Source: a virus. From it: a stretch of 34,241 nucleotides of DNA. The notes under the pieces were generated by a model. That model saw only the letters and a list, made by a program, of their open reading frames with translations. It made no database searches and was not told where the DNA came from. The translations under genes were made by a program, and so were the position numbers. Positions within the stretch are counted from its first letter, which is position 1. Every line of letters begins with the position of its first letter. The stretch spans positions 1 through 34,241 of IMG/VR virus record IMGVR_UViG_3300032045_000001. One strand, given 5' to 3'. Of this stretch, positions 1-34,241 are shown piece after piece.

Positions 1-47
1 GATTGTGTGATGGTTATAAAGAGTATATATATAAGGCAAATATGGGC
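1..47. other. AT-rich core, candidate origin element
   Basis: This short stretch holds an AT-rich run (about 14-43, including alternating TATATATAT). In a circular molecule it would be the 47-bp spacer between the two arms of the 80-bp inverted repeat (48-127 and 34162-34241). An AT-rich core flanked by inverted iteron-bearing arms and divergent promoters is a layout typical of replication origins or control regions. That role is an inference. The 10-mer TTATAAAGAG at 14-23 recurs at 762-771 in the other noncoding region. Confidence 0.4.
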
Positions 48-127
48 CAGTTCTGGGACAAAAAAGACTCCTTAGACGGATAAGGTAAAACACACAATCT
101 AAACAATCTAAACAATCATCAACCTGA
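48..127. repeat. 80-bp perfect inverted repeat, left arm, with iterons
   Basis: The arm is the exact reverse complement of 34162-34241. It contains 9-bp direct repeats (ACAATCTAA twice, then ACAATCATC) at about 94-120. Each arm lies just upstream of a sigma70-like promoter that points away from it. It could be an inverted terminal repeat of a linear genome, or arms around an origin in a circular one. The window ends exactly at the end of the right arm while 47 extra bases precede the left arm, so a contig break at a repeat is also possible. Confidence 0.85.
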
Positions 128-157
128 AATTGCTGCAAAATCCTGCAAATTGAGGTA

Positions 158-186
158 TTGATTTTGCCCTGAAACGGTATTATAAT
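158..186 (+). promoter_or_regulatory. Sigma70-like promoter for the zinc-ribbon gene
   Basis: TTGATT at 158-163 is followed by a 17-bp spacer and TATAAT at 181-186. Start of transcription would be about 193, with the ATG at 228. The spacer and the element just upstream (GCAAATTGAGGTA) are shared with the promoters at 34092-34120 and 27073-27101, which suggests common regulation. Confidence 0.85.
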
Positions 187-227
187 AATGTTGAAGAAAA
201 CGGACACGATAAGACAAGGAGACGACA

Positions 228-434
228 ATGGCCATCCACATCACCCCTGGATCGAACAAGCCTTGCTCCAGCTGTTCAACCAAGAAAAGAGACCGGTTCG
301 ATATTGAAATTTCCGGACGAACCGTGATAGTGATCACCCTCTGTGAGCACTGCTTGAGAGACCTATACGAGCAGTGCAACGAGATCTATTACAATGATTA
401 CAGTGATGAAGAGAATGATACCGATGACGAGTAA
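228..434 (+). CDS. Small zinc-ribbon-like protein (68 aa)
   Basis: The product has two cysteine pairs, CSSC (residues 13-16) and CEHC (about 39-42), arranged like a small zinc ribbon, and an acidic tail (residues 54-68, mostly D, E and N). No specific family is recognised. The start is supported by AAGGAG at 217-222, six bases before the ATG. It sits alone between a strong promoter (158-186) and an intrinsic terminator (446-494), so it is a monocistronic unit, perhaps expressed early. A small zinc-binding protein of this kind could bind nucleic acid or a host protein. Nothing in the sequence says which, and the function is unknown. Confidence 0.8.
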   Translation: MAIHITPGSNKPCSSCSTKKRDRFDIEISGRTVIVITLCEHCLRDLYEQCNEIYYNDYSDEENDTDDE

Positions 435-445
435 GACCGACGGCA

Positions 446-494
446 CCGAGTCCCCCGTCCCTGCTGTGTCAACAGTGGCGGGGGGTTCGGTTTT
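446..494 (+). terminator. Intrinsic terminator after the zinc-ribbon gene
   Basis: A 12-base arm (446-457, CCGAGTCCCCCG) pairs with 479-490 (CGGGGGGTTCGG) with at most minor mismatch or GU pairs, and is followed by TTTT at 491-494. It lies 11 bases after the stop codon of the small gene and would separate it from the terminase operon. Confidence 0.75.
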
Positions 495-511
495 GTGGAG
501 TCACTCTGGAA

Positions 512-640
512 CTCCACTGGACCCCACTGAAATCCACGCTTCGACCCACTGGACTCCCACGAAAAACCCACGAAAACCCACTGAAACCCACTAAAATCAC
601 AGGGTGGGACAGGGTGTCACAAGGTGTGACACGGTGTGAG
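512..640. repeat. Two adjacent arrays of about 10-bp repeats
   Basis: From 512 to 597 units of the form CCCACNGAAA recur at 10-12 base spacing, at least seven recognisable. From 599 to 640 four decamers of the form CANGGTGNNA follow at exact 10-base spacing. The second array includes an internal inverted repeat (GTGTCAC, AAGGT, GTGACAC). No gene covers the region. A helical-period array next to the small terminase gene would suit a terminase or replication-initiator binding site; this is inference. Confidence 0.7.
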
Positions 641-822
641 ATTTAGTTCAAAACCCGTGGGACACATTGATGTAACTACCTCGAAGATGTTCCTTACGGG
701 TTCCGGGCCTCCGGCCCCCGGGGGGACGGGAGGGCGAGGCGACCGTGGTGCTTGCGAGGTTTTATAAAGAGATAGACCTCGGGGTCACCCAAAATTGACC
801 GCAAATTGGGTGAAATTGGCTC
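641..822. other. Noncoding stretch with GC-rich hairpin potential
   Basis: No convincing gene is seen between the repeat arrays and the terminase promoter. It contains a GC-rich self-complementary segment at about 697-724 (GGGCC, TCC, GGCCC core), and a CGAGG/CCTCG pair around the 10-mer TTATAAAGAG (762-771). TTGACC occurs at 795-800 and again as the -35 at 823-828. The element GCAAATTGGGTGAAATTGG (801-819) is related to the sequence upstream of the other phage promoters. Confidence 0.5.
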
Positions 823-861
823 TTGACCGTCCCACGAAAATCCCTTATAATACTTATAAGG
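823..861 (+). promoter_or_regulatory. Promoter of the structural operon with an operator-like palindrome
   Basis: TTGACC (823-828), a 17-bp spacer and TATAAT (846-851) form a near-consensus promoter. A perfect palindrome, CCTTATAA TAC TTATAAGG (843-861), covers the -10 and the expected start region, where a bound repressor would block initiation. The upstream element resembles that of the other three promoters, but the spacer does not share their GCCC..GGTA pattern, so this promoter may be controlled differently. Confidence 0.8.
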
Positions 862-920
862 TCGAATCGACCAACCGGCTAAGGAGCATCGAACATACAT
901 TCCATTTCAGGAGACACGGG

Positions 921-1523
921 GTGGCCAGAGCAGCCAAGTGGAGACGAATAGCAAATGAATTGCAGGCTCTCTGGCGTCTCCAACGAGGAGACTCACAGGA
1001 GGACATTGCTGCTGAATTGGGTGTCTCCCCCACAGCACTCATTTCATCTCTCGATCGGGCCCGAACCGACGAGCAGATTCGGGACCTGGATAGGTGGCGC
1101 CAACAAGTATTTGATGAACTCCAGGCCCTAAAACTCCTCTTTCTAGAGAGGTACATGAGCAACGAGATGCTCATCCTCCGTCGAGTCACCGAAACCCCCT
1201 CCGGCGTCGTGGTTACCACGGAAGAGCGACCCATCGGGATGGACGCCGGAGCTCTAACTGCGATCCAAGCGATCATTGCCGACCAGAGACGTCTGCTCGG
1301 CCTCGATGCTCCTCAGCAATCCCGATCGGTCGCTCTCAACATCACCCCTCGGGAGGTAGAGAGACTTGCCCGAGACGTCAAGTCACTGACCCTCGAGGAG
1401 CTCGAACAGCTTGTTGACCGTCTAGGAGTTCGTGAGCTTATGGACCTACCAGGTGCCTTCTCGGAAGAAGGCGTGGATCGAAACGCCCATGGTAGCGGAG
1501 TCGATCCAGGCGATTATTGCTGA
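921..1523 (+). CDS. Terminase small subunit (probable)
   Basis: This is the first gene of the structural operon and lies directly before the large terminase, the usual position of the small subunit that recognises phage DNA and recruits the packaging motor. Near the N-terminus a helix-turn-helix-like stretch is visible (DSQEDIAAELGVSPTALIS, about residues 24-42), followed by a helical region and a C-terminal part with repeated short helices. I chose GTG at 921 because AGGAG lies eight bases upstream and downstream of the promoter's start point; the open frame extends upstream to 795 but that would overlap the promoter. The product is 200 aa, within the range of small terminases. The last 35 bases overlap the next gene. 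Assignment rests mainly on position and HTH, not on a strong family signature. Confidence 0.72.
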   Translation: MARAAKWRRIANELQALWRLQRGDSQEDIAAELGVSPTALISSLDRARTDEQIRDLDRWRQQVFDELQALKLLFLERYMSNEMLILRRVTETPSGVVVTTEERPIGMDAGALTAIQAIIADQRRLLGLDAPQQSRSVALNITPREVERLARDVKSLTLEELEQLVDRLGVRELMDLPGAFSEEGVDRNAHGSGVDPGDYC

Positions 1524-2934
1524 GTATCGTCGGAGGCAGATCCAGGTTGAGTCAACTCGTCGAGACCTTGCAAGGTATGTCCACGATTGCCATGCCTTCA
1601 TCGACGAGCTGATCATCATCGACGAGCCTCAGGGGAAGGAGGGTGTGTCAACTGTCCCGTTCCATCTCTGGCCGTCTCAGTCGGACCTTCTGACGGCCCT
1701 CTTGACGAGTCGTCTCACAATCATTCTCAAGGCTCGTCAGTTGGGAATTTCGTGGTTGGTCTGTGCATATGCTCTCTGGCTCTGCCTGTTTCACCCTGGT
1801 CGTGTTGTTCTATTATTCTCCCAGGGGCAGACAGAGGCAGACGAGTTACTGAGACGGTGTCGAGTGATGTACGAGCGTTTGCCGGAGATGGTTCGTCAAT
1901 CCCTGTCACAGGTATTGATCTCGAACGCTTCAAAACTCACCTGGTCGAACGGTTCAAGGATCCTCTCCCTGCCGGCCACGAAGAAGGCGGGGCGGACCTT
2001 CACGGCATCACTCGTCGTCATGGACGAGACGGCCTACATGGAGTATGCTGATGACCTGTTTGTGGCAACGAAACCCACGATTGATGGCGGGGGTCAGCTC
2101 GTGATGCTCTCGACTGCCAACGGTCGTGACAACCTATTCCACCGGGTCTGGGAAGGTGCCCAGTCAGGGTCGAACCGGTTTCGACCTCTCTTCCTTCCCT
2201 GGTGGGCCCGTCCGGGCCGGGATGACCGGTGGTACGCCAACATGGTTGCTGAGTACCGTGACCTTCGTCTCGTCCATCAGGAGTATCCGTCGACTCCAGA
2301 GGAGGCGTTCGAAGCTACCAGCCATGATCGCTTCCTTACGACAATCTCGTGGTGGGACTTATGTCGCAGGGAGTTGCCTCCACTGGGACGTGAGCCTCTG
2401 GTCTTGGGGGTTGATGCAGCCATTGGTCGTCGTGATTCTCCGTCGGACTGCTTCGCACTCGTGGGGGTGACTCGTTCTCCCCTCGACCGTCAGAATTCGG
2501 TTGCGGTGAGATTCGTCCATTCGTGGCAGGCTTCTGCAGGTCAGCGGATTGAATTTCAATCCCCCGACGGGACCGGCCCAGAAGATGTCATCCGTGACCT
2601 CTGTCGTCGGTATTCCGTTGTGTGTCTAGTATACGATCCGTACCAGCTCGTTGACATGGCGGGCCGTCTCGAGCGAGAAGGAGTCGTGTGGTGTCAGGAG
2701 TTCTCCCAGTCGAGTGCTCGTCTCGAGGCTGACAAGAATCTCTATGACATGATCCTCGAACAGCGAGTCCACCACACGGGGGAGGAGCTTCTCCGTCAGC
2801 ACCTTGATAACGCGGATCGAAAGGTCGACATCGACGGTCGGCGTCTGAGGATTGTCCAGGGAAGCCGAGGGAAAGTCGACCTAGCAGTGGCCCTCTCGAT
2901 GGCGGTCTACACCTGTTTGGAGTTGAACCTGTGA
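1489..2934 (+). CDS. terL: Terminase large subunit (ATPase and nuclease)
   Basis: This is the packaging motor that pumps DNA into proheads and cuts it. Numbered from ATG 1489 (481 aa), the ATPase shows a deviant Walker A, KARQLGIS (about 81-88), a Walker B, VVMDE (176-180), and the coupling motif STAN (208-211). The RNase H-like nuclease has its first acidic motif at GVDAA (D309), a second at VYDPYQ (about 380), and a likely third Asp in GKVDLAVAL (about 464). The start is not certain: ATG 1489 has GGAAGAAGG but 18 bases away, and GTG 1432 in the same frame has TAGGAG closer. Either way the gene overlaps the small subunit. Its stop overlaps the portal start (GTGA). This is one of the most secure calls in the window. 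Confidence 0.95.
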   Translation: MVAESIQAIIAEYRRRQIQVESTRRDLARYVHDCHAFIDELIIIDEPQGKEGVSTVPFHLWPSQSDLLTALLTSRLTIILKARQLGISWLVCAYALWLCLFHPGRVVLLFSQGQTEADELLRRCRVMYERLPEMVRQSLSQVLISNASKLTWSNGSRILSLPATKKAGRTFTASLVVMDETAYMEYADDLFVATKPTIDGGGQLVMLSTANGRDNLFHRVWEGAQSGSNRFRPLFLPWWARPGRDDRWYANMVAEYRDLRLVHQEYPSTPEEAFEATSHDRFLTTISWWDLCRRELPPLGREPLVLGVDAAIGRRDSPSDCFALVGVTRSPLDRQNSVAVRFVHSWQASAGQRIEFQSPDGTGPEDVIRDLCRRYSVVCLVYDPYQLVDMAGRLEREGVVWCQEFSQSSARLEADKNLYDMILEQRVHHTGEELLRQHLDNADRKVDIDGRRLRIVQGSRGKVDLAVALSMAVYTCLELNL

Positions 2935-4424
2935 CCAGAGAATTCCGGACGGTTCGAGCTCGAGACATCTTTCCGGTCTCACGGTTTCGTGGGCCGGTGG
3001 TTGTCCAAATCCCGTCGTTCTGGGGGCCACAGACACTCCCGCCGGAGCTCCCGACAAACCCACGGGAAAGGGACCGGATCCTCTACCGTACGGTGCTTTA
3101 CGAATCACAGTGGGCTTCAGCAGTCTCGATCGCCATCACCAAGTTTGCTTCAGCTGGGTGGGAGGTTGAGTCCCACAACCCCCGTCTCTCACAGAGAGCC
3201 CAAGAGCTCCTCTTGTATGCTGACTTCGGGGCTTCTCTCGGAGGCTGGACGAACTTCATCGCCAAGCAGCTTCGGTCGTTCCTCTGCACAAATCTGGGAT
3301 CGGTGTTTGAGGTCGAGCGTGAAAAGAGTGGCTCGGCAGCATCCCGTGTGGTCGGGATCCACCATCTCCCATCACTGAGGTGTACACCCACGGGAGACCC
3401 GGACTTCCCTATCATCTATACGGATCAGCAGGGGAGGGACCATCTCCTTGCTTGGTACGAGGTGGTCCGGATCATCGACATGCCCGAAGATGACGACCTG
3501 GTCACCGGGTTGGGTCTCTGTGCAGCCGAACGTGCCTACTCGTCTATCATTCGTCTAGCTGCTCTCGAGAGGTACGTTTACGAGAAGGTGTCGGGCAGCA
3601 GGCCACTGTCAATCTACCTGGTCAACGGGCTCCGGACGGACCAGCTGTCGTCACTCCTCCGGTCTGCCGAAGAACAGCAGCGAGAGCAGGGACTCACAAG
3701 TTACATGGGAGCAATCATCGGTGGGACTCTCAAACCGGATGCTCCCCCGGGGGTGGTCGAAATCCCTCTCTCGTCACTCCCGGACGGGTTCGACCCTCAA
3801 GCGGAACGGGAGAGGGCAGATCTGGTGTATGCAAACGCCATCGGTCTTGATCCTCAAGATCTTCGACCGATTTCGAATCAGCAGATGGGGGCTGGAGCTC
3901 AGTCAGCCGTCCTCCATGAAAAGGCCAAGGGACGAGGACTAGTTTACTTCCGACAGGCGTTTACCCATGCGATGAACGCACTTGTCCTTGATCGTCGGGT
4001 CAAGTTTCTCTTCACCGAACGAGACCTTGACGACCAGTTGAAGCGGGCTGATCTCAGCTCCCGTCGCATCAAGAATATCGAGACGATGGTCTCAGCACAG
4101 CTGATCACCCCCGACCAGGGGCGTCAGCTTCTCCTTGATCTTGATGAGCTCCCACCAGAGTTTGTGCCGGTGGATCAAACGTCGACAACATCGGTGTCGG
4201 ATGCTGACCAACCCAGGGTTGACCTCCCGACCGACACGGGAGAAGGGGAGCTCCCTCCGGTCACCCTACAAGAGGAGACACGGGTTGACCCCCTGGAAGT
4301 CGTGGATCGAAACGGACAAGCAGACGAACAACAAGAGGCTTGGGAAGAGTCTCTGGAGACATTTCTGAGAACACTCGAGGAGTTGGATGAAGTCACTATC
4401 GGCTCTCCTTCGACGAGCGATTGA
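2931..4424 (+). CDS. Portal protein
   Basis: The 497-aa protein follows the large terminase and precedes a MuF-like gene, the classic portal position; size is typical. It forms the dodecameric ring through which DNA enters and leaves the head. The middle contains a pattern seen in portals of this type (about 310-345, GLDPQDLRPIS and then AQSAVLHEKAKG followed by an aromatic-rich helix). The C-terminal 90 residues are acidic and probably disordered. Start is GTG 2931, overlapping the terminase stop, with GGAG about ten bases upstream. The end overlaps the next gene by 38 bases, which implies translational coupling. No detailed active site applies to this family. Confidence 0.9.
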   Translation: MTREFRTVRARDIFPVSRFRGPVVVQIPSFWGPQTLPPELPTNPRERDRILYRTVLYESQWASAVSIAITKFASAGWEVESHNPRLSQRAQELLLYADFGASLGGWTNFIAKQLRSFLCTNLGSVFEVEREKSGSAASRVVGIHHLPSLRCTPTGDPDFPIIYTDQQGRDHLLAWYEVVRIIDMPEDDDLVTGLGLCAAERAYSSIIRLAALERYVYEKVSGSRPLSIYLVNGLRTDQLSSLLRSAEEQQREQGLTSYMGAIIGGTLKPDAPPGVVEIPLSSLPDGFDPQAERERADLVYANAIGLDPQDLRPISNQQMGAGAQSAVLHEKAKGRGLVYFRQAFTHAMNALVLDRRVKFLFTERDLDDQLKRADLSSRRIKNIETMVSAQLITPDQGRQLLLDLDELPPEFVPVDQTSTTSVSDADQPRVDLPTDTGEGELPPVTLQEETRVDPLEVVDRNGQADEQQEAWEESLETFLRTLEELDEVTIGSPSTSD

Positions 4425-5004
4425 GGAGTTCGGTCGTATCTATCGGTCACGGATCGTTCGTCATCAGGAGGTTGACTTGTGGTATCAAGAGATGTCAAAT
4501 CGTCTTCGGTTCTACCACACAGTCGCATATCTTTTGGGGTCACGTATCTCCCCTCGAGATCTAACACCGGAGGATCGTCAACGGATTGACTCAAGAGTCT
4601 CTTCACAGCTCGCCTTTCTACGACGGTTCCTGGCTGACTTGCGAGGAGGTCGATATGAGTCGTCCCCCGGTGGTGGGCAGGCTCGGGCTCAGCTGTATGC
4701 TGCAGCTTTGAGGGCTGCGTGGTGGGAGGGGAAGACCCGTGGTCTCCCGCTTCCGGCACAGCCCGGGGACGGGACAACTCAGTGCATATCTCGGTGTAAC
4801 TGTTCGTGGGAGATCCACCATCTGGGCGGTGATGACTACGATTGCTACTGGAGGTTGGGGGCGAGTGATGCCTCCTGTCAAACATGCATTGCTCGATCCC
4901 GTCGGTGGAACCCACTGAGGATCCGGGATGGTCGAGTACAAGTCACGAATGTTCGTCTGATGGGGTTTGACTCCGTGCTCGATGGTTGGGAGGGAGTATG
5001 GTAA
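4387..5004 (+). CDS. Minor head protein, MuF-like (head morphogenesis)
   Basis: The 205-aa protein lies straight after the portal. The C-terminal half carries the pattern of phage minor head proteins: LPAQPGDGTTQC, then CNCSWEI, then YWRLG, then a CQTC pair and RSRRWNPL. The cysteines suggest a small zinc-binding or disulfide-stabilised fold. In related phages these proteins associate with the portal inside the head and may be ejected with DNA. The start at ATG 4387 has GAGGAG seven bases upstream and lies inside the portal gene. The N-terminal 90 residues are helical with no family I can name. Confidence 0.8.
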   Translation: MKSLSALLRRAIEEFGRIYRSRIVRHQEVDLWYQEMSNRLRFYHTVAYLLGSRISPRDLTPEDRQRIDSRVSSQLAFLRRFLADLRGGRYESSPGGGQARAQLYAAALRAAWWEGKTRGLPLPAQPGDGTTQCISRCNCSWEIHHLGGDDYDCYWRLGASDASCQTCIARSRRWNPLRIRDGRVQVTNVRLMGFDSVLDGWEGVW

Positions 5005-5447
5005 AGGTAGTTCCCATCATCCCTCCGGGTGAGATCCCGGTTGACGTCGAGAAGATTGAGAGGGCGATCCAAAACGCTCTGGACGGGGCAGCCCTAGGCA
5101 TCCAGGCCGACTTTGACACGACCGTGATGACGTGGAGTCGTCAAGTAGATTTCGAGATCAAGTCTCCTTCATCGGAGACTCGAGTGGTCGGGACATCCGA
5201 CAAGATCTACGGGTATCTCGATCAGGGGACTCGAGTTAGGTATGCAACAATGTCCCGGGGCTACCGACCGAAGACGTCCCCCGGGTGGATCGGGTCACGG
5301 TCCGGGGGTGGGAAGGTTCTATTTATCTCGAAGCGTCGTCCTCGTCCGGGGATTGCTCCTCGGGAGTTTTCGAAGGTGATCCAGAAGAAGTGGCAGGACG
5401 AGTTCCCGACGATCTTCCAGAGGGCGATCTCAAGTGAGGTGAGGTGA
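4998..5447 (+). CDS. HK97 gp10-like or minor head/connector protein (tentative)
   Basis: The 149-aa product has an N-terminal helical stretch, then a basic segment with YGYLDQGTRVRYATM and PGWIGSRSGGG (about 70-105), and a C-terminal helix. The layout (a YxYLDxGT motif, a loop ending near PG, and a terminal PREFSKVI helix) resembles small phage virion proteins often annotated as gp10-like or minor capsid proteins. ATG 4998 was chosen for the GGAGG four to five bases upstream; it overlaps the previous stop. The position between the MuF-like gene and the protease fits a head-completion role, though gp10-like proteins more often lie after the capsid gene. Function is tentative. Confidence 0.6.
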   Translation: MVKVVPIIPPGEIPVDVEKIERAIQNALDGAALGIQADFDTTVMTWSRQVDFEIKSPSSETRVVGTSDKIYGYLDQGTRVRYATMSRGYRPKTSPGWIGSRSGGGKVLFISKRRPRPGIAPREFSKVIQKKWQDEFPTIFQRAISSEVR

Positions 5448-5452
5448 CATAG

Positions 5453-7642
5453 ATGCCCTGGTACCTTGTTCGAGCTCAAGACGGATGGTACGTTGTCGAT
5501 GACACGGGGAAGAGGAAGTCATCGAAGCCAATGTCCCGTTCTCGTGCTGAGCGTTACCGTCGAGCTCTCTATGCTGTGGCCCACAAGTCCGGCTGGGAAC
5601 GGATTACCGGGAATCTCTGTCGATCTCCAACGGGTCAATTCGGTGCCTGTGACAAGGTGATGGGCTCAGTCCAGTCGCCCGAGGAAGAACGTTTGAAGTC
5701 GACCATTCAACAGGTCGTCTCTGCTGGAGGGGACAAAGAACAGCTTTCGAACCTAGTCCAACTTTCCTCAGGGTCACTCCCCGAAGCATCAGCTCAGAGT
5801 CTTATTCAATCGGGTCTTGCCGAAGTTGTCGCCGGTCGTCTCATGCTCACCCCCCACGGGAGGGCTGCAGTGTCGGCTCTGAAGCGGGGGTCTGCGTCAG
5901 AAGCCCTTGATGCACTTGCCCGTGGTCGGGCTCAAGTGGAGTCCCGTCGGAAACGGGAGGAAGAGGGGCGTCGTCGTCAAGAAGAACAGAGACGGAGAGA
6001 AGAAGAGAGGAGAGAAGAACAGAGACGGAGAGAAGAAGAGAGGAAAGAAAGGGAGAGACGTAGGGAAGAAGAGAAGAAAGAAGAACAGAGACGACGAGAA
6101 GAAGAGAAGAAAGAAAGGGAGAGACGGAGAGAAGAAGAACAGAGACGACGAGAAGAAGAGAAGAAAGAAAGGGAGAGACGGAGGGAGGAAGAAAAGAGGG
6201 AAGAACAGAGACGAAGGGAAGAAGAGAAGAAAGAAAGGGAGAGACGGAGAGAAGAAGAGACGAAAGAAAGGGAGAGACGGAGGGAGGAAGAAAAGAGGGA
6301 AGAACAGAGACGAAGGGAAGAGCGGAGGAGAGAGCGAGAAGATTCGGTCGTTCGTCGTGCTGCAGCATCCCTTGGGATGACTCCCGAAGATGTTGAGCAT
6401 CTCCTATCTCGTCTTCGATCACAAACCGATGATGATCCTTCCTTCCCCAGGCAGCCCCTGCTTGATGCAGCTCGTGCGGGGTCATCTCAAGATGTTCGTC
6501 GAATTCTTCAAAGATTTCTTGGTCGGAGGTCGTCAACGACCGTAGAGGTGTCACCAACGGTATTCAAAGATTTGTCGGGACGGTATCGCTGGTTGACGGT
6601 TTCGTCAAATCGATATCAAGATCGAGAGAAAGAGATCGTCAGTGAAGAAGCTCTTCGAAAGGATGTAGAGTATGCTGACGATCTCGGGGTTGAATCATAC
6701 GGTCCCCTTCGATGGTGGCATCTCGGGACCTTTTCATTCAAAGACGTTCGAGATTGGCGTACAGTTGTCGCCGGTCCGGGAGTCGATCTAGGGAGGTGTG
6801 ACTTCAACGCCGTCGTTGACGGCTTTCTAGTCGAATCCGGGACTTTCTACGATGACCGAATCGGTGAGTGGGCCAGTCGTGTTGCCGACAAGCTCCAGGT
6901 CTCACTCGGGTTCTCCCACCCCCCTGACGAGCCACGGGACGGGGTCTACTATAACATTCGTCGATTTGAACGCAGTCTCCTCCCTCGAGGGAGAGCGTCA
7001 AATCCCTATACATCGGTTTCAATCACCGCTAAGGAGGGTGAAATGGTTCTAAGTTCTGAGAAGCTTGCTGAATTGCAACGTCTGGGCTTCCCCCAAGATG
7101 TTATTGACAAGCTGATCGAATCTCTCCAAGCTCAGTCGAAAGAGCTGGGAGAACAGGGAATCACCTTCAAGGATGTCGACGATGCCCTGACAGCTCTCTC
7201 TGAAAAGGTCTCAGAGCTGAAAGAGAAGGCTGACCCCTCTACTTCCGTGGGGGCGGAGGGGTCGGAGTCGGGGGCGGAAGAGGGTGATGTGAAAGAGTTC
7301 GTCGGTGACTTGACAGTCGAGGAGTTCTTTGACCGTGTTGAGCAGGTCGTCCATTCAGCTTTCCGCTCGGTGCTGTCTGAGATTCAATCAACCCTCTCCG
7401 AGATGGATGCTCGTCTGCAGGAGATGGGGTATGCTCGTCAGAAGGAGAAGGAGGTCTCGGAAGATGACCTTTCTCGTCTCCTGGCTCGTATCAAAGAGCT
7501 TGAGGAGGAGATTTCGTCACTCCCTCGGGCAGGGCGTCACCGTCCGTCCACACGGTCGGACAACGTTATCCAGCAGAAAGGTCAGCCCGACGGGGCCGAG
7601 GTGTCTCCCCTGTCGTGGGTAAGGACCTTTCTTGAGTCATAG
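5453..7642 (+). CDS. Prohead protease fused to scaffold, with long charged coiled coil
   Basis: The 729-aa protein precedes the capsid gene. Residues 1-60 form a small basic aromatic-rich domain (PWYLVRAQDGWYVVDD). Residues about 165-300 are almost only R, E, K and Q and must form a long single helix or coiled coil. Residues about 370-525 look like a caudoviral prohead protease: GRYRWLTVSSNRYQDREKEI, then a His-containing strand (RWWHLGTF), a Ser-containing helix and strand (VADKLQVSLGFSHPP), and the closing RSLLPRGRASNPYT typical of the family. Residues 530-729 are acidic, helical and scaffold-like. The protease would mature the prohead and cleave the scaffold part. ATG 5453 has GAGGTGA upstream. 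The R/E-rich insert and the total length are unusual for the family. Confidence 0.8.
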   Translation: MPWYLVRAQDGWYVVDDTGKRKSSKPMSRSRAERYRRALYAVAHKSGWERITGNLCRSPTGQFGACDKVMGSVQSPEEERLKSTIQQVVSAGGDKEQLSNLVQLSSGSLPEASAQSLIQSGLAEVVAGRLMLTPHGRAAVSALKRGSASEALDALARGRAQVESRRKREEEGRRRQEEQRRREEERREEQRRREEERKERERRREEEKKEEQRRREEEKKERERRREEEQRRREEEKKERERRREEEKREEQRRREEEKKERERRREEETKERERRREEEKREEQRRREERRREREDSVVRRAAASLGMTPEDVEHLLSRLRSQTDDDPSFPRQPLLDAARAGSSQDVRRILQRFLGRRSSTTVEVSPTVFKDLSGRYRWLTVSSNRYQDREKEIVSEEALRKDVEYADDLGVESYGPLRWWHLGTFSFKDVRDWRTVVAGPGVDLGRCDFNAVVDGFLVESGTFYDDRIGEWASRVADKLQVSLGFSHPPDEPRDGVYYNIRRFERSLLPRGRASNPYTSVSITAKEGEMVLSSEKLAELQRLGFPQDVIDKLIESLQAQSKELGEQGITFKDVDDALTALSEKVSELKEKADPSTSVGAEGSESGAEEGDVKEFVGDLTVEEFFDRVEQVVHSAFRSVLSEIQSTLSEMDARLQEMGYARQKEKEVSEDDLSRLLARIKELEEEISSLPRAGRHRPSTRSDNVIQQKGQPDGAEVSPLSWVRTFLES
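5953..6345 (+). repeat. Purine-rich tandem repeats inside the protease/scaffold gene
   Basis: The plus strand is almost all purines here, built from degenerate units around GAAGAACAGAGACG and GAAGAGAAGAAAGAAAGG. It encodes repeated REEE, KKER and ERRR blocks in the protease/scaffold protein. Such a tract is prone to slippage and so to length variation. It also creates long open frames on both strands that are not genes. Confidence 0.9.
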
Positions 7643-7714
7643 ACGGTCGACTTCCCTCGAGAGTGTGGATTGAAACAATCATAAACGTTCGACATCGGAA
7701 TCAGGAGATCAAAC

Positions 7715-9136
7715 ATGACGGTACTATCATCTACACCGGTTGCCCAGAAGGCTCCCCCTCCCGTGCCGGGGGGCGAGTGGGCACACGGTCCTCGAGGATT
7801 GTTCAGCCAACCTGCATTGGAGCGTCCTCTCTACTCGGCCGTTATCACCCCGTTTATCGGGCTGCAGAGTGTTCTCCCCGTTCGGGGGACAAACGTCACC
7901 GACCCCCTGTACGGGATTATCACCGGTGTCACCCCCACGACCGGGAATGAACCGGTTGGGGTGTGTGATGACCCGCCCACCGCAGGAGTTGTCAAGCTCT
8001 GCTCTCAGTACTACGTCTTCGGACGAGAATCTCGTCAGACGACCGTTCTTGACATCTCTCGGGGACAGCGGTTGACGTCTCGGGGGGAGCATACGGACTT
8101 CATCGTCTTCGGGACCCCCATGGGAATGGAGGGGAACCCTCTTGTCCCGTCTCTGGGGGCCCAATTCGGGGGGATTGCGAATGACGAGATGACCAAGCGG
8201 ATGGTCGAATGGATGGTTGCTTGGTCTCGAGACTTTGCCCGTGTGCTTTACATCGGTAACCCGTCAAACAACACGGCCGGGGGAGGGTATAAGGAGCCCT
8301 ACGGCCTTGACTTTATCTTGAACACGGGCCATCGAGATGCAGAGACCGGTCAGCTGTGTCCTGCGGCCGATCCGATCATCCGTTCGTTTGGGAATCGGAA
8401 CATTACGACAACCCCTGGAGCTGGGGCAGATCTTGTTCGCTTGATTTCGTACATCATGCGAAACCTCCACTGGAACGCGGCCAACATGAACCTCGCTCCC
8501 GTTGAGTGGGTCATGTCGATGCCGTTCGGGCTCTTCTATGAGCTGACGGAGATTTGGCCGATTGCCTACTCGACGTATCGGGCGAACAATATCCCGGCGG
8601 GGTCAACCCAGTTTGTCGACTCTATGGTCATCGAACGCATGAGAGACGAGATGCGGGGGGATCTCGGTCGTCGTGTTGGTCAATATCTCTTAGTTGATGG
8701 TCAGAGAATTCCCGTGATCCTCGATGATGCAATCGTTGAGACCTCTCTTTCGGATGCAGCATTCTCATCGAGTCTCTACATCATCCCACTCCGTGTCTTG
8801 GGGGGACGGGAGACGACCTTTATCGAGTATCTCAACTACAACACCCTGGGAGTGCTCCCCCTTGCAGCCGAGTTTGCTCCGGGAGGCTCGTTCACGGTCA
8901 CGGACAACGGTCGGTTCTTGATCCACCGGAAGCCCCCCACGAACTTCTGTACACAGATCGTGGGACTCACCGAGTGGCGTGTGGTCTGCCTGACCCCCCA
9001 CCTTGGTGCTAGGGTCACGAACATTGCATTCACACCACTGATCCATGAACGGTCTGGGTTCCCGGACAGCAACTACTTCGTTGACGGAGGAGTCACTCAG
9101 GGATACGCTCCGTCGTACTTCGGTCAGCCGGTCTAA
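7715..9136 (+). CDS. Major capsid protein
   Basis: The 473-aa protein follows the protease/scaffold gene, has a strong ribosome-binding site (CAGGAG, about seven bases before ATG 7715) and a balanced globular composition without transmembrane segments, as expected for an abundant HK97-fold capsid subunit. It is longer than a minimal HK97 capsid protein, so an insertion or extra domain is likely. The N-terminus (about 1-45) is proline-rich. The 72-base gap before it contains no clear promoter or terminator. Its stop overlaps the start of a small reading frame (TAATG). The assignment rests on position, length and character; I cannot name a close family. Confidence 0.8.
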   Translation: MTVLSSTPVAQKAPPPVPGGEWAHGPRGLFSQPALERPLYSAVITPFIGLQSVLPVRGTNVTDPLYGIITGVTPTTGNEPVGVCDDPPTAGVVKLCSQYYVFGRESRQTTVLDISRGQRLTSRGEHTDFIVFGTPMGMEGNPLVPSLGAQFGGIANDEMTKRMVEWMVAWSRDFARVLYIGNPSNNTAGGGYKEPYGLDFILNTGHRDAETGQLCPAADPIIRSFGNRNITTTPGAGADLVRLISYIMRNLHWNAANMNLAPVEWVMSMPFGLFYELTEIWPIAYSTYRANNIPAGSTQFVDSMVIERMRDEMRGDLGRRVGQYLLVDGQRIPVILDDAIVETSLSDAAFSSSLYIIPLRVLGGRETTFIEYLNYNTLGVLPLAAEFAPGGSFTVTDNGRFLIHRKPPTNFCTQIVGLTEWRVVCLTPHLGARVTNIAFTPLIHERSGFPDSNYFVDGGVTQGYAPSYFGQPV

Positions 9137-9312
9137 TGGAGCTGTCGAGCAACATCTTGATCATCGGGGGATGCTGGGACTGGGACGTGCCATTCTCATC
9201 GGGTGGTCGTTCCAGCTTACCGTCCCAGATTTGGTTGGGATTCTCCCCATTTGTCCTCAGATCCCCCGAGATCAATGCTTGTCTCTTGGAGTTGATGATG
9301 TATGTCAGCTGA
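9136..9312 (+). CDS. Small ORF between capsid and SDR genes (58 aa)
   Basis: The frame begins at an ATG overlapping the capsid stop (TAATG) and ends at 9312, overlapping the SDR start at 9302. The product starts MELSSNILIIGGCWDWDV and has no recognised domain. Perfect overlap at both ends and the lack of any other gene in these 165 bases argue that it is translated, perhaps only to carry ribosomes to the SDR gene, which lacks a strong ribosome-binding site of its own. The composition (Trp, Cys, Leu) is not typical of its neighbours, so it could also be a chance frame. Confidence 0.5.
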   Translation: MELSSNILIIGGCWDWDVPFSSGGRSSLPSQIWLGFSPFVLRSPEINACLLELMMYVS

Positions 9313-10057
9313 AGTAGACATCCAGGTGTTTGGGTCATCCGGGATGCTCGGGCAGTCTGTGATTCGAGCTCTTGAGCGTCGGGGGATTCGATATGAAGCA
9401 ACTCGGGGGGACATTCTCCTCCTCTCCGAGAGGGATATTCGAGCACCCACGGTGATCAACTGTGCGGGGATTACCCACCCGTCGGCCCTCCCGTCAACAC
9501 TGTTTGCGGTCAATACCGCGGGGTCTATCCATCTCAGTCGACTGTGTGACTCAGTTCGAAGTAGAGTTGTGTATATCTCAACGGATGCAATTTTCAGCTC
9601 TCCTGGGCCACACTTCGAGGATGACCCGCCGTCTCTGCAGACCGTGTATGCTCGGTCGAAATTGTACGGGGAGATTACTTACCCCCCACACGTGACCCTT
9701 CGAGGGTCCTTCGTGGGTCGGGAGAAGGGGGTAGTAGAAGACCTCCTCCAGGGGAAGGCGGTTCGGGTCAGCCGGAATGCGTTATGGTCTGGGATGTGGG
9801 TTGACGAGTTCGCCGAATTGATCGTAGACGTTGCTTGTCGTCCCGAGATTACCGGTCTCCTCCATGTCCCGGGACACGGGCAGAGTCGAATTGATCTCGT
9901 CACGTTCTTGAAGGGTCGGCTTCGAAGTCGAAGCCCATTGATCGTCGATGACACCGTTGTTTGGGACCGTCGTCTTCAGTCGCATTTCTGGTCATCGTAC
10001 GGCCTTCCCACCCCCGGACCTTTCTCAGAGCAGTTTGATCGTTGGGAGGGACGGTAA
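9302..10057 (+). CDS. RmlD-like sugar-nucleotide reductase/epimerase (extended SDR)
   Basis: The 251-aa product resembles dTDP-4-dehydrorhamnose reductase (RmlD) and related extended short-chain dehydrogenases that act on nucleotide sugars with NAD(P)H. It shows the dinucleotide-binding GSSGMLG (residues 11-17), the NCAGITHP strand (about 57-64), STDAIF (93-98) with the catalytic Thr position, and YxxxK (Y116, K120). The C-terminal part has the substrate-side GLLHVPG region. At 251 aa it is a little shorter than typical RmlD (about 290 aa). It stands next to a glycosyltransferase gene in the middle of the head operon, so it may supply or edit the sugar donor for virion glycosylation. The exact substrate cannot be read. 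Confidence 0.85.
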   Translation: MSAEVDIQVFGSSGMLGQSVIRALERRGIRYEATRGDILLLSERDIRAPTVINCAGITHPSALPSTLFAVNTAGSIHLSRLCDSVRSRVVYISTDAIFSSPGPHFEDDPPSLQTVYARSKLYGEITYPPHVTLRGSFVGREKGVVEDLLQGKAVRVSRNALWSGMWVDEFAELIVDVACRPEITGLLHVPGHGQSRIDLVTFLKGRLRSRSPLIVDDTVVWDRRLQSHFWSSYGLPTPGPFSEQFDRWEGR

Positions 10058-10093
10058 CGGTGACCACCCGTCATACATATATCACAGACGACT

Positions 10094-12814
10094 ATGAAGA
10101 TCTTCATCAATCCTACCTATGTTGGAGCTGACCAGGCTGACGGAGGGATTCGACGAGTTGTCGAAGCTCAGATCGAATTCTTCCCTCGCTTCGGTCATTC
10201 CGTGGTCTCGTCGGCCCGAGATGCTGATGTGATCATCAACCATGGGACTCTTCGAGCAGAATCACCGTCAGCCTTGATCATTGCCCACTGCCACGGGGCC
10301 TACTGGGAGGAGTATACCTGGCCCTCGTGGGCCCTCGAAGCGAACCGTCGAATTGCAGAGAATTTCGAGATTGCCGACCACCTGGTTGTTACATCTCGAT
10401 GGGTCCAACGAGCGATAGCTCGAGGGGTCTGCCTTCGCTCAACCGTTATCTACCACGGTGTCCGCCCAGAGGAGTGGGAGGTGCCCTCGTCTCCTGGGAG
10501 CTATCTCCTATGGAACAAATCTCGAACGGACCCTGTGGCGGACGACACGGTCGTTGCACAACTTGCTGTTCGACTCCCTAAACGGGAATTCGTCACCACC
10601 TTCTGCCCGAGACCCCTTCCCAACGTTCGACAGACCGGAACGATGTCGTACGGGGAGATGAAGAAGTTCGTCCAGCAGGCGGGGGTCTACCTTGCAACAA
10701 CTCGGGAGACCTTCGGGATCGGGACCCTCGAGGCTCTGGCTTCCGGGGTTCCCGTGGTGGGGTGGCGATTTGGTGGGCAAGAAGAGATCATCATCCCCGG
10801 GGAGACGGGGGAGCTGGTCGAGTATGGTGACTACGATGGCTTGGTCGAAGCAATCGAGAAGGTCTTTGCCCATCGGTCTCGTTACTCTCGAGCAGCACGT
10901 CAGGATGTCGAGTCTCGATGGGGTTGGGAAGACAAGATTGAGGCTTACTCTCAGCTCCTTGAAACGTTGTCACAACGCAGACATGGCCCGAAAGTCTCGG
11001 TAGTCATTACCAACTACAACCTCGGGCGGTTCTTGGGAGATGCAGTGTCATCGGTCCTTGAACAAGAATTCTCAGACCCTCGAGGGATTGAGTTGATCAT
11101 CGTTGATGATGGTTCGACGGACGAAGACTCTCTTGAAGTGTTGTCAGCTCTCGAACGTCGAGATGACATCACCGTCTACCGACTCCCCCAGAATGTCGGA
11201 CTTCCACTGGCACGGAACGTCGGGGCTTACCTAGCACACGGTGAGTACCTGATGTTCCTAGATGCTGACGACCTTCTCGAGAGATTCGCCATCCAGCGTT
11301 TGGTCGACGTACTTGATCGACATCGAAATCTCCACATCACCTACGGGGGGATTGACATCACGGATGAGACCCTCTCGTCCCGACGGCCTTCTCCTTGGCC
11401 AAGGGACTTCAGCTGGGTCCAACAGATGAGTCACCTCAACCAACTCCCGTATGCTGCATTGTGGCGTCGTGAGGCTTTCCTCTGGACCGGAGGGTATCGG
11501 GAGAGGGATTGGCGAGCAGAAGATGCAAGCCTGTGGTGTCGAGCTACATCGTACGGTCTTCGGGCTGCTCGAGGGACGGAGTCAACGACACTGATCTACC
11601 GTCTACGGAGAGACAGCAAGACACAGGTCGAACGTGCCATCTTCTCCGATTCCGACGGAGATTGGACGGCATGGTACCCCTGGAGGACCGGTGCAAGCAA
11701 TGCTCAGGAGGGGGAAAAGCTGGCCGATCCCAGACGAATCTCCCATGCTCTGGTCCCGTTCGGAGCTCCTCGACTCTCTAATCGTCCCTGGCCGATCCGT
11801 CACCTCCAAGAACCGGCAGTTTCGGTGATCATCCCGGTCGGTCCCGGACACGGGAGGTACCTGGTTGATTGTCTAGATAGCCTCTTAGCCCAGACTCTTC
11901 AACAGTGGGAAGCCATCGTGGTTGTCGACGGAGACCCGGTAGCAACCTCGGTCCTGCTCAACTACGTCTGGGCTGACGTTGTGGTCTTAGACAACCCCCC
12001 ACGGGGAGCGGGGAGGGCACGGAATGTGGGTATCAAACGTGCTCGAGCCCCCCTCCTCGTGTTCCTTGATGCAGATGACATCCTCCACCCTCGAGCTCTT
12101 GAACGATTCTTACAGGTGTACGTTGAGCATCAGGGGTATGTCTACAGTGATTGTCAATCCCCTCGAGATCCCAAGAAGCTGGATGGGGGGATGATCTACC
12201 ATCCAGCAGCTGACTATGATCGAAAACTGTTTTTGTCAAGTGGTTATCGTCTCGGGTCTCCGGGACGACATTCGGTAACTTGTCTTGTAGCTCGAGAAGA
12301 TGCCCTTGCCGTCGGGGGATTCGATGAAGACCTTGACAAACTTGAAGATTGGGAATTCTACCTTCGCCTGGCCGTCCACGGGGTCTGTGGGCATCGAATT
12401 CCAGAGCCTCTCTTGACATACCGGCTCCATACGGGAACTCGTCGCCCCGAATCCGGGACGACCCCGATTGAATTCAAGATCTTAGAAGAACGATATTCGT
12501 CGAAGGTTTCCGAGGGGGATATGCCGTGTTCATGTGGTTCAGGCGGAGACCGGGCTGTTTCCCGGGCCCGGATGGCACTGTCCGAGATCCAGTCTCAGGG
12601 GACTCAGACATCCAGGTCTGGGTTTTGGGAGGCAGATCCGGTCCTCTTAGAGTACGTCGGGGACCAATTTGCTCCAGTCGTTTTCCGTGGTCCCATCTCT
12701 CGTCGCTCGTACCGTGCTGGACGAGAACAGAGTTCTCGAATCGTCCAAGTTGATCCTCGAGACGTAGACGGTCTCCTACGTACGGGACAATTTGCGAGGT
12801 ACTCAAATGGCTAA
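10094..12814 (+). CDS. Three-domain glycosyltransferase (GT4-like + two GT2-like)
   Basis: The 906-aa protein joins three glycosyltransferase modules. Residues 1-295 are GT-B, GT4-like, with TRETFGIGTLEALASGVPVV and the donor-binding GGQEEII. Residues about 299-560 are GT2-like, starting KVSVVITNYNLG, with VDDGSTDE (D338, D339) and the metal-binding FLDADD (D390-D393). Residues about 575-800 are a second GT2-like domain, with VVDGD (610-614) and again FLDADD (D659-D662). The C-terminal 95 residues hold a CSCGSG motif (C812, C814) and a small unclassified domain. It lies 37 bases after the SDR gene, has only a weak ribosome-binding site, and is coupled to the next gene by overlap. Likely role: building a short glycan on capsid or tail protein; an action on the host surface is the alternative. 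Confidence 0.88.
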   Translation: MKIFINPTYVGADQADGGIRRVVEAQIEFFPRFGHSVVSSARDADVIINHGTLRAESPSALIIAHCHGAYWEEYTWPSWALEANRRIAENFEIADHLVVTSRWVQRAIARGVCLRSTVIYHGVRPEEWEVPSSPGSYLLWNKSRTDPVADDTVVAQLAVRLPKREFVTTFCPRPLPNVRQTGTMSYGEMKKFVQQAGVYLATTRETFGIGTLEALASGVPVVGWRFGGQEEIIIPGETGELVEYGDYDGLVEAIEKVFAHRSRYSRAARQDVESRWGWEDKIEAYSQLLETLSQRRHGPKVSVVITNYNLGRFLGDAVSSVLEQEFSDPRGIELIIVDDGSTDEDSLEVLSALERRDDITVYRLPQNVGLPLARNVGAYLAHGEYLMFLDADDLLERFAIQRLVDVLDRHRNLHITYGGIDITDETLSSRRPSPWPRDFSWVQQMSHLNQLPYAALWRREAFLWTGGYRERDWRAEDASLWCRATSYGLRAARGTESTTLIYRLRRDSKTQVERAIFSDSDGDWTAWYPWRTGASNAQEGEKLADPRRISHALVPFGAPRLSNRPWPIRHLQEPAVSVIIPVGPGHGRYLVDCLDSLLAQTLQQWEAIVVVDGDPVATSVLLNYVWADVVVLDNPPRGAGRARNVGIKRARAPLLVFLDADDILHPRALERFLQVYVEHQGYVYSDCQSPRDPKKLDGGMIYHPAADYDRKLFLSSGYRLGSPGRHSVTCLVAREDALAVGGFDEDLDKLEDWEFYLRLAVHGVCGHRIPEPLLTYRLHTGTRRPESGTTPIEFKILEERYSSKVSEGDMPCSCGSGGDRAVSRARMALSEIQSQGTQTSRSGFWEADPVLLEYVGDQFAPVVFRGPISRRSYRAGREQSSRIVQVDPRDVDGLLRTGQFARYSNG

Positions 12815-13082
12815 CTTCTTGATTCGAGTTCTCGCGACTTGGAGGCTGACGTCGATGATCACCGACGAGGAGGGGCCATTCGGTATCTTCTCGTCTATTC
12901 GACAAGCCTTAGGGGGTGAGTCTCAGAAGACCTGGTTGGGTCGTGGGATTGTCTGCCACTGGTGTGTCTCGATATGGGTGAGTGGGTTGCTCAATGCTGA
13001 TCATGATCTACGGGACATTCTTGCCATCTCTGCAGGTTCGATCATTCTTGACGAGCTCCTTGCCCGGAGGTTGATGAGATGA
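12807..13082 (+). CDS. DUF1360-like small phage protein (91 aa)
   Basis: The protein begins MANFLIRVLATWRLTSMI, continues with DEEGPFGIFSSIR, and has a CHWCVSIWVSGLL segment followed by a hydrophobic helix. This pattern (an N-terminal helix with ATWRLT, a DxxGPF motif, then CxxCxSxW) matches the DUF1360 family of small phage and bacterial proteins as I recall it. Function in the family is unknown. The Cys pair may bind metal and one membrane-inserting helix is possible. Start ATG 12807 overlaps the end of the glycosyltransferase gene, with GAGG upstream; its stop overlaps the next start (ATGA). Confidence 0.65.
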   Translation: MANFLIRVLATWRLTSMITDEEGPFGIFSSIRQALGGESQKTWLGRGIVCHWCVSIWVSGLLNADHDLRDILAISAGSIILDELLARRLMR

Positions 13083-14293
13083 CACCACCCACTCTTGTCA
13101 CACTGGAAGAGCTTCGAGAGTTCCTCGACTGGAACCCGTTCCACTTCTGGGGTCTCTCCGACCAAGAGGCTCTTCGAGTGACATCAGCTTGTGACCCTCG
13201 AGTATTCCAATTCAGCTATCAATCTCCCGGGAGTCGACTGTTGGGTCGGGCAGAGATTCTTCGAGCAATCTCTTCGGCGGAGGAGAAGCTCGAAGACTAC
13301 CTCGGATTTTCTGTTGCTCCCAGATATCGAGAAGTCACCCTCTCGTGGCCTCGTCTTCGGGACCGTCGCCTCCAGCACCACGGGTCGGTGGGGGTGGACG
13401 GCCGCTGGAGGTCTCTCCAACTCCCTGGAGGGTACGTCCAAGCGGTTGGTCAAGAGACCTTCACCCCGGTGGTCGAAGGTGTCCCGATCTCCTGGAGGGA
13501 TCAAGACGGTGATGGGTATCTCGATACCGGGGTTGTCGGTCCGATCACGACGTCGCTCCCTCCATCCGAACTCTGCATCATCTTTTCTGAGAGTGAGAGG
13601 TATGACTCGTCACAACCCCTGGAGACGTGGGAGATTCGGCCTAAGACCGTCTACTCCTCGGGGACCGGGGTGACCATCTCATTTCGACGATGGCTTGCGG
13701 TCAAGCCCAGAAGGTACCAAGGTATTTTACCCTTGTCCCTTGACCCCCAAGACCCATCAATTTTCCCGGTCACCGTCGATGTCTACCGACGGTGGATCGA
13801 CCCGGATCGTCAAGGGCTCGTATTCTGGGACTCTCGACCAGCCCCCGGATCCGACCCGGTCGGGGTGTTCGCTGAGCAGATTCGAGTTGGGATCCATGAC
13901 CCTGTCGTCGGGGTGGTTACCGTGGCTCCTGCAAGGTACGATGCTGAGTCGAGTCGGTGGGCATCCCTTCTGGGAAGACCTGAGCCCGATCGAGTATTCA
14001 TCCGATACCTTGCTGGCTTCCCCCGAGATTCCCACGGTCGAGTAGCTTCGTCTCTTCGAGAGGCCGTAATCCTCTTGGCCATCGCAGAAATGATCCGTCC
14101 AATCTGTGGGTGTGACGAAGCCAATCGGATTCTGTACCACTGGCAGTTCGACCTAGCCCGGACCACGGGAGCAGATGCACAGTTTGCAATCTCAACAAAA
14201 GCTCTGCAAAACCCGTTCGGGACCCGTCGGGGGCACGTGGCCGCCTGGGAGAGGGTCGAATCGTTGAGACGTACATCATCAATCCTCGTGTAA
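13079..14293 (+). CDS. Head-tail connector/neck protein (probable)
   Basis: The 404-aa protein sits between the head and tail-tube genes where adaptor and stopper proteins are encoded. The N-terminal third (residues 1-100) has helices around AISSAEEKLEDYLGFSVAP, similar in style to gp6-like head-tail adaptors. It is followed by beta-rich sequence including DQDGDGYLDTG (about 141-151), an EF-hand-like calcium loop also seen in other phage neck proteins. The C-terminal helical part (REAVILLAIAEMIRPICGCD, about 320-345) closes it. It is much longer than a minimal adaptor (about 100-150 aa), so adaptor and stopper or neck functions may be merged. Start ATG 13079 overlaps the preceding stop. No direct catalytic motif is seen. 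Confidence 0.6.
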   Translation: MTPPTLVTLEELREFLDWNPFHFWGLSDQEALRVTSACDPRVFQFSYQSPGSRLLGRAEILRAISSAEEKLEDYLGFSVAPRYREVTLSWPRLRDRRLQHHGSVGVDGRWRSLQLPGGYVQAVGQETFTPVVEGVPISWRDQDGDGYLDTGVVGPITTSLPPSELCIIFSESERYDSSQPLETWEIRPKTVYSSGTGVTISFRRWLAVKPRRYQGILPLSLDPQDPSIFPVTVDVYRRWIDPDRQGLVFWDSRPAPGSDPVGVFAEQIRVGIHDPVVGVVTVAPARYDAESSRWASLLGRPEPDRVFIRYLAGFPRDSHGRVASSLREAVILLAIAEMIRPICGCDEANRILYHWQFDLARTTGADAQFAISTKALQNPFGTRRGHVAAWERVESLRRTSSILV

Positions 14294-14303
14294 GGAGATT
14301 GAC

Positions 14304-15854
14304 ATGCCCAACAACCCTGAAGCCGATGAAATCATAATGCAACGTCAGCTGAGGGCGTACACCCAACGTGGGGGCCCTCGACCGGATGCTCCCGTGAGGT
14401 ACGGTGGAGTCAACGAACAGTTTATCATGTTCGGGGACGTCACCAATGCTCAGCGAGGCTCCTTCACTCCCGTGTGGTGGGTTGACCCATTAGCTCGAGA
14501 CAGGTACCGGCTGATCGCACAACAGGTCTCACCCCCCGAAACTCCGAAAGCAACAATCTCTTTCGCTCGACGTCGAGGAGGGATTTCCTGGATTGTCGGA
14601 GATCTCAGCTGCCCGGTGAATTTCTACGAACAAGCGTTGGGCTGCGGTGCTGCAGGAGACTTCCTCTACGGCTGGTCCGACTTCCTTACGATCTACAGCA
14701 AGGGTCTTGCCGGGTCTCGGTCGAGTAAGTCTCGATCAACCCGAGTCGATGATAACCCTCTGATGGATGATGTTGAGTTCTCGTTCTCAGCAATCTATGA
14801 CATCGGGGGACTTTCGTTCCGAGAAGTTGCAGGGACAGCGATTGAACGAAAAGTTGTTGATGTGGCCTTTGCGCCAGGTGGTGCCTGTTCGAACTGTGGA
14901 ACTCCCTCCGATGGGACGACTCGTCTATATGCCCTGATAGCTTCGTCTGGGTCTGGGTCTCCCGGGATCCCTGCAAAAGTCGTGTGGACCGTTGATGGGA
15001 TAACCTTCAACGACGTGAATATCACGGGGTTGGGGGGGACGGTGACCCCGACAGGGATTGACATCGTTGGGAACTTTGTCGTAGTCATCGATACTGTCAA
15101 CAAGGGGTACTGGTATTCAGAGATTGACCGCTGGACGGGAGCACCGACCAGCTGGGCCTTCGTCTCTGCAGGGTTTGATGCGGATTCTCCCCCGACGGAT
15201 ATCTTCGTGGCGGGCCCGAACGAAGTCTACTTCTCAGCCCACGGGGGGTACATCTACCGCTCTCGAAACATCCCGGTTGGTGTGACCCCGATCTATTCGG
15301 GGAGTGCAACGGCTGAGCCCCTGACACGGATCGCCGGACATGGCTCGACCCTGGTTGCTGTGGGGGAGGTTGGGACAATCCTACGATCCATGGATAGGGG
15401 GAGTACTTGGACGAGGATATTCTCACCGACAGGCGGGAACATCACTGCTGTCCAAGTCCTCGACCACTTCCTCTACTGGATCGGGGACGAGGCCGGGGGT
15501 GTCTGGTGGACGGCACAGGGAGGTCAATCGTGGAACTCCCTAACTCTCCCGTCGGTCCGGGCGGTGGACGACATCCTCTTCGTGACGGATGAAGTGGGAT
15601 ACCTCCTTGCTCGAGCACCGAACCTTACCACAGCTCGTCTCTGGACCACGTTCAACGGTGGAGCCGACTGGAGTGCATCAAACATCGAAGGGAATCCTCG
15701 AATCTTGAACTTCCCGGCCTTCTCTCGAGGGACCCGCCTGGCGGCCCCACGAGGAGTCCCGGAGGTGACAGCAGCGAACCATCTTGCAATCGGGGGTCTC
15801 AGTGCAGACGGGGTCGATGGTCGTCTCTATATTGGCTCTGCGAATGTGATCTAA
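14304..15854 (+). CDS. Major tail (tube) protein with beta-propeller extension
   Basis: The 516-aa protein has its own strong ribosome-binding site (AAGGAG, seven bases before the ATG), as for an abundant structural protein, and lies just before the tail chaperones. Residues 1-175 look like a tube domain. From about 175 to 470 there are repeats with the BNR/Ycf48-like propeller pattern: GTILRSMDRGSTWTRI, GGVWWTAQGGQSWNSL, and RLWTTFNGGADWSASN, each with the characteristic (G/S)xxW. The C-terminus ends with short repeats (GLSADGVDGRLYIGSA). The propeller would project from the outside of the tail tube and could bind glycans or host surfaces. It is followed by hairpin 15873-15918, which may reduce downstream expression relative to this gene. 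Confidence 0.75.
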   Translation: MPNNPEADEIIMQRQLRAYTQRGGPRPDAPVRYGGVNEQFIMFGDVTNAQRGSFTPVWWVDPLARDRYRLIAQQVSPPETPKATISFARRRGGISWIVGDLSCPVNFYEQALGCGAAGDFLYGWSDFLTIYSKGLAGSRSSKSRSTRVDDNPLMDDVEFSFSAIYDIGGLSFREVAGTAIERKVVDVAFAPGGACSNCGTPSDGTTRLYALIASSGSGSPGIPAKVVWTVDGITFNDVNITGLGGTVTPTGIDIVGNFVVVIDTVNKGYWYSEIDRWTGAPTSWAFVSAGFDADSPPTDIFVAGPNEVYFSAHGGYIYRSRNIPVGVTPIYSGSATAEPLTRIAGHGSTLVAVGEVGTILRSMDRGSTWTRIFSPTGGNITAVQVLDHFLYWIGDEAGGVWWTAQGGQSWNSLTLPSVRAVDDILFVTDEVGYLLARAPNLTTARLWTTFNGGADWSASNIEGNPRILNFPAFSRGTRLAAPRGVPEVTAANHLAIGGLSADGVDGRLYIGSANVI

Positions 15855-15872
15855 GGGTCTACTCTGAAGTGA

Positions 15873-15918
15873 AGTCTGCTAGTCTCCCCATACCTTGGAT
15901 AGGGGAGACAAGCAGACT
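15873..15918 (+). promoter_or_regulatory. Hairpin element, copy A (perfect-stem version)
   Basis: An outer stem AGTCTGCT (15873-15880) pairs with AGCAGACT (15911-15918), and an inner stem GTCTCCCC (15882-15889) pairs with GGGGAGAC (15902-15909), interrupted by one A/A mismatch. The loop (TACCTTGG core) and 3' inner arm are shared with copies B-D at 25971, 27142 and 27216. There is no T-run, so a simple intrinsic terminator is unlikely; RNA processing, factor-dependent termination or protein binding are possible. It lies between the tail tube gene and the chaperone start. Confidence 0.85.
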
Positions 15919-15936
15919 GGAGATGAGGAGGGTCTA

Positions 15937-16476
15937 ATGACATCTGGGAGGCGAGCTTCTGAGCTTGAGTCATTCACGTTCCCCGACAGTGGGATTACCG
16001 TTCACCTACGTCGAGTTGGACCTAGAACCATTGAACAAATCGTAGCTCGAGTTACTCGTCAATACCAACGAGACCACCCCCGCCCCCGTCCCCCGATGGT
16101 CTCCGTGATCGTGGGGGAGTCGGAGCAGGTTCTGGAGCCCAACGTCAATGACCCTGACTATCGAGCACGACTTCGAGAATGGGAGACGGGACTCCAGACA
16201 CAGCAAGCAATCGCAACGATGAGGTTCCTGGTCGACTACGGGATTGTTGCTGATGTCGACCAGGAGGCAGTTCGAGCTCTTCGGGAGGCACTGAGCCCAG
16301 AAGATCTCATGACAGAAGACGGGAAGCCGTATACGGATCATCAAGTCTACGTTGAGCATGTGTGTATGATAAGCCCTCGAGACATCCAGGCAGTTGTGTC
16401 GGCCATCTTGGGGATCTCACAGCCATCAAATGACCGGGTTGAAACACTGGTGGACCGATTTCAATCTAACACTTGA
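15937..16476 (+). CDS. Tail assembly chaperone, first frame (gpG-like)
   Basis: The 179-aa protein lies between the tail tube and the tape measure genes, where long-tailed phages encode the pair of chaperones that coat the tape measure during tail assembly. It begins with a small beta domain (ESFTFPDSGITVHLRRVG), continues with helices, and ends in the overlap with the second frame. The ATG at 15937 has GAGGAGGG five bases upstream. The frame itself is open upstream through the hairpin to 15895, but that part has no ribosome-binding site. Position, size and the overlapping out-of-frame partner are the grounds for the call; sequence alone would not identify it. Confidence 0.72.
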   Translation: MTSGRRASELESFTFPDSGITVHLRRVGPRTIEQIVARVTRQYQRDHPRPRPPMVSVIVGESEQVLEPNVNDPDYRARLREWETGLQTQQAIATMRFLVDYGIVADVDQEAVRALREALSPEDLMTEDGKPYTDHQVYVEHVCMISPRDIQAVVSAILGISQPSNDRVETLVDRFQSNT

Positions 16477-16672
16477 CGGACAACGTCTCCGACCGAATCG
16501 TCGGGGCCCAACACTGAGGATGTCGTTCACCCTTGAGTGGGCTCTGACAGCACAGTGGTGGGGATACAAGCTCTCGGAGTTCGAGGAGCTCCCGGTTGAA
16601 GAACAAGAGTATCTCATCGCCGTCTATCGGGCTCACCAGATGATCCAGAGTTTGTCACATGGCACTGCCTAA
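16430..16672 (+). CDS. Tail assembly chaperone, second frame (gpT-like)
   Basis: This frame is open from 16394 (TTG) to 16672 and overlaps both the first chaperone (+1 relation) and the tape measure start. The conserved-looking part is MSFTLEWALTAQWWGYKLSEFEELPVEE..., a helical, Trp-rich segment like the second domain of split tail chaperones. Possible starts are ATG 16430 and ATG 16520 (with CTGAGG just before it), or it is made only as a frameshift extension of the upstream frame at about 16459. The start given here is therefore provisional. A fused product would be about 250 aa, normal for a gpGT-like protein. Confidence 0.65.
   Translation: MTGLKHWWTDFNLTLDGQRLRPNRRGPTLRMSFTLEWALTAQWWGYKLSEFEELPVEEQEYLIAVYRAHQMIQSLSHGTA
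16456..16476 (+). promoter_or_regulatory. Candidate +1 programmed frameshift site
   Basis: The end of the first chaperone frame reads CGA TTT CAA TCT AAC ACT TGA. A shift of +1 at TTT C would let tRNA-Phe (anticodon GAA) re-pair on TTC, and leads into the second open frame that continues to 16672. The second frame is +1 (or -2) to the first, not the more common -1. UUU C is a known +1 slip context (influenza PA-X). The site could also be unused if the second gene has its own start. Confidence 0.4.
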
Positions 16673-19346
16673 AGTCGGTATAGAACTCGTCGTACATGGT
16701 CTCTCGGAGTACCTCTCAGGGCTCAGGAAAGGGACTGAGGCCGTCCAGGGGTTTGGTGATACCGTCTCGCGTCAGTCATCGAAGATTGACGGATTTCGAG
16801 AGATTACAATCGGAGCCCTTCGTCAAATTGGAGCTCTCAGTGTCGAACTTCTCGGGTCAGCAGCCTCATCGTTCATTGACCTCAGTCGAAGTGGCTTCGA
16901 GGCCGTCAAGTCCTACGAGACACTCTCGAAGTCACTCGAGGCCCTAACTGCACGAGAACTCCTCAGAGCCGGGGCCGCCAAGGACATGACAGAGGCCATG
17001 GAGATGGCGATCCCGGTTGCACAGGAGAATATCCGATGGCTCGAGCGGCTGGCAATCATATCTCCGTACGAGGCAGAAGACATCGCCGGAGCCTTTCGAC
17101 TGGGTGCTGCATTGGGGTTCACCTCTGACCAGTTGAAAGAGCTCATTTCTCGAACGGTTGACTGGGGAGCGGCCACGGGACAATCGGGGGCAGCAATTGA
17201 ACGAGTGATGCTTGCCCTCGGTCAAATGAATACCAAGGGCAAAACGACCGGAGAAGAGATGCTCCAACTGGTCGAAGCAGGTGTCTCGGCCTGGGACTAC
17301 CTTGCCCAAGCTCTCGGCACGACTACACAACAAGCACAAGAACTGGTCTCAAAGGGGCTGGTCCCAGCAGAGTTTACTATTCAAGCCATCGCTAGTGGGC
17401 TGGGGTATGATTTCCGGGGAGCTGCAGAAGCTTCGGCGGAAACCCTCCAGGGATTGACTAGTTCGATCAGAGACCTTGCCAATCGGGCCCTTCGAGAAGC
17501 CTTTACTCCAGCCCTACAGGCGATCCAGCCATACCTTGTCCAGCTTGTTGACCTCTTGGGCAGTCCTGCTTTCTTGTCGACCGTCTCCGCCATCGGGTCT
17601 TCGGTCGGGGTATTCGCGAAGCGAATACTCGAACTTGCTGAGGGGATTGCCACGGCACAGGACCCTCTTCAAGCTCTACTTGACGTCGTCTCCCTCCTCC
17701 ACCCCGTGTTGGGGTTGGTCATCAAATCTGCTGTCGAGATCATTTCATATTTCATCGAAATGGCCTCCGGGGGAGACCAGGTCCATCAATCTCTATCCAA
17801 CCTCCCCCGACCAATTCAAGCTGTAGTTGGTGTCCTGGGTCAGCTGATCTCTTGGATCGGAGACACGATCCAGGTCTTCAAGGATGCCGAAGACTCACAT
17901 CAGAGTTGGGCAGGGGTTGTCTCTCAGGCTGCATCAACGGTTCGGGACGTGTCTCGGGCAGTGTCGGACTTCCTCCAAACGGTCTTTACCTTTATCGGAG
18001 ATTTCATTCGAGACCATGGGTCGGACATCTCAGGAACGTTAGTAACTGCCTGGCAACAAATTGCCGAGATCATTACCCTGACTCTCCGAATTGTCCAAAC
18101 GGTTGTTACATCGGTGCTTGACGGAGTCACGTCATTCATTCGATCGAACCAAGGGGGGATCACGTCGATCATCCGCACCGCCTGGGATGTCATCTCTACC
18201 GTCATCCTTGAGGCACTGACGTTGATCGAAGGGGTCTTGACGGCTACCCTCCTGGTGATCCAGGGGGATTGGCGTGGGGCCTGGGATGCTATTATCTCAG
18301 CAACACGCAACCTCCCCCGACCGATCCAAGCTGTAGTTGACGTCCTGGGTCAGCTGATCTCTTGGATCTGGGACACGATCCAAGTCTTCAGGGATGCTGA
18401 AGACTCACATCAGAGTTGGGCAGAAGTTGTCTCTCAGGCTGCATCAACGGTTCGGGCTGTCGTCCAAGCGGTGTCGAACTTCCTCCAAACGGTCTTTACC
18501 TTTATCGGAGATTTCATTCGAGACCATGGGTCGGAAATCTCGGAAACGTTAGTACCTCTCTGGCAACAAATTGCCGAGATCATTACCCTGGCTCTTGAGA
18601 TTGTCCAAACGGTTGTTACATTGGTCCTTGGGGAAATCTCGTCATTCATTCGGTCGAACCAAGGGGAGATCACAACGATTATACGCGCCGCTTGGGGGGT
18701 CATCTCTAGCGTCATTCTTGCGGCCTTGACGTTGATCAAGGGGATCCTGACAGTTGTCCTTCGGGTGATCCAGGGGGATTGGTCTGGAGCCTGGGATGCT
18801 ATCGTCTCAACAACATACGAAGTTGTGTCATGGATCGAATCAGCACTCACCAGTCTTCGCCCCGTGGTTGAGTCCGCCTTCCGAGCTGCGACCAGGGCTG
18901 TCAGGCAGGTCTGGGACGGTCTCGTTCGAGAGGCCGGGTCTCTGGGTCGTCGTCTTGTCGAAGGGGTCGCCGACGGGGTACACAAGACCGGGTCATGGCT
19001 GGCCGAACAAGTTCGAGCCGCTCTCCAATGGGCCCTCGACGAAGCAAAAGCTAGGTTGGGGATCCGGTCACCGTCTCGGTACACTGCTCAAATCTTGGGA
19101 GTCCCCCTAGCAGAAGGGATTGCCCAAGGGATCTTGGAGACTCAAGCAGTAGTCTCTCGAGCACTTCAGAGAGTGATGGTCGACTCAACCCGAGACTTGA
19201 ACGTGTCAAGGTCGTCAAGTATCGAGCAGTCGTATACGTCGAACGTCTCGTATACCTACAACTATGCTCCAACCTACATGGGAGGGGCTCCACCGGTTGA
19301 TGTGTCATTTGACGTAATCCGACTTTCTCTCGCAGGAGGGTATTGA
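16659..19346 (+). CDS. Tape measure protein
   Basis: The 895-aa protein sets tail length and is threaded through the tube. It has an N-terminal domain with SPYEAEDIAGAFRLGAALG (about 145-163) and MNTKGKTTGEEMLQLVEAGV (about 190-210), typical of tape measure N-terminal modules. A long helical body follows with hydrophobic segments (about 310-375), then two tandem 170-residue repeats (about 381-720), and a C-terminal helical region with RLGIRSPSRYTAQILG, the usual closing motif (RSPS) of tape measure proteins. At about 0.15 nm per residue the tail would be roughly 130 nm, minus any removed part. Start ATG 16659 overlaps the previous gene; the stop overlaps the next start (TGATG). Confidence 0.93.
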   Translation: MALPKVGIELVVHGLSEYLSGLRKGTEAVQGFGDTVSRQSSKIDGFREITIGALRQIGALSVELLGSAASSFIDLSRSGFEAVKSYETLSKSLEALTARELLRAGAAKDMTEAMEMAIPVAQENIRWLERLAIISPYEAEDIAGAFRLGAALGFTSDQLKELISRTVDWGAATGQSGAAIERVMLALGQMNTKGKTTGEEMLQLVEAGVSAWDYLAQALGTTTQQAQELVSKGLVPAEFTIQAIASGLGYDFRGAAEASAETLQGLTSSIRDLANRALREAFTPALQAIQPYLVQLVDLLGSPAFLSTVSAIGSSVGVFAKRILELAEGIATAQDPLQALLDVVSLLHPVLGLVIKSAVEIISYFIEMASGGDQVHQSLSNLPRPIQAVVGVLGQLISWIGDTIQVFKDAEDSHQSWAGVVSQAASTVRDVSRAVSDFLQTVFTFIGDFIRDHGSDISGTLVTAWQQIAEIITLTLRIVQTVVTSVLDGVTSFIRSNQGGITSIIRTAWDVISTVILEALTLIEGVLTATLLVIQGDWRGAWDAIISATRNLPRPIQAVVDVLGQLISWIWDTIQVFRDAEDSHQSWAEVVSQAASTVRAVVQAVSNFLQTVFTFIGDFIRDHGSEISETLVPLWQQIAEIITLALEIVQTVVTLVLGEISSFIRSNQGEITTIIRAAWGVISSVILAALTLIKGILTVVLRVIQGDWSGAWDAIVSTTYEVVSWIESALTSLRPVVESAFRAATRAVRQVWDGLVREAGSLGRRLVEGVADGVHKTGSWLAEQVRAALQWALDEAKARLGIRSPSRYTAQILGVPLAEGIAQGILETQAVVSRALQRVMVDSTRDLNVSRSSSIEQSYTSNVSYTYNYAPTYMGGAPPVDVSFDVIRLSLAGGY
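17799..18818 (+). repeat. 510-bp tandem duplication inside the tape measure gene
   Basis: Units 17799-18308 and 18309-18818 align without length change (170 codons) and are highly similar, starting AACCTCCCCCGACC in both. Both encode LPRPIQAVV.VLGQLISW, then DAEDSHQSWA, then FTFIGDFIRDHGS. Several long identical stretches indicate a fairly recent duplication or continuing gene conversion. It would lengthen the tail by about 25 nm. Confidence 0.92.
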
Positions 19347-21925
19347 TGATCATTCCTCCCGTCCCTGAAAGTCCCAGACAGGGGCCATTCGTCCAACCTG
19401 GGGTGTGGTTCATCGCCGTCCCAGAACCTCGAGAAAACTTGGTAAACAATCCATCGGCGGAACTTTCTCTAAACAATCTTTCCGGGTTCGGCGGATCAAC
19501 CCTCGATCGTGTTACCGACCATTCACGGTTCGGAGCATATTCGGTCCGTGTGACTGATGGAACCACGGGACATGGGCTGATCTATGGAACGACGACTGGG
19601 CTCTCTATCGAGGCCGGTACCTGGGCAGCAAGCTGCTGGCTCTTGGGTTCCCCGGGGCATCGGTATGCTCTCGCAATCACCGATACGTCGAACACCCCCC
19701 TAACGGAGACAGTTGTCATCGGGAACGGGCGATGGCAATACCTCTCACTTGTTCGACATGAGCGAGATGAGGACTTTACTGGTCGACTCCTGGTCCGGTG
19801 TCTAACCCCCTCCTCACCACCATTCTTTGTGGATGGTCTTCAATTTGAACGCTGTGACATCCTCCCCGGACCGTCCACCTACATCGACGGAGACCAGGTC
19901 TCTCCGACAACATCTCAAGAATACTTCTGGACCGGGACTCCCCACGAGAGTACCTCCCTTCGGCTTGAAACTTGTCGAACCGGGGGAGTACTTGTCGACC
20001 TCACATCCCTCGGGTTGACGGTTTTGTCTCAGGTCGGTCTAGATGCGCCAGTCTACCAACATCACCTCTCGAACAAGTCGAGTCTCCCGGGGGCACACTT
20101 CTCGTCAACATCCCTCCAGACTCGATCGTTTTCCCTTGTGTGCCGACTCCACGGCGGGAGTACCGTTGAGCTCCAACGGTTGAAACATCGATTGATCAAT
20201 CTCCTTGTTCCGGGAGACTGGCGAGACCCTTGGTGTCGTCTTGTATTCGAACCACGGGGAGACCGGGGAGAGGTTGTCGGGGATCGGATCGAAATCTTCT
20301 GCCTATACGCCGGAGGCCTCGAGGGGAACCAGTCAAACCCGATCTCCGAAACGGTGACCCTCCAGTTCATCCAGCCGGACCCCCGATTCAAAACGGGGTC
20401 TCAAGGGCTATTCCAGTCAAGATCGACACCAACAGCCCCGAGACCCGGGTTCTTCTACATCTTCAACCTTGACCGGAAACGGTGGCCCGTCCAGGGATTT
20501 CCCCCCACACTTGGGCCAAACGGTCCTGTTAGAAAGATCCGCTGGGATGAGTTCGACCAGAGCCTCGTCCTGGGGGGAGCATTCGACAGTGTTGGGGGTA
20601 ACACCATTCGAGCACTTGTTCGTTTCTCCTTTACCGAGGGGTTCACCGCCATCGGGAGTGGGACTCACTTCCCGTCAGGGGGGTACATCAACGACCTTCT
20701 CTGTCTCCCGAATGGAGACATCATCGTGGTCGGGAATTTCTTAGATGCTGGGGGGTCAGCCAACCGTGACTACATCGCCTACTACCGTCGAAGTGACAAT
20801 TCCTGGATTGACGCAACTTCAGGGACCCCGTTCAACGGTGAGATCACTTCGGTTGCTTGGGATAGCCTTCAAGAGAGATTCTTCGTCGGGGGAGTGTTCA
20901 CCCAACCGGTCCCATACTTAGCCCAGTTCCAACTAGGGTCTCCTCCAACTCAGGTCGAGACTCCCAGTCCCAATGGGCCGGTCTACTCCGTCTATGTCGA
21001 TAAGAGGAATGAACGTCTCTACGCATCAGGTGAGGTGACCAACATCTTCACTCGAATCGGCTGGCACGACATTACTCCAGAGTCTTTCGGGTGGAACCAG
21101 ATGGGGAGTGGGTTTGACTCCCCCTCTGAATGGGCAACCGATTTCCATGAACTTCCGTCGGGGAACCTTCTAGTCCTCGGAACCTTTGCCGATGCCGGAG
21201 GAGTCCCGAACACACGGGGGGCGGCGGTATGGACCGGATATCAATGGCAAGCCATCAGCGATGCTCTTGATGAGGGAGGGCCGATACGAGTCGGTGCCGG
21301 GAGACAGTCGCAACAAGTAGACAACGGGATGATTGTTGTAGCCGGATCATCTCAATTCGGGTACGGTCGATGCCGGTCCTATCCCTCCCGTGTGGGGTGG
21401 ATCCAGGGATCCTCTTGGGTCCCGTTTGGGATTGTTGAAAACATGTCAAACACTCTAGACGTAACCACCGTCTGTGCTCGTCCAGGGGGGAGAGTCTTCA
21501 TTGGACGAGCGTACAACCTTCCCGTGTCGGTGCCCAACCGGGTCACATTCACCTACCCCGGAACGGCTCCCGCCTTCCCCGTGTTCCGTCTTACGGTCGG
21601 GAGATGGCCGCCTGAGCTGAATTATGCAGCTTGGTCTTGTCTATACTACATCCGGAACCTTCGAACCGGTGAGACATTGTACTTTGACGACTTCATCCTT
21701 CGAGATGAAACGGTCATCGTTGACTTTCGTCAGGGACTCCCTCGAGTGGTAAGCTCCCGTCGAGGGGACCAATCCGACAAGATCCTTTCTGGATCTCTCG
21801 TAACAATTGTCCCTGGAGAGAACACCATCGAAGTCCTTGCACGTGAGGTCTCGGGGTTCCCGGTGGCTTGGACGGCATGGTGGTCAATTGAACACAGTCA
21901 CTTAGGGGGAGCGGTATGGCAGTAG
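19346..21925 (+). CDS. Distal tail (Dit-like) protein with CBM and inserted beta-propeller
   Basis: The 859-aa protein follows the tape measure gene. Residues about 30-200 look like a carbohydrate-binding module (ENLVNNPSAE start, ending GDQVSPTTSQEYFWTGTPHE). Residues about 215-348 match the N-terminal part of siphovirus distal tail proteins (TFs such as LVDLTSLGL... to LQFIQPDPRF). From about 365 to 740 there is a propeller-like repeat region with GGAFDSVGG, VGNFLDAGGSANRDYIA, GTFADAGGVPNTRGAAVW. Residues about 745-859 return to Dit-type C-terminal sequence (IRNLRTGETLYFDDF, SLVTIVPGENTIEV). So the propeller is inserted within the Dit module. Start ATG 19346 has GGAGGG five bases upstream. 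It probably forms the ring at the tail tip and displays sugar-binding domains. Confidence 0.8.
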   Translation: MIIPPVPESPRQGPFVQPGVWFIAVPEPRENLVNNPSAELSLNNLSGFGGSTLDRVTDHSRFGAYSVRVTDGTTGHGLIYGTTTGLSIEAGTWAASCWLLGSPGHRYALAITDTSNTPLTETVVIGNGRWQYLSLVRHERDEDFTGRLLVRCLTPSSPPFFVDGLQFERCDILPGPSTYIDGDQVSPTTSQEYFWTGTPHESTSLRLETCRTGGVLVDLTSLGLTVLSQVGLDAPVYQHHLSNKSSLPGAHFSSTSLQTRSFSLVCRLHGGSTVELQRLKHRLINLLVPGDWRDPWCRLVFEPRGDRGEVVGDRIEIFCLYAGGLEGNQSNPISETVTLQFIQPDPRFKTGSQGLFQSRSTPTAPRPGFFYIFNLDRKRWPVQGFPPTLGPNGPVRKIRWDEFDQSLVLGGAFDSVGGNTIRALVRFSFTEGFTAIGSGTHFPSGGYINDLLCLPNGDIIVVGNFLDAGGSANRDYIAYYRRSDNSWIDATSGTPFNGEITSVAWDSLQERFFVGGVFTQPVPYLAQFQLGSPPTQVETPSPNGPVYSVYVDKRNERLYASGEVTNIFTRIGWHDITPESFGWNQMGSGFDSPSEWATDFHELPSGNLLVLGTFADAGGVPNTRGAAVWTGYQWQAISDALDEGGPIRVGAGRQSQQVDNGMIVVAGSSQFGYGRCRSYPSRVGWIQGSSWVPFGIVENMSNTLDVTTVCARPGGRVFIGRAYNLPVSVPNRVTFTYPGTAPAFPVFRLTVGRWPPELNYAAWSCLYYIRNLRTGETLYFDDFILRDETVIVDFRQGLPRVVSSRRGDQSDKILSGSLVTIVPGENTIEVLAREVSGFPVAWTAWWSIEHSHLGGAVWQ

Positions 21926-23046
21926 AGTACGAAGTGCGAATTCTCGACTGGAACGGTCGTGTCCTTCCTCGAGGAGTCATCCCACTAGCTGATATTGACG
22001 GTCCAGCTCTGTCATTGGACGTTGGTCTGGGATTGGTCGGGACGGGGATCACGGGAACCTGTGAGGTCGGGATCAACGATCTTGATCTCTTCAACCAGCT
22101 CAGGAAAGACTATCGAATAGCCGTCTACCGTTCAATCGACGGTGGGCCCGAAGTCCTTGAAGCTAATGCCGAATTCCTCATCCGATGGCGACGAATAACG
22201 TCAAATGGAGCCCGAATCCGTGGGGTCCATGTCAATGCCCTCCTTGACAGTCGATTCGTCCTCTACAGTGCTGGAACTCCGTTCACCCAGAAGTCGGGGA
22301 AGGCTTCCGATGTTATCAAGGCCTTTGTCCGAGAGAACCTCGGGGGAGGAGTCTCCCCCACAAATCGAGACGGAGATGACACCGGGGTGGACATTTCCTC
22401 CCTTCTGAGCATTGCTGGGAATTCCGGTGCAGGCTCGAATGTGTCCCTCAGCCGGACACGGAGGAGGTTGAGTAGGGTCATCAAAGAGATCTGTGATGCA
22501 TCTGCTGCAAACGGTCAACCCCTCTTCGCCGAAGTCTACTCATCTGGTGGTCGGCTCATCTTCGATGTCTTCCCGTCACAACGAGGCAGGGACCGTCGAG
22601 CAGGACGTCCACTGAGTAGGGTAATGGGAAATATCATCGATGCCGAATTGGTCATCGATGAAATCGATGAAGTCACCTTCGGAGCCGTTGGAGGAGCAGG
22701 AGAGGGACTCCTCCGATCGATCGGGACTGCTATCGACCGACAACGTCTTGAGCGATCCCCGTTTGGTCGAATTGAAGCTTTTACCGAAGATTCGATCATC
22801 GTAGATCAGGCAACCCTGAACCAACGAGCAGCTGCCCTGGTACGAGAGGGTGCCCCCAAGGTCATGTATACTGGGACCATCGTCTCCGTCCCGGGGTTCG
22901 TCCGGGGGGTAGACTTTGACTATGGAGACTACGTTCGAATCGAAGACTTTGGCCGCAGCTTCTACGCTCGACTAAATACCCTATCGGTAACGGTTCGTCG
23001 GGGGGTCGTTTCTGATGCCCTTCGAGTCAAGGTAGACCAAATATGA
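21916..23046 (+). CDS. Gp37-like tail tip/hub protein (ReqiPepy6 Gp37 family)
   Basis: The 376-aa protein fits the Siphovirus ReqiPepy6 Gp37-like family: it begins with a strand-rich domain (YEVRILDWNGRVLP, then FNQLRKDYRIAVYRS), has AEFLIRWRR, the central KASDVIKAFVRENLG helix, a helical RTRRRLSRVIKEICDAS segment with a following beta hairpin, and closes with DYGDYVRI and a strand. These proteins form the hub below the distal tail ring. ATG 21916 overlaps the previous stop and has AGGGGGAG upstream; its stop overlaps the next ATG (ATGA). Confidence 0.85.
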   Translation: MAVEYEVRILDWNGRVLPRGVIPLADIDGPALSLDVGLGLVGTGITGTCEVGINDLDLFNQLRKDYRIAVYRSIDGGPEVLEANAEFLIRWRRITSNGARIRGVHVNALLDSRFVLYSAGTPFTQKSGKASDVIKAFVRENLGGGVSPTNRDGDDTGVDISSLLSIAGNSGAGSNVSLSRTRRRLSRVIKEICDASAANGQPLFAEVYSSGGRLIFDVFPSQRGRDRRAGRPLSRVMGNIIDAELVIDEIDEVTFGAVGGAGEGLLRSIGTAIDRQRLERSPFGRIEAFTEDSIIVDQATLNQRAAALVREGAPKVMYTGTIVSVPGFVRGVDFDYGDYVRIEDFGRSFYARLNTLSVTVRRGVVSDALRVKVDQI

Positions 23047-23573
23047 CACCAGACCTCCTTGCACAGATCTCACAAGAATTCGACCGACTTTGGGCAGCCC
23101 TTCGATCACAGCAGCCACCGGAGATCCCGATCTATGTCGGGGCCCGATGCTACCAGACGTCTGCTCAGAGCATCCCTAATGTAACGTTCACCCCGGTAAA
23201 CTTCAACACTGTTGGCCATGACAGCCACAATGCTGTAACAACGGGGCCCGACTGGAGGTATACGTGTCCTATTCAGGGGATGTACCTCGTAACAACAGGT
23301 GTCCTATTCGACGTGGCCTCTTGGGGGTCAGGGACAGGTGCAGTTCTATCTCTCTTCCGAAACGGGAGTCGAACTTCGGATCTTGAACACAGAACCGTCT
23401 ATTCGACATCAACCATCTATCTACAGATTGCCGGGGCTGCAATGGTCCGATGTAACCGGGGGGATACCTTGAGTGTTCGAGTCTACCACACTCGAGGGTC
23501 TCCTACATCAACCCTAACGGGAGAGTTCCACGTCCATATAGCAATAGCTAGAATACCAGGAGTGTATCCATGA
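23043..23573 (+). CDS. C1q/TNF-like jelly-roll tail protein, probable receptor binding
   Basis: The 176-aa protein has a short N-terminal helix (DLLAQISQEFDRLWAALRSQ, about 3-22) that could form a trimeric stalk, then a beta-rich domain with the C1q/TNF pattern: PNVTFTPVNFNTVGHDSH, CPIQGMYLVTTGVLF, VLSLFRNGS, and RCNRGDTLSVRVYHT. Such domains are common as trimeric receptor-binding tips of siphophages. It follows the hub gene, the usual position. No carbohydrate-active motif is visible. Start ATG 23043 is coupled to the previous stop. Confidence 0.78.
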   Translation: MTPDLLAQISQEFDRLWAALRSQQPPEIPIYVGARCYQTSAQSIPNVTFTPVNFNTVGHDSHNAVTTGPDWRYTCPIQGMYLVTTGVLFDVASWGSGTGAVLSLFRNGSRTSDLEHRTVYSTSTIYLQIAGAAMVRCNRGDTLSVRVYHTRGSPTSTLTGEFHVHIAIARIPGVYP

Positions 23574-24073
23574 ACCGAAAACTACTCGCCATTCTTGCTG
23601 TCGTCCTCCTCTCCATCCCCTCAGCTTTGGGAGTCTACGCTGTTGTCTCAACCACACGGGGGCAGGTCGCAGGCTGGCTTGCTGCAATCGGGATCGAATT
23701 GGCCTACCTTACGGTGGTCACCCTTCAAGTTCCCCGACATCTTCTGAAGTACAGCCAGTGGGTTGCTCGTGTCGGGGTTGCCACAGCAATCGTCCTCAAC
23801 ATCCTTGCCGACTACAGCCTCCGTGTTCCGGGGGTGTTCCAGAGTAGCTCAACCTTTTTATCACAATTTGACTGGGTTTTGTTCCTTTTGAGCGTACTCA
23901 TCAGCATCCCTCTCCCGGGCCTTGCGTTTGCTATCATGTTACTCCTCCATGAGCTTGAATCTAGTCAGCCAGAGGTTATCAGGGGGTCTATCGATGATAC
24001 TACGTCTCCTCATCTCGTCACTGCTGATCGTCGGAATCATCGTTCCAGTCGTCCCGTCCCGAGGAGGCCCTAA
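23570..24073 (+). CDS. Multi-spanning membrane protein, unknown
   Basis: The 167-aa product has about four hydrophobic segments (about 5-24, 35-52, 66-82, 100-128) and a charged basic C-terminus. It sits just before the lysis genes, and could be a holin-type or lysis accessory protein, but no family is recognised. The N-terminus (MNRKLLAILAVVLLSIPSALG) also resembles a signal peptide or first anchor. Start is coupled to the previous stop (ATGA); the gene overlaps the following one by about 80 bases. Confidence 0.65.
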   Translation: MNRKLLAILAVVLLSIPSALGVYAVVSTTRGQVAGWLAAIGIELAYLTVVTLQVPRHLLKYSQWVARVGVATAIVLNILADYSLRVPGVFQSSSTFLSQFDWVLFLLSVLISIPLPGLAFAIMLLLHELESSQPEVIRGSIDDTTSPHLVTADRRNHRSSRPVPRRP

Positions 24074-24404
24074 TCGTGAAGTCCCTCCAACTGCTCAACC
24101 CGCCGTGGCCACGGGAACTGGCGGACAAGTAGCTCCGACAGCTGTATGGGTTGATGACGAGCGGGTAGAAATCTGTGTTTCAGCCGAGTCAACCGTGTGG
24201 AGATCACGGGACGGGGTCTCGGGGTGGCTTCTCTATTCAACCCGTGGGGCCGAGTGTCGACTGTGGCCACCCCGGGGGTGGGTAGACATCCACTATGTCT
24301 TCCTACCGGGGGATGTAGTATGCACGGCCCAGCTTGTCTGCAGCCCACCTCTCCCGATTCGATATCGATACCGGATTATTCTACCGATCATCGGTGTACC
24401 GTAA
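23994..24404 (+). CDS. Secreted protein with signal peptide, unknown
   Basis: The 136-aa product starts with a typical signal sequence (MILRLLISSLLIVGIIVPVV) with no lipobox Cys, followed by a Pro/Ala/Thr-rich linker and a small domain with four cysteines (VCISAESTVWRSR... region, about 60-120). It ends RYRIILPIIGVP, which resembles the YLPL-type C-terminal tail that I recall from secreted Chloroflexota proteins. I chose ATG 23994, with AGGGGG eight bases upstream, over the longer frame starting 23922, because only the shorter form puts the signal peptide at the N-terminus. A role in lysis or the envelope is possible. Confidence 0.6.
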   Translation: MILRLLISSLLIVGIIVPVVPSRGGPNREVPPTAQPAVATGTGGQVAPTAVWVDDERVEICVSAESTVWRSRDGVSGWLLYSTRGAECRLWPPRGWVDIHYVFLPGDVVCTAQLVCSPPLPIRYRYRIILPIIGVP

Positions 24405-24429
24405 ACGACGTAAACGAAAGGAGACTCAC

Positions 24430-24771
24430 ATGGCCATGCTCCAGGACTTCGCAACTGACATCCGAACACAAGCCATCTTCTGGCTTGTTATCATCGATCT
24501 TATCACCGGAGTCATCGCAGCTCTTCGGACGAAGACGTTTGAGTTCTCCCGATTAGGAGAATGGTACTTCGTCAACGTCCTCCCCTTTCTCATCGGCCAC
24601 TTCATGATCTTCTCACTGACCTACCTCGGAGTTGACCGACTCCCAGAGATTCGAGATCTCTTGTTCGAAACCCTGGTCACCGTGGGTGCTGGCCCAGCGA
24701 TTTTGTCACTGATCACCTCGATCAAGGAGAATGTTCAAGAAGCAAGAGGGACGGGGACGGAGACAACATGA
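24430..24771 (+). CDS. Holin (putative)
   Basis: The 113-aa protein has three hydrophobic segments (about 15-32, 46-68, 80-100), a short N-terminus and a charged tail (KENVQEARGTGTETT). Size, topology and its place directly before an amidase gene fit a phage holin that permeabilises the membrane and releases the endolysin. The segment AIFWLVIIDLITGVIAALRT with a following charged loop is like the phage_holin/toxin-secretion type. ATG 24430 has AAAGGAG seven bases upstream. Its stop overlaps the amidase start. Confidence 0.72.
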   Translation: MAMLQDFATDIRTQAIFWLVIIDLITGVIAALRTKTFEFSRLGEWYFVNVLPFLIGHFMIFSLTYLGVDRLPEIRDLLFETLVTVGAGPAILSLITSIKENVQEARGTGTETT

Positions 24772-25340
24772 TTCCACACATTCTCGGAGACTGCCTCTCG
24801 ATCCCTGAATGGATCGAGTACATTCGATCATACTCATTCGGGCCCATCCGACCCGATCGGATCGTCCTCCATCACACCTGGCGACCGACTGTGGAACAGT
24901 GGAGAGGGTCAAGGACCCTTCGAGCCATACAGAAGTACTACGGGGGGAAGGGATGGACGGCCGGTCCCCATCTCTTCTGTGCCCCGGACGGGATTTGGCT
25001 CTTCACCCCGATGAATCAAGTCGGCATCCATGCTGGGGCGGGGAACGGTTCTTTCTCCCGTGGCTGGTACTCAATCGGAGTTGAGATGGTCGGGGACTAT
25101 GACCACCAACGACCCAGTGGGAAAGTCCTTGACCACACCTGTGCTGTTTTGATTGGCCTTGAGCAGAAGCTGTCTCTCCAGCTCGATTCGAAGCTCTACT
25201 TCCACCGGGACTTCTCACCAAAAACCTGCCCAGGGAGGGCTGTCACACGTTCCTGGGTCCTCTCATCAGTCGAACAATGGAGACACTTACGATGGACGGA
25301 CTTGACTACTCGACCCTCCTCCGGGAGGGAGGGTGGCTGA
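24768..25340 (+). CDS. N-acetylmuramoyl-L-alanine amidase endolysin (Amidase_2)
   Basis: The 190-aa enzyme would cut the amide bond between muramic acid and the peptide in peptidoglycan. Zinc ligands of T7-lysozyme-like amidases are visible: a His in VLHHTW (35/36), then H146 and C154 in the FHRDFSPKTCPG motif with the usual eight-residue spacing. The middle carries GWTAGPHLFCAPDGIW and GVEMVGDYD, typical of the family. There is no signal peptide, as expected for a holin-dependent lysin, and no separate cell-wall-binding domain. Start overlaps the holin stop (ATGA). Confidence 0.93.
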   Translation: MIPHILGDCLSIPEWIEYIRSYSFGPIRPDRIVLHHTWRPTVEQWRGSRTLRAIQKYYGGKGWTAGPHLFCAPDGIWLFTPMNQVGIHAGAGNGSFSRGWYSIGVEMVGDYDHQRPSGKVLDHTCAVLIGLEQKLSLQLDSKLYFHRDFSPKTCPGRAVTRSWVLSSVEQWRHLRWTDLTTRPSSGREGG

Positions 25341-25657
25341 TCTTCATCCTATACATCGCCATCCGAGATCTAATCCCGAGGCTACTTGACTCGTGGGACC
25401 GCCGAGCAAACCAGGCAGAGACCTCACGAGCTGAGGGAGCTCGATTTGCATACAGCTTGACTGAGAAGCAGATCCACTCGTGGGAAAAGATCGCCGACAA
25501 GCTCGAACGGGTAGCAATCGCTCTAGCAAGAGTCGAGGAACTTCTCAGCTCACAGCAACGAACGCTGTCCTCTCTTCTCAATTCACAGACAGTGGTCTTG
25601 GAGAGACTCGGCCTTCACCGACATCTCTCCCAAGACCTCTCAGAATTAGACGAGTAG
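25277..25657 (+). CDS. Single-TM coiled-coil protein, last gene of the plus operon
   Basis: The 126-aa product has one hydrophobic helix (GGWLIFILYIAIRDLIPRLL, about 18-37) and then a long amphipathic helical part (about 40-115) with few glycines or prolines. This layout is like spanin- or holin-accessory-type proteins at the end of phage lysis cassettes, but no family is recognised. The start at ATG 25277 overlaps the amidase gene; a second ATG at 25292 has GGAGA upstream and is a possible alternative. Its 3' end overlaps the convergent gene at 25646 by 12 bases. Confidence 0.6.
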   Translation: METLTMDGLDYSTLLREGGWLIFILYIAIRDLIPRLLDSWDRRANQAETSRAEGARFAYSLTEKQIHSWEKIADKLERVAIALARVEELLSSQQRTLSSLLNSQTVVLERLGLHRHLSQDLSELDE

Positions 25658-25945
25658 TCGAGACAGGAAGTGGTTCAAGGTCACCTGTCGTCGGAGGGAC
25701 GGGGGGAGACCTTCGAGGTCATCGTCTCCGTCTCGCCAGACAATCCTTCGACCCGTGGTGGTGGTCAACTCGATTGACTCGATCGGGGTGTCAACCTCAT
25801 CGTCGAGGAGGAGTCTCAGTGCATCCAGGAGACCCCAGCACCAAGCCACCCGAACCCCGTCCTTCTTGAGCCAGCCCCCTCGAGCCCTTTCTCCGGGGAC
25901 CCACGTGTAGTCCGTCCCGTCCGATAAGACAACTTGGAGTTTCAT
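25646..25945 (-). CDS. Small protein of unknown function (99 aa)
   Basis: The product is rich in Leu, Asp and Arg, with a beta-like start (MKLQVVLSDGTDYTWVPG), a central helix (VAWCWGLLDALRLLLDD), and an acidic then basic end. I recognise no family. The start at 25945 has GGAGG, seven bases upstream, that lies inside the first of two 21-bp direct repeats (25941-25961). It is downstream of the DUF932 gene but separated by hairpin copy B, so it may be expressed at a lower level. The 3' end overlaps the convergent lysis gene by 12 bases. Confidence 0.65.
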   Translation of the reverse strand: MKLQVVLSDGTDYTWVPGERARGGWLKKDGVRVAWCWGLLDALRLLLDDEVDTPIESIELTTTTGRRIVWRDGDDDLEGLPPSLRRQVTLNHFLSRLLV

Positions 25946-26039
25946 CGCTTACCTCCGGTCAATTTTTGGGTGAAGTCTGCTGTTCTACCTATACCTTGGA
26001 TAGGGGAGACTAGCAGACTTCATCGCTTACCTCCGGTCA
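25941..26039. repeat. 21-bp direct repeat flanking hairpin copy B
   Basis: The 21 bases at 25941-25961 recur exactly at 26019-26039. On the minus strand each copy reads GGAGGTAAGCGATGAA at its core. In the right copy this encodes the last codons and TGA stop of the DUF932 gene; in the left copy it gives the ribosome-binding site and ATG of the next gene. The ancestral junction was probably a single ATGA overlap that has been duplicated around the hairpin. Confidence 0.9.
25971..26022 (-). promoter_or_regulatory. Hairpin element, copy B
   Basis: TGAAGTCTGCT (25971-25981) pairs perfectly with AGCAGACTTCA (26012-26022). The inner arm pairs imperfectly, unlike copy A. On the minus strand the first three bases of the element (TGA) form the stop codon of the DUF932 gene. 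It separates that gene from 25945-25646 and could attenuate, or be a processing site between the two. No T-run follows. Confidence 0.85.
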
Positions 26040-27030
26040 CGAGTGTGGCAACGACCTCGTACCCCCGCTCCATGATCCGTCCTCGGTAGCCAGAGATCAT
26101 ATCCTGGACGACCGTCTTCACCCCCCGTGTCCGGCCAAGGTACTGCTCGGCCTCCTGGATGGCGTTGTAGAGCCCCCAAGCAGTCCCGGCGTAGGCCGGA
26201 GTATTCGAGCCAACTCCAGCACCGTCGAAGATCTCCCGCACGGCCTGTCGACGTCGTGTCGTCCAACTTGCATTGAGCTCCCAGGAGCCCAGCCTCTGCT
26301 CGGCGATCTCGGGAGGCAAGTGCTCTACCTGTGGGGCCGGTTCAATCGTGTAGACGGTGTCGATTACAAAACTTACCTCGTCTGGCGTGAGTCGACGATC
26401 CGCCATGAGGTTGAAGATCTCCGTAAACCGACCCACCCGGTTGACTGCCCGATTGTACAATCCTTCGAGAGCTGCACGAATTTTGATCCGGGCGTGCCGG
26501 TCGTGGACCACTCGGTACGACTCTCCTGCGGTGGCCTCAGCCACCCTCAGGGTGTTTGCACAGACAACCCGTTCGGAAACGTTTCGAGCTCGAAGAGCTT
26601 CCGTCCCTGTCATCGGGGACACGAAGAGGAGAAAGTTCCTCACCTCGTCCCCCCGAACATCGATTGTGGGGAGCTTGGTGGTAATGTAGAGGGTAGACCC
26701 ATCGAACAGTGCCCCCATGGTCTCGACGGGGGCTTTGACAACTTCGTCCCAGATCTCCGCAGCCTCTCTGGGGGGTATCAAGGGGTAGTCGGGGGAGCAT
26801 GTCCCCAGAATCTTGGGCTCCGGGTCATCGTGGGTGGGGTGTCTTACGATCGCCCCAAGTTTGACCGGGATGCCGCTTGAGGTGTACAGTGGCTCGATTG
26901 TCACCTCGTACCCTCCGATCATCTCCAGTGTTTCGACTGCCGTTTGGTCTCGATCGTTGACGATTCCCAGTCCGTGCCACATGCTCTGTCCTCTCGAGTA
27001 GAATCTCTCACCGAACCCACCGTGTGTCAT
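26020..27030 (-). CDS. DUF932-domain protein (phage/plasmid-like)
   Basis: The 336-aa protein fits the DUF932 family (also called phage/plasmid-like protein TIGR03299) as I know it: N-terminal SMWHGLG, then the long beta-rich region with VRHPTHDDPEPKILGTCSPDYPLI, FDGSTLYITTKLP, FLLFVSPMTGTEALRARNV, RVVCANTLRVA, RHARIKIRAA, and a C-terminal ending GTAWGLYNAIQEAEQYLG. These proteins are widespread on phages and plasmids; their molecular function is not known. Start ATG 27030 has AGGAGG eight bases upstream. It is the first gene of its own transcription unit (promoter 27073-27101). Its stop codon is contributed by hairpin copy B. Confidence 0.88.
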   Translation of the reverse strand: MTHGGFGERFYSRGQSMWHGLGIVNDRDQTAVETLEMIGGYEVTIEPLYTSSGIPVKLGAIVRHPTHDDPEPKILGTCSPDYPLIPPREAAEIWDEVVKAPVETMGALFDGSTLYITTKLPTIDVRGDEVRNFLLFVSPMTGTEALRARNVSERVVCANTLRVAEATAGESYRVVHDRHARIKIRAALEGLYNRAVNRVGRFTEIFNLMADRRLTPDEVSFVIDTVYTIEPAPQVEHLPPEIAEQRLGSWELNASWTTRRRQAVREIFDGAGVGSNTPAYAGTAWGLYNAIQEAEQYLGRTRGVKTVVQDMISGYRGRIMERGYEVVATLVTGGKR

Positions 27031-27072
27031 AGTTGTCCTCCTGTGGTTGTTGGATTGTTCTCTTACAATTAC

Positions 27073-27101
27073 ATTATAATACCGTTCTCGGGCAAAATCA
27101 A
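27073..27101 (-). promoter_or_regulatory. Sigma70-like promoter for the DUF932 gene
   Basis: Minus strand: TTGATT (27101-27096), a 17-bp spacer and TATAAT (27078-27073). The spacer carries the GCCC..GGTA pattern shared with the promoters at 158 and 34092. Just upstream, AAATTGGGTGAAAT and GAAATTGGCTC match the element upstream of the structural promoter at 823. Confidence 0.85.
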
Positions 27102-27141
27102 GAGCCAATTTCGAGTGATTTCACCCAATTTTCACCACAAC

Positions 27142-27193
27142 TGAAGTCTGCTGTTCTACCTATACCTTGGATAGGGGAGATTAGCAGACTTCA
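27142..27193 (-). promoter_or_regulatory. Hairpin element, copy C
   Basis: TGAAGTCTGCT (27142-27152) pairs with AGCAGACTTCA (27183-27193). The loop and inner arms are as in copy B, with a single C/T change at 27181. It forms a tandem pair with copy D and lies between the end of the long minus operon and the DUF932 promoter, which suggests reading-through prevention or RNA end formation. Confidence 0.85.
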
Positions 27194-27215
27194 TCGCAAC
27201 CCCCACGGGGATGGG

Positions 27216-27267
27216 TGAAGTCTGCTGTTCTACCTATACCTTGGGTAGGGGAGATTAGCAGACTTCA
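27216..27267 (-). promoter_or_regulatory. Hairpin element, copy D
   Basis: TGAAGTCTGCT (27216-27226) pairs with AGCAGACTTCA (27257-27267). The loop has one G instead of A compared with copy C. The TGA stop codon of the CxxCGxCC gene is the first three bases of the element on the minus strand. Copies C and D share the sequence downstream of the stem up to the next element's start, so they look like a tandem duplication. Confidence 0.85.
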
Positions 27268-27993
27268 CACGACCTCAGAGAAGAGTACGGGGGTCCGAGG
27301 AGGGGTCTGGAGAAGCTTCTCCCAAAGCTCGTAGATCTTCTCAATGTGACACCCCGGGAGCCCCCGAAGGCCAACTAGCCATCGATGCCACACGTATCGA
27401 TCCTTCTCGATCGTGTCTTGATCGAGGGGGAGTGATGCAACATCGATGGGACATTTGGGTGCTCGCCAGTTCCTGGGAGGGAGACGTCGAGAGAGGAGGG
27501 GGGTCCCACGGACCGAGTATACTGCATAGTCCGGGAGCTGACGACAATGGGTAGGCAGGTCCCGTCCCTCCGCCCAGAGTCGACAGAACCCCTGTGATGG
27601 AGTGACCCCGTCAAGAGAAAGACTGCCCTTGTTGATGAGATAGTCACAACCGTCTATCCGAGGGTCTCCACGGTTGACGTGTACCCACAGGGGCACGGGG
27701 GCACCGTTGACGAAGATGGTAAAAGCAGAGGTGTCCTCCGGGGGAGTCACATCGGGGTCAACGAACCAGGTCCACACACGTTCTCGACCGTAACAACAAC
27801 GTCCACAGGCAATGCACTTCATCCCACGGGAGAAGATCGACGGAGAAAACCCTCCCAACCCACTCCCGAAGGTCCCCCTCCCGACCCCGGGAACAACAAG
27901 AGTCAAGGGCTGGGAGAAGAAAATCGAGTATGTACGCCCCCAATCGTAGACAAAGTCATCAAAGTCCGTGGGGAGTAGAGTTCCAATTGTCAT
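27265..27993 (-). CDS. CxxCGxCC (YkgJ-like) cysteine-cluster protein
   Basis: The 242-aa protein holds CIACGRCC (about 60-67) and further cysteines in GCDYL (about 115), FCRLW and HCRQLPDYAVY (about 136-155), and CPID (about 182). This is the pattern of the YkgJ-type putative zinc- or iron-chelating domain. Such domains occur in many small proteins of unknown role and in some modification enzymes. It is the last gene of the long minus operon, coupled to the previous gene by ATGA and with GGAGGTG upstream of ATG 27993. It ends in hairpin copy D. Metal-bound or iron-sulfur function is an inference from the cysteines. Confidence 0.7.
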   Translation of the reverse strand: MTIGTLLPTDFDDFVYDWGRTYSIFFSQPLTLVVPGVGRGTFGSGLGGFSPSIFSRGMKCIACGRCCYGRERVWTWFVDPDVTPPEDTSAFTIFVNGAPVPLWVHVNRGDPRIDGCDYLINKGSLSLDGVTPSQGFCRLWAEGRDLPTHCRQLPDYAVYSVRGTPLLSRRLPPRNWRAPKCPIDVASLPLDQDTIEKDRYVWHRWLVGLRGLPGCHIEKIYELWEKLLQTPPRTPVLFSEVV

Positions 27994-28622
27994 ACTTCAC
28001 CTCCCTCACCTCCCTCACCTCGATAGACAAGATAGCTGGGCGGGGCTGTTCGATACGTATCCTCGTCCCAGTCGGGCCAGGTGAGACGTTCAACAGGACC
28101 GATCTTGAGACCGAGGAACAGGACCGGGAGGCTACGCCAAGATCGAAGACGAGCTCCCCGCCAGGACCACGTGTACCCGTACCGATCCTCGTTGGTGAAG
28201 CAAACAGCCCGTTCCCGGGGGACTCTTGACAAAACATCCGGGCAGTCATCAATCCAGTAGTCGACGGACACCAATTCCTTGGCTTCTGTAGATACGACGG
28301 GACACTGGGGGAAATATGTCGACAGCCACTTCATCTTTGCATCGTACGTCCCCGGCCAAACACGAGTGATGATGGTAGGGTTGAACCCGAGAAGATGGAG
28401 GGCAAGGACGGCATCCACTGCCCAGGGGAGAGGTCGAGTGGACCGAAAGAGGCGGGGAGTGAGATAGTCGTAGATCTTCTCTCCGCATCGAACATACCGG
28501 TGGATCTCGTACGTTAGAATCTTCTCGGGAGTGATGTTGTCATCGTAGTCTCGGTTGTACTTCGACAACCACACGTCGAGAAGGTTCGACAACGTTGAGT
28601 CACAGTCAATCCCGATTCTCAT
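27990..28622 (-). CDS. 5'-nucleotidase-like HAD phosphatase (NT5C-like)
   Basis: The 210-aa protein begins MRIGIDCDSTL, the HAD nucleophile motif DxDxT (D6, D8). Later there is PTIITRVWPG (about 90-99), the second HAD motif, and VDYWIDDCPDV (about 125-135), the acidic third motif. This order and size fit the 5'(3')-deoxyribonucleotidase-like (NT5C) group, which removes phosphate from nucleoside monophosphates. In phages such enzymes can change nucleotide pools. I start at ATG 28622, with GGGGGGAAG upstream, because the longer frame lacks the motif at its N-terminus. It overlaps the previous gene by 17 bases and the next by the ATGA overlap. Confidence 0.78.
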   Translation of the reverse strand: MRIGIDCDSTLSNLLDVWLSKYNRDYDDNITPEKILTYEIHRYVRCGEKIYDYLTPRLFRSTRPLPWAVDAVLALHLLGFNPTIITRVWPGTYDAKMKWLSTYFPQCPVVSTEAKELVSVDYWIDDCPDVLSRVPRERAVCFTNEDRYGYTWSWRGARLRSWRSLPVLFLGLKIGPVERLTWPDWDEDTYRTAPPSYLVYRGEGGEGGEV

Positions 28623-29526
28623 GCTTCCCCCCGTAGACCGTGGTAAAGACGTACGAATGGATGACTTCGTGGACAAATCGACGCTTCCGAGACCCAAGCC
28701 CGGGAGCTCCTCCGTCGTACGTCCCAAGATTGAGATACCGAATCCCTCGAGAGACAAGATCCTCACAGGCCAAGAAGAGGTTGGCATCAGAAGTCCCCGG
28801 ACGACCCCCGGGCATCTGTGAATAGTTCAGCGACTTCTCGACCGCCTGGATCCCGTGTCCGGGGGCCCCCGGGTGCGGGAAGATGATCTGGGTACATACC
28901 GGGACTCCACCCCGCATTCCCAGATAGTGGTAGCCGTAGGGCCACCGATTAGATACGTAGTCTCGAACGATTGAGAGACGAAAGTGGCGATGGCCGAGGA
29001 ACGACTTCCACGTAGAGATGACCGAATCGACTTCAGGAGACCCGGGGTCAACGAGTGAATACACCATTTCTCGGCGATCCCGACGAAGATACGTCAAAGC
29101 TCGAGAGTTGAAGAACCGATCGGGGGAACGGACAATATCCTCGGTTGAGACAAGGATCTCCTCCGAGACCTTCAACGACCCTTGTGGGTGGAGGTCGAGG
29201 AGCTCTTGGGCTGTCTCACGATCGATGTTATTGATGGTGACCGGCCGAGCTGATCGAGCCCCGTATTCACCGGCGATCTCGAGAAGGTCGGGAGCAGTCC
29301 CCCGAAGAGCCCAGAGACGAAATCGAGGGGCTGATGAATACCGCTGAAGGACGACACAGAGAGGGTCAACCGAACGCCAGACGAGACTCCCCTGATCACG
29401 AGCCATCTCGTAGCATCGAAGGGTGTCAGGAGAGTTGTAGAAATTCGGTCGAGGGTGAACCTGTTGACACCACCATGATCGAGGGGGGAGCCCAGGAGGG
29501 AAGTCATCAAGAGTCTCGAGGGACAT
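28606..29526 (-). CDS. GNAT-like protein B, paralogue of the next upstream gene
   Basis: The 306-aa protein shares its C-terminal third with the upstream neighbour: LNYSQMPGGRPGTSDANLF, then GIRYLNLGTYDGGAPGLGS and KRRFVHE. The order (LNY, PGG, then YLN, DGG, GL, K(R)RF) resembles GNAT-fold or DUF2156/FemAB-type acyl- or aminoacyl-transferases, where such a segment closes the substrate pocket. I cannot name the acceptor. Start is ATG 29526, with AAGGAGG seven bases upstream. It overlaps its paralogue by 20 bases and the nucleotidase by 17. Confidence 0.6.
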   Translation of the reverse strand: MSLETLDDFPPGLPPRSWWCQQVHPRPNFYNSPDTLRCYEMARDQGSLVWRSVDPLCVVLQRYSSAPRFRLWALRGTAPDLLEIAGEYGARSARPVTINNIDRETAQELLDLHPQGSLKVSEEILVSTEDIVRSPDRFFNSRALTYLRRDRREMVYSLVDPGSPEVDSVISTWKSFLGHRHFRLSIVRDYVSNRWPYGYHYLGMRGGVPVCTQIIFPHPGAPGHGIQAVEKSLNYSQMPGGRPGTSDANLFLACEDLVSRGIRYLNLGTYDGGAPGLGSRKRRFVHEVIHSYVFTTVYGGKHENRD

Positions 29527-30727
29527 AGAACGCCTCCTTCGAGATGACACGGGGTGTCCGCTGACACTCGCCGAATGTGAATCGACTTTTGTGGGTTCGA
29601 AGACCATCTGTGCCTCCATCAATTGAACCAGCATTGAGATACCGAACTCCTCGATCTCGAAGACATTCAAACTCCTTGACGGTAGACCAATCCGAGACCC
29701 CGGGCTTCCCCCCGGGCATCGATGTATAGTTCAAGCCCTTTGAGACAATCTCGAATGCATAGGTCGGGTCTCGAGGCCAACGCTCAGCAAGGATCACCGA
29801 CACGGGGAAGTTGTCCCGGACACCCAAGAACCACTCTTTCGGGGCGGGACTCTCGAGAGCAAGGTAGTCTCGAACCACGGCCAGCTGACGCTGTTTGGGT
29901 TCGTTGAATTCTCGCCAGATGTCGACAACTCTCCGAGACAACTCCACGTCGGGGTCTCGGAGAAAGCACTCTCGCTCCCGTGCCCGGAGTTGACGAAGCC
30001 CTCGGGAGTTGAATACCTCGAAGAGATTCGACAATACTCGATCAAGATCGTAAACGGCTTCCCGCTCAGTCATGACGACACCGGGGGAGAGTTGGCAGAA
30101 TTCCTGGGCCTCACGGTCCTGTAGACCGAAGATAGTCACGGCCCTCAAACTCACCGAAGAGACCCGAACGACAAGATCTCGAAGATCCTGGAGAGACCCT
30201 GAGACGTAGACTACCTGCCATCGGGGCTTCTCTCGAAACCGACGGACCAGGATTGCCGAGAGGGTCGAGGTTCGAACCCAGAATGCTTCTCGCCGTGAAA
30301 TGAGGTAGGACCATACGACAAGCCACGAGATTGAGTGAGGGAGTGGTCCCGAAAAGTCTCGGGAAGATTGATCTTGATAGAAGGTCTCCCAGTCGGTTGA
30401 CAAGACCCGAGGGAGTGATTGAAGCTCGTCAAGAACTCTCAAACGATCATCGGGCCAGTATCGAATAGATTCTCGAGTGTCGTCTCGAGGTTCCCAACCG
30501 GTGATTTGATAGGTACTGGTAGGCCCACGACCGTGTTGACGGACAAGATACCCCATCGATCGAAGACAACCGACAAAGTTCATCCGCTCGATCTCAGGGT
30601 TTGCCCGAGGGTTGAGGTGGACAAGGTTCTCGAGGTCCTTCTGAGAGACCCCCTGGAACAAAGCTTGAATTGATGGGCGGTACACTTCTCCCATCTGGGA
30701 GACAACTTGATCAACTGTCAGCTCCAT
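29507..30727 (-). CDS. GNAT-like protein A, with an N-terminal winged-helix-like region
   Basis: The 406-aa protein is the longer of the two paralogues. Its C-terminal half has KGLNYTSMPGGKPGVSDWST, then GVRYLNAGSIDGGTDGL and HKSRFTFGE, matching the neighbour's motif order. Residues 1-85 are extra, helical, and include QALFQGVSQKDLENLVHL followed by FVGCLRSMGYLVRQHG, which could be a small winged helix. The central part resembles the other paralogue too (region with REEREAVYDLDRVLSNLF and NSRGLRQL). Start ATG 30727 has GAGGTG upstream. Both proteins may be acyl- or aminoacyl-transferases; acceptor unknown. Duplication followed by divergence is likely. Confidence 0.6.
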   Translation of the reverse strand: MELTVDQVVSQMGEVYRPSIQALFQGVSQKDLENLVHLNPRANPEIERMNFVGCLRSMGYLVRQHGRGPTSTYQITGWEPRDDTRESIRYWPDDRLRVLDELQSLPRVLSTDWETFYQDQSSRDFSGPLPHSISWLVVWSYLISRREAFWVRTSTLSAILVRRFREKPRWQVVYVSGSLQDLRDLVVRVSSVSLRAVTIFGLQDREAQEFCQLSPGVVMTEREAVYDLDRVLSNLFEVFNSRGLRQLRARERECFLRDPDVELSRRVVDIWREFNEPKQRQLAVVRDYLALESPAPKEWFLGVRDNFPVSVILAERWPRDPTYAFEIVSKGLNYTSMPGGKPGVSDWSTVKEFECLRDRGVRYLNAGSIDGGTDGLRTHKSRFTFGECQRTPRVISKEAFYVPRDS

Positions 30728-31808
30728 CTTTCACCTCAGTCTTACAGCTAGGACAATACCCCAGACGAATCGATGCAGCCCTCTGCTGACGATTTCGAAG
30801 GGGCGCCTGACAGTGTGGACATCGAATGGATGTGTCCCCCGTGCCTCTCTCTCCCTCCTTCTCTCCCTCCTTCTCTCCCCCATCATCATCGTCATCAGGG
30901 ATGGGGATGGGGACCGGGAGAGGGGGTGGTGGGAGTGACGGGATCCGGACGGGTGAGACTTGACCAAGCTGAGGGAAGACGGCCAACGCCGGCCACTCGG
31001 TGTCAATCGGGATAAGATCACCCCCCTTCCTCCGTGCCGCCCCACCGAGGTAGATGATCACGTCAAAGCAGTCACGGAGATCCATCTCACCGTAGAGACC
31101 GATGCTCGCCGCAGTGTCGGTGTGACTGGCAACAACTGAGCACACCCCGAACTTCCGACCTTCGGCGAGGATCGTTCCCAATTCTCCTCCGATGCTCGGG
31201 ACGGCACGGACCAACGACCTCCACTCATCACCGAAGAGGGTCTCTCGAGAAAAGCCTCCCTCAAAAGCCCGTCCTCGGGCAAGCTCCTTGGCCCGAGAGT
31301 CGATCAACTTCACCAAGTCTCGAACGGAAGACTCGATCTTCCCGTACTCACGACCAGCACCGATAATCTCTGCCCTCCCCCACTTCCCCGGATAGCCGTG
31401 GGGGTCAATCGCCCGCAGACCACCGGAACGATGTTGGGTAATATACAGCAACACGGTCGTCTTGCCAGAGCCTTTGGGCCCCACGACCCAGATATTGTCC
31501 AAGTCGATGAGAGACCGAAGGGAGAGAGTCGGTGAGGAAGGGGTCGAGGACCATGACTCCACCGGCTCTTTCTTACTCACACCCACACCTTCACTTCCCG
31601 TGGGTTCGGCCGGAGGCGGGGGTCGACCGGTCACAACCCAGTATGCACACCATTCAACGGATGGCAGCAGAGATGTCCGGATGTAATGTCCCATCACCCC
31701 CAGAGTCCATCGGATCCCAACCCGAACGACACGGGGGAGGAGGTACCACACTCCGATCACGAGAATGGCAAGGTACCACAGAATCTCGACTGTTTCCCAC
31801 CACATCAT
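30711..31808 (-). CDS. Membrane-anchored FtsK/HerA-like ATPase with C-terminal zinc ribbon
   Basis: The 365-aa protein has an N-terminal transmembrane helix (WYLAILVIGVWYLLPRVV, about 8-28) and a possible second (about 35-50), then a proline/serine linker. The ATPase has Walker A GPKGSGKTT (about 108-116), a DPHGYPGKWG motif, Walker B-like LFGDEW (about 191-196) and a sensor-like SVVASHTDTA (about 235). A low-complexity acidic stretch (DDDDD then EKEGEKEGE) precedes a zinc ribbon, CPHC...CPSC. This architecture fits DNA-pumping FtsK/HerA/TraD-like ATPases tethered to the membrane. Start ATG 31808 overlaps the stop of the membrane gene before it. Confidence 0.75.
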   Translation of the reverse strand: MMWWETVEILWYLAILVIGVWYLLPRVVRVGIRWTLGVMGHYIRTSLLPSVEWCAYWVVTGRPPPPAEPTGSEGVGVSKKEPVESWSSTPSSPTLSLRSLIDLDNIWVVGPKGSGKTTVLLYITQHRSGGLRAIDPHGYPGKWGRAEIIGAGREYGKIESSVRDLVKLIDSRAKELARGRAFEGGFSRETLFGDEWRSLVRAVPSIGGELGTILAEGRKFGVCSVVASHTDTAASIGLYGEMDLRDCFDVIIYLGGAARRKGGDLIPIDTEWPALAVFPQLGQVSPVRIPSLPPPPLPVPIPIPDDDDDGGEKEGEKEGERGTGDTSIRCPHCQAPLRNRQQRAASIRLGYCPSCKTEVKDGADS

Positions 31809-32326
31809 GACCGCCACAACCTCACGGGAAGCCAACTCAGAATCACCCCGAGAGTCAACGATAAGATGAAGCCTCCAAGGGTGACAAAAACGGTGTCATC
31901 GTCTAAACGAACGGTTGTCACCACCATCGGTGTCCCCCCGCCCAGACCGAGCAACCCCAGGATGACCGTAATCGGTGGGAAGGAGAGGATCCGGTCGGCT
32001 CGGGGCATGATCCCTGCAGCGTTGATGAGAGAGTCGACCAGGATGGCAACCCACCCGAGGACGTCGGAGTGACGACGTCCATCGAAGATGAACAACTTGA
32101 GTCCGATAAACAGTAGCTCGAGTACGCCGGCCACCAAGTAGATCTCAAGGACCCCGCCCTCGATCCATACCCATTCGACGAACCATACCGTCGTGAGGTA
32201 CGACCCGACGCCCAGCGTCAAAGCTAGAAGCTTCACCCAGAGACGAGGATGGAACCGAGGTGTTGCAGACACCTCGAGTAGAGGGTCTCGTTCAACTGAT
32301 GGTGGGAGAGGAGGTCTTGGTCTCAT
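31805..32326 (-). CDS. Multi-spanning membrane protein (173 aa), unknown
   Basis: The product has a soluble proline-rich N-terminus (about 1-28), then about four to five hydrophobic segments (near 30-52, 58-78, 87-105, 115-130, 142-165). No family is recognised. It is coupled by ATGA to the large membrane gene before it and to the ATPase after it. The tight coupling of two membrane proteins with a membrane-anchored ATPase suggests they act together. Confidence 0.65.
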   Translation of the reverse strand: MRPRPPLPPSVERDPLLEVSATPRFHPRLWVKLLALTLGVGSYLTTVWFVEWVWIEGGVLEIYLVAGVLELLFIGLKLFIFDGRRHSDVLGWVAILVDSLINAAGIMPRADRILSFPPITVILGLLGLGGGTPMVVTTVRLDDDTVFVTLGGFILSLTLGVILSWLPVRLWRS

Positions 32327-33192
32327 TTCACCACTCCGGGGGAGGCTCGGGTTCCGGATCGGGCGGGAGGGGGTTGGGTCTTGGGCTCATCTTCATCTCC
32401 TCCATCAACACCGATGAGTGAATCACCGATATAGTCGAGAATATCCCGGATGTCTTCGTTGTCCTCGAGAGCATGGTCGAACGGCAGGGTCACCCCGGAG
32501 ACGGCCTTGACCGAGTGGCCGATCTCTTTCAGTGTACGGTCAATTCCGCTTATCAGTGACTGCATCACCGCTGCCAGCTCCTCCCGTTCCTCCACCGTGA
32601 GATTGGCGAAGCCCACCAGTGCCTTCTCCTGTGCCCGCAGGAGTGTTGACCGTAGGATTGCAATGTCCGCCTGGGTCTGCAACTCGTACCTCTTCACCAG
32701 GTGGGCTTGGCGTACCTGCTCGACTAATTCGTCCGTCGAGACTGGAGCCCACAGCAGGGCGGGAATGACGATGAACCCGATAATTCCGATCAACACCTGC
32801 TGGTAGACCAAGTTGGTCTCGGCGACAACCGGCTGTGCTGCCCACCAAGACCACTGAAGTTGATATGAATAATACACGAGATAGATAGCAGATGCAATGA
32901 TGACCGGGAAGGCCCAGGTGCGGGCATTGACTTTCTGGAGGAGCATACCGGCGGGAGACCACGGGATGAGGAATGTGATGAGACTGGGGGGAGCAAGAAC
33001 CAGGATGGCCGTGAAGGCGATCGCAACCACTCGGTTCTCGGTCAGCATGGATTGTACTCCCCACCAGTAGATCGCCGACCCGCCCATTGAGACGGTGGCG
33101 AGGATGATCAGGAGTGTCCTCGCCGTGAACTCAAATGTCCGGGATCGGCGACGTTGCTGTCGGATCATGTTGAGAAAATTGGACACGATCAC
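32323..33192 (-). CDS. Four-TM membrane protein with cytoplasmic coiled region (289 aa)
   Basis: The protein has a basic N-terminus (MIRQQRRRSRTFEFTAR), four hydrophobic segments (about 23-45, 55-77, 92-112, 131-152), and a C-terminal half (about 160-255) that is helical, charged and rich in Glu, Arg and Leu. The last 30 residues are disordered and proline-rich. It starts at GTG 33192 with CGAGGTC about ten bases upstream. No family is recognised. The pattern, membrane domain plus long cytoplasmic helix, would suit a partner for the ATPase two genes downstream. Confidence 0.65.
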   Translation of the reverse strand: MIVSNFLNMIRQQRRRSRTFEFTARTLLIILATVSMGGSAIYWWGVQSMLTENRVVAIAFTAILVLAPPSLITFLIPWSPAGMLLQKVNARTWAFPVIIASAIYLVYYSYQLQWSWWAAQPVVAETNLVYQQVLIGIIGFIVIPALLWAPVSTDELVEQVRQAHLVKRYELQTQADIAILRSTLLRAQEKALVGFANLTVEEREELAAVMQSLISGIDRTLKEIGHSVKAVSGVTLPFDHALEDNEDIRDILDYIGDSLIGVDGGDEDEPKTQPPPARSGTRASPGVVK

Positions 33193-33195
33193 ACC

Positions 33196-33495
33196 TCAGA
33201 CCTCGAGCTGCCACGGGATCGTAGTACTCACCCGAACCCACTCCCTGCCCCGGACCTCGTAACAGCTGGTGTACCAGCCGCTTCCCCCGGGGATGCACAC
33301 GGTGCACACCGTGCCTTCCGGGAGGTGGTCCGGTGGGGGGAGCTCATCCCAAAAGAACTCGTTTCCTACGAAGTCAACCCCCCGTGGTCCCTGGAGGGGG
33401 TGGATCCTCAAGGTCCCATCGCCGTCCACATAGCCTGAGTATTCGATTGTCCCGTCAGTTGTCGTCACCCGGTATTCAACTGCTGTGATTGTCAT
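33196..33495 (-). CDS. Small duplicated protein, copy 2 (99 aa)
   Basis: The product begins MTITAVEYRVTTTDGTIEYS with a beta-type pattern, has PPPDHLPEG and a CTVCIPGG pair in the middle, and ends with a strand. It is a paralogue of the preceding gene; its N-terminal part and leader are identical at DNA level (93 bp). No known family is recognised. The two cysteines could bind metal. A ribosome-binding site AAAGGAG lies six bases before ATG 33495. It is followed directly by the four-TM membrane protein gene. Confidence 0.72.
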   Translation of the reverse strand: MTITAVEYRVTTTDGTIEYSGYVDGDGTLRIHPLQGPRGVDFVGNEFFWDELPPPDHLPEGTVCTVCIPGGSGWYTSCYEVRGREWVRVSTTIPWQLEV

Positions 33496-33515
33496 TGCTA
33501 TCTCCTTTCAGCTCT
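33423..33515. repeat. 93-bp repeat, copy at 33423-33515 (partner 33718-33810)
   Basis: The 93 bases at 33423-33515 are identical to 33718-33810, an offset of 295 bases. Each covers the ribosome-binding site, start codon and first 22 codons of a small gene. Identity at synonymous sites implies a recent duplication or gene conversion, while the 3' parts have diverged. Confidence 0.92.
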
Positions 33516-33529
33516 AGCTCTACAGGATA

Positions 33530-33790
33530 CTACACCTCAAGCTCCGCTGGGACCGTGTGGCTTATCAGAGCCCACTCCCGGCCCAACACCTCCCAGTCCC
33601 AACTGCTGCCATCAGGGCTGCATACTGTGCAACGGGTGCACTCCGGGAGGTGGTCCGGTGGAGGAAGCTCGTCCCCCTCTGGCCCCGTCAGGGGGTGTAC
33701 CCACAACGTTCCGTCATCGTCCACATAGCCTGAGTATTCGATTGTCCCGTCAGTTGTCGTCACCCGGTATTCAACTGCTGTGATTGTCAT
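33530..33790 (-). CDS. Small duplicated protein, copy 1 (86 aa)
   Basis: The product shares its first 22 residues exactly with its neighbour, then has a 13-residue-shorter middle, and carries PPPDHLPEC, CTVC and a WxxxGREWA strand near the end. It is a paralogue of the 33196-33495 gene made by a tandem duplication. AAAGGAG precedes ATG 33790, inside the end of the winged-helix gene, which it overlaps by 20 bases. Its role is unknown. Confidence 0.72.
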   Translation of the reverse strand: MTITAVEYRVTTTDGTIEYSGYVDDDGTLWVHPLTGPEGDELPPPDHLPECTRCTVCSPDGSSWDWEVLGREWALISHTVPAELEV

Positions 33791-33810
33791 TGCTATCTCC
33801 TTTCAGCTCT
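33718..33810. repeat. 93-bp repeat, copy at 33718-33810
   Basis: This is the partner of 33423-33515 and gives the leader and start of the 33530-33790 gene. It also overlaps the end of the winged-helix gene, so that end is constrained by the repeat. Confidence 0.92.
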
Positions 33811-34049
33811 GTATCTGCGGGGTACCAATACACCTTCGTTCCCCCTCGCCGAGGGGTCGGCGGATCACGTCGAACGAGCCCTCTCTCCAGAAGTACTTGA
33901 AGTTGCTGTCTCGTCGCCACGAAATACTTGGGCACCGGCGGGGAGAGTCGAGCAACGATTTCATGTATCCGGAGTCCCGGCTCCCGTCGGAGGATCTCCA
34001 ACACCTCCTTCTGTCGGGCCGGGAGTTTGGGATCAACTTGACCGTACAT
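33771..34049 (-). CDS. Winged-helix DNA-binding protein
   Basis: The 92-aa protein, first gene of the long minus operon, carries a helix-turn-helix typical of winged-helix regulators: ARQKEVLEILRREPGLRIHEIVARL (first two helices), VATRQQLQVLLERGLVRRD (recognition helix region), then a basic wing RRGGTKVYWYPA. It could regulate the shared promoters, including its own at 34092-34120, which would fit an operator there. ATG 34049 has the perfect Shine-Dalgarno AAAGGAGGTGAT seven bases upstream. It ends overlapping the next gene by 20 bases. Confidence 0.82.
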   Translation of the reverse strand: MYGQVDPKLPARQKEVLEILRREPGLRIHEIVARLSPPVPKYFVATRQQLQVLLERGLVRRDPPTPRRGGTKVYWYPADTELKGDSNDNHSS

Positions 34050-34091
34050 CGTATCACCTCCTTTCTGGGTCAACTTCTATTCTTCACCACT

Positions 34092-34120
34092 ATTATATTA
34101 CCTTTTCGGGCCATAATCAA
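34092..34120 (-). promoter_or_regulatory. Sigma70-like promoter for the long minus operon
   Basis: Minus strand: TTGATT (34120-34115), a 17-bp spacer and TATAAT (34097-34092). The spacer shares the GCCC..GGTA pattern of the promoters at 158 and 27073, and CTGCAAATTGGGGTA lies directly upstream. It lies just inside the right arm of the inverted repeat and drives divergent transcription with respect to the promoter at 158 if the molecule is circular. Confidence 0.85.
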
Positions 34121-34161
34121 TACCCCAATTTGCAGATTTTCGCACCAATTTTGTATGAATC

Positions 34162-34241
34162 TCAGGTTGATGATTGTTTAGATTGTTTAGATTGTGTGTT
34201 TTACCTTATCCGTCTAAGGAGTCTTTTTTGTCCCAGAACTG
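34162..34241. repeat. 80-bp perfect inverted repeat, right arm
   Basis: This is the exact reverse complement of 48-127 with the inverted copies of the 9-bp iterons (TTAGATTGT twice). The window stops at the last base of the arm. In a circle, the two arms would be separated by only the 47-bp AT-rich core; in a linear genome this would be one of two terminal repeats, with the left end carrying 47 more bases. Confidence 0.85.

Follow-up and report, generated by a model that had tools for sequence, protein, structure and literature searches.

We find that a multi-domain glycosyltransferase (GT) gene set between the major capsid protein (MCP) gene and a connector-like gene is, by genome comparison, the standing arrangement of a whole lineage of uncultured tailed viruses (siphophages), and that two products probably arise from this gene, the complete enzyme and its free C-terminal domain of about 97 amino acids. 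The main interest lies in this lineage-wide glycan locus and its dual-start GT, rather than in the SDR reductase that accompanies it in the DNA examined here. We give a probability of roughly 0.55 to the reading that the locus is a virion-glycosylation module residing in the head operon, with the C-terminal domain made both fused and free. These phages would then diversify their particle surface as bacteria do their capsules.

A constant gene order around a variable sugar cassette

The DNA analysed, called the window, is the 34,241-bp virus record IMGVR_UViG_3300032045_000001 of IMG/VR. Its locus consists of the following features.

7715-9136, + strand: MCP gene, 473 aa, marking where the glycan locus is bounded on the left; follows the portal/prohead genes and is named from gene order
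9136-9312, + strand: remnant of a 309-aa PseB/FnlA-like dehydratase gene, by alignment to L003 2696-3625
9302-10057, + strand: RmlD-like SDR reductase, 251 aa, probably orphaned (Pfam 1e-14; PDB RmlD matches)
10057-10058, + strand: deletion junction, with 5.6 kb of L003 missing from the window and CGGT microhomology (blastn)
10094-12814, + strand: GT4-GT2-GT2 protein, 906 aa
10094-10963, + strand: GT4 module, GT aa 1-290
10988-11593, + strand: first GT2 module, GT aa 299-500, DxD and ED motifs invariant
11813-12463, + strand: second GT2 module (GT2b), GT aa 574-790, the one retained by minimal relatives
12512-12518, + strand: Shine-Dalgarno-like GAGGGGG 5' of the internal start, weakest among the loci compared (-6.4 kcal/mol)
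12521-12814, + strand: C-terminal domain of the GT, 97 aa, with its own in-frame internal ATG, conserved in 41 loci
12807-13082, + strand: DUF1360 small protein with hydrophobic segments, overlapping the GT stop (Pfam DUF1360 5e-5), a neighbour in nearly all loci
13079-14293, + strand: head-tail connector-like gene, 404 aa, bounding the locus on the right (weak PHROG head-tail adaptor match; conserved order)
14304-15854, + strand: tail-tube-like protein with a BNR/Vps10 propeller, a candidate acceptor only

The flanking genes were judged to be capsid and connector from the conserved order and the weak head-tail adaptor match; the MCP of the window has no match in Pfam or PHROG, and its HMM family takes in 53 open reading frames across the loci with the order unchanged. 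A reading made earlier from the sequence alone (the sequence-only reading) had described the SDR and the GT as two genes interrupting the capsid-connector order. Both open reading frames are present between capsid and connector at 9302-10057 and 10094-12814, and the interval also holds the remnant of a third gene, the dehydratase, and a deletion junction. A scan for promoters and terminators from the MCP to the tube gene gave nothing above chance, so that co-transcription of the SDR and GT genes with the virion genes is plausible; their placement in the head operon is borne out by the conserved gene order.

Searching IMG/VR with a capsid alignment, the window's own near-copies excluded, yielded 20 contigs, several of them closely related to one another, and a member of the GT family lies downstream of the MCP in all 20 (L016 and L026 were completed later, L016 by inference across contig ends). 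A search with the GT gave 35 loci. Copies of the GT are also found on contigs of metagenome bins, namely a Zixibacteria bin, two bins with one contig type in common and a Methanothrix bin, whose host assignments may be wrong. Save for occasional extra genes, the order MCP, variable genes, GT, DUF1360, connector, tube with BNR propeller and next gene is constant, and the location that had been called notable is thus no one-off but is shared by the whole lineage. The DUF1360 neighbour looks membrane-associated, an observation that would also suit a surface target. Among cultured phages, the MCP, connector and DUF1360 proteins of the relatives have no match, and for the GT no match reaches 80% coverage.

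The interval between MCP and GT ranges from -61 to 8832 bp (32 loci) and holds SDRs, PseB/FnlA-like dehydratases, GT2s, C- and O-methyltransferases, DegT aminotransferases, GHMP kinases, a PIG-L deacetylase and a formyltransferase; the 137 cassette proteins include at least 32 SDR/epimerases, while 23 match Polysacc_synt_2 and 22 match GT2. GT identity tracks connector identity (rho 0.74) and tube identity (0.68), so that this soluble, phage-encoded enzyme behaves like a vertically inherited structural gene and travels with the virion genes; its correlation with the MCP is moderate (0.36), a point against the virion-glycosylation reading.

A question is whether such a locus serves the host surface instead, with host polysaccharide altered during infection or lysogeny, as in superinfection exclusion or serotype conversion, and the head operon meaning late expression only. 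The cassette genes resemble O-antigen and capsule genes, the GT matches PHROG families named GtrB-like O-antigen conversion, and the membrane-like DUF1360 protein follows it directly. However, where lysogenic O-antigen conversion (gtrABC) employs a membrane flippase and a membrane-anchored GT, 47 of 48 GTs of this family have no membrane segment, nor do 189 of 192 cassette proteins (three have), no flippase or polymerase is among the cassette families listed, and no lipid-carrier transferase is seen among GTs or cassettes. The invariant position of the locus, the tracking of connector and tube by the GT, and the conserved start owned by the C-terminal domain also argue against a host-surface role, which we consider unlikely.

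The glycosyltransferase and the internal start of its C-terminal domain

The 906-aa protein had been read as one GT4-like and two GT2-like modules, each GT2 with its own DAD motif, and this assignment is upheld by Pfam and by conservation of the catalytic residues. Glycos_transf_1 matches residues 177-266 and Glycos_transf_2 matches twice (E 2e-45). The GT4 module carries the EX7E motif as E205-x7-E213 and each GT2 module carries DxD and ED motifs (D390-D392 and E476-D477 in the first, D659-D661 and E751 in the second); all are invariant or nearly so across 34 homologues, the middle residue of the first DAD motif differing in one relative. The AlphaFold model of the whole chain has a pLDDT of 89.5 and a pTM of 0.87. 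Given that two minimal relatives (L017 and L019) keep only GT2b and the C-terminal domain, the fusion of these two appears to be the core unit, around which the other modules came and went.

The C-terminal domain is present in all complete GTs. It opens with M-(small)-C-x-C, followed by a variable linker and then a conserved core with the consensus xxLEYxGxxxG...G...xYRFG......VxxxDv..F, and AlphaFold2 predicts a confident small core (residues 40-93, pLDDT ~88) of four strands, a helix and a strand. A fold search with the domain gave no match at E<=0.001, the best being an uncharacterised phage protein at 0.01, and a search of cultured phages with three family members and the consensus gave nothing significant; a Pfam/PHROG scan of 39 members returned only HhH tails, single weak matches and one DUF7196 at 0.07. 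The domain with its CSCGSG, which the sequence-only reading had left unclassified, thus has no significant family or fold match. A zinc ribbon at CSCGSG is unlikely in a monomer, there being only two conserved cysteines. Some members carry added HhH or HeH-like tails (HeH judged by eye), and in L011 the domain occurs once more, as a separate gene product encoded directly after the GT.

The in-frame start of the domain, which did not figure in the sequence-only reading, is ATG in all loci except L040, where it is TTG, and a Shine-Dalgarno-like match lies 4-14 nt upstream of it in 39/39 GTs. The duplex energy there averages -9.28 kcal/mol, compared with -2.99 kcal/mol at 634 other internal methionines (p 3e-23). 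In a dereplicated set of 31 loci (GT identity below 60%, plus one short form) the values are -9.23 and -2.94 kcal/mol (p 5e-19), and the internal start has the strongest match among all methionines of the gene in 20 of the 31. Relative to the codons, the motif occupies each of the three frames (14, 13 and 12 cases) and so is no by-product of a conserved peptide, and synonymous resampling gives p 2e-6. The internal methionine is followed in every case by A, G, P, S, T or C, all of which methionine aminopeptidase accepts as second residue. Two loci fetched afterwards fit the pattern, with -10.3 and -9.6 kcal/mol. No in-frame stop separates GT from domain in 41/41 loci (L004 has a frameshift further upstream in the GT), so that fusion and free form both seem to be kept. 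A predicted ribosome-binding site and a start at the domain boundary are conserved across 41 loci, as in a two-product gene. In the window the motif is weaker than in any other locus of the set and does not exceed what the codons alone would give (percentile 0.44), and the internal start there is accordingly assigned from the family.

It is conceivable, if improbable, that only the C-terminal domain, as a head protein, is conserved, that the GT and the sugar genes are morons acquired repeatedly at a permissive site, and that the internal start is a relic of fusion kept for a needed small protein. The reduction of L017 and L019 to GT2b and domain, the eroded cassette of the window and an MCP-GT4 correlation (0.28) weaker than that of MCP and GT2b (0.52) would suit such a history, but the unbroken frame between GT and domain in every locus, the three catalytic sites invariant in 34 GTs and a low dN/dS speak against it.

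The SDR and the deletions in the window

The SDR scores 54.6 bits against RmlD_sub_bind (PF04321; cut-off 27, E 1e-14), and alignments to 2ggs and 4wpg reveal the glycine-rich Rossmann motif FGSSGMLG, STD and YARSK (YxxxK), as in RmlD-like SDRs. In the pathway that pairs PseB/FnlA with an RmlD-like reductase, a UDP-GlcNAc 4,6-dehydratase acts first and a 4-ketoreductase follows. Eleven relatives carry an orthologue of the window SDR and all 11 possess another SDR as well, mostly a PseB/FnlA-like dehydratase close upstream; the window alone is without one, retaining the reductase beside a dehydratase remnant. The proposal of a dedicated SDR is hence not supported; in the relatives the enzyme comes with a partner that the window lost.

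By alignment, the window is a deletion derivative. Its nearest relative, contig 3300031567_000022 (L003/L006), is 94-97% identical, with DNA identity of 88-93% across the greater part of what the two share. L003 holds, from the capsid gene to the corresponding GT, the 309-aa PseB/FnlA-like dehydratase, the SDR, a GT2, a C-methyltransferase (matching Methyltransf_13/23/14), three virion-like genes of 249, 516 and 121 aa (the last PHROG 1084) and a second GT2. Everything from the first GT2 to the second is absent from the window, where positions 10056/10058 correspond to L003 4369/9965 with CGGT on both sides. The dehydratase remnant retains the start, the first ~63 bp and the 3' end; the middle is deleted (junction 9198/9275) and frameshifted, leaving a 58-codon frame still open that overlaps the SDR start. 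An assembly artefact was considered; against it, a second IMG/VR contig, L002, is 100% identical over 16.6 kb, although L002 may share the window's sample.

Because the dehydratase is wrecked, the interval between SDR and GT is deleted and a second SDR accompanies the orthologue in 11/11 relatives, the window SDR is probably a leftover. Its dN/dS of ~0.10 relative to L003 indicates slow evolution, which may mostly date from before the deletion. Since the sugar-making part has decayed, the remaining GT of the window probably draws on sugars of the host or on fewer kinds of donor. The loss of dehydratase and methyltransferase counts against the virion-glycosylation reading.

Proposed virion glycosylation and comparison with known systems

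In the virion-glycosylation reading, the swappable genes between capsid and GT would make and tailor nucleotide sugars, and the constant GT4-GT2-GT2 protein would build a short glycan on a cytoplasmic acceptor. Such an acceptor is likely, given that the enzymes are soluble and that no export machinery is seen among GTs and cassettes, and virion proteins would be the obvious one, with those of the capsid or tail of the growing particle as the likeliest; the tracking of connector and tube by the GT is in keeping with this, as are the virion-like genes within the L003 cassette. In many siphophages a small gene is located between capsid and connector, and because the C-terminal domain sits at this position it may attach to the head during assembly and carry the GT there. 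The domain would be made twice, fused to the GT and free from the internal start, and its free copies would probably form an oligomer with the fused one or be held on the growing head, thereby docking the enzyme. That it attaches the enzyme to assembly intermediates had been suggested before; the domain is indeed a separate conserved unit that could dock, while the docking itself we infer. Thus the observations of the sequence-only reading stood, and of its interpretation the location in the head operon, the soluble multi-module enzyme, the virion acceptor as likeliest and the distinct domain were supported, whereas the dedicated SDR and the one-off location were not.

A bolder version, which we hold only tentatively and would bet against, is that the lineage switches its own virion "serotype" through cassette swaps beside the capsid gene, and that a capsid-assembly domain of the GT, also made on its own from the internal start, docks the enzyme on the growing particle and confines its activity there. 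Glycosylation of modified phage-DNA bases that blocks restriction is very improbable: there are phage GTs that act on DNA (Pyle et al. 2024, cited through PMC12619734), but no base hydroxymethylase or related gene is seen in window or cassettes, the genes lie in the head operon, and C-methylated deoxysugar pathways fit a surface glycan better.

Virion glycosylation has been shown in a few mycobacteriophages, while in most cases it is deduced from scattered GT genes; here a one-site glycan locus with near-modular sugar content would occupy the head operon across a whole uncultured lineage. In mycobacteriophages Che8 and Rita (Freeman et al. 2023, as relayed in PMC11256854 and PMC12619734) the GTs are likewise phage-encoded, and the proposed outcome is shared, glycan attached to subunits of the capsid and the tail tube. 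In the F1 phage Maravista, as PMC11256854 describes it, the genome carries its GT genes close to the 3' end, unlike the three-module GT with its dual-start C-terminal domain and sugar-synthesis cassette between MCP and connector. The best PDB matches of the GT model, E. coli K4 chondroitin polymerase (2z87) and Pasteurella heparosan synthase 2 (8vh7), have global TM scores of only 0.2-0.35; they too have two GT2 domains per chain, to which the phage enzyme adds an N-terminal GT4 and the phage C-terminal domain, and polymer synthesis is not implied.

For the dual start, the nearest parallels are single-gene two-component endolysins, in which an in-frame internal start gives a shorter product, as in Ms6 LysA (PMC3111421) and CTP1L (PMC4777826). 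In LysIME-EF1 an internal ribosome-binding site conserved in 36 homologues yields free binding domains, and the tetramer consists of one full-length chain and three of these domains (PMC7098653); by analogy free C-terminal domains may oligomerise with one GT chain. A conserved internal start that would give a free domain offers a simple test of how an enzyme might be linked to virion assembly. The domains and the role differ from those of the endolysins, the protein here being a glycosyltransferase whose dual product is predicted from sequence.

Sugar genes and virion-like genes in the relatives

Two related loci carry sugar or virion-like genes at these places:
L007 3658-4656, extra NAD-dependent epimerase gene, between the portal and prohead genes
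L003 6220-9330, three virion-like genes with products of 249, 516 and 121 aa, within the sugar cassette

Given the position of the L007 epimerase gene, the head module also takes in sugar genes elsewhere. The 516-aa protein of L003, the nearest relative of the window, contains repeated 'SGTLSSSG' units. In L004, the second GT2 module of the glycosyltransferase is frameshifted at about 5018, either a sequencing error or real decay.

Duplications and repeats in the window

The tape-measure gene holds a tandem duplication of ~510 bp (17798-18815; copies 87% identical) that is missing from L003, the proteins measuring 895 aa and 719 aa, respectively; the duplication suggests an altered tail length. 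Two further features of the window are:
25970-26022, 27139-27193, 27215-27267 and about 15869-15918, ~50-bp repeat
28606-29670 and 29507-30727, minus strand, neighbouring paralogous proteins

The ~50-bp copies, scattered intergenically with 82-90% identity, are possibly a common promoter or regulatory site. Both paralogues share SMPGG.PG.SD...GIRYLN.G..DGG-like motifs and look like acyltransferase-type enzymes.

A promoter and CRISPR-like repeat in L003

One segment separates the glycosyltransferase and DUF1360 genes of L003 and is lacking at the corresponding point of the window, 12795:
L003 12736-12806, promoter and CRISPR-like repeat

The promoter is strong and sigma-70-like (TTGACC-17-TATAAT, 11/12), and downstream of it lies a single CRISPR-like repeat, GTCGCCCTCTCAGGGGCGTGGATTGAAAC, scoring 23.6 bits against Rfam CRISPR-DR9, under the cut-off. 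Solitary repeat units have been described as RNA anti-CRISPRs (PMC10651486), and the L003 promoter with its repeat is a candidate unit of this kind.
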